NCBI RefSeq assembly: GCF_006402735.1
Contig: NZ_CP017174.1
Span: 5,149,001-5,213,000 of the forward strand
DNA from: Myxococcus xanthus
Lineage (GTDB): Bacteria; Myxococcota; Myxococcia; Myxococcales; Myxococcaceae
Length of the DNA: 64,000 bases
Direction: 5' to 3'
Below are positions 1 through 64,000 of the stretch, one piece after another. A program made the position numbers and the translations under genes. Position 1 is the stretch's first letter; each line of letters starts with the position of its first letter. The notes beneath the pieces are model-generated. The model was not told where the DNA came from, searched no databases, and worked only from the letters and a program-made list of their open reading frames with translations.

Positions 1-2
1 AC

Positions 3-446
3 TGGGAGTCCGCCAATCCCCTTCGTGTCCGAATCACCGTGCCGACGCTGACGTCCTTTCAGCGCTCGGGCGGCGGCACCGCTGACCTGAGTGGGAGCAT
101 CGACGTCCCCTCTTTCCTGCTCACCGCGAGCGGCGGGGGCACGATTCGAGCGCGAGGGTTCGTGACGGAGCGGTTGACGCTGGAGACCAGCGGCGGAGCG
201 GAAACCACCCTGGAAGGGCAGGCCACGCTCCTGGACAGTGAGATGTCAGGCGGCGGCCGCCTCTTCGCCACGGGCCTCCAGACGCGCGACGCACGGCTGG
301 AATCGAGCGGAGGCGGCACCACCGAGGTGCGGGTCTCCGGCTCACTGCGAGTCGAAGCCTCGGGCGGCGCGGACATCCGCATCACCGGAGCGCCCACCGT
401 CGTCGAGAAGGACCTCTCTGGCGGCTCGGCGCTCCGCTTCGAATAG
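3..446 (+). CDS. GIN-domain (DUF2807-like) putative adhesin, 3' part
   Basis: The reading frame is open from the left window edge, so the gene starts outside and only its last ~147 codons are seen. The visible protein is made of seven repeats spaced about 20-25 residues apart, each beginning with SGG or SGGG followed by short hydrophobic strands (for example SGGGTIRARG, SGGADIRITG). This is the right-handed beta-helix pattern of the GIN 'auto-transporter adhesin head' domain. Such proteins are usually exported, but the signal peptide lies outside the window. A GTG at 39 could be mistaken for the start, but the upstream codons already read as the same beta-helix. The exact role is unknown. Confidence 0.75.
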   Translation, partial: WESANPLRVRITVPTLTSFQRSGGGTADLSGSIDVPSFLLTASGGGTIRARGFVTERLTLETSGGAETTLEGQATLLDSEMSGGGRLFATGLQTRDARLESSGGGTTEVRVSGSLRVEASGGADIRITGAPTVVEKDLSGGSALRFE

Positions 447-462
447 CCGAGGTACGCCCGGC

Positions 463-681
463 TCAGCGGCGCCGTCTGCCTCCGCCTGCGAGCACCATCA
501 AGATTCCGCCCACCAGCGCCGCGCCGCCCCCCGCCAGATACAGCGTGGTGCGGTCGGTGTTCCGGCCGGTGAACAACTCCGTGGCCCGCTCCGCGAGCGA
601 GTCCCGGGCCTTGAGCCCGGACCACAGCAACACGGCGCCCGCGATGGCGAGCATGACACCCAGCAGCCGGACGAAACTCAC
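463..681 (-). CDS. Small two-helix membrane protein, DUF3185 type
   Basis: A 72-residue protein starting VSFVRLLGVMLAIAGAVLLW. It has one hydrophobic helix at residues 4-20, a short polar stretch with a DRTT-like turn, a second helix at about 48-65 and an arginine-rich end (GGGRRRR). This is the layout of DUF3185 inner-membrane proteins, whose function is unknown. The GTG start at 681 is chosen because AGGAGG sits 6-8 nt upstream. Longer in-frame extensions are arginine-rich shadow sequence of the rnr gene. It ends 17 nt from the convergent GIN gene and lies 53 nt downstream of rnr on the same strand, so it may be read through from rnr. Confidence 0.7.
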   Translation of the reverse strand: MSFVRLLGVMLAIAGAVLLWSGLKARDSLAERATELFTGRNTDRTTLYLAGGGAALVGGILMVLAGGGRRRR

Positions 682-733
682 GTTGCCTCCTGAAGTCACG
701 GGCCTCCCTTGAAGCAGAAGGCCCGCGTCGGTC

Positions 734-3700
734 TCAGCGCTTCTTGCGCCCCGTAGGCGCCTTCTTCTTCGCGGCTCCCGAAGCCTTCGCTGGCTTCGCG
801 GCACGCGCCACGGTGGGCTTCGCGGCCTTCTTCGACGGCGCCTTCGCCTTGGACTTCGACGCGGCAACCTTGGTGGCCTTCGCGGCGGCCCGAGCAGGCG
901 CCGCCTTCTTCGCCTTGGCGGTGGGCTTCTTGGCCTTCGTGGCGGCGGCCTTCTTGGCGCTGCCGGCTGCGGTGGTCTTCTTCCGCGCCGGAGTGCGCGT
1001 CGCCTTCGCCACGGCCTTCTTCCGCGTCGCCTTCCGCTTCGGCGCAGCCGTCTCTGGCGCGGGCGCGGGAGTCACGGGCGTCTCGACGCTCGCGGGCGCG
1101 GCTCGCACGGGCTCCGGGGCCACAGGAGTCGGGGTTTCCGTCACGGCCCGGCTGGGAACAGGCGGGGGCGCTTCGACGGGCGCCTCGGGCGGCGGGCGCG
1201 GGGGCTCTATCGAGAATGCCCTGTCGTCCTCGGACTCGCGCCCGGGCTTGGGAGCGGGGAACCGGGGCCCCGGTCCGCCCTGTGGCTTCTGCTTCTGGAA
1301 CGACCGGCCGTGGGAAGCGCCGCGGGGTTCAGGCCCACGCTGACGCTGGGACGCCAACGCGCGAATCCGGTCGAAACCCGGGTGTGGAGACCGGGCGGCG
1401 TCATCGCCCGCCGGCAATTCCCATGAAGCGGGCGCGGACGGCGCTTCGGACGGAAGCGGCTCGGCCGTTTCGGCGGACACGGGCGCCGGTGCCTGCGGCT
1501 CCGGGCGGATGAACGTCCTGCGCTTGGGCCACGCGGGCGACTCGGCACGAGGAGGTTCCTGTCCTTCCGGCGCCCTGGGCGGGAACCGAGGCTCCTTCCG
1601 GTGCGGCGCGGCCTCCTCACGACGGCCTTCGCGGGAGAAGCGTCCGCGCGGACGTCCCGTGCCCGTCTCCTCGTGATGCCCAGAGGGCGCGCCCTGGCTC
1701 GTGGCGGCGGCTTCCCGTTCGCGGCGGCCCGGGCGCCCTGCCCGCTCCCGCCGGCCATCCCGCTCGCGGTGCGACGGTGCCTCGGCCGTCCACGCCTGAC
1801 GCCGGTGCGGCTGATCGCCCCGCGTCGCGACGCGGCTCAGCAGCGCCTCGCCCTCGAACTGGAGCGCCTCGAAGTCGATCTTCTTCGCCGTCACGTTCAC
1901 GGACGTCAGCCGCACCCGCAGCTTCTGTCCCACGCGCACCCGGCGCCCATTCGCGTACACCAGGGAGTGCGTCAGCTTGTCCAGCTTCGCCCCGGGCCCC
2001 AGCGTCTCCGCCTTGACCAGGCCTTCGACGTGCACCTCGTCTAGTTCGACGAAGAAACCGAAGTCGGTGATGGCTGCCACGGTGGCGGCGAACTCCTCGC
2101 CCACGCGGTCCTTCATCAGCAGGCACGCGTAGAAGGACACCACCTCCCGCTCGACCTGCATCGCCGCGCGCTCGCGCTCGGAGCACTGCGCGGACATGTC
2201 CTCGAGCTGGTCCTCCTCGCGCTCCAGCATCGACTGCGAAGGCTTGCGCCCCTTCCGGGCCCAGTGCGCCTTGAGCAGCCGGTGCACCAGCAGGTCCGGG
2301 TAGCGGCGGATGGGCGACGTGAAGTGCAGGTAGTGCTCGGCGGCCAGGCCGTAGTGGCCCACGCGGGACGACGTGTACACGGCCTGCATCATGGAGCGCA
2401 GCAGGAGCTGGTTCAGCGCCCGCTGCTCGGGGTGGCCCTGGAGCTGGCTGACGAAGGCATCCAACTCCTTCGACGACACGCCGTCCTCGACGCGCATCTT
2501 GAAGCCATAGGCCTCCGCCAGCGCGGCGAACGTGGCCAGCTTCTCCGGATCCGGCTCGCCGTGGAACCGGTACACCGTGGGCAGGCCCTCGTCCTGGAAG
2601 AAGGTCGCCACCGCCTCGTTGGCGGCGAGCATGCACTCCTCGATGAGCCGGTGGCTGTCCTTGCGCTCGCGCTTGTCCATGCGCGCGGGCAGGCCTTCCT
2701 CGTCCAGCACCACCTTGTGCTCGGGCAGGTCGAAGTCGATGGCGCCGCGCTCCTTGCGCATCTTCATCAGCGCGCGGGCCAGCGACATCAACCGCTCGAA
2801 GTGGGGCTTGTGCGCGTTGCGGTGCGGCACGTCCTTGCCGGCGAGGACGTCCTGCACCTCGTTGTACGTGCACCGCGCCACGCTGCGCATCACCGCCGGA
2901 TACAAGTCGTAGGAGCGACGGTGGCCGCGGCGGTCGAACGTCATGTCCGCCACCATGCACAACCGGTCCTCGTCCGGGCGCAGGGAGCAGATGCCGTTGC
3001 TCAGCCGCTCCGGCAGCATGGGCAGCACCCGGTCCGGCAGGTACACGGACGTGGCGCGCCGCAGTGCCTCCGCGTTGAGCGCACTGCCTTCCCACACGTA
3101 GTGCGTCACGTCCGCGATGGCCACCACCAGCCGCCACCCGTCCGCCTGGTCCTCCACGTAGACAGCGTCGTCGAAGTCGCGCGCGTCCTCACCGTCGATG
3201 GTGATGAGAGGAAGGGCGCGCAGGTCGCGCCGGTGCTCGCCGCGGGCCTCTTCCTCCGACACCGTCACCGCGTAGCGGTCCGCCTCGCCCATGACCTCCG
3301 GCGGGAACTCGTCCGAGAACCCCTGCGAGTAGGCGACGCCCAATACCTCGGCGCTCGGCGTGCCGGGCTTGCCCAGGGAGCCGGCGACCTCGCCGTGCAG
3401 CCCCCTGTCCGGGTCCAGCATCTGGGCACCAATGCCCAGTTGGACCTTCACCAGGTCCCCTTCGCGAGCCATCTGCGTCAGCGGCACGCGAATGGGGCCG
3501 GGCAGGCTCGAATCCGTGGGGTACACCACGGCGTAGCGGCCCTTCACGACGTAGGTGCCCACCGCCAGCTCGCGACGGCGCTGAACCACCCGGACGATCC
3601 GGCCCTCCAGGCGCGGAGGCCGCCCCGAGACGGCCACCACCACCCGGTCATTGTCGAGCGCGCGCTGGGCCTCGTGCGGCGGAAGGAAGACGTTGTCCCC

Positions 3701-4267
3701 TTCCCCCGACAGCGGATGCACGAAGCCGAAGCCATCCCGGTGGACGTGGAGGATGCCTTCCAGCAGGCCATCCTCTTCAACCTCGCTGAAACGACCCCGG
3801 CGGCCGGGCCACTCCCCCCGCTCCTGCCGGAAGCCCCCTCCGTGCTTCGAAGCGCCCTTGCGCTCACGCCCCGGGCCCTGCTCCTGCCAGCCCGCGCGCT
3901 TCCCACGCGCCCCCGGCTCATGCCGGCGGGCCGCGAAGCCGCCAGGGCCCGCCGCGCGCTGCCCGGCCTGCCGAGGCCCACGACCTGGCCCGCCTTCGCG
4001 GGGCCCTTCGGCGTCGCGCTGACGCCACGCCATGGGAGCGCCCTGCTCCCTTGCACGCACGTCGGCCTCGCGCCGCGAGGGCTGCCGGGGCACGAAGCGC
4101 TTGCCGTCCTTGAGGATGTCGCCCTGACGGACGAGCTCGCGCAGGGCGCGCTTGAGCTCCGTCTGTTGTCCGGGGTGCAGGCCCGCGAGCCGGAGAAGCT
4201 CCTTGATGCCCAGCGGGTGGTCTGCTTCAGCGAGGATCTGCTTGAGAAGGTCTTGAGAAAGGCTCAC
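734..4267 (-). CDS. rnr: Ribonuclease R with basic insertion and histone-H1-like tail
   Basis: RNase R, a processive 3'-5' exoribonuclease that degrades structured RNA. Domains in order: a winged-helix start (residues 1-60), an Arg/Gly/Glu-rich low-complexity insert (about 68-160), cold-shock OB folds (about 168-300), the RNB catalytic domain opening with the metal-binding motif DGEDARDFDD at 358-367, then an S1 domain (ITDFGFFVELDEVHVEGLV). The last ~350 residues are low complexity and end in ~100 residues of Lys/Ala repeats like eukaryotic H1 tails. At 1177 residues it is about 350 longer than typical RNase R. The start is GTG at 4267; no strong ribosome site is visible. The upstream gene on this strand ends 107 nt away behind a hairpin. 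Confidence 0.93.
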   Translation of the reverse strand: MSLSQDLLKQILAEADHPLGIKELLRLAGLHPGQQTELKRALRELVRQGDILKDGKRFVPRQPSRREADVRAREQGAPMAWRQRDAEGPREGGPGRGPRQAGQRAAGPGGFAARRHEPGARGKRAGWQEQGPGRERKGASKHGGGFRQERGEWPGRRGRFSEVEEDGLLEGILHVHRDGFGFVHPLSGEGDNVFLPPHEAQRALDNDRVVVAVSGRPPRLEGRIVRVVQRRRELAVGTYVVKGRYAVVYPTDSSLPGPIRVPLTQMAREGDLVKVQLGIGAQMLDPDRGLHGEVAGSLGKPGTPSAEVLGVAYSQGFSDEFPPEVMGEADRYAVTVSEEEARGEHRRDLRALPLITIDGEDARDFDDAVYVEDQADGWRLVVAIADVTHYVWEGSALNAEALRRATSVYLPDRVLPMLPERLSNGICSLRPDEDRLCMVADMTFDRRGHRRSYDLYPAVMRSVARCTYNEVQDVLAGKDVPHRNAHKPHFERLMSLARALMKMRKERGAIDFDLPEHKVVLDEEGLPARMDKRERKDSHRLIEECMLAANEAVATFFQDEGLPTVYRFHGEPDPEKLATFAALAEAYGFKMRVEDGVSSKELDAFVSQLQGHPEQRALNQLLLRSMMQAVYTSSRVGHYGLAAEHYLHFTSPIRRYPDLLVHRLLKAHWARKGRKPSQSMLEREEDQLEDMSAQCSERERAAMQVEREVVSFYACLLMKDRVGEEFAATVAAITDFGFFVELDEVHVEGLVKAETLGPGAKLDKLTHSLVYANGRRVRVGQKLRVRLTSVNVTAKKIDFEALQFEGEALLSRVATRGDQPHRRQAWTAEAPSHRERDGRRERAGRPGRREREAAATSQGAPSGHHEETGTGRPRGRFSREGRREEAAPHRKEPRFPPRAPEGQEPPRAESPAWPKRRTFIRPEPQAPAPVSAETAEPLPSEAPSAPASWELPAGDDAARSPHPGFDRIRALASQRQRGPEPRGASHGRSFQKQKPQGGPGPRFPAPKPGRESEDDRAFSIEPPRPPPEAPVEAPPPVPSRAVTETPTPVAPEPVRAAPASVETPVTPAPAPETAAPKRKATRKKAVAKATRTPARKKTTAAGSAKKAAATKAKKPTAKAKKAAPARAAAKATKVAASKSKAKAPSKKAAKPTVARAAKPAKASGAAKKKAPTGRKKR

Positions 4268-4340
4268 GGTGGGGTCGCGGCTCGGCCGCTACGGGAACGG
4301 GTAAGCCCGAAGCGGCCGGACGGGAACCCCCCGGCGACCG

Positions 4341-4369
4341 GCCGCCCCCCGGAACCTGCTCCGGGCGGC
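4341..4369 (-). terminator. Hairpin between the H1/chagasin-like gene and rnr
   Basis: GCCGCCC (4341-4347) pairs with GGGCGGC (4363-4369), and the interior CCGGA/TCCGG extends the stem. It lies just after the stop codon of the 4375-5754 gene in its direction of transcription. There is no U-tract, so it may be a weak terminator or an RNA-stabilising stem. Confidence 0.4.
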
Positions 4370-4374
4370 GACCC

Positions 4375-5754
4375 TCAGGGCTTGACCGTGACGTTGATTT
4401 TGAAGGAGCGGTCCACCAGGCCAGGCGACAGCGCCTTGGCCAGGAAGAACTCCACCTCGAAGGTGCCCGGGTTGCGCGGGGTGAAGAAGAACTCGCGGGT
4501 ACCAGGACCGTCCTCGGGCGCGGGCTCGAAGTTCGCTTCGCGCAGGCCCACGCGCTTGGCCACCGTGGGCTCGATGGCCCAGGTGAAGCCGGGATGCTCG
4601 GGCAGGCGCACGGCGAGACCGTGGTTGAGGCGCACGTCCACGGACGTGGGGACCTCTCCCTCGATGTGCACCAGCTCCATCTCGTCGCGGGACACGGCGC
4701 GCGCTTCGGACGGACGCAACTCCACGTTCTCCGCCAGGATGCGGCCACCCCAGCCGGACGTCTTGTCGACGACGCCCTGCACCTGGAGCGTGTACCCCAC
4801 GTGCTTGCGCAGGGCCTTGCCAGCGGCCTTGCCCTCGATGATGAATGACACCTGCTGGCGCGTGCCGCCGTTGGACACGACGAGCACGAACTCCTCGCCC
4901 GTCATCTCCAGGTTGCCACGCACGCCCGCGAAGCCCTTGATGCCCGCGCCCATGCCAGCCGCCGTCACCATGGAGACCTCACCGGGCGACAGGTAGCGCA
5001 GCCGCGCCTCCGTCTCCACCGGGGCGGCTTCCACCACCTCGGAGTCCGGCTTCTTGGCCGAGTACTTGCGAACGTCCACCACGCCAGCGTGGTTGGTCGT
5101 CTTGCGGATGAGGCCGCTGACGGAGACCTTGTGGTCCACGTAGGCCGGGAGGACTTCCTGATCCGGGCCCTGGAGGAGGAAGGTCAGCTCGCGCTTGTCG
5201 CGCCCGACGACCACCAGGTGCGGCATGTCGTTGGTGACCACCAGGCGCCCCTTGAGGCTGCCCTCGCCCGTGACGCCGCGGCCTTCACCGGCCGTCAGCA
5301 GCTGCTCCATCTCACGCTTGGTGAGCGGCTCGCCCGGGGGCGGGAGCTTGGTGGCGCGAGGACGGGGCCTCTCCACCGGAGGAGCGGCGGGTACCGCGCT
5401 CGCCTTCCCCGCCTTGGCGCCCGCGGCGGACTTCGCTGCGAGTGGCGCCTTCGCCGGAGATGCCTTCGGGGTCTTCGCTGCTGGGGATGCGGCCTTCGCG
5501 GCCGAGGCTGTCTTCCCAGCGGGCGCGGCCTTCTTCGCGGTGGCCTTCTCCTGCACGGCCTTCTTCACCGCGCTCTTGGCCCCCTTCGTTACGTCCGATG
5601 CCGCTTTCGCCAATTTCGTCGCCGCCTTCGCCACCCGCTTGGAGGCGTTCTTGATCAGATCCAGCCGGGCAGCGGAGTCCTTCTTCGCAGCGGGCTTTGC
5701 GCCAGCCTTGCCAGCGGGAGTCGTCTTCTTGGCCCCGGACTTGGGCTTGGCCAT
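4375..5754 (-). CDS. Protein with H1-like N-terminus and chagasin (I42)-like C-terminal domain
   Basis: 459 residues. Residues 1-130 are a Lys/Ala/Pro-rich tract with KKA repeats, like histone H1 or myxobacterial DNA-binding tails. The middle (about 145-365) is beta-rich and unrecognised, possibly containing two related beta modules. The last ~90 residues read like the I42 chagasin family of cysteine-protease inhibitors: a LPEHPGFTW loop where chagasins have LPxNPxTGYxW, then a REFFFTPRNPGTFEVEFF strand pair matching the family's GTxxF...PGT pattern. The usual C-terminal RPW loop is not obvious. Strong sigma-70 promoter upstream. The protein has no signal peptide, which is unusual for an I42 inhibitor. 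The fold is an inference; the role is unknown. Confidence 0.6.
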   Translation of the reverse strand: MAKPKSGAKKTTPAGKAGAKPAAKKDSAARLDLIKNASKRVAKAATKLAKAASDVTKGAKSAVKKAVQEKATAKKAAPAGKTASAAKAASPAAKTPKASPAKAPLAAKSAAGAKAGKASAVPAAPPVERPRPRATKLPPPGEPLTKREMEQLLTAGEGRGVTGEGSLKGRLVVTNDMPHLVVVGRDKRELTFLLQGPDQEVLPAYVDHKVSVSGLIRKTTNHAGVVDVRKYSAKKPDSEVVEAAPVETEARLRYLSPGEVSMVTAAGMGAGIKGFAGVRGNLEMTGEEFVLVVSNGGTRQQVSFIIEGKAAGKALRKHVGYTLQVQGVVDKTSGWGGRILAENVELRPSEARAVSRDEMELVHIEGEVPTSVDVRLNHGLAVRLPEHPGFTWAIEPTVAKRVGLREANFEPAPEDGPGTREFFFTPRNPGTFEVEFFLAKALSPGLVDRSFKINVTVKP

Positions 5755-5841
5755 CGACGCAGTCTCCTTGAGAGTTCCCGTGTCCTTTCAACGGGTTGGC
5801 GGACCTACCCAGAGGGCAGGCAAGCCTCGCGATCACCGTTG

Positions 5842-5870
5842 CTTGTAACGATGATCAGGTAGGCTGTCAA
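5842..5870 (-). promoter_or_regulatory. Sigma-70-type promoter for the H1/chagasin-like gene
   Basis: On the minus strand a perfect TTGACA (-35, 5870-5865), a 17-nt spacer and TACAAG (-10, 5847-5842). This predicts a start near 5835 and an ~80-nt leader to the ATG at 5754. It is the best housekeeping promoter match found in the window and sits in an AT-rich divergent region. Confidence 0.65.
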
Positions 5871-5949
5871 ACTAACACTTGATTATCTCACGGACTTTGT
5901 TCGTGAACGGGTCCAAGCCACAGAGCCACGGCATGGCTATAAGCCGGGC

Positions 5950-7182
5950 ATGAACGACTCCGCCACATTGCTGCCGGAAGAAGACGCCCGGTCGCAGATC
6001 CTGGCCCTGTGCGCGCCCCTTCCCACCGAGTGGTTGCTCTTGGATGACGCGCTGGGACGCGTGCTCGCCGAGGATGTGATGGCGCAGCGGACGCTCCCTC
6101 CCTGGGACAACTCGGCCATGGATGGCTATGCGGTGCGCAGCGCGGACCTGGCGGGTCCCCTGCCCGTCCGGCTCAACGTCGGAGAGACCATCTACGCCGG
6201 CGCGGTGGGCCACCAGGCGCTGGTCCCCGGGGTATGCGCCCGCATCATGACGGGCGCCCCCCTCCCCGCGGGTGCGGATGCGGTGGTGATGCGAGAGCGG
6301 ACACGGCCCGTGGTCCAGAGCGGCGCGGATCAGGTCGACGTGCTCGAAGCGGTGGCCCCGGGCCAGTTCGTGCGGCCCCGGGGCGAGGACGCTCGGGAGG
6401 GACAGCTGCTGCTGGCACGCTGCACGCCGCTGGGCATCCCCGAGCTGGGCCTCCTCTGGGCCCAGGGCCGACAGGCCGTGCCTGTGTCGCGCGCACCGCG
6501 AGTGGCCATCCTCTCCACTGGCGACGAGTTGTGCCACGCGGACGAGCCGCCCAACGGCCGCATCGTGGACACCAATGCTCCGTCACTGGCGCTGGCGGTC
6601 CGCCGCGCGGGCGGCATTCCCACGCGGCTGGGCATCGCTCGGGATACGCGCGACGCCGTACTGGCCGCGCTCTCCCGGCTGGACGGGTTCGACGTGGTGC
6701 TCACCAGCGCGGGTGTGTCCGTGGGCGAGCGCGACTACGTGAAGGAAGTGCTCGCCGAACTGGGCGTGGAACAGCACTTCTGGCGCGTCGCCATCAAGCC
6801 CGGAAAGCCGCTGGTGGTGGGCCGGCGTGGCGCAACGCTGTTCTTCGGACTTCCGGGCAATCCCACCTCCTCCCTGGTGACGTTCGAGCTCTTCGTGCGA
6901 CCGGCCCTCCGCAAGCTGCTGGGCCATGCGCAGGTGGGGCCTGGGCGCGTGGCCGGACGCCTGGACGGCAAGCTCTCCAAGCCTTCCGGTCTGGCGCATT
7001 TCGTCCGCGTCACGGCTGCTTGGAGAGAAGGCAGCCTGTGGGCCCGTCCACTGGCGACACAAACGTCCGGTGCCCTGCGTTCTGCCGCGGCAGCCACACA
7101 TCTGCTGCATTTCCCTCGGGAAGCCAGCAGCTTGACGGCTGGGGACGCGGTAGAACTGCTTCCGCTCTCATGGGTGGCCTGA
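5950..7182 (+). CDS. moeA: Molybdopterin molybdenumtransferase MoeA
   Basis: 410 residues, the usual length. MoeA inserts molybdate into adenylylated molybdopterin in the cytoplasm, the last step of molybdenum cofactor synthesis. The signature regions are present in order: PPWDNSAMDGYAVRSADL, the IMTGAPLPAGADAVVM segment, the STGDEL motif, the TSAGVSVGERDYVK region of the MoCF-biosynthesis fold, and FGLPGNPTSS. A C-terminal beta-barrel domain follows. The ATG is preceded by weak GGGC rather than a strong ribosome site. The gene is divergent from the H1/chagasin-like gene; moaA is ~22 kb away, so the cofactor genes are not clustered. Confidence 0.95.
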   Translation: MNDSATLLPEEDARSQILALCAPLPTEWLLLDDALGRVLAEDVMAQRTLPPWDNSAMDGYAVRSADLAGPLPVRLNVGETIYAGAVGHQALVPGVCARIMTGAPLPAGADAVVMRERTRPVVQSGADQVDVLEAVAPGQFVRPRGEDAREGQLLLARCTPLGIPELGLLWAQGRQAVPVSRAPRVAILSTGDELCHADEPPNGRIVDTNAPSLALAVRRAGGIPTRLGIARDTRDAVLAALSRLDGFDVVLTSAGVSVGERDYVKEVLAELGVEQHFWRVAIKPGKPLVVGRRGATLFFGLPGNPTSSLVTFELFVRPALRKLLGHAQVGPGRVAGRLDGKLSKPSGLAHFVRVTAAWREGSLWARPLATQTSGALRSAAAATHLLHFPREASSLTAGDAVELLPLSWVA

Positions 7183-7214
7183 GGAACAAAGGACGCCGTG
7201 GAGCATCCTCTTGG

Positions 7215-7240
7215 GGGCTCGTGCTCGAAAGTTCGAGCCC
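7215..7240 (+). terminator. Hairpin after moeA
   Basis: GGGCTCG (7215-7221) can pair with CGAGCCC (7234-7240), with an alternative nested stem GCTCGA/TCGAGC. It lies 33 nt after the moeA stop. No T-run follows, so termination strength is uncertain. Confidence 0.35.
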
Positions 7241-7299
7241 GCCTTGACTTGAGAACCTGAGGACTCCAAACAGGGGCCCGCATCTGGAGAGGACTCAAC

Positions 7300-7974
7300 A
7301 TGTCGGACACACGCTCACCTCAGGTCCTTCCGACCCGTAAGCCCACGCAGCACCTGGAGCGGTTCTCGGAGGCGGACATCCCGACCGAGCGCGGCTCGCT
7401 GCGGACCATCGTGTTCCGGGACAAGCGCAACGGGCGGGAGCATGTCGCGCTCGTGGTGGGAGAGGTTTCAGGACACGAGGGTGTGCCGGTGCGCATCCAC
7501 TCCGAGTGCCTCACGAGCGAGGTCTTCGGCAGCCTGAAGTGCGACTGCCGCGAGCAGCTGGACCGCTCTCTCGACTTCATCACCCAGTCGGGACAGGGCG
7601 TCGTGCTGTACCTGCGGCAGGAGGGGCGCGGCATCGGCCTGGGGAACAAGATCAAGGCCTACGCGCTGCAATCCAAGGGACTGGACACCTACGAAGCCAA
7701 CCGGCAGCTGGGTTTCGCGGACGACCTGCGCACGTATGACATCGCGGCGGAGATGCTGCGGAGCCTGGATGTGCGCTCGGTGGACCTGATGACCAACAAC
7801 CCGCTGAAGATCGCGGGCATCGTCGAAGAAGGCATTCCCGTCCGGCGTCGAATCCCTTCCCGGACCGAGCACAATCCGCATAACGTCGACTACCTGAGGA
7901 CGAAGCGCGAGCGTACGGGGCACCTGATTGAGCTCTTCGCCGAGGACGACGACACGGAAGCCCAAGCAGGCTGA
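7300..7974 (+). CDS. ribA: GTP cyclohydrolase II RibA
   Basis: 224 residues. RibA opens the GTP ring to give 2,5-diamino-6-ribosylamino-pyrimidinone phosphate, the first step of riboflavin synthesis. Seen: RIHSECLTSEVFGSLKCDC with the three zinc cysteines (C of SEC and the CDC pair), the catalytic RQEGRGIGL motif, the YEANRQLGF substrate loop and LMTNNPLK. It is the stand-alone RibA form, without the RibB domain. The ATG at 7300 follows GGAGAGGA. No FMN riboswitch is visible upstream. It overlaps or closely precedes the metallo-hydrolase gene, so the two are probably co-transcribed. Confidence 0.95.
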   Translation: MSDTRSPQVLPTRKPTQHLERFSEADIPTERGSLRTIVFRDKRNGREHVALVVGEVSGHEGVPVRIHSECLTSEVFGSLKCDCREQLDRSLDFITQSGQGVVLYLRQEGRGIGLGNKIKAYALQSKGLDTYEANRQLGFADDLRTYDIAAEMLRSLDVRSVDLMTNNPLKIAGIVEEGIPVRRRIPSRTEHNPHNVDYLRTKRERTGHLIELFAEDDDTEAQAG

Positions 7975-8857
7975 GCAGCCCCCCGCGAGGCGACGGAACA
8001 CCGTCGCGCGCAACCAGGCCCGCGTGCCCTTCGAGGTGCGCTTCTGGGGTGTGCGCGGCTCCATTCCTTCACCGGGCGCGCACACGAAGCGCTACGGCGG
8101 AAACACGCCCTGCGTGGAGGTCCGCTGCGGGGACGAGCTGCTCATCTTCGACCTGGGCACCGGCGCGCGCGCGCTGGGGCATGCGCTGGTGGCGAAGAAG
8201 AAGCCGGTGAAGGGCTCCATCTTCATCTCGCACTACCACTACGACCACCTGCAGGGCCTGCCCTTCTTCGGGCCCATGTTCCTGCCCTCGAGCGACCTGA
8301 CTGTCTACGGCCCGGCGCGGCACGGGCAGTCGGTGAAGCAGCTCCTCAGCGGGCAGATGGTGCCGCCGTACTTCCCGGTGACGGCGGACGGCGTGTTCCG
8401 GGCGCAGCTCACGTACACGGATCTGGCCGCCACGCAGACGCTGCAATTGGGCCCTGCGACGGTCCGGACCATCGAGCTGAACCACCCGGGCGGCAACATG
8501 GGCTACCGCGTCGAGTGCCAGGGCCGCTCGGTGGTGTACGCCACCGACCTGGAGCACGGCAGCGACATGGACGCGGCCTTCTACGCGTTCGCCCAGGACG
8601 CGGACGTCCTCATCTACGACGCCATGTACACCGAGGACGAGTACCACGGCCGCACCGGGCCAGCTCGCACCGGCTGGGGCCACTCCACCTGGCAGGCCGC
8701 GGTGCATGCGGCGGATGAAGCCGGGGTGAAGAAGCTGGTGCTCTTCCACCACGACCCCTCACGCGATGACGCGGGCATGGACCGGCTGCTGCGTCAGGTG
8801 CGCAAGCACCGCCCCGACGCCATCGCCGCTCGCGAGTCCCTGGTCATCAAGCTGTAG
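7928..8857 (+). CDS. Metallo-beta-lactamase-fold hydrolase
   Basis: Cytosolic MBL-fold enzyme, 309 residues if read from TTG at 7928, or 277 from GTG at 8024. It begins its domain with FWGVRGSIPSPG and YGGNTPCVEV, has the metal motif HYHYDHLQG (HxHxDH), a later YATDLEH aspartate and a final FHHDPSRDD histidine. This is the RNase Z/PhnP-like subgroup often annotated as a phosphodiesterase, but the substrate cannot be told. The start is uncertain: the first ~30 residues from TTG are low complexity and overlap ribA by 47 nt, while the GTG at 8024 begins at the conserved domain. It converges with, and overlaps by 11 nt, the lipB-Nudix gene. Confidence 0.85.
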   Translation: MSSSPRTTTRKPKQAEQPPARRRNTVARNQARVPFEVRFWGVRGSIPSPGAHTKRYGGNTPCVEVRCGDELLIFDLGTGARALGHALVAKKKPVKGSIFISHYHYDHLQGLPFFGPMFLPSSDLTVYGPARHGQSVKQLLSGQMVPPYFPVTADGVFRAQLTYTDLAATQTLQLGPATVRTIELNHPGGNMGYRVECQGRSVVYATDLEHGSDMDAAFYAFAQDADVLIYDAMYTEDEYHGRTGPARTGWGHSTWQAAVHAADEAGVKKLVLFHHDPSRDDAGMDRLLRQVRKHRPDAIAARESLVIKL

Positions 8858-9920
8858 CGCGCTTCACCGTCTCCCGCAGACCCCGGAAGGGAAGCCGCTC
8901 CAGGGCCGTGGGCACGTCGACCCACTCGAAGGCGTCGTGCTCGGCGCCCAGGCGCACGTCCGCGTCCGGGGGCACGTGGACGGCGAAGCCGTTCTCCTCC
9001 ACGAGTTGCGGTGGCAGCGCCTCTCCCAAGGCGAAGGCGTGGCGGTAGTCCAGGTCCACCAGCGGCACGCGGAGCCCTGTCTCCTCCTCCAGCTCCCGCG
9101 CCGCGGCCTCCGCTGGCGACTCACCCGCTTCGAGCCTCCCGGTGAGGACCTGCCAGAAACCGCCCCGCTCCGGGCGACGGCGCACGAGCAGCACCCGCGC
9201 TTCGGGGCCCCGGCCCTTCACCACCGCGATGCTCACCGTCCGCATCGGCGGCGGCGCGTCCACGCGCTCGCTGTCGAACACGGTGCAGAAGCTGATGGCG
9301 ATGGCCTCTTCCACCTCCGCCATGGGGAGTGCGCGGCCCAACTCCCGCTGCATGGACGTGACGCCTGCTTCTCGGATGCCACACGGGACGATGAGCTGGA
9401 AGTGGTCCAGGTTCGTGTTCACGTTGAGCGCGAAGCCGTGCGTGGTGAGCCAACGCGACAGGTGCACGCCAATGGCGGCGATCTTCCGCGCGTCCGGAGC
9501 ACCTTCTGCGCCAATCCAGACGCCGGGCCACTTGGGGATGGGGCCCGCGGTGATGCCCCACTGGGCCAGCACCTGCATGACGGAGCGTTCCACGTCGCGC
9601 ACGTAACGGCGCACGTCGCGTCGGTCCTCCGGCAGCAGGAAGATGGGGTAGCCCACCAGCTGGCCGGGGCCGTGGTAGGTGACGTCGCCGCCACGGTTGG
9701 TCTCGAAGACCTCCGCGCCCTCCTTCGCCAGCTGCGCGTCGCTGGCGACGATGTTCTCGCGCTTCGCGGCACGGCCCAGGGTGAGGATGGGCGGGTGCTC
9801 CAAGAGGAGCAGCACATCGCCGGAGAGTCCCTGGCGGCGGGACTCGCTGAAGAGGTGCATCAGCGCGAGCCCGTCCTCGTACTCCACTCGGCCCAGGCGA
9901 TAGACGGTGATGGTGTTCAT
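8847..9920 (-). CDS. lipB: Octanoyltransferase LipB fused to a Nudix hydrolase domain
   Basis: 357 residues. Residues 1-~220 are LipB, which moves octanoyl from acyl-carrier protein to lipoyl domains: RGGDVTYHGPGQLVGYPI, the KIAAIGVHLSRW region with the catalytic lysine, THGFALNVNTNL, and an IVPCGI segment with the catalytic cysteine. Residues ~235-357 are a Nudix domain with an intact box, GRLEAGESPAEAAARELEEE, which normally cleaves nucleoside-diphosphate linkages. The ATG at 9920 overlaps the stop of the upstream ATPase gene in ATGA, so translation is probably coupled. Stand-alone LipB is ~210-250 residues; the fusion is unusual. lipA lies 3 kb upstream on the same strand. Confidence 0.92.
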   Translation of the reverse strand: MNTITVYRLGRVEYEDGLALMHLFSESRRQGLSGDVLLLLEHPPILTLGRAAKRENIVASDAQLAKEGAEVFETNRGGDVTYHGPGQLVGYPIFLLPEDRRDVRRYVRDVERSVMQVLAQWGITAGPIPKWPGVWIGAEGAPDARKIAAIGVHLSRWLTTHGFALNVNTNLDHFQLIVPCGIREAGVTSMQRELGRALPMAEVEEAIAISFCTVFDSERVDAPPPMRTVSIAVVKGRGPEARVLLVRRRPERGGFWQVLTGRLEAGESPAEAAARELEEETGLRVPLVDLDYRHAFALGEALPPQLVEENGFAVHVPPDADVRLGAEHDAFEWVDVPTALERLPFRGLRETVKRATA

Positions 9921-11707
9921 GACGTTCGCTTCTTTCGAGCCTTCCGCGGGGGCGAGGGCTTCACGGTGGGCGCCAGGCTCCACGTTCCCGTGGGCACCCG
10001 GTTGAGGAGGGCATGCAGCTCGTGGCCCGCGCGCGGCGAGCGGCTGGCCTCCTGGGCCAGCGCAATGAGCACGTCCTCGGAAGCGGAGACCGCGGGCTCG
10101 CGCGAGCCCAGGCGATGGCGGGCAATCTCCACGAATTCAGATTGTGTGGGCACCTGGAGCGGCAGGAGCACCTGCACTTGCTCCAGGATGTCCGTGGGCA
10201 CAGTTCCGCGCACGGACTGAGTCAGCGCGGCGGTGGTGGGCACTGGAACACTGTGTGAGTCCCCGCGGAGGCTCAGGCCCCGAACCTCCGTGCCTTCGCC
10301 CCTCGCGCTCAGCACGACGGCAGGTCGACTGTCTCGAGCCAGGAAGGCTCGCAGTGTCGCGTGTGATGACGCATCCAGGCGGTCCACGTCCTCCACCAGC
10401 AGCGTGCGAGAGGAAGTCGTCAGGTCCAGGTCCGCGACCGTTGTGATGACGCCCACGGCCTCTCGCTGGAGTTGCTGGAACCAGACGCTCTTGCCACTGC
10501 CTTCGGGCCCGACGAGCAACAGGGTCCGCGCGTGGGCCCCGAGCGACTGTGTCAGCAGCGCCTGCGTCGCGCCCTGCCCCACGAGCCCCAAGACAGGTGT
10601 CACGGGCCGTTCCAGTCGCGACACCGTGGGCAGAGGCACCGGGGTGACGTCTCCAAGCAGCGATTGCGACTCGGTCAGGCAGCTCTTGCAGATGAACGCG
10701 CCCGCGGGCCCTGCGACCAGGTCCCCCGTGTCCGTACGCGGACGGCAGCAGAAGGAGCACCATGCGTCGAGCGCCGCATCCGCACGCGTGGGGCCGCGCT
10801 CGATGAGCCGAGCCTCTCTGCGACGCCGAGGTCGCGCATCCGTGAGGATGTCCTCTCCGAAAGGTGCGTCCTCTGCCACGCCCACCATTCGTGATGAAGC
10901 AAGCCGCGTCGTGGACGCCTCGTCGCCCGGATGTTCCCGCTCGCTCATGCCATCCGGAGAACTGTCCGCTGAGGCGAGCTCTGGCGCGGGTATGGACGCG
11001 GAAGAAACGCGCCCTCCGGGCAACTCCGCTGATTCCCCCCCCGGCGGCGTGGATGTGGAAGGAACGTTCCGTCCAGACCTTTCCGCAGAAACGGCCGCTG
11101 GAGCGAGGGCGGACGTGGAAGGAACGTTCCGTCCAGGCGCCTCCCTGCCCCAGCTCAGCCTGGACGCAACACCGCCCCGAACGTCCACGGTCGCATCCAG
11201 CGGCGACGAGGAATCTTCTGCCCCTTCGACCGCGCCCGCGATGCGCGCAATCTGCACTTCGAGCCGCTGCAGATCTTCCGCGACCTCCGACTCGATGACC
11301 CAGGCCTGGGCGGCGTCGCGAGGCGCATCGTCACCGGCATGCAAGGCCGCCTCGCGCAACGCATCCTCGATGAGCCGCTGCCGGTGGACGACGTCCGGCA
11401 GCAACTCCGACTCCAGGGAACGCACCAACCCGGATGCAGGCAATGCCTCTTCGTCGTCGGCGTCCGACCCAGGCCAAGTGAGCACAGGCTCCGGCATCCA
11501 CTCCAGCCGGTTCACCGCATCCGCGATGTCCGCGCGGCTACCGTCCAGCCGCTGCGCATGGCGAAGCAGTTGCAACGCGCGGGACGGATTACCCGCCTGA
11601 CGATACAGCTCCGCCGCTTTCTGCAGGCACTCCACCGCACGGGCCACGTCCCCCTGTGTCTCGGCGGACTGCGCAGCGCGGATCAGCTCGCGAGGGTTCT
11701 CGGCCAT
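9917..11707 (-). CDS. TPR / ClpX-type zinc finger / P-loop ATPase protein
   Basis: 596 residues starting MAENPRELIRAAQSAE. Residues 1-~75 look like two or three TPR helices pairs (VARAVECLQKAAELYRQAGN). A long Ser/Pro/Glu-rich linker follows and carries a 20-residue tandem repeat (GRNVPSTS twice, encoded by a 22-bp repeat). At ~325-360 there is a four-cysteine zinc finger, CSFCCRPRTDTGDLVAGP then FICKSCLTE, closely matching the ClpX N-terminal substrate-binding zinc domain. Next comes an ATPase: Walker A GPEGSGKS and Walker B TLLVEDVDRLD. The end is basic (PPRKARKKRTS). It is not ClpX itself: the linker, order and AAA core differ. Coupled to lipB-Nudix by a 4-nt overlap. The role is unknown, possibly handling proteins or complexes. 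Confidence 0.7.
   Translation of the reverse strand: MAENPRELIRAAQSAETQGDVARAVECLQKAAELYRQAGNPSRALQLLRHAQRLDGSRADIADAVNRLEWMPEPVLTWPGSDADDEEALPASGLVRSLESELLPDVVHRQRLIEDALREAALHAGDDAPRDAAQAWVIESEVAEDLQRLEVQIARIAGAVEGAEDSSSPLDATVDVRGGVASRLSWGREAPGRNVPSTSALAPAAVSAERSGRNVPSTSTPPGGESAELPGGRVSSASIPAPELASADSSPDGMSEREHPGDEASTTRLASSRMVGVAEDAPFGEDILTDARPRRRREARLIERGPTRADAALDAWCSFCCRPRTDTGDLVAGPAGAFICKSCLTESQSLLGDVTPVPLPTVSRLERPVTPVLGLVGQGATQALLTQSLGAHARTLLLVGPEGSGKSVWFQQLQREAVGVITTVADLDLTTSSRTLLVEDVDRLDASSHATLRAFLARDSRPAVVLSARGEGTEVRGLSLRGDSHSVPVPTTAALTQSVRGTVPTDILEQVQVLLPLQVPTQSEFVEIARHRLGSREPAVSASEDVLIALAQEASRSPRAGHELHALLNRVPTGTWSLAPTVKPSPPRKARKKRTS
11055..11136. repeat. Direct repeat of 22 bp, 60-bp period, inside the ATPase gene
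   Basis: The same 22 bp occurs at 11055-11076 and 11115-11136. The 60-bp period is exactly 20 codons, so the copy adds a 20-residue unit to the disordered linker without changing frame. It contains the palindrome GGAACGTTCC. Confidence 0.8.
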
Positions 11708-11844
11708 ACGGGGAGAGCCTAACCGGCTCGGGGCACCCGCGCGCGGCCCTCGAACGCGGGCCCCACCTCCAGGCGCTTCCCGGCCCGGCTCCAGGGCCAC
11801 CACGCCCCTCATGTCAGGGGCGTGGACCTGCCACGGCGCTCACC

Positions 11845-13101
11845 TCACGCCATGGCCAGGAACAGCAGGTCCGGCTTCTCCAGGTACTTGATGATCTCGT
11901 ACGTGAAGTCCGCCGCCACCGAGCCGTCGATGACGCGGTGGTCGCACGACAGCGACAGGTTCATCATGTCGCGCACGACGACCTGGTCCCCCACCACCGC
12001 CGGGCGCTTCTTCAGGCGGTGCACGCCCAGGATGCCCACTTCAGGGTGGTTGATGATGGGCGTGGCGAACAGGCCACCGCTCTGCCCCAGCGAGCTGATG
12101 GTGAAGGTGCCACCCGTCAGCTCCTCCATCTTCAGCTTGCGGTCGCGCGCGGCGGCGCCCAGGCGGGCCGTCTCACGCGCCAGCTCGGCCAGCGTCAGCC
12201 GGTCCGCGTTCTTCACCACCGCAACGGTGAGACCGTCCGGCGTCGCCGCCGCCATGCCGATGTTGTACTCGCCGCGGACCACCAGCTCCTGCGACGCCTC
12301 ATCGAAGTTCGCATTCAGGTGCGGGAACTTCTTCAGCGCCGCCACCGTCGCCTTGATGATGAACGGCAGGTAGTTGAGCTTGGTGTTCTCACCGGCCGCC
12401 GCCAGCTGCGCGTTCAGCCGCGCGCGCAGGGCCACCAGCTCCGTGGCGTCCACTTCCTCGACGAACGCGAAGTGCGGCGCCGTGAACTTCGACCGCACCA
12501 TCTTCTCCGCGATCTTCTTGCGCAGGCCCCGAAGCGGAACGCGCTCGTCCGCCGCGCCCGAGCTGACGGCAGGAGCCGCGGGACGCGCCTTCTGCTCGGC
12601 CGGAGCCGCGACGACGTTCTTCTCGCCACCCTCCAGCGCCGCCACCACGTCCGCCTTCGTCACGCGGCCCTGCGGCCCCGTGCCGGCAATCGCCGCCAGG
12701 TCCAGCCCGTGCTCGCGCGCCATCCGCCGCGTCACCGGCGTGGCCAGCACCTTGGACGCCGAGGCAGGCGCCCCACCGCCATGGCCACCCGCCGCGGCCA
12801 CGGGAGCCGCCGCCGGCGCGCTGGCCTCGCCATGACCACCGGCCTGCGCCGGCGCATCGCCCTCCACCTCCAGGGTGACGAGGAGCTGGTGCACCTTCGC
12901 CATGTCGCCTTCATTGCCGTGCGTCTTCACGACACGGCCCGCCTTGGGAGCGGGCACGGTGACGGTGGCCTTGTCCGTCATCACCTCGGCGAGCACCTGG
13001 TCTTCCTTGACGGAATCCCCCGCCTTCACGTGCCACTTCACCAGCTCGCCTTCCATCACGCCTTCACCAAGGTCGGGGAGCTTGAATTCGAAGATCGCCA
13101 T
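11845..13101 (-). CDS. 2-oxoacid dehydrogenase E2 (dihydrolipoyl acyltransferase)
   Basis: 418 residues. One N-terminal lipoyl domain (1-80) with the lipoylated lysine in VMTDKATVTVPAP (Lys44), an Ala/Pro/Gly/His linker, a peripheral-subunit-binding domain (ATPVTRRMAREHGLDL ... GRVTKADV, about 118-155), then the catalytic acyltransferase core with the active-site CDHRVIDG near the C-terminus. It transfers acyl groups to CoA in a mitochondrial-type dehydrogenase complex. A single lipoyl domain fits a pyruvate, branched-chain or 2-oxoglutarate E2, and the sequence alone does not decide. lipA, which makes its cofactor, is 60 nt upstream on the same strand, suggesting co-transcription. The E1 genes are not in the window; lpdA (E3) lies just beyond lipA. 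Confidence 0.92.
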   Translation of the reverse strand: MAIFEFKLPDLGEGVMEGELVKWHVKAGDSVKEDQVLAEVMTDKATVTVPAPKAGRVVKTHGNEGDMAKVHQLLVTLEVEGDAPAQAGGHGEASAPAAAPVAAAGGHGGGAPASASKVLATPVTRRMAREHGLDLAAIAGTGPQGRVTKADVVAALEGGEKNVVAAPAEQKARPAAPAVSSGAADERVPLRGLRKKIAEKMVRSKFTAPHFAFVEEVDATELVALRARLNAQLAAAGENTKLNYLPFIIKATVAALKKFPHLNANFDEASQELVVRGEYNIGMAAATPDGLTVAVVKNADRLTLAELARETARLGAAARDRKLKMEELTGGTFTISSLGQSGGLFATPIINHPEVGILGVHRLKKRPAVVGDQVVVRDMMNLSLSCDHRVIDGSVAADFTYEIIKYLEKPDLLFLAMA

Positions 13102-13161
13102 GGAGTCGTCTTTCCGGGAAGCAGGGGTGTTGGGTCAAGCCATGAATCGGAGCGTCACAGG

Positions 13162-14091
13162 TCAGCCGAGCCGCTCGAGCCGCTCGCGCTCCATCAGGCC
13201 CTTCATGAAGAACTCAGCGGCCCGGTAGCTGGACCGCACCAGCGGACCGGAGGCCACGTAGAGGAAGCCGTAGGACTCGGCCAGCGTCTTGTACGCCTCG
13301 AACTGCGCGGGCGACACGAAGCGCTCCACACGCAGGTGGTACTGAGACGGCTGCAGGTACTGGCCCAGCGTCAGCACGTCCACGCCCACGTCGCGCAGGT
13401 CCTTGAACGTCTGCTCCAGCTCCGCGTCCGTCTCCCCCAGGCCCACCATGACGGACGTCTTGGTGTACAGGCCCTCGGGGCGGTTCTTGAGGTACTCCAG
13501 CACGCGCAGGGACTGGTGGTACTTCGCGCGCCGGTCACGCACCGTCGGCGTGAGGCGCTCCACTGTCTCCACGTTGTGCGCCACCACGTGGGGCTTGGCC
13601 TCGGCCACGGTGGTCAGGTCCTTCTCCACGCCCTTGAAGTCCGGGATGAGCACTTCGACGATGGTGCGCGGGCTCTCCCGACGCAGTTCGCGGATGGCGG
13701 AGGCGAAGTGGCTGGCGCCGCCATCCGGCCGGTCATCCCGGTTCACGGACGTGACGACGATGTACTCCAGGTCCATCTCCTTCACCGCCTGGGCCAGATG
13801 GATGGGCTCCATCGGATCCAACGGCGGCGGCGCGCCGACCTTCACGTGGCAGAAGCGGCACGCGCGCGTGCACACCTCGCCCATCAGCATCACCGTGGCG
13901 GTGCCACCGCCCCAGCACTCGGCGATGTTCGGGCAGCGGGCCTCTTCGCACACCGTGGCCAGCTTGGTGCGCTTCACGATGGCTTTGACCCGCTCGTAGC
14001 CTTCTCCGTGCGGGAGCCGCACCTTCAGCCACTCCGGCTTGCGGGTGGTCTCAGTCACCTGGGGGAGAGGGAACCGGTCGGGAGTCGCCAT
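13162..14091 (-). CDS. lipA: Lipoyl synthase LipA
   Basis: 309 residues, typical length. Radical-SAM enzyme that inserts two sulfurs into protein-bound octanoyl chains. The auxiliary cluster motif is CEEARCPNIAEC (CX4CX5C), the SAM cluster motif is CTRACRFC (CX3CX2C), and the conserved C-terminal RSSY motif is present (GPLVRSSYRAAEFF). ATG at 14091 follows GGCCCGCGATCC, a weak ribosome site. It sits between lpdA and the E2 gene on the same strand. With the lipB-Nudix gene 3 kb downstream, the locus carries both steps of de novo lipoylation. Confidence 0.96.
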   Translation of the reverse strand: MATPDRFPLPQVTETTRKPEWLKVRLPHGEGYERVKAIVKRTKLATVCEEARCPNIAECWGGGTATVMLMGEVCTRACRFCHVKVGAPPPLDPMEPIHLAQAVKEMDLEYIVVTSVNRDDRPDGGASHFASAIRELRRESPRTIVEVLIPDFKGVEKDLTTVAEAKPHVVAHNVETVERLTPTVRDRRAKYHQSLRVLEYLKNRPEGLYTKTSVMVGLGETDAELEQTFKDLRDVGVDVLTLGQYLQPSQYHLRVERFVSPAQFEAYKTLAESYGFLYVASGPLVRSSYRAAEFFMKGLMERERLERLG

Positions 14092-14293
14092 GGATCGCGG
14101 GCCTTCTATGGGTTGGACGGAGGACGTTCAAGCGGAAGCCACTGACGCGAGGCGTCAGCATCCACCAGTCGTCCGCCAGTTGTCGCCTCTCTACTAATGC
14201 CCCCGTCGCCTGGGGACAGGCCACAGGAGCACCCGTGAGGGCGGCCAGGCAGGGGACCGTCACCTCGCGCGGCCGCGGGGGCCGGAAATACGA

Positions 14294-14324
14294 GGGGCCG
14301 TCCGCGGCACACCGGGACGGCCCC
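14294..14324 (-). terminator. Terminator hairpin after lpdA
   Basis: Perfect 10-bp inverted repeat GGGGCCGTCC (14294-14303) and GGACGGCCCC (14315-14324) with an 11-nt loop, placed 27-57 nt after the lpdA stop. It separates lpdA from the lipA-E2 unit. Confidence 0.6.
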
Positions 14325-14350
14325 TGGGACTTCAAGCGAGGCGCCGCCGC

Positions 14351-15748
14351 CTAGAAGTGGCGCGGGTGGCCCAGCGTGGCCTCGGCACCCTCGTGCACGA
14401 TTTCCGAGAGCGTCGGGTGCGCGTGGATGGTGTTGGCCAGCTCCTCGGTGGTGATCTCCAGCTTCAGCGCGACACACGCCTCGGCCAGCAGCTCCGTCGC
14501 GTGCGGCCCGATGAGGTGCACGCCGAGGACCTCGTCGTACTTCCGGTCCGACACGATCTTGATCATGCCGGTGGCCTCGTTGGAGATGGCGGCCTTGGTC
14601 ACGGCGCCCATCGGAGCGATGCCCACCTTCACGTCGTAGCCGCGCTCCTTGGCCTTCTTCTCCGTCAGGCCCACCGAGGCGACCTCGGGGTAGCAGTAGG
14701 TGGCCGACGGCGTCAGGTCGTAGTTGATGGGCTGCGGGTTCTTCCCGGCAATGTGCTCCACCGCCACCACGCACTCCGCGCTGGCCATGTGCGCCAGCAT
14801 CGGCGTGGGGATGATGTCGCCCACGGCGTAGACGTTCGGCTCGGAGGTGCGCAGCATCGAGTCGACCTTGATGTAGCCGCGCTCGGCCTGGATGTTCGTC
14901 TTGTCCAGACCCACGTCCTCGGTGACCGGCGAGCGGCCCACCGCCGACAGGAGGATTTCCGCCTCCAGCGTCTTGGTCTCGTTGCCCACCTTCATGGTGA
15001 CGCGCACGCCGTCCGCCGTGTGCTCCACCTTCTCCACCGCGGAGCCGGTGTGCACGTCGATGCCGCGGCGCTTGAAGATCTTCTCCAGCTCCTTGGAGAT
15101 GTCCGCGTCCTCGATGGGGAGCAGCGCGGGCAGGTACTCCACGATGGAGGTCTTGCTGCCCACGTGGTTGAACACGGAGGCGAACTCACAGCCCACCGCG
15201 CCAGCGCCCAGGACGATGATGCTCTTGGGGACGCGGTCGATCTGCAGGATGGAGTCGCTGTTCAGCACCCGCTTGTGGTCCACGGGGACGTTGGGCAGGG
15301 ACTTGGGCACCGAGCCCGTGGCGATGATGATGTTCTTCGCCTCCAGGACCTGCTTGGAGCCGTCCGCGGCGGTGACCTCCACCTTGCCCTTGCCGGCGAT
15401 GCGGCCGTGGCCCTTCACCACCGTCACCTTGTTCTTCTTCATCAAGAAGTCGATGCCGTTGGCACCCTTGGTGACAATCTTGTCCTTGTGCTTCATCGCG
15501 TTGGGCCAGTTGATGGCCGGGCTGCTCACATCAACGCCGAAGTCAGCCGCTTCGCGGACGTGGTGGAACAGCTCCGCGGTCCACAGCAGGGACTTGGTCG
15601 GGATGCAGCCGCGGTGGAGGCAGGTGCCGCCCAACCGCTTGTCCTTCTCGATGATGGCCGTCTTCAGGCCCAGCTGACCCGCGCGAATGGCGCCCACGTA
15701 GCCGCCGGGGCCCGAACCGATGATCACCACGTCGAACGTCTCAGCCAC
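14351..15748 (-). CDS. lpdA: Dihydrolipoamide dehydrogenase (E3)
   Basis: 465 residues. FAD/NAD flavoprotein that reoxidises the dihydrolipoyl groups of 2-oxoacid dehydrogenase complexes. FAD-binding VIIGSGPGGYVGAIRAGQLG at the N-terminus, redox disulfide GGTCLHRGCIPTK, NAD-binding IIVLGAGAVGCEFA, FAD-binding YAVGDI, and the C-terminal HAHPTLSE motif with the catalytic histidine. The GTG at 15748 is chosen because CGGAGG lies 6-8 nt upstream and the next residues are the family's usual N-terminus. An open extension to 15874 would overlap the divergent gene and adds unrelated sequence. It is followed by a hairpin terminator. Confidence 0.95.
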   Translation of the reverse strand: MAETFDVVIIGSGPGGYVGAIRAGQLGLKTAIIEKDKRLGGTCLHRGCIPTKSLLWTAELFHHVREAADFGVDVSSPAINWPNAMKHKDKIVTKGANGIDFLMKKNKVTVVKGHGRIAGKGKVEVTAADGSKQVLEAKNIIIATGSVPKSLPNVPVDHKRVLNSDSILQIDRVPKSIIVLGAGAVGCEFASVFNHVGSKTSIVEYLPALLPIEDADISKELEKIFKRRGIDVHTGSAVEKVEHTADGVRVTMKVGNETKTLEAEILLSAVGRSPVTEDVGLDKTNIQAERGYIKVDSMLRTSEPNVYAVGDIIPTPMLAHMASAECVVAVEHIAGKNPQPINYDLTPSATYCYPEVASVGLTEKKAKERGYDVKVGIAPMGAVTKAAISNEATGMIKIVSDRKYDEVLGVHLIGPHATELLAEACVALKLEITTEELANTIHAHPTLSEIVHEGAEATLGHPRHF

Positions 15749-15828
15749 GCACGCCTCCGTAATTATTGCGGATGGAACCCGGTGGGGCTGATAACCCCCG
15801 GTCCCGGTTGGAATCAAGGAGTTTGCTC

Positions 15829-16965
15829 GTGCGCCGTTTCCCGCTCCGAACCCTCCTCTTGATGTTGGCAGCACTCATCGCCTTCGGGCGCCTGTGGTGT
15901 GTGACGCACCAGGAGGAAGCGCCCGGTGCCCGGCCCGAGCGCATGGCCCAGGCGGGTGACGCCCCGGCCGGCGCCCCCGTCCCCTCCTCCGCCCCCGAGT
16001 GCCTCACGCTGGAACGGGCCCTCGAAAGCGCCCTCCGCACGCCCCAGGACACCCGGGTCCTGGACGAAGCGCGCCAGCAGCTCGACGCATGCCGTCAGCC
16101 GCCCGTCCGCGCCTGCGCGCTGGGCGTGGCCCTGGACGCCCGCTCGCCCTTATCCGAGGGAGAAGCCACACCGCTGCGTGGCCTGCTGACCAGCCTGTGT
16201 GAACGCTGCCCGCCCGCCGCCAATTCGTGCGCCCGGGCCGTGGGGCAGGCCCTGCTGAGTGCCGCGGTGGGGTCGAATGCCGACATCGCGAGCGCGAAAT
16301 GGAACCTGGAGCATGCGGGGCCGGGCCTGGGAGGGGCATGTGCCTCGCTCGTCCAGTTGGGGCTCGCACCCGCGGCCCAGTCAGACCTCACCGTGCGGCC
16401 CCCGGTGCTCGCGCTCACCGGGGAGCTGGCGCCCCGCTGCTCGCAGGCAGGCTTCCTGGATGACGCGCTGCTGCGCGCCGCCGCTGTGAACCTCGTGGCG
16501 CCCACGCCCGCGCTGGTCGCCCTGGCCGCGGTGCCCATTCCTCCCGAGACGAGCGCCATGAAGCCGGACCGGATTGAAGGCACCGAGCCCGGCTTCCAGG
16601 CGTTCGACCGGGACGAGAACACCGGGGTTCCGGTCGGCAAGGCGCTCAAGAGTGAGCGCTGGGCGGCGGACGGAGCGCTGCGCGCCAGCTACGCACCCAC
16701 GCTGAAGCAGCTCGTATCGATGAGGATCCGCGCCACGGGCCCGGGAACGGTGCGGGCCATCGTCCGGACACCGGAAGGCGTGGGACTGAAGGACCCGGAG
16801 AAGGACTTCGCCTTCGTCAACCCCACCGTGTGCCGCTTCACCGGCACGGGTCAGTGGGAGCAGTGCCCGCTCCAGGTGCCGCTGCGCGACGTGGACGCCG
16901 TGAGCGTCTTCCCCGAGCGCGCGGACACCGAGCTGAAGGAGCTGGAGGTCCGCGGCGCCCGCTGA
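15829..16965 (+). CDS. Membrane-anchored or exported cysteine-rich protein of unknown function
   Basis: 378 residues from GTG at 15829, preceded by AAGGAG at a good distance. Residues 4-20 (RFPLRTLLLMLAALIAF) form one hydrophobic segment, so the rest is probably periplasmic, either anchored or after cleavage. The body is rich in paired cysteines (ERCPPAANSCARAVG, CASLVQLG, CSQAGF) and helices, with a distinct C-terminal beta-rich domain (about 255-378) starting after a PPETSAMKPDRIEGTEPG segment. I do not recognise a family. It is divergent from lpdA with 80 nt between starts and converges with the next gene. Confidence 0.65.
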   Translation: MRRFPLRTLLLMLAALIAFGRLWCVTHQEEAPGARPERMAQAGDAPAGAPVPSSAPECLTLERALESALRTPQDTRVLDEARQQLDACRQPPVRACALGVALDARSPLSEGEATPLRGLLTSLCERCPPAANSCARAVGQALLSAAVGSNADIASAKWNLEHAGPGLGGACASLVQLGLAPAAQSDLTVRPPVLALTGELAPRCSQAGFLDDALLRAAAVNLVAPTPALVALAAVPIPPETSAMKPDRIEGTEPGFQAFDRDENTGVPVGKALKSERWAADGALRASYAPTLKQLVSMRIRATGPGTVRAIVRTPEGVGLKDPEKDFAFVNPTVCRFTGTGQWEQCPLQVPLRDVDAVSVFPERADTELKELEVRGAR

Positions 16966-16983
16966 AGGCGCCGCCGACCGACG

Positions 16984-17433
16984 TCAGGCGACGAGGCCGC
17001 GCTCCTTGGCCATCGTGAAGAGTGGCGCGGCGTCCTTCTTCAGCACCGCGCTCACGTCCTTGACGATGGAGTCACCCGACTTCGCGACCGACAGGAAGTT
17101 GTCGAAGGTGCGCGTGAGGATGAGCACGCCGGAGATGATGACGCGCTGAAGGTTGTGCTGCAGGTCCGTGCCTTCATAGATGAGCCACGCCTGCTCCACG
17201 CAGGTGCGGCGGGCATCCATGAGGAACTGGTTGAGTACGGTGCGCTCGTTCGCGTCGGGCACCTTCGACTTCGAGCTCACCGACCCCACGTAGATGAGGT
17301 TCGTGTTGAGCCGCGTCGCCGCTTCCTGCATCTGCGCCAGCACCAGCGTCACGTCCTCCTTGGTCGGAGGATTCTCCCAGCGGGAGAAGATGACTCGGTC
17401 GATGATCTCCGCTTTGTAGGTAGGGCCGTTCAC
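16984..17433 (-). CDS. Cytosolic protein of unknown function (149 residues)
   Basis: GTG at 17433 is chosen because GGAGG lies 6 nt upstream; the longer frame to 17568 is unlikely. The protein is an alpha/beta mix: IIDRVIFSRWENPPTKEDV, a LIYVGSVSS strand, then VEQAWLIYEGTDLQHNLQRV and a helical end. The pattern of a strand after 'VIFSRW', a helix and a 'LIYVG' strand recalls small STAS/SpoIIAA-like or roadblock-like folds found in several copies in myxobacteria, but no diagnostic motif was seen. It lies 267 nt downstream of the his operon on the same strand and appears to have its own upstream region. Confidence 0.6.
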   Translation of the reverse strand: MNGPTYKAEIIDRVIFSRWENPPTKEDVTLVLAQMQEAATRLNTNLIYVGSVSSKSKVPDANERTVLNQFLMDARRTCVEQAWLIYEGTDLQHNLQRVIISGVLILTRTFDNFLSVAKSGDSIVKDVSAVLKKDAAPLFTMAKERGLVA

Positions 17434-17700
17434 GATGCCTCCGGTGAGGCGAGCGCCTGACCGGCACCCGCCCGGCTTGCCACGCTGCCGTGCGGTCGGA
17501 TCTGTAGCAGGAACACTCCATTCGTTGAAGTGCACGACACCTGAACCTGCATTCATTTCGCCCGGCACCGCGCTCCTGTCCTGCAGCGGAAACGGACAAA
17601 TCCAATTGGACCGACACGGACACTCAGGGAAAACACGTATACGCCCGCGTCATCTCCAGGATTCACCGGATACTGTCGTACAGCGGACGTGCGCGGCGGC

Positions 17701-18309
17701 TCAGCGCGGAGCGCGCCTGGCGAGGACCGCCTTCACGTCATCGAGCGAGAGGCCCAGGGGCCGGACAGCGACGAGCACGTGGTAGAGCACGTCCGCCGCT
17801 TCCTCCGCGGCACGTGACGGATCCGCGTCCGCGCACGCCGTCACCAACTCCGCGGCCTCCTCGCCCAGCTTCTTCAAGCGCAGGTTGCGGTCCTCCAGCA
17901 GGCGGCGCGTGTAGCTTGGAGGCGCATCATCGGGCCGCTCCACCGGTGCGGCGCGGCGAGCGAGCGTGTCATCCAGCGCGCTCAGCGCATCCCAACGGCC
18001 AGGGCCGAAGCAGGTCTCCGTCCCCGTGTGACACGCCGGGCCCGCCTTCTCCACGCGCGCGAGCACCGCGTCACCGTCACAGTCGGCGCGGAGCGCCACC
18101 ACGCGCTGGACGTTTCCACTGGTGGCGCCCTTGTGCCACAGGCCGCGCGTGCGCGACCGGTAGTGCAGCTCCCCCGTGGCCAGCGTGCGCTCCAGGGCTT
18201 CCCGGTCGGCATGCGCCACCATCAACACGTCACCGGTGCTCGCGTCCTGCGTGACGACCGTCACCAGACCGTTGCCCTTCGCGAAGTCGAGCGCGTCCAG
18301 GTCGAACAT
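17701..18309 (-). CDS. hisIE: Bifunctional phosphoribosyl-AMP cyclohydrolase / phosphoribosyl-ATP pyrophosphatase
   Basis: 202 residues, last gene of the his operon. Residues 1-~110 are HisI with zinc/magnesium motifs [14 protein letters not shown] and [20 protein letters not shown]; the C-terminal ~90 residues are HisE, with [20 protein letters not shown] and a [10 protein letters not shown] segment. Together they catalyse steps 2 and 3 of histidine synthesis. The ATG overlaps the hisN stop as TGATG. No clear terminator is seen in the following 267 nt. Confidence 0.94.
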
Positions 18310-19088
18310 CAGCGTGTCTCCACGGCGCCGAGCCGCTCCCGCACCACGCGCGCCATGGCCGCGTTGGTGGCGATTCCATTTCCGCCGAACGCGGTCCGCC
18401 GCCCCGTCCAGTCGGTGAACACACCGCCGGCTTCCTCGATGATGGGCTGCAAGGCCGCTCCATCCCAGGGGGACAGCAGCTCATCCACCATGACCTCCGC
18501 GCGCCCGGTGGCGACCAACAGGTAGCCGTAGCAATCCCCCCAGGTGCGGTCCACGGCCGCATCCCGCGCGAGCGCTCGCCAGGCGGCCCCGCGCTCCGGG
18601 TACACCGGGAAGCGCTCATCCGTGGACAGCACCACTGCCTGGGACAGCTCCGCCTGCGTGGACACGGCCGCGCGCTGGTCGTTCCAGAAGCAGCCCTGCC
18701 CCGGCGCCGCCACCAGCAACTCACTCACCGCGGGGAAGTACGCGGCCCCCACGAGGATGCGCTCACCTTCCGCCAACGCCACCAACGTGCCCCACAGGGG
18801 GACACCGCGGATGAACGTCTTCGTCCCGTCGATGGGGTCCAGGATCCACCGGCGCTTCGCGCCCGGACGCGTCTCGCCGAACTCCTCGCCCAGGATGCCG
18901 TCCTGGGGGAAGCGCGCTTCCAGCCACTCGCGCGCACGGGACTCCGCCGTGCGGTCCGCCACCGTCACCGGAGAGCCGTCCGACTTCGTGTCCACCGCGA
19001 TGCCACCGCGGAAGAACCCCAACGCCGCGTCACCCGCCATCCGCGCCACCTCGGCGGCGGCCTGCATCAGATTTCCAGAGTCCGTCAT
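18309..19088 (-). CDS. hisN: Histidinol-phosphatase, inositol-monophosphatase family
   Basis: 259 residues. IMPase-fold enzyme: the metal motif GEEFGE (residues ~65-70), the core [17 protein letters not shown], and the late [15 protein letters not shown]. Position inside the his operon, together with a HisB lacking its phosphatase domain, shows it is the histidinol-phosphate phosphatase (step 8). It overlaps hisF by ATGA and hisIE by TGATG. General inositol or PAP phosphatases share these motifs, so the call depends on context. Confidence 0.88.
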
Positions 19089-19846
19089 GCCACGCTCCGA
19101 ATGTGAAGGCCGCCCTCGCGGAGCAGCGCCTTGATGGCGCCCACCGTAGTGAGGCCGTCGTGAAGGATGCCCGCGACCAATGCCGCATCAGCGCCTCCCT
19201 CCTGGAACGCATCCCGGACGTGCGCCGCGCTGCCCGCGCCGCCCGAGGCGATGACGGGCACATCGACCGCCGCCGACACGGCCCGCGTCAACGCCAGGTC
19301 ATAGCCCGTCCGCGCGCCATCCCGGTCGATGCTGGTGAGGAGCACTTCCCCTGCCCCTCGCGCCACGCACTCACGCGCCCAGGCCACCGCGTCCAGGTCC
19401 GTGGGCTTCCTGCCGCCATGGGTGTAGACGCGCCAGCGGTCGCCGTCTCGCTTCGCGTCGATGCTGGCCACCACGCACTGTGCGCCGAAGCGCTCCGCAC
19501 ACGCGGTGAGCAGCGCCGGATTGGCCACCGCCGCGGAGTTGATGCTCACCTTGTCCGCGCCCGCTCGCAGCGCCCGGCCCACGTCATCGACCGTGCGCAC
19601 CCCGCCGCCGACAGCCAGGGGAATAAAGAGCTGCTCGGCGGTGCGCCGCACCAGCTCCCACAAGGTATCCCGCTCCTCGGCGCTGGCGGAGATGTCGAGG
19701 AACGTCAGCTCATCCGCACCCTCCGCTTCGTAGCGCCGGGCCAGTTCCACCGGGTCACCCACGTCGCGAAGTCCCTCGAACTGGACGCCCTTCACCACGC
19801 GTCCGCCCTTCACGTCCAGACAGACGACGAGCCGCCGCGTGAGCAT
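19085..19846 (-). CDS. hisF: Imidazole glycerol phosphate synthase cyclase subunit HisF
   Basis: 253 residues, a TIM barrel starting [20 protein letters not shown] with the catalytic first Asp, and carrying SIDAKRDG with the second catalytic region, plus the two phosphate loops VGGGVRT and ASGGAGS. With HisH it makes IGP and AICAR. The ATG at 19846 shares one base with the hisB stop (TGATG). The stop overlaps the hisN start. Confidence 0.96.
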
Positions 19847-20382
19847 CACTTCACCTCCAGGGACACGGCGCCCTTCATGCTGAACACCGAGCCGGAGTCC
19901 ACCATGGCGTCCCGCAGCGCCAGCCCCAACGCCTTGAAGGACGCCTCCGTCGCGTGGTGGCTGTCCTTTCCGCGCAGCACCCGCAGGTGCAGCGTCACCC
20001 GGGCGTGCTCGCTGAACGAGCGCATCCAGTGCTCGTAGAGCCGGTTCTTCAACGGGCCCTGGTAATAGAAGCGCCCCCCCGCATCCAGGCAGGCCTGTAC
20101 CAGCGCGTCGTCCATGGGAATGGTGCGCTCGGCGAAACGCGCGGCCGTGGCTGGAATCACCTGCTGCACCGCCGTGCCCAGCGTGATGGCCACGTCCTCC
20201 ATCACATGGTGCGTGAGGTCCCCCCGCGCATGCAGCGAGAGGTCCAGCCCCGCGTAGCGCGCGAAGGTGGCCAGCATGTGGTCGAAGAACTTCAACCCCG
20301 TGTCCACGTTCGTGACGCCCTTGCCCGGCGACAGCTCCACCCGGACCTGCGTCTCCTTCGTCTCCCGAATGACAGTGGTCAT
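19846..20382 (-). CDS. hisB: Imidazoleglycerol-phosphate dehydratase HisB
   Basis: 178 residues, the monofunctional dehydratase without the N-terminal phosphatase domain found in enterobacteria. The metal-binding histidine clusters are present: [24 protein letters not shown] and [12 protein letters not shown]. Step 7 of the pathway. ATG at 20382 overlaps the hisA stop by 4 nt. Confidence 0.95.
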
Positions 20383-21095
20383 CCCGCGAACTCCCGAGCG
20401 ACTGCGCTCGCATCCAGCCTTCCGGTGTACAGCGCCATGCCAATGACGGCCCCGTATGCGCCCGCCGCCGCGAGGGCCCGCAGGTCCTCCAGCGTCGTCA
20501 CGCCGCCCGACGCGTACAGACGGTGCCGGCTGGTGCTCGCCACTTCCCGCATCAACGGCAGGTCCACTCCCGACAGCTGCCCCTCCTTGTGGACCGCCGT
20601 CACGAGCAGGCCCGCCAGCGGCAAGGGCTTGAAGGCCGCAAGCACCTCCCGGATGTCGCGATGGCTTCCCTCCGTCCAGCCTCGCGTCACCACCTCGCGC
20701 CCCTTCACGTCCGCGGCCACCACCACCCGGCCGGGGAAGCGGTTCGCGATGTCCGCCAGCCAGCCGGCGTCTTCGATGGCGCGAGTCCCCACCACCACGA
20801 ACTCGGCTCCGCCCGACAGGATGGCCTCCACCCGGTCGGAATCGCGCACGCCGCCGCCCACGGAGAAGGTGAGCCCTCGCTCGTAGGCGGTCAGCTGGAA
20901 GATGGCGTCCGAGTTGGAGCCCTTGCCCAGCGCCGCGTCCAGGTCCACGACGTGGAACGCGCGGAAGCCGTGACGGCGCCACTGCTTCAATGCCTCCAGC
21001 GGGTCCTCCACCCGGACCTTCTCCGCCGCGAACGAGCCGCCCACGAGCTGGACGCACGCGCCCTCGCGTAGGTCGATGGCTGGAATCGCAATCAC
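20379..21095 (-). CDS. hisA: ProFAR isomerase HisA
   Basis: 238 residues, TIM barrel paralogous to HisF. It starts with GTG at 21095 ([20 protein letters not shown]) after GGGAGG, and keeps the first catalytic Asp in [16 protein letters not shown] and ASGGVTT phosphate loops, and [10 protein letters not shown] in the second half. It overlaps hisH by GTGA and hisB by ATGA. Confidence 0.95.
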
Positions 21096-21685
21096 GGCGC
21101 CACCTCCCGCAGGAAGGCCTGCACGAAGCGCACGCCCGCCGTGGAGGACTTCTCCGGGTGGAACTGCACACCCACCACCCGTCCCCTGCGCACCGCCGCC
21201 GGGAAGCGGTCCGCCTCGTGCGTCGTCCACCCCGTCACCACCGAAGCATCCGCGGCGCGACAGACGAAGCTGTGCGCGTAGTACACGGTGTCCAGCCGCG
21301 CACCCGCCAGCGTGCGTTCGTCCTCGACCTGGTTCCAGCCAATCTCGGGCACTCGCTTCGCTGCCAGCCGTGTCACCCGGCCCGCGAAGTAGCCCAGGCC
21401 GGCGCCCTGGCCTTCGTCACTGCCTTCGAAGAGCAACTGCATGCCCAGGCAAATGCCCAGGCAGGGCAGGCCCTTCTCCAGTGCCTCGCGCATGGCATCA
21501 CGCCCCGGCTTGAGCCGCGCCACCGCCGCACCGAATGCGCCCACCCCCGGCAGCACCAGCACGTCGGTGTCCAGCGCACGCAAGGGGTCCTCCTGGACGC
21601 GCACCTCAGCGCCCGGCACCGTGGCCAGCGCCTTGGCCAGCGAGTGGAGGTTGCCCGCGCCGTAGTCGAACAAGGTGACTCTCAT
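21092..21685 (-). CDS. hisH: Imidazole glycerol phosphate synthase glutaminase subunit HisH
   Basis: 197 residues, class I glutamine amidotransferase. The nucleophile cysteine is in GICLGMQLL, the oxyanion region in PGVGAFG, and the His/Glu of the triad in FHPEKSS. It supplies ammonia to HisF. Start and stop both overlap neighbours by 4 nt. Confidence 0.95.
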   Translation of the reverse strand: MRVTLFDYGAGNLHSLAKALATVPGAEVRVQEDPLRALDTDVLVLPGVGAFGAAVARLKPGRDAMREALEKGLPCLGICLGMQLLFEGSDEGQGAGLGYFAGRVTRLAAKRVPEIGWNQVEDERTLAGARLDTVYYAHSFVCRAADASVVTGWTTHEADRFPAAVRRGRVVGVQFHPEKSSTAGVRFVQAFLREVAP

Positions 21686-22719
21686 CGCAACGCCTCCCGC
21701 AGCGCGGCCAGCGCCGTCTCCATCAAGGGCCAGGGCCCCACACCGATTCGGAGCGCGTCGCCCACGCCCGTCAGCACCTGGAACGCCCGCACATTCACGT
21801 CCCGCTCGCGCAGCCGCTCCGCGACCGCCAGCGCACCTGGAAGTGGCACCATCAGGAAGTTGGCTTCCGATGGCAGAGGCGTCAGGCCCAACGACACCAA
21901 CTCGCCGCGCAGCCGCTCGCGACAGGCGACGGCTTCCTCCGCACGGGCTCGCACCCAGTGTGCGTCACCATTCAGCACCGAGACGGCCACGGCCTCCGCG
22001 ACACTGGTGAGCTTGTAGGGTCCGCGAGCCTTCTCGACCTCCGCCACCAGTTCGGGCGAGCCGACGCCCCACCCGACTCTCAGCCCCGCCAGCCCGAAGG
22101 CCTTGGAGAAGGTGCGCGTCACCAGGACATTCGACCGCCGTCGCGCCAGGTCGAGGAAATCCGTCCCTGGCGAGAAGTCCGCATAGGCCTCATCGATGAT
22201 GACGATGCCGGGTGCGTCCTCGGCAACACGCTCCACCGCCGCCCGCGACAGCGCGGTGCCTGTGGGGTTGTTGGGCGAGCACAGGTAGATGACCTTCGCA
22301 CCCGTGCCGAGCAGCGCGTCCGCATCCACGTCGAAGTCCGGCTTCAACGGTACTGGCACGGCCTTGAGTCCGTTCACCTTGGCAAACAGCGGAACCATGA
22401 CGAAGGTCGGGTCCTGAAAGGCCAGCGTGTCCCCGGGCTCCAGGAAGGCACGCAGCGCCGAGTCGATGACGTCATCCGAGCCACAGCCCGTCGTTATTTC
22501 TTCGGGCTCAGCGCCAATGGACGCAGCCAATGCCCGGCGCAGGTCCTGGGCATGACCCCGCGGATAACGCGGTACGTGGGACACGGAGGTGGCAAGAACC
22601 CGCTCCACGGAAGGCGGAACGCCAAAGAGGTTGGTGTTGTCACTCAGGTCCACGCGGCACGGCCGCTTCGAAGGCGCGTACAGCGGAATGTCACGATACG
22701 AAGCCCGCCTGGGAATCAT
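21682..22719 (-). CDS. hisC: Histidinol-phosphate aminotransferase HisC
   Basis: 345 residues, fold-type I PLP enzyme. SPNNPTGTALS, IIDEAYADFS and the PLP-lysine motif TRTFSKAFGLAGLRVG are intact. Step 7b, imidazole-acetol phosphate to histidinol phosphate. It sits third in the operon, coupled at both ends by ATGA. Confidence 0.95.
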   Translation of the reverse strand: MIPRRASYRDIPLYAPSKRPCRVDLSDNTNLFGVPPSVERVLATSVSHVPRYPRGHAQDLRRALAASIGAEPEEITTGCGSDDVIDSALRAFLEPGDTLAFQDPTFVMVPLFAKVNGLKAVPVPLKPDFDVDADALLGTGAKVIYLCSPNNPTGTALSRAAVERVAEDAPGIVIIDEAYADFSPGTDFLDLARRRSNVLVTRTFSKAFGLAGLRVGWGVGSPELVAEVEKARGPYKLTSVAEAVAVSVLNGDAHWVRARAEEAVACRERLRGELVSLGLTPLPSEANFLMVPLPGALAVAERLRERDVNVRAFQVLTGVGDALRIGVGPWPLMETALAALREALR

Positions 22720-24029
22720 GGCCGCCCCCAGGCGCGCGCGGCGTCCGCGTGCGCGAAGAGACCTTCACTGTCGGCCAGCCGCCCCACGTCCTCCGCCAGA
22801 GACGCCGCGGCTGTGGGCGCGACGCGCTGGTAGGTGGTCCACCGGTAGAAGTCGAGCAGGTTGAGTCCCGAGTACGCCCGCGCCAGCCCCGCCGTGGGCA
22901 GCACGTGGTTGGAGCCGGTCATGTAATCGCCGTAGGCCACCGACGAGCGCTCACCCAGGAAGACGGTGCCCGCGTTGCGCACCCGTCCCAGGTCCTCCCG
23001 CGCCGACGCGGTGGCGATGAGCAGATGCTCCGGCGCGAAGTCCGCCACGAAGGGCCAGGCTTCCTCCAGGGACGCCACCGTCAGCACCGCGCCGCGAGAG
23101 CCCAGGGCCGACGTGACGATTTCCCACCGCTTCGCGCGCTCGGCCTGCCGCTCCACCTCCGCGGCGATGGCGTCCGCCAGCGCGTCGCCCAGCGCCAGCG
23201 TGACACAAGCCGCCTCCGGATCATGCTCCGCCTGAGCCAGCATCTCCCGCGCCACCGCGGCAGGGTTCGCCGTGTCGTCGGCCACGACCAGGATTTCACT
23301 GGGACCCGCGGGTGCTTCAATCGCCACCGCGCCCACCACCTGCAGCTTGGCCTCGGCCACATAGGCATTGCCCGGCCCCACGATGCGGTCCACGCGCGGC
23401 ACGCTCTCCGTGCCATAGGCCATGGCCGCCACCGCGCCAGCGCCGCCCAGCGAGAAGACGCGGTCCGCGCCCGCCAGGGATGCCGCCGCCAGCACGCTGG
23501 GGTGTGGCAATCCATCGGGCCCCGGCGGCGAGCACACGATGACCTCGCCCACGCCCGCCACCTTCGCGGGCACCACGCCCATCAGCACGCTGCTGGGGTA
23601 CACCGCGCGGCCTCCCGGTGCATACACCCCCACGCGGCCCAGCGGATCCGGCCGCCGGCCCACGAGGACACCGGGCTCGGTTTCGACCTCCACGCATTGC
23701 GGCTTCTGCGGCGCATGCGCCAGGGCGATGTTGCGGGCCGCTCGGGCCAGCGCGTCCCTGACCGATGGCTCCAATCCGGCGAGCGCCGCGGCACACACCT
23801 CTCGCGGAACCTCCAACGCCGTCAGCTCCACGCGGTCGAACTGCCGCGCGAGTTCGAAGAGCGCCTGGTCTCCTTCCGCTCGCACGCGGGCGATGAGCTC
23901 CCGCACGCGCAGCGCGACGCGGGCATCGGAGCCACTCGCCCGGTCCAGCAGTCGCAGGAGGTCCTCCCGAGCAAGAGCGGACAAAGGACCGCGGTACCTC
24001 AGGGTCGACGAAGCAAGGAAGGCCATCAC
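22716..24029 (-). CDS. hisD: Histidinol dehydrogenase HisD
   Basis: 437 residues. Zinc enzyme oxidising histidinol to histidine in two NAD-dependent steps. Family signatures IVGPGNAYVAEAKLQV, PAGPSEILV and FAPEHLLI are present, as well as TGSNHVLPTAGLARAYSGL near the end. ATG at 24029 overlaps the hisG stop by 4 nt. Confidence 0.96.
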   Translation of the reverse strand: MMAFLASSTLRYRGPLSALAREDLLRLLDRASGSDARVALRVRELIARVRAEGDQALFELARQFDRVELTALEVPREVCAAALAGLEPSVRDALARAARNIALAHAPQKPQCVEVETEPGVLVGRRPDPLGRVGVYAPGGRAVYPSSVLMGVVPAKVAGVGEVIVCSPPGPDGLPHPSVLAAASLAGADRVFSLGGAGAVAAMAYGTESVPRVDRIVGPGNAYVAEAKLQVVGAVAIEAPAGPSEILVVADDTANPAAVAREMLAQAEHDPEAACVTLALGDALADAIAAEVERQAERAKRWEIVTSALGSRGAVLTVASLEEAWPFVADFAPEHLLIATASAREDLGRVRNAGTVFLGERSSVAYGDYMTGSNHVLPTAGLARAYSGLNLLDFYRWTTYQRVAPTAAASLAEDVGRLADSEGLFAHADAARAWGRP

Positions 24030-24886
24030 GCCATCAACCTTTCAATGCGGGTGACGAGGATGCCCTCACAGCCCAATGACTTCAGCGCGTTGATGGTGCG
24101 GTAGATGGTCTTCGCCGGCACCACCGCGTGCACGGCCACGAAGTCACCGCCGTCCAGCACGTCCACCACGGTGGGACCATTGAGGCCCGGGAGGACTTCG
24201 CGCACCCGGATGAGCGAATCCTTCGGCACGTTGGCCATCAGGTAGCGCTTGTCGCGCGCCGCCAGCACCGAGCCCAGCGCCTGCTTCAGCTCGTCCAGCT
24301 TCCGCTGTGCGTCCACCGGATTGCCCTTGCACGCCACCAGCCGCGCGCTGGACTCCAGCACCGTGGCCACCTCGCGCAGGCCATTCATCTTCAGCGTGGA
24401 GCCGGTGGACGTCAGGTCCACGACGATGTCCGCGATGCCCAGGTGGGGCGCAATCTCCGCCGCGCCCGATACTGGGACCACCGCCACCCGCTGCCCGCGC
24501 CTGGCGAAGAACTCCTGCGTCAGCCGGGGGAAGCAGGACGCGACCCGCATGCCCTCCTTCACGTCCTCCGGCGAGGCGAAGCCGCCCTCCTCCCGCGCCG
24601 CCACCACCAGGCGACACCTGCCGAACTCCAGGTCCATCAGCAGGTCCAGATCACGTCCGGCCTCACACACCAGGTCCCAACCGGTGACACCCGCGTGCGC
24701 GGCGCCGTCCGCCACGAACTCCGGGATGTCCTGGGCGCGGACAAAGATGGCCTCGAACTCTCCTCCCAATGACGCGGTGAGCGCGCGCTCACCGCGGGCC
24801 CGCACCTCCAGGCCCGCGTCATTGAACAACTCCCGTACTTCGTCCGAGAGGCGGCCTTTGTTCGGCAGAGCAATCTTCAGCAGCAT
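24026..24886 (-). CDS. hisG: ATP phosphoribosyltransferase HisG, long form
   Basis: 286 residues, first enzyme and control point of histidine synthesis. It has the type-II periplasmic-binding-like catalytic fold (IALPNKGRLS, GVTGWDLV, VDLTSTGSTLKMNGL). The length and the C-terminal ~80-residue ferredoxin-like domain (VPKDSLIRVREVLPGLNGPT) mark the long, hexameric form, which is feedback-inhibited by histidine and needs no HisZ. The gene is preceded by a terminator and a His-rich leader, so expression is probably also attenuated. Confidence 0.96.
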   Translation of the reverse strand: MLLKIALPNKGRLSDEVRELFNDAGLEVRARGERALTASLGGEFEAIFVRAQDIPEFVADGAAHAGVTGWDLVCEAGRDLDLLMDLEFGRCRLVVAAREEGGFASPEDVKEGMRVASCFPRLTQEFFARRGQRVAVVPVSGAAEIAPHLGIADIVVDLTSTGSTLKMNGLREVATVLESSARLVACKGNPVDAQRKLDELKQALGSVLAARDKRYLMANVPKDSLIRVREVLPGLNGPTVVDVLDGGDFVAVHAVVPAKTIYRTINALKSLGCEGILVTRIERLMA

Positions 24887-24928
24887 GGGGGACCTTCGAG
24901 ACTGCGGGGAGACAACGACGCGGAAACG

Positions 24929-24959
24929 AAAAAAGGCCCGTCCTGGGAGGACGGGCCTT
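24929..24959 (-). terminator. his operon attenuator (intrinsic terminator in the leader)
   Basis: An 11-bp perfect stem, AAGGCCCGTCC (24933-24943) and GGACGGGCCTT (24949-24959), with a 5-nt loop. Six A's at 24929-24934 on the plus strand give a U-run on the minus strand. It is oriented with the his operon and lies ~43 nt before the hisG ATG and ~34 nt after the leader-peptide stop, as in classical amino-acid attenuators. Confidence 0.9.
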
Positions 24960-24992
24960 CGGTCGCTGCGGCAGGTGCCGAGGTGGGTGCGT

Positions 24993-25085
24993 CTAGCGTC
25001 TCACCCAGGCATGCGCATGGCGAACGGTCCCGTCGGGGCCGAGCCGATGATGCGCATGGTGATGGTGAAGGGACGCGAGGAGCAT
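24993..25085 (-). CDS. hisL: Histidine operon leader peptide (HisL-like)
   Basis: A 30-residue frame, ATG at 25085 to TAG at 24993, starting MLLASLHHHHAHHRLG. Residues 7-13 are four His codons, Ala, then two His codons; two more His follow in RHAHAW, so 8 of 30 residues are His. It lies directly upstream of an intrinsic terminator and hisG. Known his leaders (enterobacteria) have seven consecutive His codons, and ribosome stalling there prevents the terminator from forming. The mRNA GACGGG (25034-25029), just after the His codons, can pair with CCCGUC of the terminator 5' arm and could act as antiterminator. No strong ribosome site is visible; a start close to the promoter or a near-leaderless message is possible. 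Confidence 0.85.
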   Translation of the reverse strand: MLLASLHHHHAHHRLGPDGTVRHAHAWVRR

Positions 25086-25092
25086 CGCAGCA

Positions 25093-25121
25093 TGAGTAAC
25101 GACAAAGCGCCCCGCCGTCAA
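25093..25121 (-). promoter_or_regulatory. Possible his leader promoter
   Basis: Minus-strand TTGACG (25121-25116) is a good -35. The -10 is weak: GTTACT (25100-25095, spacer 15) or TACTCA (25098-25093, spacer 17). A start at about 25086-25090 would leave the leader ATG almost at the 5' end. The region is only 100 nt wide between the leader and the divergent thiO. Confidence 0.35.
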
Positions 25122-25185
25122 CCGGGCCCGGGGGAGAGCCCGCGCAACGCTTGCAAACACTCGCGCGGGCGAGCAGGAAGCGCCC

Positions 25186-26304
25186 ATGCAAGTCGCGGAC
25201 GTCATCATCGTGGGTGGGGGCATCATGGGCTGCGGCATCGCGCTGCGGCTGCGGCAGGCCGGAGTGCGCGTCGTCGTGTTGGAGCGCTCCATTCCAGGCG
25301 CGGAGGCCTCCAGCGCGGCGGCGGGAATGCTCGCGCCCCAGATGGAGTCCGACGGTCCGGGCGCCTTCCTGGAATTGTGCCTGCGCAGCCGCGGCCTCTA
25401 TCCCGCCTTCGCCGCCGAGCTGCGCGAGCTGTCCGGAGTGGACGTGGCCTACCGGCCCTGCGGCATCCTCAAGGTCGCCTTCAACGAGGCCAGCCTGCAC
25501 CACCTGGACGCCACGGTGGCGTGGCAGCGTGGCATGGGCCTCCGGGCCGAGTTGCTCGACGGCGCCGCGGCCCGCGCCCTGGAGCCACGCCTGTCCGCGA
25601 AGGCCGTGGGCGCCGCGCACTTCCCGGACGACCATCAGCTGGACAACCGGCTCCTGGTGCGCGCCCTGACAATGGCCGCCGCCCGGGTGGGCGCGGAGTT
25701 CCGCAGCGGCTACGTGCGCGGCGTGGTGCAGGAAGGCGGCCGCGCGGTGGGCGTGGACCTGGACGGCGAGTTGCTGCGCGCCGACGCGGTGGTGCTGGCC
25801 GCGGGCTCCTGGTCCGCCCTGGTCCACGGCGCCGGCGTGGAGGCCCGGGCGGTGCGACCCGCGCGCGGGCAGATGGTCCAATTCCAGACACGCCTGCCCC
25901 TGCTGGACCGCATCGTCACGTCCGAGAAGGGCTACCTGGTGCCGCGCGCGGACGGCCGGGTCATCGCTGGCAGCACCATGGAGCTGGTGGGCTTCGACAA
26001 GCAGGTGACCGCGGCGGGGCTGGCGCGCATCCTCGACATGGCCCTGGAGCTGTGCCCGGAGTTGGGCTCGGCGCCCGTCACGGAGACGTGGGCGGGCTTC
26101 CGGCCGTGGACCGAGGACAAGCGGCCCTACCTGGGTGAAGGCCCCGTTCCCGGGCTCTTCCTGGCCACGGGCCACTTCCGCAACGGCATCCTCCTGGCCC
26201 CCATCACCGCGAAGCTCGTCGCACAGGCCGTGCTGGGTGAGCGGCCCGCCGTGGACCTGGCCCCCTTCCGGTACGACCGCTCGCCCGCCCAACCCCGCAC
26301 CTGA
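25186..26304 (+). CDS. thiO: Glycine oxidase ThiO / DAO-family FAD oxidoreductase
   Basis: 372 residues. FAD-binding IIVGGGIMGCGIALRLRQAG at the N-terminus, SSAAAGMLAPQ, VLAAGSWS, the PARGQMV segment and ETWAGFRPWTEDKRPYLG near the end, all typical of ThiO, which oxidises glycine to the imine used for the thiazole half of thiamine. No thiS, thiG or thiF is next to it, but thiC lies 4 kb downstream. ATG at 25186 follows CAGGAAG. It is divergent from the his leader. A different D-amino-acid oxidase specificity cannot be excluded. Confidence 0.85.
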   Translation: MQVADVIIVGGGIMGCGIALRLRQAGVRVVVLERSIPGAEASSAAAGMLAPQMESDGPGAFLELCLRSRGLYPAFAAELRELSGVDVAYRPCGILKVAFNEASLHHLDATVAWQRGMGLRAELLDGAAARALEPRLSAKAVGAAHFPDDHQLDNRLLVRALTMAAARVGAEFRSGYVRGVVQEGGRAVGVDLDGELLRADAVVLAAGSWSALVHGAGVEARAVRPARGQMVQFQTRLPLLDRIVTSEKGYLVPRADGRVIAGSTMELVGFDKQVTAAGLARILDMALELCPELGSAPVTETWAGFRPWTEDKRPYLGEGPVPGLFLATGHFRNGILLAPITAKLVAQAVLGERPAVDLAPFRYDRSPAQPRT

Positions 26305-26594
26305 CGCAACCCGACGTCAAGGGTGAGGAGTCGTCCATCTGCCTCCTCGGACGCAGGTGGCACGACAGGCGTCACCGGGGCCCGACCCGTCCCTGGGGCC
26401 GCGAGCGGACGGGCGGGCGGTCCCGGCGCCTGATTCAGAGGGACGGACAGGACGCTGAGCCTGCCTGTCCTACCCACCGCCAGGGGTCGTCCCCTCGCCA
26501 GGTCCCCCGATCGATCAGCCGTGAACCCTGATCCGATGGTAAATTCCCGTACTCGTTGGCCAATGAAACCCGGAAACCTCTAGACTCGCTCGCC

Positions 26595-27830
26595 GTGGAA
26601 GCCATCCCCCCTGCCCCACCCCGAATCCTCATCGTCGACGATGACGACTCCGTACGAGACGTCATCTCTGTCCTGCTACGTGAGGAAGGCTACAACTGCG
26701 TCGTCGCCAATGGGGCCGAGATGGCCCTGGACCTGGCGGGCGAGGAGGAGACGCCGCTCGTCATCAGCGACATGAAGATGCCGGGCAAGGACGGCCTCTG
26801 GCTCCTGGAGAACCTCCGCGAGCGGCTCCCCGACACCTCCGTCATCATGCTCACGGGCTACGGTGACACCGAGTCGGCCGTGGACTGCCTGCGCCGCGGC
26901 GCGGTGGACTACCTGCTCAAGCCACCCAAGCTCACGGACCTCATCCGGGCCATCGAGCGGGCGCTGGCCAAGCGCCGCATCGAGATGGCCCGCAAGCGCT
27001 ACCAGAAGAAGCTGGAGCGCAAGGTCCGGGACAGGACGGCCGAGCTGCGCAGCGCCCTGCGCGACATCGCCAACACGTACCAGAACACGCTGCTGGCCCT
27101 GGTGGCCGCCCTGGACGCGCGCGAGCACGAGACGAGCGACCACTCCCAGCGCGTGGTCAGCTACACGTCCGCCATCGCGCAGCGCATGGGCATCCAGGGC
27201 AAGGAGCTGGAGGAGATCGGACGCGGCGCGCTGCTCCACGACATCGGGAAGATTGGCGTGCCGGACGCGGTGCTGCTCAAGCCCGGCAAGCTCACCCCGG
27301 ACGAGTGGCTGGAGATGCGCAAGCACCCGGACATCGGCTTCCAGATGATCCAGGCCATTCCGTTCCTGGACACGCCCGCCTCCATCGTCCTTTCGCACCA
27401 GGAGCGCTGGGACGGCGCCGGCTATCCGCGCAACCTCCAGCGGCAAGAAATCCACATTGGCGCGCGCATCTTCGCCGTGGCGGACACGCTGGACGCGATG
27501 ACGAGCGACCGGCCCTACCGCAAGGGCACGACGTTCACCAACGCCATCCAGGAGATCAAACGCTGCGCCAACACGCAGTTCGATCCGGAGGTCGTGCGGG
27601 CGTTCCTCGACATTGGCGAGGAGGGGCTGATCCGCATCAAGCAGGAGATGGCGACGAAGAAGCTCCAGCTCCCGCAGGCCGAGCAGGACGCCCATGACGC
27701 CGAGGCGGAGCTGGCCCGGCTCACGGATCTGGACGACGACGTGGACGCCGCCGTGCCTGGCCACTCCACCAGTGACGAGGACGAGCCCAAGTCCGCCGTC
27801 GTTCGTTCGGCGGCTGGCAACAAGGGGTGA
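26595..27830 (+). CDS. Response regulator with HD-GYP output domain
   Basis: 411 residues from GTG at 26595 (TTG at 26556 would add 13). Receiver domain (about 10-125) with phospho-acceptor Asp59 in ISDMKMPGKDG and a KPPKL lysine; a coiled-coil linker (KRRIEMARKRYQKKLERKV); then HD-GYP (about 175-345) with HDIGKIGVPD, HPDIGFQM and HQERWDGAGYP, so the metal and GYP residues are intact. Such enzymes hydrolyse cyclic di-GMP when the receiver is phosphorylated. The tail (about 350-411) is acidic and disordered. No partner kinase is adjacent. No clear ribosome site supports either start. The 290 nt before it hold no gene that I can see. Confidence 0.9.
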   Translation: MEAIPPAPPRILIVDDDDSVRDVISVLLREEGYNCVVANGAEMALDLAGEEETPLVISDMKMPGKDGLWLLENLRERLPDTSVIMLTGYGDTESAVDCLRRGAVDYLLKPPKLTDLIRAIERALAKRRIEMARKRYQKKLERKVRDRTAELRSALRDIANTYQNTLLALVAALDAREHETSDHSQRVVSYTSAIAQRMGIQGKELEEIGRGALLHDIGKIGVPDAVLLKPGKLTPDEWLEMRKHPDIGFQMIQAIPFLDTPASIVLSHQERWDGAGYPRNLQRQEIHIGARIFAVADTLDAMTSDRPYRKGTTFTNAIQEIKRCANTQFDPEVVRAFLDIGEEGLIRIKQEMATKKLQLPQAEQDAHDAEAELARLTDLDDDVDAAVPGHSTSDEDEPKSAVVRSAAGNKG

Positions 27831-27887
27831 GTCTGGCTGGAAGAGATGACCGCACGGGGGGGCGGCTGTTATGAGGACAGGTCCGCC

Positions 27888-28892
27888 GTGACGACGCCTG
27901 CCCCCCAGCCCCCGCCCTCCGTGCTGGCTCCGCCCCTGCTGGACGCGCAGGGGCGGCGGATGACGTACCTGCGGCTGAGCATCACCGACCGGTGCAACTT
28001 CCGGTGCAGCTACTGCTCGCCCGCCTCGTGGGGCGGCAAGCGGGACCTGCTGGGCCCCGAGGAGCTGGAGCGAATCACCTCCGTCTTCGCCCGCATGGGC
28101 ATCCGCCGTGTGCGGCTCACCGGCGGCGAGCCGTTGATCCGCCCGGACATCCTCGACATCGCCCGGCGCATCGCCGCGGTGCCCGGCATCCAGCACCTGG
28201 CCATCACCAGCAATGCCAGCCACCTGGAGCGACTCGCCCTCCCCCTGCGCGAGGCGGGCGTCACCCAGCTCAACCTGAGCCTGGACACCCTCCTTGCGGA
28301 GACGTTCCGCCGCATCTCCAAGCAGGGGGATTTCGACGCGGTGCTGCGAGGCATGGACGCGGCGGCGGGCGCCGGTTACGCGTCCCTCAAGCTCAACGTC
28401 GTCATCATGCGGGGCGTGAATGACGAGGAAGCCCCCGCCCTGATCGCCTATGCGCACGCGCGCGGCTTCACGCCCCGCTTCATCGAGCTGATGCCCTTCG
28501 GTCAGGGCACGCCGGTGCCCACCGCGGAGCTGGTAGAGCGGCTCCAGGCGTCAGGACTGCCGCTGGAACCCTCGCCTGATGACACGGGCGACGCCGCCGG
28601 TCCGGCGCGCTACTGGCGTGCGCCCGGAGGCCGCGTGGGCTTCATCTCCCCGCTCACGCAGAACTTCTGCGGCAGCTGCAACCGCGTGCGCGTGGCGTCC
28701 AATGGCGACTTGCGCAGCTGCCTTGGCGGCCGGGCGCAGGCGCCGCTGCACCAGCTCATCCGCGGCGGCGCCAGCGACATGGAGCTGGCCGTGGCCATCC
28801 GCCGGGCGCTGGGCGACAAGCCAGAAGGCCACCGCTTCACCGAGCCCGGCAACGGCGCCACGCTGCTGTCCATGATGGGCATCGGCGGTTGA
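27888..28892 (+). CDS. moaA: GTP 3',8-cyclase MoaA
   Basis: 334 residues from GTG at 27888 (GAGGA 10 nt upstream); an ATG at 27846 would add 14 unlikely residues. Radical-SAM enzyme starting molybdopterin synthesis from GTP. The SAM cluster motif CNFRCSYC follows LRLSITDR; LTGGEPL binds SAM; the C-terminal cluster is in FCGSCNRVRVASNGDLRSCL; and the protein ends MMGIGG with the conserved GG tail. It starts 58 nt after the HD-GYP gene and is followed by a bidirectional hairpin. Confidence 0.95.
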   Translation: MTTPAPQPPPSVLAPPLLDAQGRRMTYLRLSITDRCNFRCSYCSPASWGGKRDLLGPEELERITSVFARMGIRRVRLTGGEPLIRPDILDIARRIAAVPGIQHLAITSNASHLERLALPLREAGVTQLNLSLDTLLAETFRRISKQGDFDAVLRGMDAAAGAGYASLKLNVVIMRGVNDEEAPALIAYAHARGFTPRFIELMPFGQGTPVPTAELVERLQASGLPLEPSPDDTGDAAGPARYWRAPGGRVGFISPLTQNFCGSCNRVRVASNGDLRSCLGGRAQAPLHQLIRGGASDMELAVAIRRALGDKPEGHRFTEPGNGATLLSMMGIGG

Positions 28893-28900
28893 AAACACGA

Positions 28901-28935
28901 CGGGCGGGCCCGCGCCTTCGCGCCTGGCCCGCCCG
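28901..28935. terminator. Bidirectional terminator between moaA and the DUF4870 gene
   Basis: CGGGCGGGCC (28901-28910) pairs perfectly with GGCCCGCCCG (28926-28935), with an inner GCGC pairing in the loop. It lies between convergent genes, and the AAAAC on its left provides a U-tract for minus-strand transcripts. Confidence 0.65.
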
Positions 28936-28974
28936 AGTGTTCCTGGACCGTTTCCGCCGGCCCCGCGTGGCGCG

Positions 28975-29364
28975 CTACTTCACCAGTCGAATGTTGACCG
29001 GGTACTTGTAGAGCTGACCCTCGTTCGCCTTCAGGCCCGCGATGATGGCGAAGACGATGGCGACGATGCCGACGATGGGCAGCAGGACGGCGCCAATGCC
29101 GATGCAAACGGTGATGGCGCTGACGAAGGCCGCGATGAACATCGTGATCTGGAAGTTCAGCGACTCCACGGCGTGGGCGCGGACGAAGGAGGACTCCTTG
29201 CCCTTCGTCAGCATCAGCACCAGCGGCACGGCGAAGCCCAGGCCCACGAAGTTGGCCAGGATGGTGCCCATGTGAGCGAGCAGCCCCATCGTCTTCTCAT
29301 CCTGGGTCGGCATCGGCGTACCACTGACGAACGAACCCATTTGCTCCTGCGGCGGAGTCTCCAT
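28975..29364 (-). CDS. DUF4870-type small membrane protein
   Basis: 129 residues from ATG 29364, with GGAGGGG 9 nt upstream. The first ~25 residues are hydrophilic. EKTMGLLAHMGTILANFVG starts the membrane region, KESSFVRAHAVESLNFQITM is the conserved DUF4870 signature, and three hydrophobic helices end at a basic LYKYPVNIRLVK. This Tic20-like family sits in the inner membrane with no assigned function. Confidence 0.85.
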   Translation of the reverse strand: METPPQEQMGSFVSGTPMPTQDEKTMGLLAHMGTILANFVGLGFAVPLVLMLTKGKESSFVRAHAVESLNFQITMFIAAFVSAITVCIGIGAVLLPIVGIVAIVFAIIAGLKANEGQLYKYPVNIRLVK

Positions 29365-29480
29365 TGAAAATCCCCTCCAAAGATGTCTCGGGCGCGCACA
29401 CCGCACCCAGCGGGGTCCACCATGACACGCGCCCGCTCCGATTGTCACGTCCAGGACAGGTGATCTGACGGGTCACCCGC

Positions 29481-31541
<2,061 letters not shown>

Positions 31542-31722
31542 TCAACCCGGCCGCGGGCGGAAGCGCTTGTCGACCGCGCAATGTCTGCGGAGCGCCAATC
31601 CTTCACGCAAACCTTGCGCGTCCAGAGGCAGGGAAACACCGTTCCCTGGGGCAGACCGGTTGGCCCCGGAGATGCAGTGATGAAGGGACGATAGACGTCT
31701 TCCACCCGCCAGGAGTACCGCC

Positions 31723-32154
31723 ATGCAGATCGTCGGAGAGCTGATGACCCGTGACGTCGTCGCGCTCAAGGAAACGCAGAACCTGGCCAAGGCGGATGAG
31801 TTGCTCCGCCTGCACCGCATCCGTCACCTGCCGGTGGTGCGGCAAGACAAGCTGGTGGGCCTCATCACCCACCGCGACCTGCTGCGCGCCGCCGCCACCC
31901 ACGCCACGGATCCGGCCGCGCAGCCGCTCTGGGCCGCGGACATCATGACGCGTGACGTGCAGACGGTACGCCCGGACACGCCGCTGCGCCGGGCGGTGAC
32001 GCTGATGCTCGAGCACAAGTACGGCTGCCTGCCAGTGGTGGATGAGGGCGGCGTCCTCCAGGGCATCCTCACCGAGGCGGACCTGGTCCGCTACGCCCAG
32101 CACCTCATCGGAGAGCAGGACCGCCGGGAGTTGGCCGCCGAATACAATGCCTGA
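31723..32154 (+). CDS. Protein of two CBS domains
   Basis: 143 residues, ATG preceded by AGGAG. It is simply a Bateman pair: the first CBS at residues 6-60 (MTRDVVALKETQNLAKA ... LPVVRQDKLVGLITHRDL) and the second at 74-130 (IMTRDVQTVRPDTPLRRA ... LPVVDEGGVLQGILTEADL). Such proteins usually bind adenine nucleotides and regulate a partner. The transporter gene starts 66 nt downstream in the same direction and is a candidate partner. Confidence 0.88.
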   Translation: MQIVGELMTRDVVALKETQNLAKADELLRLHRIRHLPVVRQDKLVGLITHRDLLRAAATHATDPAAQPLWAADIMTRDVQTVRPDTPLRRAVTLMLEHKYGCLPVVDEGGVLQGILTEADLVRYAQHLIGEQDRRELAAEYNA

Positions 32155-32220
32155 CCCCGAAGCCAGCGCGTGAGTGGCGGACCCGCGTCCCCTCTCCGCC
32201 TGGCGCGCGTTCCCCACGCC

Positions 32221-33612
32221 ATGTCCCCCACTCCCCTGGCCGGAGCGGCCTCCGCCGAGGTCCCCCTCTCCGCGACTTCACCCGGCGTCTCCGCGTCCCG
32301 GCATGCGTTCGCACTGGCCGGGCTCACGGGGGTGACGCTGGTGGCGCTCCTCGGCGTCGAGGGACCGGTGGCCACGCGCACGGTGCTCATCGGCGGTGCG
32401 TGCCTGGTGCTCTGGCTGACGGAGGTGGTGCCCTCCTTCGTGCCCACGCTGCTGCTGCTGGGCGCCACGCCCGTCCTCCTGGGGCCGTTGGACCGTGCCT
32501 ACCAGCTGCCGTCGGTGCTCGCGTGGTGCGCGGACCCGGTGCTCATCCTGTTCCTGGGTGGCTTCACGCTGGAAGTGGCCGCCATGCGGCACGGACTGGA
32601 CGCCTCGGTGGCGCGGCACGTGATGCGGCTGTCGGATGGGCGGCCGCGGCGGCTGGTGTTGCTGGTGATGGCGGGCGTCGCCTTCCTCTCCATGTGGATG
32701 TCCAACGTGGCCGCGGCGGCGATGATGCTGGCCGCGCTGCGTCCCCTGCTCCAGGCGACGCCCGCGGGCGCGCCGCTACGGCCCGCGCTGCTGCTGGGCG
32801 TGGCCCTGGGTGCCAACGTCGGCGGCATCGCCACGCCCGTGGGCAGCGGGCCCAATGCGCTCGCCGTGTCCGCCGCGTCCGCACATGCGCAAGTCACGTT
32901 CGCGAAGTGGATGTCCTTCGCCCTGCCGCTCACGCTGCTCCTGCTGCTGGCGGGCTTCGGCCTGGTGCTGCTGCGCTTCCGCGTGGGCGGCAGGCTGACG
33001 CTGCCCGCCGAAGCGCCCGTGTCCCTAACGCGCTCGGGACGCCGCGTGCTCTGGGTGAGCGCGGCGTGCGTGGTGGCCTGGCTGTCGGAGCCGCTCCACG
33101 GTGTGCCCGCGCCCGTGGTGGCACTGGCCGCCACCGCGCTGCTCTTCGGCAGCGGCCTGCTGAAGCGCGAGGACCTGGGCCGGTTGGACTGGGCCACGCT
33201 GCTCCTCATCGCCGGTGGCATCGCCCTGGGCCGGCTGATGGAACACTCCGGGCTCATCGCTCGCGCACTGGCCCGCGCGGACCTCGCGGGCTGGCCGGTG
33301 CCCGTGCAGCTGGGGGTATTGGTGGCCGCGGCGGCGGTGCTGTCCGCGCTGATGAGCAACACGGGGACGGCGGCGCTCCTCATCCCCCTGGCCACGCAAC
33401 TCCATCCCGCCGCTTCGACGCCGGTCCTCGTCGCCCTGGGATGCTCGCTGGGCATGCCCTTCGTCATCAGCACACCGCCCAATGCGATGACGGTGGGCGA
33501 GGGCCTGGCCTCCTCCGAGCTGATGAAGTTGGGGGTTCCCCTGATGTTGGGCGGCTGTCTGCTGGTTAGCCTTTCGGGACCGACCGTGCTGCGCCTCTTT
33601 GGATTGCCATGA
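32221..33612 (+). CDS. SLC13/DASS-type anion transporter
   Basis: 463 residues from ATG 32221 (GTG at 32170 would add 17 residues; neither has a ribosome site). About eleven hydrophobic segments. The two hairpin motifs of the DASS fold are present: SMWMSNVAAAAMML and LMSNTGTAALLIPLA, each with the SNT-like triplet, and FVISTPPNAMTVGEG near the end. These transport di- or tricarboxylates, sulfate or phosphate, normally with Na+. The first motif reads SNV instead of SNT, so the substrate is uncertain. It probably forms an operon with the CBS gene. Confidence 0.85.
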   Translation: MSPTPLAGAASAEVPLSATSPGVSASRHAFALAGLTGVTLVALLGVEGPVATRTVLIGGACLVLWLTEVVPSFVPTLLLLGATPVLLGPLDRAYQLPSVLAWCADPVLILFLGGFTLEVAAMRHGLDASVARHVMRLSDGRPRRLVLLVMAGVAFLSMWMSNVAAAAMMLAALRPLLQATPAGAPLRPALLLGVALGANVGGIATPVGSGPNALAVSAASAHAQVTFAKWMSFALPLTLLLLLAGFGLVLLRFRVGGRLTLPAEAPVSLTRSGRRVLWVSAACVVAWLSEPLHGVPAPVVALAATALLFGSGLLKREDLGRLDWATLLLIAGGIALGRLMEHSGLIARALARADLAGWPVPVQLGVLVAAAAVLSALMSNTGTAALLIPLATQLHPAASTPVLVALGCSLGMPFVISTPPNAMTVGEGLASSELMKLGVPLMLGGCLLVSLSGPTVLRLFGLP

Positions 33613-33729
33613 GTTTCCCTCCCCGCCTGGTCGGCACCACGGTACGAACGCAGCGTCCCGGAAGAAGCAGTCGCGCGGCATGCGCGTTGAAGGGGCACTA
33701 CCTGCTCAGGCTTCGGTGGAGGTGAGCTC

Positions 33730-34227
33730 GTGACGAACGTGACCATCACTGAGTACGAAACGCGCCTCTATTGGCAGGGGGAGCGCGGTGCCGTGCTGAC
33801 GAGCGACCGTGCGCCGCCCGTGCCCATTGGCCAGCCGCTGACCGGGCAGGACACCGTGGCCGTGGGCCCCTGGTCCCCGGAGGCCCTGCTCGTGGGCGCG
33901 GTGGAGGGACGCACCCTGCTGGCGTTCCTGGAGCAGGCGCGGGAAGCGGACGTGCGCGTGCTCTTCTACCAAAGCTCCGCGGTGGCCCGCGTGGTGTGTG
34001 GCGCGGACCAGCCGCCGCACCTCACGGACCTCATCGTGCGCCCACACGTGGCCGTGGCCACCGAGGCCGACGCGGAGGCCGTCCGCCTCATCTTCACCGA
34101 ACTCCCCGCGCACTGCTTCCCCAGCTCCGTCATCAACATCACTCCGCGCATCGAACCGGTGGTCGAGACGTGGCACGCTCGTAGCAGTGGTCGAAGCGTA
34201 CCCGCCGCGATTGCCCCTGCATCCTGA
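33730..34227 (+). CDS. OsmC-like protein lacking the first catalytic cysteine
   Basis: 165 residues, GTG start after GGAGGTGA. The OsmC fold is recognised by GPWSPEALLVGAVEGRTLLAF, the central helix and strand AREADVRVLFYQSSAVARV, LIVRPHVAV and the late AHCFPSSVI. Active OsmC/Ohr peroxidases have two cysteines. Here the second (Cys129) is kept, but at the first position there is Gly-Arg-Thr (60-62). A peroxidase function is therefore doubtful. It lies between the transporter and the NtrC-type regulator, same strand, with a 27-nt gap to the latter. Confidence 0.75.
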   Translation: MTNVTITEYETRLYWQGERGAVLTSDRAPPVPIGQPLTGQDTVAVGPWSPEALLVGAVEGRTLLAFLEQAREADVRVLFYQSSAVARVVCGADQPPHLTDLIVRPHVAVATEADAEAVRLIFTELPAHCFPSSVINITPRIEPVVETWHARSSGRSVPAAIAPAS

Positions 34228-34254
34228 CCTGACAGCAAAGGCTCCACCTCCCCC

Positions 34255-35670
<1,416 letters not shown>

Positions 35671-35683
35671 CGGTTTGATGGGT

Positions 35684-35699
35684 GGGCTGGGGCACTGCT
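35684..35699 (+). promoter_or_regulatory. Weak candidate sigma-54 promoter
   Basis: The 16-mer matches TGGCACG-N4-TTGCW at 8 of 12 fixed positions, including the essential GG and GC spaced by 12. It lies immediately after a sigma-54 activator gene. Predicted start is near 35710. Confidence 0.3.
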
Positions 35700-35711
35700 A
35701 CCGTGCCCTGG

Positions 35712-36887
35712 ATGAGATGGCGTTCGAGGCGAGCCTCGGTTCACCGGGGCAACGTGCTGCTGCGGGTCCTGGTCTGGGGTGCGAGCGGAATCCTGCTGCT
35801 GGCCGTGCTGGCCCTAGCGGCCTTCCACCTCTGGTCTCAGCGCCAATACGGCCCCGCCATCGGGCAGTTCCGGGCCGACGTCACGGCGCAGGTGGACTTC
35901 TTCTGCGAGCAACAGGCGCTGCTGGGCGCGGAGCCGTGGTTTCGCGAACCACGGGCCTTGGGCGATGCGGGCCCGCTGCTCAATGAATGGCTCCGCGTGG
36001 CATCCGGCCCGCCCGGCCTGGGAGAGTCACCCCTTCGGCTCCCCGCACACCTTCTGTTGCTCCAGAAGGCCGAGAGCATGGAGGACTGGATAACGTCGGA
36101 CCTGGACCTCTCTAGCCTGGACTTCGGCTGGATGCGCCAGATGCATGCGTTCGACCACTGGAATGCAATTCCCCGTGCGTCCATCCCACCGGACAAGCCT
36201 TTCGACCTGATGTCCGCGCCCTTTCCGGAGTTCTCGCTCCTGGTGCTCTGGTCGAAGTTGCGGCTCCGGCATGCGGTTGAGCAGGGGACGCCGCTGGAAG
36301 CCGTGCGCGACGTGAGGCAGCTCGCGTGGCTGGCCTATCGCACGGACACCCTGGTGGGCGGCATGGTGGCCATTTCAATACTCACGATTGAGCACAAGCT
36401 CTACGCCACCTTGGAGAACCCTCCGCCCGACTGGCGGCCCTTGAGCCCCGAGCAACTAAAGCGCTTCAAGGCCGTGCTGTGGTCCGCCTCGGCCTTTTCG
36501 AGCATCGCGTCGCCCGTGGAGGTCAGCGAGAAGGCACGCGCGTGTGAGCCGGCGATTGGCCGCTGTATTGGCCTGGTGGAAGCCGCCCTTCGAGGCCGTT
36601 ACCTGGAACCCTATGCGAAAGGCACGCACCGGCAGGCGTACCTGGAACTCAAGACAGCCAGCGCGGCGGGCCACTGCCCCACGCAACTGCTGGCGTCCAT
36701 CTGGGAGCAAGGGTTCACGGTGACGGATGACGATACAGGGCTGGGTGCAGGGGACGAGCGTCCCCTGGCGGCGCGGCTGATTCCCACGAGCGCCCTCAGG
36801 GGCCCCTTCGCACTCCAAATCCTGGCATCCTCGCTGACCACCCTCGACCCGCTCCGCGAGCTCAAAGCCCTGTCCCCCGCCCCATAG
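35712..36887 (+). CDS. Single-pass membrane protein of unknown function
   Basis: 391 residues from ATG 35712; GTG 35754 is an alternative that starts directly at the membrane helix (VLLRVLVWGASGILLLAVLA). One transmembrane segment near the N-terminus, then a ~340-residue, mostly helical periplasmic domain rich in Trp and Leu, with three cysteines late (ARACEPAIGRCIG, GHCPTQ). No family is recognised. It is separated from the sigma-54 regulator gene by only ~40 nt. Confidence 0.6.
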   Translation: MRWRSRRASVHRGNVLLRVLVWGASGILLLAVLALAAFHLWSQRQYGPAIGQFRADVTAQVDFFCEQQALLGAEPWFREPRALGDAGPLLNEWLRVASGPPGLGESPLRLPAHLLLLQKAESMEDWITSDLDLSSLDFGWMRQMHAFDHWNAIPRASIPPDKPFDLMSAPFPEFSLLVLWSKLRLRHAVEQGTPLEAVRDVRQLAWLAYRTDTLVGGMVAISILTIEHKLYATLENPPPDWRPLSPEQLKRFKAVLWSASAFSSIASPVEVSEKARACEPAIGRCIGLVEAALRGRYLEPYAKGTHRQAYLELKTASAAGHCPTQLLASIWEQGFTVTDDDTGLGAGDERPLAARLIPTSALRGPFALQILASSLTTLDPLRELKALSPAP

Positions 36888-36917
36888 CAAGGGCAATGCC
36901 TCCAGGGACGGACATCT

Positions 36918-36958
36918 ACGACGAGCGTCGTTGACTCTTACGACGGCCGTCGTAATAC
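36918..36958 (+). promoter_or_regulatory. BlaI-type operators overlapping the promoter
   Basis: Operator 1 has arms ACGACG and CGTCGT (36918-36931). Operator 2 is a perfect 18-bp palindrome, TTACGACGGCCGTCGTAA (36938-36955). A promoter TTGACT (36931-36936), 16-nt spacer, TAATAC (36953-36958) is completely covered by operator 2. A start at about 36965 would be 2 nt before the ATG. Confidence 0.8.
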
Positions 36959-36966
36959 TCCGCGAA

Positions 36967-37362
36967 ATGACCACCCACGCCCTCCCGCAGCCGACGCGTG
37001 CCGAGCTGGCCATCCTCCGTGTGCTCTGGAAGCAGGGCCCCAGCACCGTCCGGCAGGTGCACGAGCTGATGCGGGGCACCCAGGACAAGGACACCGGCTA
37101 CACCACGGTCCTCAAGCTCCTCCAGAACATGACGGAGAAAGGCATCGTCCAGCGTGACGAGAGCGAGCGGACCCATGTCTATGAAGCCGCCATCAGCGAG
37201 ACGCGCACCCAGCGCGACCTCCTGCGCGACTTGATGGACCGGGCCTTCGGGGGGTCGGCCACGTCGGTCGTGGCACAGGCGTTGTCCATGAAGCGCGCCT
37301 CCGCCGAGGAACTGGCGGAGATTCGCAGGCTGCTCGACGCACACGAAAAGCGGGGGAAATGA
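36967..37362 (+). CDS. BlaI/MecI-family repressor
   Basis: 131 residues. Winged helix PTRAELAILRVLWKQGPSTVRQVHELM, then DTGYTTVLKLLQNMTEKGIVQR as recognition and wing, and a C-terminal dimerisation helix region. In BlaI/MecI the repressor is cut by its M56 sensor protease, the gene of which follows here with an ATGA overlap. ATG at 36967 is chosen because it starts just after the promoter; there is no ribosome site, so the mRNA may be leaderless. Autoregulation through the two operators is expected. Confidence 0.92.
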   Translation: MTTHALPQPTRAELAILRVLWKQGPSTVRQVHELMRGTQDKDTGYTTVLKLLQNMTEKGIVQRDESERTHVYEAAISETRTQRDLLRDLMDRAFGGSATSVVAQALSMKRASAEELAEIRRLLDAHEKRGK

Positions 37363-39275
37363 TGGACGCGCGTTATCTCCACGCCCTGGAACAGGCCCTG
37401 CTCGGCTTCCTGTGGCAGGGCGCGGTGGTGGCCCTGGCCGTCGCGGGTATCCTGTCCCTGACGCCGCAGCGCGCCGCGCGGACGCGTTACGCCACCGCGT
37501 GCCTGGGGCTGGTGGCCATGGCCGTGCTTCCCGTGGTGACGTTCCTGACGGCGCTGGCGGAGGCCTCGCGCGCCGTGACGTTCGGAGCCTTCGAGTCCCT
37601 GGCCCAGTCCAGCATGCTGACCGTGGTCGCGACGGAGACCGCGTCCCTGGCGGAGCCGCACTGGACGGAGGTGCTCCGGCCCTGGCTGCTGCCAGCGTGG
37701 TGCTGCGGCGTTCTCCTCCTGTCGGCCCGGACCGTGGCCGCCTGGCTCATCACCCACCGGATGGCCCGGCAGGAGACGCAGGCCCCCTCGGCCCCCTGGC
37801 GTGAGGCGCTGACGCGTGCGTTGCGCCACGTCCACCTGTCCCGGCCCGTGCGCCTGCTGGCCTCCGCCCGCATCGACGTGCCCATGGTCATTGGCCTGTG
37901 GCGCCCCCTCATCCTGGTGCCGGCGGGTGCCATCACCGGGCTGTCCGCCGCGCAGTTGGAGGCCATCCTCGCCCATGAGCTGGCCCACATCCGACGCCAC
38001 GACTACCTGGTCAACCTCCTCCAGTCCTTCGTGGAGACCCTCCTCTTCTACCACCCGGCCGTCTGGTGGCTGTCCCACCGCATCCGCGAGGAGCGTGAGC
38101 ACTGCGCGGATGACCTGGCCGTCCAGTGCTGCGGGGATGCGCTGCTCTACGCCCGCGCCCTGGCCCACATCGAGGAGCTGCGCCTGGCCCCGTCACCCCA
38201 CCCCGCCCTGGGCGTGAGCGATGGCTCACTGCTGATGCGCGTGCGCCGGCTGCTGTCCGTGTCCGAAGGCATGACGCCGCGCCGGTCCTGGCGGCTCGCC
38301 AGCGGGCTGGGAAGCGCCGTGCTCGCCGTGGCCCTGGGGTCGTCGCAGCTGCCGGAGACGGCCCATGCGACGGAGCCAGTGAGCGCGCCGCCCCTCCACG
38401 TGGAGGCAACCCCCAGCACGGGGCAGCGACTGTCCAGCACCCTGCCCATGCACCATCTGCTCGTGGCCCCGGCGACCTTCTCCGCCCAGGCCCGGCAGGC
38501 CCCCGCGCCCATCGAGCGCCCGAAGGCGGCGGCGAAGGCAGAGCGAGCACCCGCGGCGAAGCCCCGTCCCACGCGGCCCGCCCCCCTCCTCATCCCGGAC
38601 ACAGGGACGATCGCCCGCACGGAGCTGTCGCGCGTGCCCTACTCGCTCGACGGTGAGCCCGCCGCGCCCGTCCTCCTCGAGGACACCTCCCTGGAGTCGC
38701 CCGAAGCCGCCCTGGCCGAGGCCGCCTCCGCGCACGCCGACGAGCACGCCACCGAGCTGCCCCGGGTGGTCGTCTCCGCGCCGGCGCCCTCGCGCGCCTC
38801 CGCGTTCGACGCAGTCTACAAGGCCATGAAGGCGTCGGCTCCCGTCAAGACGCTCCGGCCCGGAATCACCCCACCCCGGTTCCTCTCGGGCGAGCGCATC
38901 CACCTTCCCAATATCGCCTACGGGATTCAGTCCCACTTCGGAGGCTTCCCCAAGGGCGCGGTGGTGGCCCGCTGCATCATCACCGCGCAGGGCTCCGTCA
39001 CCGACTGCCAGCCCATCCAGGGCCTGCGGGGCCTGGAGGAAGGCGTCATCCGCACGCTCTCCACCTGGCGCTACGAGCCCGCCACGCTCAACGGGAAGCC
39101 CGTGGCCGTGCGCTACGTCTTCGACGTCTGGTTCACGAGGGAGCCGGGCGGCGGAACGCACGAGTCCCGGCAGTTCGCGGGCCTCGACCTCTCCGACGTG
39201 GTGGGCGCCGCGGCCCCGGGGACGTGCGACGACTGCGACGCCTTCGAGTTCCACAGCCCGACGGCGCAGCGGTAG
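37359..39275 (+). CDS. BlaR1-type M56 metallopeptidase with TonB C-terminal domain
   Basis: 638 residues. Four hydrophobic segments in the first ~310 residues surround the zinc protease motif AILAHELAHIRRHDYLVNLL (HELAH) and the later glutamate in REEREHCADD. The next ~200 residues are a Pro/Ala/Lys-rich periplasmic linker. The C-terminus (~515-600) is a TonB_C-like domain: GAVVARCIITAQGSVTDC, GLEEGVIRTLSTWRYEPA, GKPVAVRYVFDVWF. No penicillin-binding sensor domain is present, so the inducer is unlikely to be sensed as in BlaR1. It probably cleaves the co-encoded BlaI-like repressor. Confidence 0.9.
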   Translation: MMDARYLHALEQALLGFLWQGAVVALAVAGILSLTPQRAARTRYATACLGLVAMAVLPVVTFLTALAEASRAVTFGAFESLAQSSMLTVVATETASLAEPHWTEVLRPWLLPAWCCGVLLLSARTVAAWLITHRMARQETQAPSAPWREALTRALRHVHLSRPVRLLASARIDVPMVIGLWRPLILVPAGAITGLSAAQLEAILAHELAHIRRHDYLVNLLQSFVETLLFYHPAVWWLSHRIREEREHCADDLAVQCCGDALLYARALAHIEELRLAPSPHPALGVSDGSLLMRVRRLLSVSEGMTPRRSWRLASGLGSAVLAVALGSSQLPETAHATEPVSAPPLHVEATPSTGQRLSSTLPMHHLLVAPATFSAQARQAPAPIERPKAAAKAERAPAAKPRPTRPAPLLIPDTGTIARTELSRVPYSLDGEPAAPVLLEDTSLESPEAALAEAASAHADEHATELPRVVVSAPAPSRASAFDAVYKAMKASAPVKTLRPGITPPRFLSGERIHLPNIAYGIQSHFGGFPKGAVVARCIITAQGSVTDCQPIQGLRGLEEGVIRTLSTWRYEPATLNGKPVAVRYVFDVWFTREPGGGTHESRQFAGLDLSDVVGAAAPGTCDDCDAFEFHSPTAQR

Positions 39276-39300
39276 CGCGTCCCGCCTGCCGCTGACGGCC

Positions 39301-40407
39301 CTACCCCGCCAGCGGCATCCGGAGGATGAAACGAGCGCCCCCACCGGGCGCCGTGTCCACCTCCAGCGAACCGCCATGCTGCGTGACGATGGCATGGACG
39401 ATGGACAGCCCCAGCCCCGAGCCCTGAGCCTTCGTGGTGAAGAAGGGCTCGAAGATGCGGTCCCGGACCTCCTGGGGAACACCCGGGCCGCTGTCGTCCA
39501 CGGTGAGCCACACGCGCCCGCCCTCGTGCCCCGCAGACAACGTCACGGTGCCTCCCGCTGGCGTGGCCTCCAGCGCGTTGAGACACAGGTTGATGAGCAC
39601 CTGACGCAGCCGCTCCTCCTCGCCCGCCACCGACGGCACCGGCGCTTCGCGTGGCGTGACGTCCAGTGACACCTTGCGGGACGCGGCCTGCCCGCTCAGC
39701 AGATCCACCACCCGCCGCAGCAGCTCGTTCACATCCACGGAGGCGGGACGGAACTCGCGAGGCCGCGCGAACTGGAGGAAGTCCTCCAGGATGTGGTCGA
39801 GGCGGCGAATTTCATCGCGCACCAAAAGCAGCGGCTCCAGCAAGGGCGCCTGCTGCCCATCCGGAAGACGCCGCAGACGCCGCTCGAGGACGGAGAGCTG
39901 GAGCGCCGCCGCGTTCAGCGGGTTGCGGATTTCGTGGGACAGGCCCGCCGTCATCGTCCCCACCGCCGCCAGCTTCTCCGTCACCTGGGCGCGCCGTGCC
40001 AGCTCGCGCTTCTCCGCGTGCAGGCGCACCTGCCGCATCGCCTGCTCCAGCGTCAGCAGCAGCTCCTGCGGCGCGCAAGGCTTCATCAGGTACGCACACG
40101 CACCCGCCCGCACCGCGGCCACTGCCGTCTCCAACGTGGCGAAGCCCGTGAGCAGCACCACCTCCGAGTCCGGCGACGCGGCCTTCAGCTCGGCGGCCAG
40201 CGCCGTCCCATCTCCGTCTGGCAGGCGCAGATCCACCAGCGCCACGTCGAAGCCCTCCCGGACCCGCTCGCGCGCCGCCTTGCAGCTGGACGCGCCGCGG
40301 ACGGCGTAGCCCGCATCCCCGAGCAACTCCTCCAAGTTGTCCAGGAAGGCCGCGTTGTCATCCACCACCAGGACGGACGGAAGGGACGGAGGAGTGGGCT
40401 CGCTCAT
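39301..40407 (-). CDS. Receiver - histidine kinase hybrid
   Basis: 368 residues, third gene of the globin-kinase operon. Receiver (12-125) with Asp59 in [11 protein letters not shown] and the LMKP lysine, then HisKA with His158 ([13 protein letters not shown]) and HATPase with N box [19 protein letters not shown] and [13 protein letters not shown]. The receiver-first order allows a phosphorelay from the upstream regulator or kinase. No membrane segment. ATG overlaps the previous stop by 4 nt. It converges with the M56-TonB gene. Confidence 0.92.
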
Positions 40408-41117
40408 GAGGCGTGGGTGGGGCGTGCCGCGTGCGCCGTTTCCAGCACCTCCATCAGCGCGCCTGGGTCGAAGGGTTTGGAGAAGACGCCCGTGGTCCCA
40501 TCAAGCGGGGCCGCGTCGGGATAGGCGGTCATGACGAACGTGGGCAGGTGAGGATAGCGCGCGCGCAGCCGTCGCAAGGCCTCACCATCCGGCCCTCCGG
40601 GAATGCGCAAGTCCACCAGCGCGGCGAAGGGCTGCGCGCAGAGGATTCGGTCCGCGTCCAGCACCGAGGCCGCCGTCACACAGGAGAAGCCGCGCCCGCG
40701 CAGCAGCTCGGCGATGTTGTCGCTCAGCGCCGGGTCGTCCTCCACCAGCACCACCAGCCCATCCCGGCGAGCACCGGACAGCAGCTCCACCAACGTGGGG
40801 ATGGGCACGGGCTTGGGCAGCACCGCGAGCAGGCCTTCGCGCCGGGCCGTCTCCAAGTCATCCTGGCGTGGGTGCGCGGTGATGACCACCGCGGCCAGGC
40901 CCGGATCCACGCGGCGGAGCTGGTGCACGGCATCCGCGCCGCTCATGCCGGGCATGCGCATGTCGGTCAGCAGGACGTCGAAGCGCGTGGTGCGCGCCAA
41001 ACGCACGGCCTCGTCACCGCTCGTGACGACAGTGGCCGCGTCCCCGCCGTCGCGCAGAATCTCCGCGAGGTTCTCCGCGAACGCCAGGTTGTCATCCAGC
41101 AGGAGGTACTGGCGCAT
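40404..41117 (-). CDS. Double-receiver response regulator (globin-kinase partner)
   Basis: 237 residues and only two receiver domains: 1-115 with Asp52 ([12 protein letters not shown]) and LPKP lysine, 119-232 with Asp169 ([10 protein letters not shown]) and FSKP lysine. There is no output domain. Asp52 and Asp169 are the same numbers as the two phosphorylated aspartates of the regulator partner of the Anaeromyxobacter globin-coupled kinase AfGcHK. It overlaps the kinase gene by 26 nt. Confidence 0.93.
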
Positions 41118-42282
41118 GCGTCTCCTCCGAAGCGACGAGGGAAAGCCGAATCACGAAGCGCGCTCCCGCTCCGGGACGGGGGACATACGCGATGCTCCCC
41201 CCATGCCGCTCCACGATGCGCTTGACCAGCGCGAGCCCGAGCCCGATGCCGCGCGCCTTCGTCGTCATCAGCGGCTCGAAGAGGCGGCGGCGGATGACGT
41301 CGCTGACGCCCGGCCCGGAATCCTCCAGCACCAGCTCCACCATCCCCGGCTCGCACGTGGCGGCGGACAGTGACACCGTCCCGCCCGTCTCCTCCAGGGC
41401 CTGGACGGCGTTGTCGAGCAGGTTCACGAACACCTGGCGCAACTGCCCCGCGTCTCCTTGAACCGCGGGCAATGAGGTCAGTCCCTCCGCGCTCACGACG
41501 ACAGTGTCGGGCCGCTGCACGGCCTTGAGCGCTTCCTGCCAGACCTCGTCCAACCAGACCTCCTGCCGGTGCAGGGGCCGGTCCCGAATCATGTCCAGCA
41601 GGTCGGAGACGATGCGGTTGGCGATGCCCACCTGGTCGCCAATGCGGTCCAGGTGCTTCGTCGTGCGCTCGTCCACGGCCCCCGGGCGCCCCCGGAGGAT
41701 GTAGAGCGACGTCTCGATGACGCCCAGCGGATTGCGCAGCTCGTGGCCGATGGAGCCCACCAGTTGGCCAAAGGTGGACAGCCGCTCGCTGCGCGCCTGC
41801 TGCGCCAGCAGATCTTCCCGGTACGTGTGGAGCATGATGGCCAGCTCCAGGTCGAGAATCTTCCCCACCGCGGAGCGGGCCGCGCGGAGCGCCGCGGGCT
41901 GCTCCAGGTAGGTGGCGTCGATGTGGCTGTTGAACTCCTGCCGCAGGACGTTCATCGCGCCGAACATGTAGTGCTGCGGCAGGGCGATGCGCACGTGCAT
42001 GCGGCCAATGCGGCAGCGCAGCGCGTAATAGACCTCGTCCCAGGGGCCGCGGAGGAGCTGGTCCATCCACACCTGCAAGGTGCCGCGCAGGTGCCCCACC
42101 TGGCTCTCTCCCCCTTCGAGCGCCTGCCGAGCCCCCTCATGCTCCAGGATGCGGTCGTAGAAGACACGAGCGAAGCGCGGGAAGTGGGGCTTCGCGGTGG
42201 CGTGCAAGGTCATGAGAGCCTGCTCGTCCGCCGAGCAGAACCCCACGTACCGCTTCAATTCCTCGAACAAGGTTTCCGCCAT
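41092..42282 (-). CDS. Globin-coupled histidine kinase (AfGcHK-like)
   Basis: 396 residues, soluble. Residues 1-~155 are a sensor globin: Tyr42 (VFYDRIL) and proximal heme ligand His96 ([19 protein letters not shown]). Then HisKA with His180 ([16 protein letters not shown]) and HATPase ([33 protein letters not shown]). In AfGcHK of Anaeromyxobacter the matching residues are Tyr45, His99 and His183, a constant offset of three, which argues for orthology. That kinase is activated by oxygen or oxidised heme. A good sigma-54 promoter match is found ~200 nt upstream. Confidence 0.94.
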
Positions 42283-42491
42283 GAGTCCTGGGGTAAGAGC
42301 CTATCCGCGCTGAACGCATGAGAGCAGGAACTTCCTCCCCCGCTTCGCGCTGGCTCGGCACGCCGCCCAGGGGCCACGGCCCGCGAGTCCAAGGACTCCG
42401 CCGGGGACATGACATGGACCGCCTGTGGCGCACCGCGAATGGCCATGAAGGCTCCTGGAGCCCGGCCATTCCGGCCCGGCGGGAACTCTTC

Positions 42492-42507
42492 AGCAAGCCT
42501 CAGGCCA
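42492..42507 (-). promoter_or_regulatory. Candidate sigma-54 promoter of the globin-kinase operon
   Basis: Minus-strand TGGCCTGAGGCTTGCT matches TGGCACG-N4-TTGCW at 10 of 12 fixed positions, with GG and GC 12 apart. Predicted start ~42481, giving a ~200-nt leader to the kinase ATG. Three inverted repeats lie 57-129 nt upstream of it. Confidence 0.55.
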
Positions 42508-42537
42508 GTGCCTGTGCACGGAGGGCGGCCCAAGGAC

Positions 42538-42610
42538 GCGCGCAAGATGTGCGCGCATCCCCCATCCGGCCCCGGCATGCGCAAGGTTTGCGCGTGAACA
42601 TGGGTTCACG
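42538..42610. promoter_or_regulatory. Three successive inverted repeats (possible enhancer sites)
   Basis: IR1 GCGCGCA-AGATG-TGCGCGC (42538-42556); IR2 GCGCAA-GGT-TTGCGC (42579-42593); IR3 CGTGAAC-ATGG-GTTCACG (42593-42610). They fill the 400-nt gap between the LysR gene end and the globin-kinase start. They sit at typical activator distance from the candidate -24/-12 element; part may instead terminate the LysR transcript. No gene was found in the gap 42283-42683. Confidence 0.5.
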
Positions 42611-42683
42611 GCGAATCCCCACAGCCCCCAGACTCCACTCCGTCCTGGTATCGCGTCTGCCCCCGCATGACACGGGTGTGCCG

Positions 42684-43574
42684 TCATTCTCCTCCACCGA
42701 GCAGGTACTCCAGCAACTCACGAACAGGAGATGACAGGCCGTCCCAGTCCTGGAAACAGACACAGAGTCGGCGCTGGGCCCAGGACTCCGACAGGGGCAC
42801 CTTCCGATAGGTGCCCTCCCGCTGATGCCGATTCGCAACGCGCTCCGGGACGATGCCCAGGCCCACGCCGTGAGACACCATCTCGCACAGCCCCCGGAAG
42901 CCCTTCATCCGGACGCGGAAGGACACGTCGAATCCCGCGCGACGTGCGTGCCCGTCAATGTGCTCCTGCAAGGCGCTCTCGGCCGCCAGGCCGACGAAGG
43001 GCTCCCGATACACATCCCTGAGCGCGAGGCTCTTGGATGCAGCCAGCGGGTGCCCGGCGGGAATGATGAGCACCAGGGGGTCGGGCGCCACCGGGCGGAC
43101 TTGAAGCGTGCCCGTCTCCACGGCGTCCGAAATCAGTCCGGCCTCCGCCAGGCCTGCCTCGACCGCCTTGACGATATCCGCGCTGGTTCGCTCTCTCAGG
43201 TCGATGTTCAGCCTCGGGTGCCTGGCAAGCCATGGCGCCAGCTTCTCGGGCAGGTACTCGGTCAGCGCCGCGGTGTTGGCATAGAGGCGAATGGTGCCGC
43301 GCCGGCCTGAAACAAACGCATTCAACTCATCCTTCAACAACTCCTGTTGATGCAGGATCAACCGAGCGTGGTGCACGAGTGCGTCACCTGCCTCGGTCGT
43401 GACCACGCCCCGAGGCCGCCGCTCGAGCAGCTTGACGCCCACCGCATCCTCGATGCTTCGCAGACGCTCGCTCGCGGATGCCAGCGTCAGGTTCGCGCGT
43501 TGGGCACCTTGCGTGATGCTCCCCGCATCCACGATGCAGAGGAACAAGCGAAGATCCGCGAGGTCGAGCCGCAT
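42684..43574 (-). CDS. LysR-family transcriptional regulator
   Basis: 296 residues. N-terminal winged helix: LRLFLCIVDAGSITQGAQRANLT and VGVKLLERRPRGVVTTEAG, then the periplasmic-binding-like effector domain (about 90-296; VSHGVGLGIVPERVA is the typical late motif). LysR proteins usually control a divergent gene. The next gene in the divergent direction is the RCC1-like lipoprotein, 306 nt away, so the target is uncertain. The sequence does not tell the inducer. Confidence 0.92.
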   Translation of the reverse strand: MRLDLADLRLFLCIVDAGSITQGAQRANLTLASASERLRSIEDAVGVKLLERRPRGVVTTEAGDALVHHARLILHQQELLKDELNAFVSGRRGTIRLYANTAALTEYLPEKLAPWLARHPRLNIDLRERTSADIVKAVEAGLAEAGLISDAVETGTLQVRPVAPDPLVLIIPAGHPLAASKSLALRDVYREPFVGLAAESALQEHIDGHARRAGFDVSFRVRMKGFRGLCEMVSHGVGLGIVPERVANRHQREGTYRKVPLSESWAQRRLCVCFQDWDGLSSPVRELLEYLLGGGE

Positions 43575-43880
43575 CGCGCCTCCTGCGCACGCTGCCTCCG
43601 GCGCGTCCGAAGGGAGTCACGAGACGCTCCGCATTGTGCCAGAGCACGCCGGGTGGTCCAGTCGGCGCTCGTCGCGCGCCTGGAGCGCGCCCACTGGAAT
43701 CGCCATGCCCCAAGACGACGGAAAGCGGGTCGCCAGCATCGCCATGCGCGGTCATTACCTTGCGAGGCGCGCAAGCCGAAGGGCGGTGAAGCGCCTCAAC
43801 CGGACCCAGGGAGTGAGGTGCACGAGGTCGTCGTATGGCGTGGTTCCGGCCTACCACGGCCATCGAGTAACAATTGCCAC
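43575..43880. other. Intergenic region without a recognised feature
   Basis: 306 nt between the divergent LysR gene and the RCC1 lipoprotein gene. Open frames crossing it have no ribosome site or family resemblance. It should contain both promoters, but no clear -35/-10 or -24/-12 pair was found. Confidence 0.5.
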
Positions 43881-45302
43881 ATGCCCTTTCCTCGCGCGGT
43901 GTTCGTCTCGCTCGCCTTGGTCCTCCTCGGATGCTCCGGGTCGTCGAACGACTTGGAAAGGGAGGCGCCACCGAATGACGCGGAGTCCACAAAGGCGGAA
44001 GACAGTCTCGCCGGACTGACTCGCATCGCGACCGCCGAGTACCAGGCGTTCTATCTGGTGGATGGGCAGGTGCTGGGTATCGGCTCCAACCGCGCTGGAC
44101 AGCTCGGCGTGGGGCATTCCATTGCCGGCAACCACGTGCCCCCCATTCGAATCTCACTTCCGGAGCACCTGCGCTTCAAGGACGTCGCGGGCGGTGGGTT
44201 CCAGAGTCTGGCGCTCGACACCCAGGGGCGCGTGTGGACGTTCGGCCAGAATCTCTACGGCCAACGCGGGGATGGCACCACGAACGACTCCCCCAACTCG
44301 AGCACGACTCCGAACAACGGCCAGCCCTACCTCATCCTCACCGACGCCACGGGCGCGGTGTTCGACAATGTCGTCGCGGTGCGCAGCGCGATGCTCTTCA
44401 ACATGGCCTTGAAGGCAGACGGCTCCGTCTGGGTCTGGGGCATGAGCGGCACGGCGATTGGCAACACGCTGGGCATTGCCGGCGATGGCAACACCAGCGC
44501 GCGCAACATCACCCGCCCCACACGCGTCCCCCTGCCCCCAGGCGTGCGAATCACCTCATTCACCACCAACGACAACACCCTCTTCGCGACGGATGACGCG
44601 GGAACGGTGTGGGCCTGGGGTGGTGGCACCGCTGCGGGGGAGACATTGGGCACGGGCAGGCACAACGACTATGCGCGGCCGAATCCGGTGAACATCCCCG
44701 TCAAGGTGACGGAAGTCGCCGCGGGTGGCAGTCGCTGGGTGGTGGCGCTGGATGAGCACGGCGACCTGTGGGGCTGGGGCATCCAGGGCACCTATCTGGG
44801 CCTGGGCAATCCCGCGGGCGGGTGGTACCCGGTGGCCACGCCGGTGAAGCTGTCCTTCCCGGTGTTCGGCGCACGCAAGGTCACCCACGTGTCCGCGAAC
44901 GGCCACGCCACCCACGCCATCCTGGACGACGGCTCGCTGTGGGGCTGGGGCGACAGCGCGATGGGTGAAGTCGGCAACGGGGTGATGCTGGACTTCGCCA
45001 CCTACCACACGCCCTACCGTTGGGACTGGTCGCAGTATCAGATGATGGTCTTCGACCCCGTGCGGATTGCCCCGGGCGTCACCTTCAGGGCCCTGCACAA
45101 CACCGCGCAGTCGTTCTACGGCTACGCCACGGCCACGGATGGGACCATCTACTCCTGGGGCCGGAACAAGACGGGTGTGCTGGGCAACGGCGTGCTGCCC
45201 ACGGGTGACCTGGCCAACCGGCCGGACAGTTGGAACGTGGCAACCGCCACGGCAGTGCCCGCGCACCTGCTCGACTTCGCCATCCCGACGCCGTCGAAGT
45301 AG
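43881..45302 (+). CDS. RCC1-repeat (beta-propeller) lipoprotein
   Basis: 473 residues. Signal peptide with lipobox VLLGCSGSS (Cys18), so an outer- or inner-membrane lipoprotein. The body has seven or so RCC1/BNR-type blades with repeated GxVWxWG patterns: LGIGSNRAGQLGVG, VWTFGQNLYGQRGDG, VWVWGMSG, VWAWGGG, LWGWGIQG, LWGWGDSAMGEVGNG, IYSWGRNKTGVLGNG. The start is ATG 43881; the frame is open far upstream, but the signal peptide fixes the start. The function is unknown; such propellers usually bind proteins or glycans outside the cell. Confidence 0.88.
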   Translation: MPFPRAVFVSLALVLLGCSGSSNDLEREAPPNDAESTKAEDSLAGLTRIATAEYQAFYLVDGQVLGIGSNRAGQLGVGHSIAGNHVPPIRISLPEHLRFKDVAGGGFQSLALDTQGRVWTFGQNLYGQRGDGTTNDSPNSSTTPNNGQPYLILTDATGAVFDNVVAVRSAMLFNMALKADGSVWVWGMSGTAIGNTLGIAGDGNTSARNITRPTRVPLPPGVRITSFTTNDNTLFATDDAGTVWAWGGGTAAGETLGTGRHNDYARPNPVNIPVKVTEVAAGGSRWVVALDEHGDLWGWGIQGTYLGLGNPAGGWYPVATPVKLSFPVFGARKVTHVSANGHATHAILDDGSLWGWGDSAMGEVGNGVMLDFATYHTPYRWDWSQYQMMVFDPVRIAPGVTFRALHNTAQSFYGYATATDGTIYSWGRNKTGVLGNGVLPTGDLANRPDSWNVATATAVPAHLLDFAIPTPSK

Positions 45303-45323
45303 GCCACCGCGGCGCGGCGAGGG

Positions 45324-45353
45324 GCGCAAGCGCTGCTTCCGCGCTTGCGCTTT
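45324..45353. terminator. Bidirectional terminator between the RCC1 and BON genes
   Basis: A perfect 10-bp stem GCGCAAGCGC (45324-45333) / GCGCTTGCGC (45341-45350), 7-nt loop, followed by TTT. It lies between convergent stop codons at 45302 and 45394. Confidence 0.75.
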
Positions 45354-45393
45354 GGAGAGGGCGGCGGAATTGAAGCGCCGGGGCCGGCACCGC

Positions 45394-46581
45394 CTAGTGA
45401 GTGAGGGGGCCCCGGGACTCCATCCGCCGGGGCGCGACCTGCTCGCGCGTCACCGTCTCACGGCCGGTGGCCCTTCCCCGCTCCAGCAGCGACTTGAAGC
45501 GCAGCAGGTCGTCATCCATCTGCTTCTTCGGGTCCGCGCCCAGCAGCCTCGCGAAGGCATGGCCAATGGCCCCGGCCGGCGGGTTGTAGGACAGCCGGAT
45601 GTCCACCCGAGTGCCGCCACGCGGCGTGGACTCGAAGTGGATGACGCCCAGGTTCTCCACCGCCGTGCCCTCCACGCTCTTCCAGGCCAGCACCTTGTTG
45701 GGCACGAACTTCGTGACGACGGCGTCCCATTCGAAGTGCAGCCCCGCGGGCCCGCGCACCTTCCAGTGCGAGCGGCCCTCGACGCCCGGAATCACTTCAT
45801 CCACGTGTGTCATGAACCGGGGGAAGTTCTGCATCTCCCTCCAGAAGGCGAACACCTCCTCCACCGGCGCGTTCACGTTGATGTCCTTGTGAAGCGTGAT
45901 GGCCCGCCGTCCCGCGCCCATCCCCGTGAGCCGTCGCAACCCCAGGTTCGTGAAGGCCCGCGTGCCCAGCATCACGCCGCCCAGGGCCGCCAGGGTGCCC
46001 GTCAGTCCCCGGCGTCCCAGCCCCCAGGCCGCCAGTGTCAGGCCGCCCAGCGCCCCGAAGAGCCGTTCGGACGGCGACCAGTGCTCCTGGAGGAAGATCC
46101 TCGACTCACCCGAGCGCATGCTGCCTCCTTGCAGCGCCGGGTGCGCTGAGCCCTCCGCATACGGAACAAGCTGGTTGTCCAGCCCATGCACCCCCTGCAC
46201 CTTGCCGATGCGGGGCAGCACGCGCCGGAGTTCCTCGCGAAGGATGGGGCCCTCCAACCGAACCAGGCCATCCCGAGCCATCACGCGAATCGCCCCGGGA
46301 TGCGAGCACACCCGGCCCAGGGCCGAGCGCACCCGTTCCTCCAGGACAAGGTCCTCCACCGGTGCCCGGTGCAGCTTGCGCATCGATTCGAAAAAGACGC
46401 CGCGCGAGCGCTGCGAGAGGTCCCGAGCGACGACGCCCACCGCGCCTCCCGCCTCATGCGCCGCGTGGACGGCCTTCCCCTGCAGATGGGATCTGCGCCA
46501 GCGGCCACTGCGTGGATCCGTCCAGTACATCAACCCCAGGCCCAGCCCAGCGCCACCGATTCCCCATAGGGCAGCTTTCAT
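45394..46581 (-). CDS. Membrane protein with BON and SRPBCC (cyclase/dehydrase-like) domains
   Basis: 395 residues; ATG 46581 with AAGGAGG upstream. A short N-terminal hydrophobic segment (WGIGGAGLGLGLMYW), a BON domain at ~78-140 (VLEERVRSALGRVCSHPGAI ... VRLEGPILREELRRVLPRIG), two hydrophobic helices at ~175-215, and an SRPBCC domain at ~225-355 (DINVNAPVEEVFAFWREMQN, FPRFMTHVDEVIP, TPRGGTRVDIRLSYNPP). BON domains bind membranes or phospholipids; the SRPBCC fold binds hydrophobic ligands. The combination is widespread in proteobacteria with no proven role. Confidence 0.85.
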   Translation of the reverse strand: MKAALWGIGGAGLGLGLMYWTDPRSGRWRRSHLQGKAVHAAHEAGGAVGVVARDLSQRSRGVFFESMRKLHRAPVEDLVLEERVRSALGRVCSHPGAIRVMARDGLVRLEGPILREELRRVLPRIGKVQGVHGLDNQLVPYAEGSAHPALQGGSMRSGESRIFLQEHWSPSERLFGALGGLTLAAWGLGRRGLTGTLAALGGVMLGTRAFTNLGLRRLTGMGAGRRAITLHKDINVNAPVEEVFAFWREMQNFPRFMTHVDEVIPGVEGRSHWKVRGPAGLHFEWDAVVTKFVPNKVLAWKSVEGTAVENLGVIHFESTPRGGTRVDIRLSYNPPAGAIGHAFARLLGADPKKQMDDDLLRFKSLLERGRATGRETVTREQVAPRRMESRGPLTH

Positions 46582-46817
46582 CGTCCGCCTCCTTCTGGCT
46601 CGTGTCCTTCGCTCCTCGGAACGTGAAGGCGGCGATGGCGCAGTGCAGCAGACGGGAAGGGGCTGCCTCGCTCGCGTCCGCGGGGGATGCCCGGCCACCA
46701 ACCGGGCGGCTCAGCGCCCGGAGGTCCTCGCGTTGACTGGGCAACGAGGACGGTGCCCACAGGCTCGGGCGTGCCCACTGTCTTTCGTGCTGGTCAACCC
46801 GAGAGGAGCAACACGGC

Positions 46818-47039
46818 ATGCCCGAGGTACCGACGACACCTGACTCGCCCGTGAAGGATCCCGACCCCGACAAGAAGCCCGGGCGTGAGCCTCCCGGGCC
46901 GCAGGCGCCGCCGAAGAAGGACCCTCCCACGCGACAGCCGCCGGAAATCGAGCCGCCGCAGCCGCCCGAAATCAAGCCGCCCGGCATTCATGATCCGCCA
47001 GTGCCCAATCAGCCTGGACGACCGGAAATCATCGCGTGA
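46818..47039 (+). CDS. Small proline-rich protein
   Basis: 73 residues, ATG with GAGGAG 9 nt upstream. About one third is proline, with repeats PPEIEPPQPPEIKPPG, and it is acidic at the start and polar throughout. No hydrophobic segment, so cytosolic and disordered. No family is recognised. The strong ribosome site and the consistent codon-position bias support a real gene. It is divergent from the BON/SRPBCC gene and 178 nt before the phosphoribosyltransferase gene. Confidence 0.6.
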   Translation: MPEVPTTPDSPVKDPDPDKKPGREPPGPQAPPKKDPPTRQPPEIEPPQPPEIKPPGIHDPPVPNQPGRPEIIA

Positions 47040-47217
47040 GCAACACCGGGAGCGTGGCGGACGAGCACGCCGAGCCCCCCGCGGCGTGAAGACGGGAGGC
47101 CAGGCGAGCGACTGGCGCCAGCACGAACGCCCGTCCCGTTCCACGAGGCCACCGGCGTGGCCAGCTTTCTCCTGACGAGCGCCCGTTCCACTCCAGGGAG
47201 CGGCGAGGAGTGGCGGC

Positions 47218-47898
47218 ATGCGAGAGCCCGAATTCCAGGACCGCTATGAGGGAGGCCGCGTGCTAGCGGACCACCTGCGGCGCCACGCGCGGCAACCCGG
47301 CACGCTGGTGCTGGCGCTGCCACGGGGCGGCGTACCCGTGGGCGCCGAAGTCGCGCGGGAGCTCGGAGTGCCGCTCGATGTCTTCCTGGTCCGCAAGCTG
47401 GGCACGCCCGGCCACGAGGAGCTGGCCATGGGCGCCATCGCCTCCGGGGGCGTGCGGGTGCTCAACCGCGAGGTCGTGGACGAGCTGAACATCGGCCGCG
47501 AGCAGATTGAGGCCACGGCCCGCCGCGAGGCCGTGGAGCTCCAGCGGCGTGAAGAGAGCTACCGGGAAGGCCGGCCGCTCCCCGACGTGCGGGGGCGCAC
47601 CGTCCTCCTGGTGGATGACGGGCTGGCCACTGGAACGACGATGCGGGCGGCCGTGGCGGCGCTGCGGCTCCTGGAGCCCGCGGCCATCATCGTGGCTGTG
47701 CCCGTGGCCGCGGCCGAGTCCTGCGAAAGCCTGGCCCAGGTGGCGGACGAGGTCGTCTGCGTCCGCATGCCCGAGCCCTTCTATTCCGTGGGCCTGTGGT
47801 ACCGCGACTTCGCGCAGACCGAGGACGACGAGGTGCGCGACCTGCTCGCCGAGGCAACCCGGGAACGGGCTTCCGGCGAAACACAGCCTTCCGCCTGA
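47218..47898 (+). CDS. Phosphoribosyltransferase-fold protein
   Basis: 226 residues, ATG after GAGGAG. PRPP-binding loop TVLLVDDGLATGTTM at ~130, the PPi loop near LALPRGGVPVGAEVA, and VFLVRKLGTPGHEELAMGAI. This subgroup is distinct from purine enzymes and is often found beside stress or esterase genes; the substrate base is unknown. It converges with the desaturase gene 19 nt away. Confidence 0.85.
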   Translation: MREPEFQDRYEGGRVLADHLRRHARQPGTLVLALPRGGVPVGAEVARELGVPLDVFLVRKLGTPGHEELAMGAIASGGVRVLNREVVDELNIGREQIEATARREAVELQRREESYREGRPLPDVRGRTVLLVDDGLATGTTMRAAVAALRLLEPAAIIVAVPVAAAESCESLAQVADEVVCVRMPEPFYSVGLWYRDFAQTEDDEVRDLLAEATRERASGETQPSA

Positions 47899-47917
47899 GC
47901 CCGGCGCCTCGCGGACC

Positions 47918-49114
47918 TCAGCCGCGCGGAGCCGGCCCCCATGAGCGCATGGACGTCCGCCCCACCATGATGTCCACCAACCGCTTCACGCGGCGGAAGA
48001 CGCTCTCCTGCGCGTAGGGCACGCCGTGCTTCTCGCACAGCGCCTTCACCTTGGGCTGCGCCTGCCGGTAACGCGTCATGGGCAAGCTGGGCCAGAGGTG
48101 GTGCTCGATCTGGTAGTTGAGCCAGCCGTGGAGGAAGTCCACCACGTCGTTGCCGGTGGCGTAGTTCACCGAGCCCACCACCTGCCGCACGGAGAACTCC
48201 GCGCCGCTGCGCGCCCGACCCTCGAAGCGGTAGAGGTCGTCCCCCGCGTGGTTGGGCGCGATCAACACGAAGCTCTGGATGTTGGTGAGCACTTCCGCGA
48301 AGACGCTGTTGGCGAAGACGCTGAGGACGGCCCACGCGCCCAGTGGCGCGAAGAGCGCGGGCAGCAGCACGAAGCGCAGGCCCGCGTAGGGCAGCAGGCA
48401 CGTCCACCAGAAGGCACGGCCTTCGACGGAGAATGGGTTGAAGGCGGTGATGAGGGGCAGCGTGCCTGGTTCGTCCGGTCCTCCCGCGCGCTTGCGTTCG
48501 AAGCGCCGCCACTCCAGGAACGTGTTGGGCGCGTAGTACGTCACCTTCCACGTGCAGGCGAAGAACGCCACCAGCGCGTACTTGGCCAGCATGGGCATGC
48601 GCGATTGGCGCAGCCACTCCGTGTTCATCTCCACCAGATCCGGGTCCACCGCCTCCCCCGTGCGTCCGTGGTGCAGCACGTTGTGCTCGTGCCGCCACGC
48701 CTGGGGATGAATCCAGTCCGGCCAGTCCAGGAAGCGGCGCCACCCGGTGGCGAAGCGCTTGCCCGTGTAGTGCGCCGGCACGCCCGGCACCTTGTCGTAG
48801 CCTCGGTGCGTGACGTGATGGGCCATCATCGTCCAGCGCGCCGTGTTTCCCTGCGCGATGAGCAGCGCCGACACGGGATTGGGCATCAGCCACGCCGTCG
48901 CGTAGCCCAGCGCGGAACAGGCCCGGCCCCAGCGTTCAATCTTCCGCGCGTGCGCCAGGTCCGCCTCGCCGAGCGAAGACTCCAGCTCCTGCTTGAGCGC
49001 CTGAAGGTCCTGGGCGAAGGCCTCCGGCTCGGAGAGTGCGTGGGGGTGGGGATGGGAGATGGGAAGGGACGTCTGCGGCACTGCGTCGACGAGCAGGGGG
49101 ACTGCCAGGGTCAT
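47918..49114 (-). CDS. Membrane fatty acid desaturase
   Basis: 398 residues. Three histidine boxes of membrane di-iron desaturases: HHVTH (about 98-102), HEHNVLHH (about 141-148) and QIEHHLWP (about 340-347). Hydrophobic segments occur between boxes. It introduces double bonds into lipid acyl chains at the inner membrane, probably using a ferredoxin or cytochrome b5 donor that is not encoded here. The QxxHH form of the third box suggests a front-end type or sphingolipid-type enzyme; the regiochemistry cannot be read from sequence. Confidence 0.9.
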   Translation of the reverse strand: MTLAVPLLVDAVPQTSLPISHPHPHALSEPEAFAQDLQALKQELESSLGEADLAHARKIERWGRACSALGYATAWLMPNPVSALLIAQGNTARWTMMAHHVTHRGYDKVPGVPAHYTGKRFATGWRRFLDWPDWIHPQAWRHEHNVLHHGRTGEAVDPDLVEMNTEWLRQSRMPMLAKYALVAFFACTWKVTYYAPNTFLEWRRFERKRAGGPDEPGTLPLITAFNPFSVEGRAFWWTCLLPYAGLRFVLLPALFAPLGAWAVLSVFANSVFAEVLTNIQSFVLIAPNHAGDDLYRFEGRARSGAEFSVRQVVGSVNYATGNDVVDFLHGWLNYQIEHHLWPSLPMTRYRQAQPKVKALCEKHGVPYAQESVFRRVKRLVDIMVGRTSMRSWGPAPRG

Positions 49115-49308
49115 GATGGGACCGGCATCTCGGTGAGGGCATCCAGGTGGGCGGCCACCAACCTGGTTTCAGGCCCTGAAATTCCGGATGCCGAAATCCA
49201 CGAGCCCGTTCTCTCGCCCACCACGCCACCAGGGCGGCACACCCATGCCAGACGAGCCACCGCCCGGCCGAGGATTGCGGTTAAGCTCCCGCGCTCGCCG
49301 CCCACCGC

Positions 49309-51428
49309 ATGCACGAGTTCCCTTCCCGTCGACAGTTGCTGCTGGCCGTCCTGGTGGCCACGACTCTCTCCGCGGCCGTCGAGGGGGTCTGGAGCTACTC
49401 CGGGGCGGTGAGCCCCCCTGCCCGCGTCCTCCTCACCGCCGCGGTGGGACTGCTCATCAGCGGCACCCTGGCGCTGTTGCTCCTGCGAACCCGGGAGCGC
49501 GCTCACCGCGCACGGGACGCCGCCCTGCGCAGCGCGGATGATGCCAGCGCGCTTCGCGAAGCCGTCATGGACGTGACGTCCGTGGGCTTCGCCTTCTTCG
49601 ACCGCGAGCTGCGCTACGTTCACGTCAACACGGCCCTGGCGGCGATGCATGGCCTGCCCGCGGAGCGCCACCTGGGCCGGCACGTCACCGAGGTGATGCC
49701 CGACCTGGGCAAGCGCATCGCTCCGCGCCTCCAACTGGCGCTCAGCACGGGGGCCTCCATCCAGGACACCCTGCTCCAGGTGGAGACGCCCGCCGCGCCG
49801 GGCGAGAGCCGCTTCTGGTTCGGCAGCTATCTGCGCGTGTGCGGCGCGAACGGCGAGGTGCTGGGTGTCATCGCCGCGATGTCCGAGTTCACCGAGCGCA
49901 TGCGCGCGGAGCAGAGCCTCCAGGAGCACGAGGGCCGGCTGGACGTGCTGACGCGGTCGCTGCCGGACTACCTGTGGGGCGGCAAGCTGCGCGGCGGGAG
50001 GCTGCGCGACTTCTACTGCACGCCCGTCATCGAGCGCACCACCGGTTATGCCGCCTCCGCGTTCGTCCAGCCCGCGCCGGATGGCGGACCGCCGCCGCTG
50101 TGGGCGGAGATGATCCACCCCGAGGACCGCGCCCGCTACCGGGCCAGCATCGAGGGCCTGTCCCCCGGCGCCGAGGCGGAGCTGGAGCACCGGCTCATCT
50201 GCGCCGATGGCCGCGTGCGTTGGGTGCGCAGCCGCGCCGCCGCTTCCGCGTTGGATGCGCAGGGTGAGCTGCATGTCGGCTGCGTCGTCACCGACATCAC
50301 CGACCGGCGGCTCGCGGATGACCTGCGCCAGCGCCTGCATGACAGTTTCCGCCGCTCCGCCCAGGAATGGCGCCGCACCTTCGACGCGGTGGCTTCGCCG
50401 CTGATGGTGTTGGGGGCGGATGGCACCGTCCAGCGTCTCAACGCCGCCGCCATCGCGCTCTTCGGAGGCATGGACCCGTCCGGCCAGCCGCTGTTCACCG
50501 CGGCCAGTGCCACACCCTGGTCGCACGCGCTGCCGTTGGTGGAGGAACTGCGCCGCACCCACGCCAGCGCCACCCGCGAGCTGGGCGACCCGGTGTCACA
50601 CCGCACGTGGGAGGTGTCCGCCACCTGGCTGGAGGAAGCGGGCGGCGAGGACTCGCGCATCATCCTGGTGGCCACGGAGGTGACGCGTCTCCTGGAGCTC
50701 CAGGCCAGCCTGCGGCGCAGTGAGACGATGGCCGCCATGGGCGCCATCGTCGCGGGCGTGGCCCACGAGGTCCGCAACCCCCTCTTCTCCATCTCCGCGG
50801 TGGTGGACGCGGTGGAGGCGACCTTCGGCGCGCGCGCGGAGCTCAAGCCCTACGTCGACGTGCTGCGCGGCGAGGTGAAGCGCCTCAACCACCTCACGCA
50901 GGAGCTCTTCGAGTACGGCCGCCCCACCCGCGGCGAATGGGTGGAAGGCCCTGTGCTCCCGGTGATGATTGATGCGCTCTCCGCGTGCGCCCTGGCCAGT
51001 GACCGGGCCGGTGTGAATGTGAATCGCGAGTTGGCGGCGGCGCTGCCCCGCGTTCGCATGGACGCCCGGCGTTTGTTTCACGTGTTTCGCAACGTGGTGG
51101 AGAACGCGGTGCAGCATTCACCGGCGGGCAGCGCGGTGCGGGTGGCGACGGAAGAAGTGGAAGAGGCGGGCCGGGCCTGGGTGCGGTGCACCGTGCGCGA
51201 CGGTGGGCGGGGCTTCCGCGCGGAGGACCTGCCCCATGTCTTCGAGCCCTTCTTCAGCAAGCGGCGCGGCGGCACGGGGCTGGGCCTGGCCATCGTCCAA
51301 CGCATCATGGAGGAGCACCAGGGTATCATCCGCTTGCGCAATCACCCGGAGGGCGGCGCGGAAGTCACACTGCTGCTTCCAGCTGTTTCTTCGCGTGTAT
51401 CAACCCAGCACGTAGACTCCCTCGCTTC

Positions 51429-51432
<4 letters not shown>
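49309..51432 (+). CDS. PAS-domain membrane histidine kinase
   Basis: 707 residues. Two N-terminal membrane helices (~8-25 and ~38-60), then three PAS-like domains (about 85-195, 210-335, 350-465), HisKA with His486 (GVAHEVRNPLFSISA) and HATPase (FRNVVENAVQHS, RDGGRGFRAED, GGTGLGLAIVQRIM). The stop overlaps the start of the sigma-54 regulator gene in ATGA, so the two form a cognate pair. Confidence 0.94.
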
Positions 51433-52796
<1,364 letters not shown>

Positions 52797-52876
52797 CCTG
52801 GACGCAGCGAGCAGACACTGGCCGGGACGCGGGAGCAAGCACCGGAATTTACTTGGAACCGGGACAAGCCCGTCTC

Positions 52877-52892
52877 TGGCCCTGAGCTTGCT
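52877..52892 (+). promoter_or_regulatory. Candidate sigma-54 promoter before the single-receiver gene
   Basis: TGGCCCTGAGCTTGCT matches TGGCACG-N4-TTGCW at 10 of 12 fixed positions with correct GG-GC spacing. Predicted start ~52903, 4 nt before the GTG at 52907. Confidence 0.55.
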
Positions 52893-52906
52893 TGAGGGCC
52901 CGCCCC

Positions 52907-53287
52907 GTGGCACAGAACATCCTGATCGTCGACGACGAGTCTTCCCTCTGCTGGGTGTTGGGCCAGTTCTTCTCCGGGGCCGGCTACCGCGTGGACTCGG
53001 CGGGCTCGCTGGACGAAGCGTTGGACCTGATGACGACGGGCCGCTACGACCTGGTCATCAGCGACCTGCGCCTGAGCGGAACGCTCTCCGAAGAAGGGCT
53101 GATGCTGGCGGACTTCGTGCGCCGCTACACGCCCCAGACGCGGGTGGTGCTGCTGACGGCGTTCGCCACCCAGGAGCTCACCGACCGCGCGCAGGCGCTG
53201 GGCGTGGACCTGGTGCTTTCCAAGCCGCAGCCGCTGCCCGCGCTGGCCGAGCACGTCTCACGCCTGCTCGCCGCCGCCGCGGTGTAG
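52907..53287 (+). CDS. Single-domain response regulator
   Basis: 126 residues from GTG 52907, one receiver only: ILIVDDESSLCWVLGQFF, phospho-acceptor in YDLVISDLRLSG, LLTAFAT and a LSKPQPLP lysine. No output domain, so it probably works by protein contact or phosphotransfer. TTG at 52892 is an alternative start. GAGGG lies 8 nt upstream of the GTG, but it would be cut off if the sigma-54 start at ~52903 is used. Confidence 0.88.
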   Translation: MAQNILIVDDESSLCWVLGQFFSGAGYRVDSAGSLDEALDLMTTGRYDLVISDLRLSGTLSEEGLMLADFVRRYTPQTRVVLLTAFATQELTDRAQALGVDLVLSKPQPLPALAEHVSRLLAAAAV

Positions 53288-53473
53288 TTCGCGCCCCTGC
53301 TGCCGCGTGCGAGTCCCTCCAGGCGCCTCGCGACGACGCGTTATCGAGCTGCATGTCGCCGGGATGGACCCGAACAACTGGGACACCGACTGCTCATCGT
53401 TTCTTGAGTCAGTCATCCGCCGGTGACAACCTTCGCGGCTCCTCGGCGGGGCCCGTCCCAGCCTCGACCTTCC

Positions 53474-55284
<1,811 letters not shown>

Positions 55285-55285
<1 letters not shown>

Positions 55286-56451
55286 TGCGGACAGCCCCTT
55301 GGATGATGGCGGTGATGCTGGCGGGTCCACCCGCGCTCGCCGCGCAGGCGCAGGCGCCGTGCGGCGGGCTGCGCTTCGACAATGGCCGGATGGTGTTCGG
55401 CCGGCCGCTGGCGCCCCAGGGCGCGGAGACGGACGCGTGCCTGGCGCACGTGGCCCAAGCGCTCCTGGCGCGCCCCGCCATCCGTTCCGTGACGGTGGCG
55501 GCGAAGCTTCCGGACGCGGACCGGCTGGACGGCCGGGGCCTGGCCGCGGCGAAACGGGCCGCGGACGTGCTGGTGGCGGCGGGCGTGCCCCGCACGCGGG
55601 TGTCCGCCATGGCGCCGCCGTCCGTGGAGGGCGAGCCCGCACAGCTCCAACTCGCCTACGTGGAGCGGCCCGCCCAGCCCGCGGTGGCCCGGCTGCGGGC
55701 GGCCAGCGGCGCGGTGGAGGCCGGCGCGACGGAAGCCCTGCTCCTCGCGCGGACGGTGGGCGACTCACTCTACCCGGGCGAGCTGCTGCGCACCGGCGCG
55801 GACGCCCGGGCGGAGCTGGCCCTGGCGGACGGCAGCATGGTGCGCGTGGTGGAGAACAGTCTCATCAAGGTGGGCGCCATCGAGCTGATGGCGAACCTCC
55901 AGCGCAAGGTGCAGTTGGACTTGCTGCGAGGCACCGTGGAGACGGACGCGGCGCCGGGTGGCGCGGGCTCCATCTTCGAGGTCCGCACGCGCGGCGCGGT
56001 GGCCGGTGTGCGAGGCACCCGGTTCCGCGTGTCGGCCCAGGACGACGGCACCAGCCGGCTGGAAACACTGGAGGGCAACGTGGCCCTCAGCGCGGAGCAG
56101 GCCGAGGTCGAGGTGTCGGGCGGACATGGCTCGCGCGCGAAGCCGGGCTCGCCCCCGGAGCCGCCTCGCCCGCTGCTGCCGGCGCCCACGCTGGTGGGCC
56201 CTCGGGGGGGCGCGTTCGCCACGGCCCCGAAGGTGTCCTGGCGGACGCTGGAGGGCGCCGCGACATACCGCGTGGAGGTGGCCCGCACGGCGGACTTCGC
56301 CGCGAGTGTCCAGACGTATGACAGCGCCAGCCCGGAGCTGGAGATTCCCGGGCACCGCCAGGGCAAGTGGTTCTGGCGGGTGATGGCCGTGGACGGAGAC
56401 GGCTTCGTGGGCTTCCCTTCGAAGATCTACGCCTTCGACGTCCTGCCCTGA
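55285..56451 (+). CDS. FecR-domain secreted protein with degenerate OmpA-like region
   Basis: 388 residues. Signal peptide (MRTAPWMMAVMLAGPPALA). Residues ~28-125 resemble an eroded OmpA domain (FDNGRMVFGRPL ... LDGRGLAAAKRAADVLVAAG). A FecR domain follows (about 135-275: LLLARTVGDSLYPGELLRTG, ELALADGSMVRVVENSLIKV, GAVAGVRGTRFRV). After a Pro-rich hinge there is a fibronectin/Ig-like domain (PKVSWRTLEGAATYRVEVA). FecR-domain proteins of this type are periplasmic and often sit beside CHASE2 proteins, as here. Confidence 0.85.
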
Positions 56452-56522
56452 GAAGGGTGCATTGCGTGCGCCCATCCGCGCACGCATGATGGCCGGGCCC
56501 TGCCTGCCAGCAGGCCCCGCCC

Positions 56523-57980
56523 ATGGACTCCAGTCCCGCCGAACCCCACCGCCGCGACGGTCCCCGTCTGCCCTCGCCCGCCGTATTGCGGGTGCTGGGT
56601 GCGTGCGTGGGCATCGCGCTGGCGGGGGTGACGGCGGCCACCGGTGGCGCGCCGGGCTTCCTGGAGCGCTCGCTCTACGACAAGGCGGTGAGCCGGCTGC
56701 TGCCCGCCGTGCCGCCGAGCGCGGACCTGGTGCTGGTGGAAGTGGATGACCGCGCCCTCGCGACGCTGGGCGAGCGTTGGCCGCTGTCACGCACCACGTG
56801 GGCCCGCGCCTTCCATGCGCTCGCCGCCCAGCGCCCCGCCGCCGTGGCGATGGACGTCGTCTTCGACCAGCCCGGGCCGCGTGACGCGCTTGAGCTGGGT
56901 GAGGACATCCTGGAGGCGCTCCGCCGCTCGGGGCTGACGGAGCAGCCCGCGGGTGAAGCCTTGGCGGCGGACCTGGAGGCACGGCTCCACGCGCGCGACG
57001 GCGATGCCCGGCTGGCCGAAGCGATTTCAGAAGGGCACGGCGTCGTCCTGGGTGCCGCCGCGCTCACCAACGACGTCCCGGTGATGGCGCCTCTCGAGGA
57101 TGGCGCGCTGGGCACGCCGCTGGCCCTGCCCGCCCAGTCGCTGCGGCTCCAGGCCCAGGAGGTGGCGGGGAGCATCGCGCCCCTGCGCATGGCGGCTCGG
57201 GGCAGCGGAACCCTCAACATGCTGGTGGACGGTGACGGCGTCATCCGTCGCTATCCCTACGCCGTGGGCGTGAGCGGACAGGCCTGGCCTTCGCTGGCGC
57301 TGGCCACCGCGCTGCACCTGACGCCCGAACGGGCGGAGCCTCTGCGCGAGCTGGCGGCATTGGACCATGGCGCGCCGTTGATGCGGCTGCCCGCCCCCAA
57401 CTGGCTGCCCCGGGTGAGTCTGGCGGACCTGCTCCACGCGGACCCGCGCTCGGTGGGCTTGGACCTGGCGCTGCGTGGCAAGACGGTCTTCGTGGGTGTC
57501 ACCGCCACGGGGCTGCATGGCCAGAGCACCCTGCCCGGCCAGGTGGCGGTGCCCGGCGTGGAGATTCACGCCTTCGCCATGGACAACCTGCGGTCGGGCC
57601 GACTGATGCGCTCGTCGGGCCTGGTGGCGCTGCTGGGCGTTCTGGAGACCGCGGCGGTGCTCGTGGCCTTCGCCTGGCTCTGCCGGCGCGCGCGCACGTC
57701 CGGCGCGGTCCTCCGGTGGGCGGTGACGCTGGCTGTCCTGCACACGGCGCTGGTGGCGTGGCTGGCGTCGGACCCGGGCTGGGTCATTCCCCTGGTCCCC
57801 TCGTGGGTGGGCCTCATGCTGATGCTGGTGGTGGACGCGGCGTCGCGCGCGCAGGAGGTGGGCCGGCAGCGAGGCGCCCTCCGCCGGCTCTTCATCCGCT
57901 ACCCCCAGGCATCCGTGGAGCCGGCAGCACCGCGGCAAGACGCCCAGCGCGCCCGCGCCGACGCAATGCACCAGGACTAG
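56523..57980 (+). CDS. CHASE2-domain membrane protein without output domain
   Basis: 485 residues. A first membrane helix (~22-42), then a large extracytoplasmic CHASE2 domain (~50-365: VLVEVDDRALATLGERWPLSR, PAAVAMDVVFDQPG, GVIRRYPYAVG, GKTVFVGVTATGLHGQST, VPGVEIHAFAMDNL) and three membrane helices (~370-435). CHASE2 proteins normally continue into an adenylate cyclase, kinase or GGDEF domain. Here the chain stops ~40 residues after the last helix, at ALRRLFIRYPQASVEPA, where cyclase-type relatives start their linker. The output domain appears to be lost, or signalling uses a partner. Confidence 0.88.
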   Translation: MDSSPAEPHRRDGPRLPSPAVLRVLGACVGIALAGVTAATGGAPGFLERSLYDKAVSRLLPAVPPSADLVLVEVDDRALATLGERWPLSRTTWARAFHALAAQRPAAVAMDVVFDQPGPRDALELGEDILEALRRSGLTEQPAGEALAADLEARLHARDGDARLAEAISEGHGVVLGAAALTNDVPVMAPLEDGALGTPLALPAQSLRLQAQEVAGSIAPLRMAARGSGTLNMLVDGDGVIRRYPYAVGVSGQAWPSLALATALHLTPERAEPLRELAALDHGAPLMRLPAPNWLPRVSLADLLHADPRSVGLDLALRGKTVFVGVTATGLHGQSTLPGQVAVPGVEIHAFAMDNLRSGRLMRSSGLVALLGVLETAAVLVAFAWLCRRARTSGAVLRWAVTLAVLHTALVAWLASDPGWVIPLVPSWVGLMLMLVVDAASRAQEVGRQRGALRRLFIRYPQASVEPAAPRQDAQRARADAMHQD

Positions 57981-58067
57981 CGGACAGCCAGACAACCGCG
58001 CCGGGCGACACCACGTCACACGAAGCCTTGAGCCGGGCAGCAGCCGTGGCAGCATCCTCGCTCCTGC

Positions 58068-59852
58068 ATGCGCCGCTACGCCCTCATCGCCGAGCCCGAC
58101 CCACAGCGAGCCGCTGGCCTCTTGTCCCTGGTGACGGAGGAAGGCCTGGAAGGCGTCGTCGCCAAGGATGGAGCGGAAGCCCAAGACGTCGTGCGCCAGC
58201 GCGGTGCCCCCCTGCTGCTCGTCACGGACCTGGCGCTGCCCCGGCTGGACGGCTTCGCGCTGCTGACGTGGCTTCGGGAACAGGAGGACTCTGCCGGAAC
58301 GCAGGTGGTGGTGGTCACGGCCTTCGACGAGCTGCGCGTCCGCGCATGGCAGCTCAAGGAGGCGCTGGGCATCCACGCGTTGCTCAGTCGCCGGGCCTCC
58401 TCGGAGGTGATGCGGGACACACTGCGTCGCGTTCTCGCAGGGCAGCTCGCGCCACAGCCGCCTCCGGCGGAGGGGGCCGCGGAGCAGGAGCGGCAACGGC
58501 TGGCGAGCATCGCGGCCATGCACCTGGTCGACAACGGACCGCCCGAGGCGGAGCTCCAGCAGCTCGTGAAGGAGGTCGCCCAGGCCTTCGGTGTTCCCGT
58601 GGCGCTGCTGACGCTGGTGCTGGGCGAGCGCCAGTGGTTCAAGGCCCACGTCGGCCTGCCACCCACCCTCGCGAAGGACCGGGGCACGCCACGCGACTGG
58701 GCGTTCTGTCACCACGTGGTGCAGGGGCGCGAGCCGCTCGTCGTACCGGACGCCCGGCGCCATCCCTACTTCCGTGACAACCCGCTGGTGCGCGACGGCA
58801 TCGTGGGCAGCTACGCGGGCGCACCGCTGCTGACGTCCACGGGCGAAGTCCTGGGCTCGCTGTGCGTCATCGACACGCGCCCGCTCGTCCTGGGCGCCGA
58901 GGACCTGGCCGCGCTGCGGGAGCTCGCGAACCGCGTCGCGGAGGACCTGGAACAGCGGGCCCGGATGAAACAGGCCACCGGAAAGGCCCAGGCAGAGCCC
59001 GCGCTCACCGAAGCGTCGGCCCTGGGACTCCTGCGTGATGCGGTGCAGGCCCTGGACGTCGCGGCCCTGCTGGTGGCGCCTGGACGCAAACCCCACGCGT
59101 GCAACACCGCGATGACGGACCTGCTGGGCCTGCCGCCCGAGCCCTTCCCGGCCATGACGTTCGATGCCTTCTGCCAGCACGTCGCGGGACTCACCGCGGA
59201 CCCGGCGAGCACGCTGCGGCAGCTCGACCTGGCCTCCGAATCGTCCCGAGGCCTCCGGATGACGCTGGTCCTGGAGCGGCCCCAGCCGCACCGGCTGCGC
59301 TGGGTGGCTCGGCCCTTCCCCATCCCTGGCGGCATGGCGCAGATGCTGACGCTCGCCGACATTGGACACACCCGGCCAGCCCGTGAGGAGCGGGAGCGGC
59401 AGTACCGGGTGGACGCGCTGACGGGACTGGTGTCGCGGCGCGCGGGCGAGGAACGGGTGCTGCGCGAGATTGGCCGCTGCCGCAGGGATGGCATGCCCTT
59501 CAGCGTGCTGCTCGCGGACCTGGTGGGACTGGGGCGCATCAACGCGACTCGAGGTTTCGACGCGGGCGACGCCACGCTGCGAGACGGAGCCCGCGTCACC
59601 GAAGCCCTGGGAGTCCCTGGAGGCTTCGCGGTGCGATGGGAAGGCGGGACATTCCTCCTGGCCCTCCCCGGCGTGGGCGCGGCGCAGGCCGAAGCGTTGC
59701 GCCAGAAGCTGCACGACACCCCTGGTGCGCCCGATGTGGTGTCCGCCACCGTCACCGTCGAGGGTGAGGAAGACCCACAGGGAACGCTGGCTCGAGCCCA
59801 GGCAGCGCTCATCCGGGCCAAGACGGAGCACCGGCCACTGCGGCTGGCCTGA
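58068..59852 (+). CDS. Receiver-GAF-PAS-like protein with degenerate GGDEF domain
   Basis: 594 residues. Receiver (1-125) with Asp54 (LLVTDLALPRLDG); GAF (~155-305: RDWAFCHHVVQGREPLVVPDA, LGSLCVIDTRP); a PAS-like stretch (~325-430); and a diguanylate-cyclase-like fold (~440-590: YRVDALTGLVSRRAG, FSVLLADLVGLGRIN) whose active loop reads RWEGGTF instead of RYGGDEF. The catalytic acids are missing, so c-di-GMP synthesis is unlikely; the domain may bind GTP or a partner. Confidence 0.82.
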   Translation: MRRYALIAEPDPQRAAGLLSLVTEEGLEGVVAKDGAEAQDVVRQRGAPLLLVTDLALPRLDGFALLTWLREQEDSAGTQVVVVTAFDELRVRAWQLKEALGIHALLSRRASSEVMRDTLRRVLAGQLAPQPPPAEGAAEQERQRLASIAAMHLVDNGPPEAELQQLVKEVAQAFGVPVALLTLVLGERQWFKAHVGLPPTLAKDRGTPRDWAFCHHVVQGREPLVVPDARRHPYFRDNPLVRDGIVGSYAGAPLLTSTGEVLGSLCVIDTRPLVLGAEDLAALRELANRVAEDLEQRARMKQATGKAQAEPALTEASALGLLRDAVQALDVAALLVAPGRKPHACNTAMTDLLGLPPEPFPAMTFDAFCQHVAGLTADPASTLRQLDLASESSRGLRMTLVLERPQPHRLRWVARPFPIPGGMAQMLTLADIGHTRPAREERERQYRVDALTGLVSRRAGEERVLREIGRCRRDGMPFSVLLADLVGLGRINATRGFDAGDATLRDGARVTEALGVPGGFAVRWEGGTFLLALPGVGAAQAEALRQKLHDTPGAPDVVSATVTVEGEEDPQGTLARAQAALIRAKTEHRPLRLA

Positions 59853-59890
59853 GCCACGCTGGCCCCCTTCACCGCGACGAGGAGCACCGC

Positions 59891-60472
59891 ATGTCGACGC
59901 CCGTGCCCGACCGCCTCCGCCTGCCCTTCCACTTCGACGCCGCGCCGCTCCAGCAGGAACTCGCGGCATTGCCCGCCGAGGCGTGGGTTCCCCACTTCAA
60001 CAAGCGCGAATACGAAGGCGAGTGGAGCGGCGTGCCCCTGCGCTCCATTGGCGGCATGGAAGGCCGCATCTATCCAGACCCGGCGGGCCGCGAGCGATAC
60101 GCCGACACGCCGCTGATGGCGCGCTGCCCCGCGTTCCGCGCAGTGCTGGCCACGTTTCAGTGCCCCGTCGGCGCCGCGCGTCTGCTGAAGCTCGCGGCGG
60201 GCGCGCGCATCCGCGAGCACACTGACTACAACCTGGGCTACGCGGACGGCGAGGTGCGGCTCCACGTGCCCATCACCACGCACCCCGATGTGGCCTTCTT
60301 CCTCGGAGGCGAGCGCGTCATCCTCCAGCCCGGTGAGTGCTGGTACCTGGACTTCAACCGTCCCCACCGGGTGGACAACCCCAGCGACACCGACCGCGTC
60401 CACCTGGTGCTGGACTGCGACGTGAACGACTGGCTGCGAGACGTCTTCATGGGGGCCGTGAATGGGCGCTGA
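59891..60472 (+). CDS. Aspartyl/asparaginyl beta-hydroxylase-family dioxygenase
   Basis: 193 residues. Cupin-type 2-oxoglutarate/iron enzyme: His110 and Asp112 in IREHTDYNLGY, distal His159 in FNRPHRVDN, and RVHLVLDCDVNDW binding the cosubstrate. Related enzymes hydroxylate Asp or Asn in proteins and peptides. ATG follows GAGGAGC. It overlaps the next gene by 11 nt, so the hydroxylase and the Nif11-like protein are translated together. Confidence 0.85.
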   Translation: MSTPVPDRLRLPFHFDAAPLQQELAALPAEAWVPHFNKREYEGEWSGVPLRSIGGMEGRIYPDPAGRERYADTPLMARCPAFRAVLATFQCPVGAARLLKLAAGARIREHTDYNLGYADGEVRLHVPITTHPDVAFFLGGERVILQPGECWYLDFNRPHRVDNPSDTDRVHLVLDCDVNDWLRDVFMGAVNGR

Positions 60473-60668
60473 GGCCTTCGAGCGCTTCCGTCTCCGCGTC
60501 CTGGAGGACGTCACGCTCCAGGAGGCACTCCGCGAGACTCCGGACACCACGGCCTTCGTGGCACGCGCCGTCGAACTGGGCGCCATGCACGACTGCCACT
60601 TCACCGCCGAGGACATCCACGAAGCCCTGCGCACCGCTCGCCGGGTCTGGCGGGAGCGATGGATATGA
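60462..60668 (+). CDS. Nif11-domain small protein (leader-peptide-like)
   Basis: 68 residues, all of them a Nif11-like domain: AFERFRLRVLEDVTLQEALR, DTTAFVARAVELG, CHFTAEDIHEAL. In many RiPP precursors this domain is the leader that recruits modifying enzymes and is followed by a GG motif and a core peptide. Here no GG motif and no core follow; the protein ends RRVWRERWI. It lies between, and overlaps, a hydroxylase gene and a sulfotransferase-like gene, so it may be their substrate or their carrier/recognition subunit. Confidence 0.75.
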   Translation: MGAEAFERFRLRVLEDVTLQEALRETPDTTAFVARAVELGAMHDCHFTAEDIHEALRTARRVWRERWI

Positions 60669-61657
60669 CACCAGACCTGGAGGGCTGGGTGCCCGCGCGC
60701 ATCCACGTGGACGGCGGGCAACCGCGCGTGGACTGGTGCCACATGGGAGGCCAGCGATTCACGGACCCGTTCTTCGACGAAACGCTGGAACGGCGGCTCC
60801 GCCACCCATTCGCCCTGCTCTTCCGGCATCAGACGTCCATGGACGCGCTGGTGGCACGACAAGCCGAGAAGCCCGGCCTGCCAGTGCGCGGGCTCGTCTT
60901 CCACATGTCCCGCTGCGGCTCCACGCTGGTGGCGCAGCTGCTGGCCGCGCTGCCGCGCCACATCGTGCTGACCGAAGCCGGCCCCGTGGACACGGTGCTG
61001 CGCGCGCACCAGCACGTGCCAGGCGTCACGGACACGCAGCGCATCGAATGGCTGCGCGCGGTGGTGGGAGCCCTGGGACAGCAGCGCCATCCGGAGGAGC
61101 ACGCGGTGTTCCTCAAGCTGGACGCGTGGCACATCATGGAGCTCCCGCTGCTGCAGCGCGCCTTCCCCGGTGTGCCGTGGATGTTCCTCTACCGGGATCC
61201 GGTCGAGGTCATGGCGTCGCATCAAAATCACCGGGGCGCGCACATGCTCCCAGGACTGCTGAACCCCGCGCACCTGGGCCTGGAGCCCGGACAACTCGAA
61301 GGCATGCCCCTGGACGAGTACGGCGCGCGCGTCCTCGCTGCCATCTGCGACGCGGGCCTACGAGGCTATCGCGCGCGGACAGCCCAGGCGCGGCTGATGG
61401 ACTACCGGCAGCTCCAGCCGGAAGGCCCACGGGTGCTCACGGAGCTGTTCGCTCTCGAGCTGACGGCCGAGGACACCCCGCGCTTGCGCGACGTCTTGGA
61501 GCGGAACGCGAAGAACCCCGTGCTGCCCTTCGAAGACGACACGGAGGAGAAGGCTCGCCGCGTCTCATCGCATGGGCGGGCCCTGGCGGAGCAATGGGGC
61601 CGTCCCATCCACGACGCGCTGGAAGCCGAACGCCTGCGCGGGAATGTTGGGACGTAG
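60665..61657 (+). CDS. Sulfotransferase-like protein
   Basis: 330 residues from ATG 60665, which overlaps the previous stop as ATGA and has GGAG 8 nt upstream (ATG 60659 is possible). The PAPS 5'-phosphosulfate loop reads LVFHMSRCGSTLVAQLLA and the 3'-phosphate site MFLYRDPVEVMASHQN; the rest is helical. These are sulfotransferase family signatures; the acceptor is unknown. The N-terminal ~75 residues (GWVPARIHVDGGQPRVDW, RHPFALLFRHQTSMDAL) are an extra, unassigned region. The gene forms a tight three-gene unit with the hydroxylase and Nif11 genes. Confidence 0.8.
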   Translation: MTPDLEGWVPARIHVDGGQPRVDWCHMGGQRFTDPFFDETLERRLRHPFALLFRHQTSMDALVARQAEKPGLPVRGLVFHMSRCGSTLVAQLLAALPRHIVLTEAGPVDTVLRAHQHVPGVTDTQRIEWLRAVVGALGQQRHPEEHAVFLKLDAWHIMELPLLQRAFPGVPWMFLYRDPVEVMASHQNHRGAHMLPGLLNPAHLGLEPGQLEGMPLDEYGARVLAAICDAGLRGYRARTAQARLMDYRQLQPEGPRVLTELFALELTAEDTPRLRDVLERNAKNPVLPFEDDTEEKARRVSSHGRALAEQWGRPIHDALEAERLRGNVGT

Positions 61658-61774
61658 CGCGAGCCACCTACGCCCGGCGCTACCGGGCCAGGGCCGCCTG
61701 CTCGGCATTGCCTGTGGTCACCGCCATGCTCCGGCCGAAGTCCCGCGGCACGCCAACCGCCACGGCGCGCTCGC

Positions 61775-62272
61775 TCAGTGCCGTCCTCGCGCCGCGACGG
61801 CGTCCTGGATGAGCCCGGCGAGCAGCATGAGGGACTTCGGATCCTTGCTCGCGCGCACGCGCCACGACCCGGCGCGGGTATGCAGCACCAGCCGGTACGA
61901 CTCCTCGGCGAGGACGAGCCGCGCGATGCAGCCGAAGATGACCATGACGACGGCGATCAACGCCGCCTCATAGCCCCCCTTCGCCGTGCTGCTGGAGACG
62001 GACAGCGCGGACAGGGCCGGCAGCCCCACGCTCATGCACAGGCCCAGCGTGGCCAACACAGGAACCATGCGAGGCGTGCGCCGCACCGTCTCCACCCGCT
62101 GGACGTCCGCGAGCAGCAGCGTCCTGCCCCGGGCGACGACCCGCTCGGTCGTCACCCGCAGGCCGGCGTCCTGGAAGAGCGGCACTTCGGAAGGAGCGGG
62201 CGGCGCAACAAGCGGGCGGTCCGGATACGCGGGAGTGGCGGGCACCGCGGACACGGCGAGAGGCTCAATCAT
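61775..62272 (-). CDS. Small membrane protein, DUF6232-like
   Basis: 165 residues, ATG 62272. A Pro/Ala-rich start, then VPLFQDAGLRVTTERVVARG and TLLLADVQRVETVRRTP as a short beta unit, two hydrophobic helices (~85-105 and ~115-135), then ESYRLVLHTRAGSWRVRAS and a C-terminal helix. The strand-two-helices-strand order resembles DUF6232 membrane proteins; this is a motif-level guess. It overlaps the pseudo-receiver gene by 8 nt. Confidence 0.65.
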   Translation of the reverse strand: MIEPLAVSAVPATPAYPDRPLVAPPAPSEVPLFQDAGLRVTTERVVARGRTLLLADVQRVETVRRTPRMVPVLATLGLCMSVGLPALSALSVSSSTAKGGYEAALIAVVMVIFGCIARLVLAEESYRLVLHTRAGSWRVRASKDPKSLMLLAGLIQDAVAARGRH

Positions 62273-62678
62273 GGGACGACTCGGTGGACGGCGGCACGGC
62301 CCCGCCGGGAGAGATGAATACGGAACTCGGATGACCTGGAACGTGGGCCAGCAACACCCGGCGCAGCTCACCGAGCGGCCGGCCCAGCGCGAAACAGTCG
62401 CGGGCGCCCAGCCGCAGGGCGAGTCCCACCAGCCGCTCATCGGCGAAGGGCACCAACACGATGATGGGCCCCTGGGGCGAAAGCTCCCGGGCGCGCTGAA
62501 GCCGACGCTGGAGACTCTCACCGCGCTCGACGTGGACGAGCACGAGGTCCGGACACCCACCCGCCGGCGCGCCCGACTCCAGCGCGATGCCCAGCTCGGC
62601 CAGCACGTCCATCAGGAGCGAGCTGAGCGACGCATCCCCTCCGAGCAGGAGGGCACGGGCGATGGACGAGGACTTCAC
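62265..62678 (-). CDS. Pseudo-receiver domain protein
   Basis: 137 residues, GTG start at 62678. The CheY-like alternation of strands and helices is recognisable (ARALLLGGDASLSSLLMDVL, CPDLVLVHVERG, GPIIVLVPFADERLVGLALR, GARDCFALGRPLGELRRVL). At the phosphorylation site there is HVERG instead of Asp, and RP replaces the usual KP, so phosphorylation is not expected. It lies 120 nt after the sigma-54 activator gene and behind a good -24/-12 match. Confidence 0.6.
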   Translation of the reverse strand: MKSSSIARALLLGGDASLSSLLMDVLAELGIALESGAPAGGCPDLVLVHVERGESLQRRLQRARELSPQGPIIVLVPFADERLVGLALRLGARDCFALGRPLGELRRVLLAHVPGHPSSVFISPGGAVPPSTESSHD

Positions 62679-62690
62679 GTTGCAACATCA

Positions 62691-62753
62691 AGCAATGCCC
62701 ATGCCCGCTGTCCCCGCCCCGAGAGCCCGGGCAACGTGCGGGCGAACCGTTGC
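62691..62753 (-). promoter_or_regulatory. Candidate sigma-54 promoter with upstream inverted repeat
   Basis: Minus-strand GGGCATGGGCATTGCT (62706-62691) matches TGGCACG-N4-TTGCW at 10 of 12 positions; predicted start ~62680. An inverted repeat GCAACG-N11-CGTTGC (62731-62753) lies 51-73 nt upstream of the start, a possible activator site. The gene for a sigma-54 activator ends at 62801. Confidence 0.55.
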
Positions 62754-62800
62754 ATCACGCCAGACGTCCCTGGCGGATTACCACGGTGTCCAGAGCGCCC

Positions 62801-64000
<1,200 letters not shown>

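Follow-up and report, generated by a model that had tools for sequence, protein, structure and literature searches.

A putative ribosome-mediated attenuator of the his operon in Myxococcus and its relatives, with His-rich leaders before hisG in Gemmatimonadota

The enterobacterial his operon is preceded by hisL, a short open reading frame (ORF) with a run of His codons, together with an intrinsic terminator before hisG and a competing antiterminator; the Rfam family RF00514 (His_leader) is the model of this leader. A 2004 survey of attenuators by Vitreschak and colleagues reportedly covers gamma- and alpha-proteobacteria, some low-GC Gram-positives, Thermotogales and Bacteroidetes/Chlorobi. 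The passages on his leader peptides in four open-access papers (PMC2965389, PMC9413887, PMC1262725 and PMC8079986) place them in Proteobacteria and Firmicutes and report none in Actinobacteria; among these, PMC9413887 predicts his leader peptides with a terminator and an antiterminator in the Bacillus cereus group, Peptostreptococcaceae and Erysipelotrichales, PMC2965389 predicts histidine leader peptides of hisS/hisZ in bacilli, and the string 'myxococc' is absent from the text of both. Leaderless leader peptides with a TTGACn and TAnnnT promoter are described for LeuL, TrpL and IlvL of Streptomyces lividans in the relevant part of PMC8079986. No report of his attenuators in Myxococcota or Gemmatimonadota was found among the open-access papers listed by the searches, a scope outside which the 2004 survey falls, and within that scope the earlier note on this DNA, which knew of no described case in the phylum, agrees with the literature.

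The analysed window, a stretch of 64,000 nucleotides from a 9.3 Mb single-contig genome, encodes a HisG with 98% identity to that of a strain labelled Myxococcus xanthus, followed on the same strand by hisD, hisC, hisH, hisF, hisN and hisIE and by ORFs with His_biosynth and IGPD domains. The features upstream of hisG are listed in Table 1. The 30-codon frame with HHHHAHH, two more His codons (within RHAHA) and a stop codon ahead of hisG, which had been noted earlier, were read directly from the DNA; the hairpin with a U-run noted with them is likewise present before hisG, but its stem begins 32 nt after the leader stop codon and not 34. A TPP riboswitch (RF00059, 76.7 bits) was also observed in the window at 31405-31512 on the minus strand, directly upstream of thiC (29481-31406). 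Two further structures were predicted in the leader RNA, namely an antiterminator, in which the leader from GACGGG to the stop codon pairs with the spacer and the terminator 5' arm, and a hairpin called P1, in which the His run pairs with the leader half that the antiterminator also uses. Compared with enterobacterial hisL, the locus is alike in its His run within a short ORF, its terminator before hisG, its competing antiterminator and its presumed logic, whereas it differs in the Ala codon that breaks the run, in the single long antiterminator hairpin whose tip holds the stop codon, and in being probably leaderless. The resemblance to the Firmicutes leaders, by the descriptions in the parts of PMC9413887 and PMC2965389 concerned, lies in the predicted His leader peptide. 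Neither His_leader nor the T-box models of Rfam matched the window at the gathering threshold or the leader at E <= 10. Taken together, the locus is very probably a histidine-responsive, ribosome-mediated transcription attenuator of the his operon, for which we infer the stalling, the read-through, the kinetics and the start site.

Table 1. Coordinates of the his leader features and neighbouring genes in the window
Feature	Position	Strand	Basis or detail
hisG, long form with C-terminal domain, first his operon gene	24026..24886	-	TIGR00070 and TIGR03455
Intrinsic terminator (predicted)	24929..24960	-	stem 24960-24932, T run to 24929
Antiterminator (predicted)	24950..25034	-	GACGGG (25034-25029) via stop codon in tip loop to CCCGTC (24955-24950)
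Leader ORF (hisL-like), MLLASLHHHHAHHRLGPDGTVRHAHAWVRR	24993..25085	-	ATG 25085-25083, 30 codons, TAG 24995-24993
P1 hairpin 3' arm ATGCGCATG, second half of leader	25010..25018	-	folding, cognate-pairing test, alignment
His-codon run HHHHAHH, proposed sensor	25047..25067	-	read from sequence; kept in relatives
P1 hairpin 5' arm CATGCGCAT, inside His run	25050..25058	-	folding, cognate-pairing test, alignment
-10-like element TTACTCAT	25092..25099	-	aligned-promoter column; about 6 nt before start codon
-35-like element TTGACG	25116..25121	-	TTGAC spacing across family upstreams
thiO, divergent neighbour of leader	25186-26304

The distribution of the leader was assessed by searching hisG in 195 genomes of the phylum (72 with matches at E <= 1e-40) and in named genomes (32 loci, the organisms partly overlapping), from which 102 upstream regions were collected, 77 of them distinct over the last 250 nt, with L062 and L104 left out for want of an N-terminus match. 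These 77 comprise 71 sequences from the family of the window, which includes Myxococcus, Pyxidicoccus, Corallococcus, Hyalangium and Archangium, three from Gemmatimonadota (L055, L057 and L058, with L057 cut short) and three from Spirochaetes (L059-L061). All 71 distinct family upstreams carry a leader ORF with at least four His in six codons upstream of a close hisG homologue, so that the arrangement goes beyond chance, and the check on relatives proposed in the earlier note found both the His run and the hairpin conserved. A covariance model (R1) of P1 and the terminator, built from 62 sequences and run on 189 genomes of the phylum, matched 74 of them at E <= 0.01 and 70, all of the window family, at E <= 5.2e-6. 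By coordinates, every one of these 70 strong matches lies directly before hisG. Among the 71 family genomes that have a close HisG, only G141 is without a listed match, and its leader was read in L100. Eight weak matches (E 1e-4 to 0.01) were at no listed hisG location, and the seven inspected by eye, all but the one in G086, resemble coding DNA or ordinary terminators.

Within the window family, two genomes with a distant HisG (G109 and G144) show no such leader upstream, and further family genomes without the close HisG yielded no HisG match of any kind. Where a close HisG is missing, no His leader was observed in 19 of 21 Myxococcota hisG upstreams, a set made up of 19 from other families plus those of G144 and G109, and including one upstream of only 199 nt; by eye, the DNA before hisG in the 19 from other families is often coding-like. 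L151 (genome G163, of another Myxococcota family) holds at about 400-520 a clear His leader unlike that of the window family, MFGTLQHHRHHHP, together with a terminator, and its ATG stands 36 nt after TTGAC, and L104 holds a weak His ORF far upstream of hisG. A sequence titled Comamonas sp. KCTC 72670 (L033) encodes a HisG 93% identical to that of Myxococcus and is probably a mislabelled myxobacterium. Because a terminator at one of the weak matches resembles the his spacer, a repeated element was also considered, with pattern counts against a reversed-pattern control of 35/29, 34/34 and 37/15 in three genomes; the idea was dropped because the counts are near the control in two of the three and the third consists mostly of scattered sites with two mismatches.

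The predicted intrinsic terminator lies between the leader and its cognate operon, as in his-type attenuators, and has a stem of 13 pairs counting G-U, with a folding energy of -26.9 kcal/mol (z -5.8; 0 of 200 shuffles as stable). Scanning 6 kb revealed three terminator-like sites against 1.8 expected, the his site having the longest stem by far, and one terminator pair switches between G-C (38) and A-U (23) among 62 sequences. The whole leader RNA also folds more stably than its shuffles (z -6.45; 0 of 200 reach it), whereas the antiterminator of the window taken alone is unexceptional (z -1.25, with 24 of 200 shuffles equally stable), so that the case for it rests on comparison. When 60 distinct sequences were folded without the terminator 3' arm, most gave one long hairpin based on GACGGG-CCCGTC or its equivalent with the stop codon at the tip, and some gave other minimum folds (for example L004, L012, L015 and L045). 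The GACGGG:CCCGUC pairing proposed in the earlier note is thus complementary and supported by the comparison, but it forms just the base of a much longer hairpin. The eight-pair helix of P1 is paired in 91.8% of cells, with one pair holding in only 31 of 60 sequences.

Cognate pairing was evaluated by a swap test, in which the duplex energies of cognate segments were compared with those of segments swapped among 28 diverse representatives (26 of the family and 2 Gemmatimonadota) chosen from 73 sequences, the segments being the His run (1), the rest of the leader (2), the spacer with the 5' arm (3) and all that follows, including the 3' arm (4). Cognate partners paired better for the antiterminator (2:3, -42.1 versus -37.8), P1 (1:2, -23.1 versus -21.1) and the terminator (3:4, -23.0 versus -20.8), each with 0 of 20,000 permutations; among the same 28 representatives the control 1:3 was null (p 0.37) and the control 2:4 gave a small effect (p 0.03), the sole non-null result of the four controls over both groups studied. 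The signal persisted among the 19 close members taken by themselves (p 0.0025 for 2:3 and 0.04 for 1:2). The permutation does not correct for relatedness, but the 14 most diverse sequences still gave p <= 0.0001 for 2:3, 1:2 and 3:4. Prediction and cognate pairing together therefore describe an antiterminator of the his type, whose 5' side directly follows the codon run and whose formation would exclude the terminator. An earlier pairing search, in which the terminator was defined too widely and p fell below 0.05 in only 40 of 74 sequences, was replaced by the swap test. RNAalifold on a MAFFT alignment (A1) recovered no more than the antiterminator base and some small local hairpins, and 0 of 14 pairs had changed on both sides; the long hairpin was missed, possibly because indels misalign the spacer. 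On a second alignment (A2) of P1 and the terminator, 4 of 20 pairs changed on both sides and four of five pair measures beat 500 shuffles, while further pair types showed no excess in A2 (495 of 500 shuffles as high).

Differential codon conservation was observed along the leader. The first three codons of the His run mix CAC and CAT (31/30 at codon 2 and 32/31 at codon 3), while at codons 4-7, the stretch that takes in the P1 arm, CAT GCG CAT CAT is almost invariant (62, 63, 64 and 65 of 71). The mean share of the major codon is 0.976 in the antiterminator strand (7 codons from GACGGG) versus 0.712 at the start of hisG (17 codons), as computed on 62 of the 71 sequences with nine distant or frame-shifted ones excluded. 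The frozen synonymous sites past the His run, together with the best pairing by cognate arms, indicate that RNA pairing is under selection, and the position of the Ala codon (GCG) at the centre of P1 suggests why the His run is interrupted there. In L102 a CTG stands in place of the GCG codon and, by eye, GCATGCAG stands in the partner region. One-base indels in L052 and L095 shift the leader frame past the His run, and both leaders still stop near the usual place.

TTGAC is present in 68 of the 71 distinct family upstreams, with an in-frame ATG or GTG 36-38 nt past it in 67 of the 68 and 35 nt past it in the remaining one (GTG in 59, ATG in 9); in the three upstreams without it (L097, L100 and L103), a TTGC-like sequence can be seen by eye in roughly that position. 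This spacing, together with a -10-like element that contains TA and lies about 6 nt ahead of the start codon, implies that transcription should begin at or next to that codon; for the window we infer a transcript that begins with the leader ATG or no more than about 2 nt away from it. A Shine-Dalgarno-like motif (AGGA, GGAG or GAGG) precedes the leader in just 2 of 68 sequences, which is a weak argument because hisG itself, even by a looser motif, has one in no more than 22 of 68. With the promoter spacing placing the start site at the start codon and no Shine-Dalgarno sequence ahead of it, the leader is probably translated from a leaderless transcript. The S. lividans leaders, as described in the portion of PMC8079986 devoted to them, are similar in that translation of the leader ORF starts at the very first codon of the mRNA, behind a TTGACn/TAnnnT promoter, and they differ in amino acid, in phylum and in having measured start sites where those here are predicted.

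In the proposed mechanism, transcription would probably begin at the first codon of the leader. With charged tRNA-His in short supply, the ribosome would stall on HHHHAHH and cover the P1 5' arm, and the freed second half of the leader would fold with the spacer and the terminator 5' arm into the antiterminator, letting RNA polymerase enter hisG. With ample histidine, the ribosome would reach the stop codon in the antiterminator tip loop, the antiterminator could not start and the terminator would form; without translation, P1 would compete with the antiterminator. Folding of 67 distinct sequences (65 of the family and 2 Gemmatimonadota) gave capture of the terminator 5' arm (P > 0.5) in all 67 with the His run covered, capture below 0.2 in 54 with the stop codon covered (not below 0.2 in the other 13), and a mixed state with a mean capture of 0.55 in the free RNA; the corresponding values for the window are 0.97, 0.00 and 0.39. 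Synonymous shuffles of six leaders matched the observed capture in 10, 13, 23, 20, 29 and 44 of 200 cases, the window's own leader being matched by 10 of 200 with an unremarkable fold energy (equalled or undercut by 122 of 200); high capture on its own is thus no rarity in GC-rich leaders of this sort. In the entire RNA with the His run covered the terminator persists in the minimum-energy fold, and the switch must therefore be kinetic, the antiterminator forming before the 3' arm exists.

The same persistence, together with the strength of the hairpin, is what would be expected of a constitutive terminator that merely lowers his operon expression with no response to histidine; such a terminator would leave the conserved His run, the cognate arms of the antiterminator and P1 and the frozen codons unexplained, and it appears quite unlikely. 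The conservation of the peptide over many genera could alternatively reflect a functional His-rich micropeptide, for example a metal-binding one, with the hairpin as its ordinary terminator. The selection on RNA pairing seen in the frozen sites past the run and in the preference for cognate arms argues against it, as do the distant members, which alter or shorten the part after the run yet keep the run, the pairing and the terminator, and the restriction of the strong R1 matches to sites before hisG (70 of 70); we regard a micropeptide as very improbable.

Elsewhere, his genes are placed under T-boxes and the HisR repressor in the part of PMC9413887 concerned, which lends some interest to another type of attenuation (T-box, riboswitch or RNA-binding protein) or to translational control of hisG. 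The TPP riboswitch located elsewhere in the window is, however, its only gathering-level match among 4227 Rfam families, neither a T-box nor His_leader comes up in the permissive scan of the leader, and the antiterminator ends in the terminator and not at the hisG start, all of which makes this group of explanations the most improbable that we weighed. Attenuation by a translating ribosome, as the earlier note had read the locus, is supported by the conserved leader and hairpin and by the cognate pairing of the arms; that account had the right kind of mechanism but lacked the opposing hairpin of the His run, the likely leaderless start and the occurrence in Gemmatimonadota.

In Gemmatimonadota, HisG was detected at E <= 1e-60 in 86 of 200 genomes, and all of the best 30 of these 86 exhibit a His-rich leader (at least four His in the densest eight codons, counted without a shuffled control), with TTGAC and an in-frame start at 35-39 nt in 27 of the 30. 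Terminators were identified by script in 28 of 30, and L161 and L165 (the same locus as L055) show hairpins by eye. In swap tests on 28 of these leaders, the antiterminator and the terminator each gave 0 of 20,000 permutations and P1 gave p 0.0001, and both controls were null in the same 28 (p 0.80 and 0.25). Covering the His run led to capture of the arm in all 28, whereas covering the stop codon brought capture below 0.2 in no more than 6 of them, so the release step is not supported in these leaders. R1, which was trained without them, was run on three Gemmatimonadota genomes and placed the hisG leader first in two (E 1.5e-5 and 3.6e-4), a contig end cutting off the leader in the third; on two Spirochaete genomes it gave no match. 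Spirochaete hisG (L059, L060, L061 and L062) is likewise preceded by short ORFs rich in His (such as MTGLHHHHHGL) and by a terminator-like hairpin, with AAGGAG before the ORF at least in L059, and this layout looks unlike the myxobacterial one.

The HisG proteins of the window family share 63-72% identity with 32 Gemmatimonadota HisG and 30-41% with 20 other Myxococcota HisG, the latter including G144 and G109 of the window's own family. In a HisG tree of 60 of 69 rows (nine short forms removed; the deepest family members, L093-L103, not among the rows; midpoint root, long branches), the 13 rows of the family (100/99) cluster with Gemmatimonadota (95/95) and away from other Myxococcota, and G109 groups with Spirochaetes. 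The phylogeny and the shared leader suggest a transfer of hisG with its leader between the phyla, the direction of which is not resolved by this midpoint-rooted tree of 60 rows. We lean slightly towards the view that a leaderless His attenuator, built as one long antiterminator whose tip holds the leader's stop codon, originated in a lineage other than the enterobacterial one and travelled along with long-form hisG between Gemmatimonadota and the Myxococcus family. In that case a translation-coupled RNA switch would still work once passed from one phylum to another.

Within the known ribosome-mediated attenuators, these leaders form a separate RNA family, unusual in its layout and in being spread across phyla. 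If the reading as a histidine-responsive attenuator is true, translation-coupled amino acid attenuation would operate in two phyla for which the open-access searches gave no report of it, through an RNA family absent from Rfam 15, and the locus would be a potential case of an attenuator and its gene common to two phyla. It would also mean that transcription and translation are coupled at the Myxococcus his operon, from a leaderless transcript, and as Myxococcus is a genetically tractable predatory and developmental bacterium, this coupling would be directly testable there.
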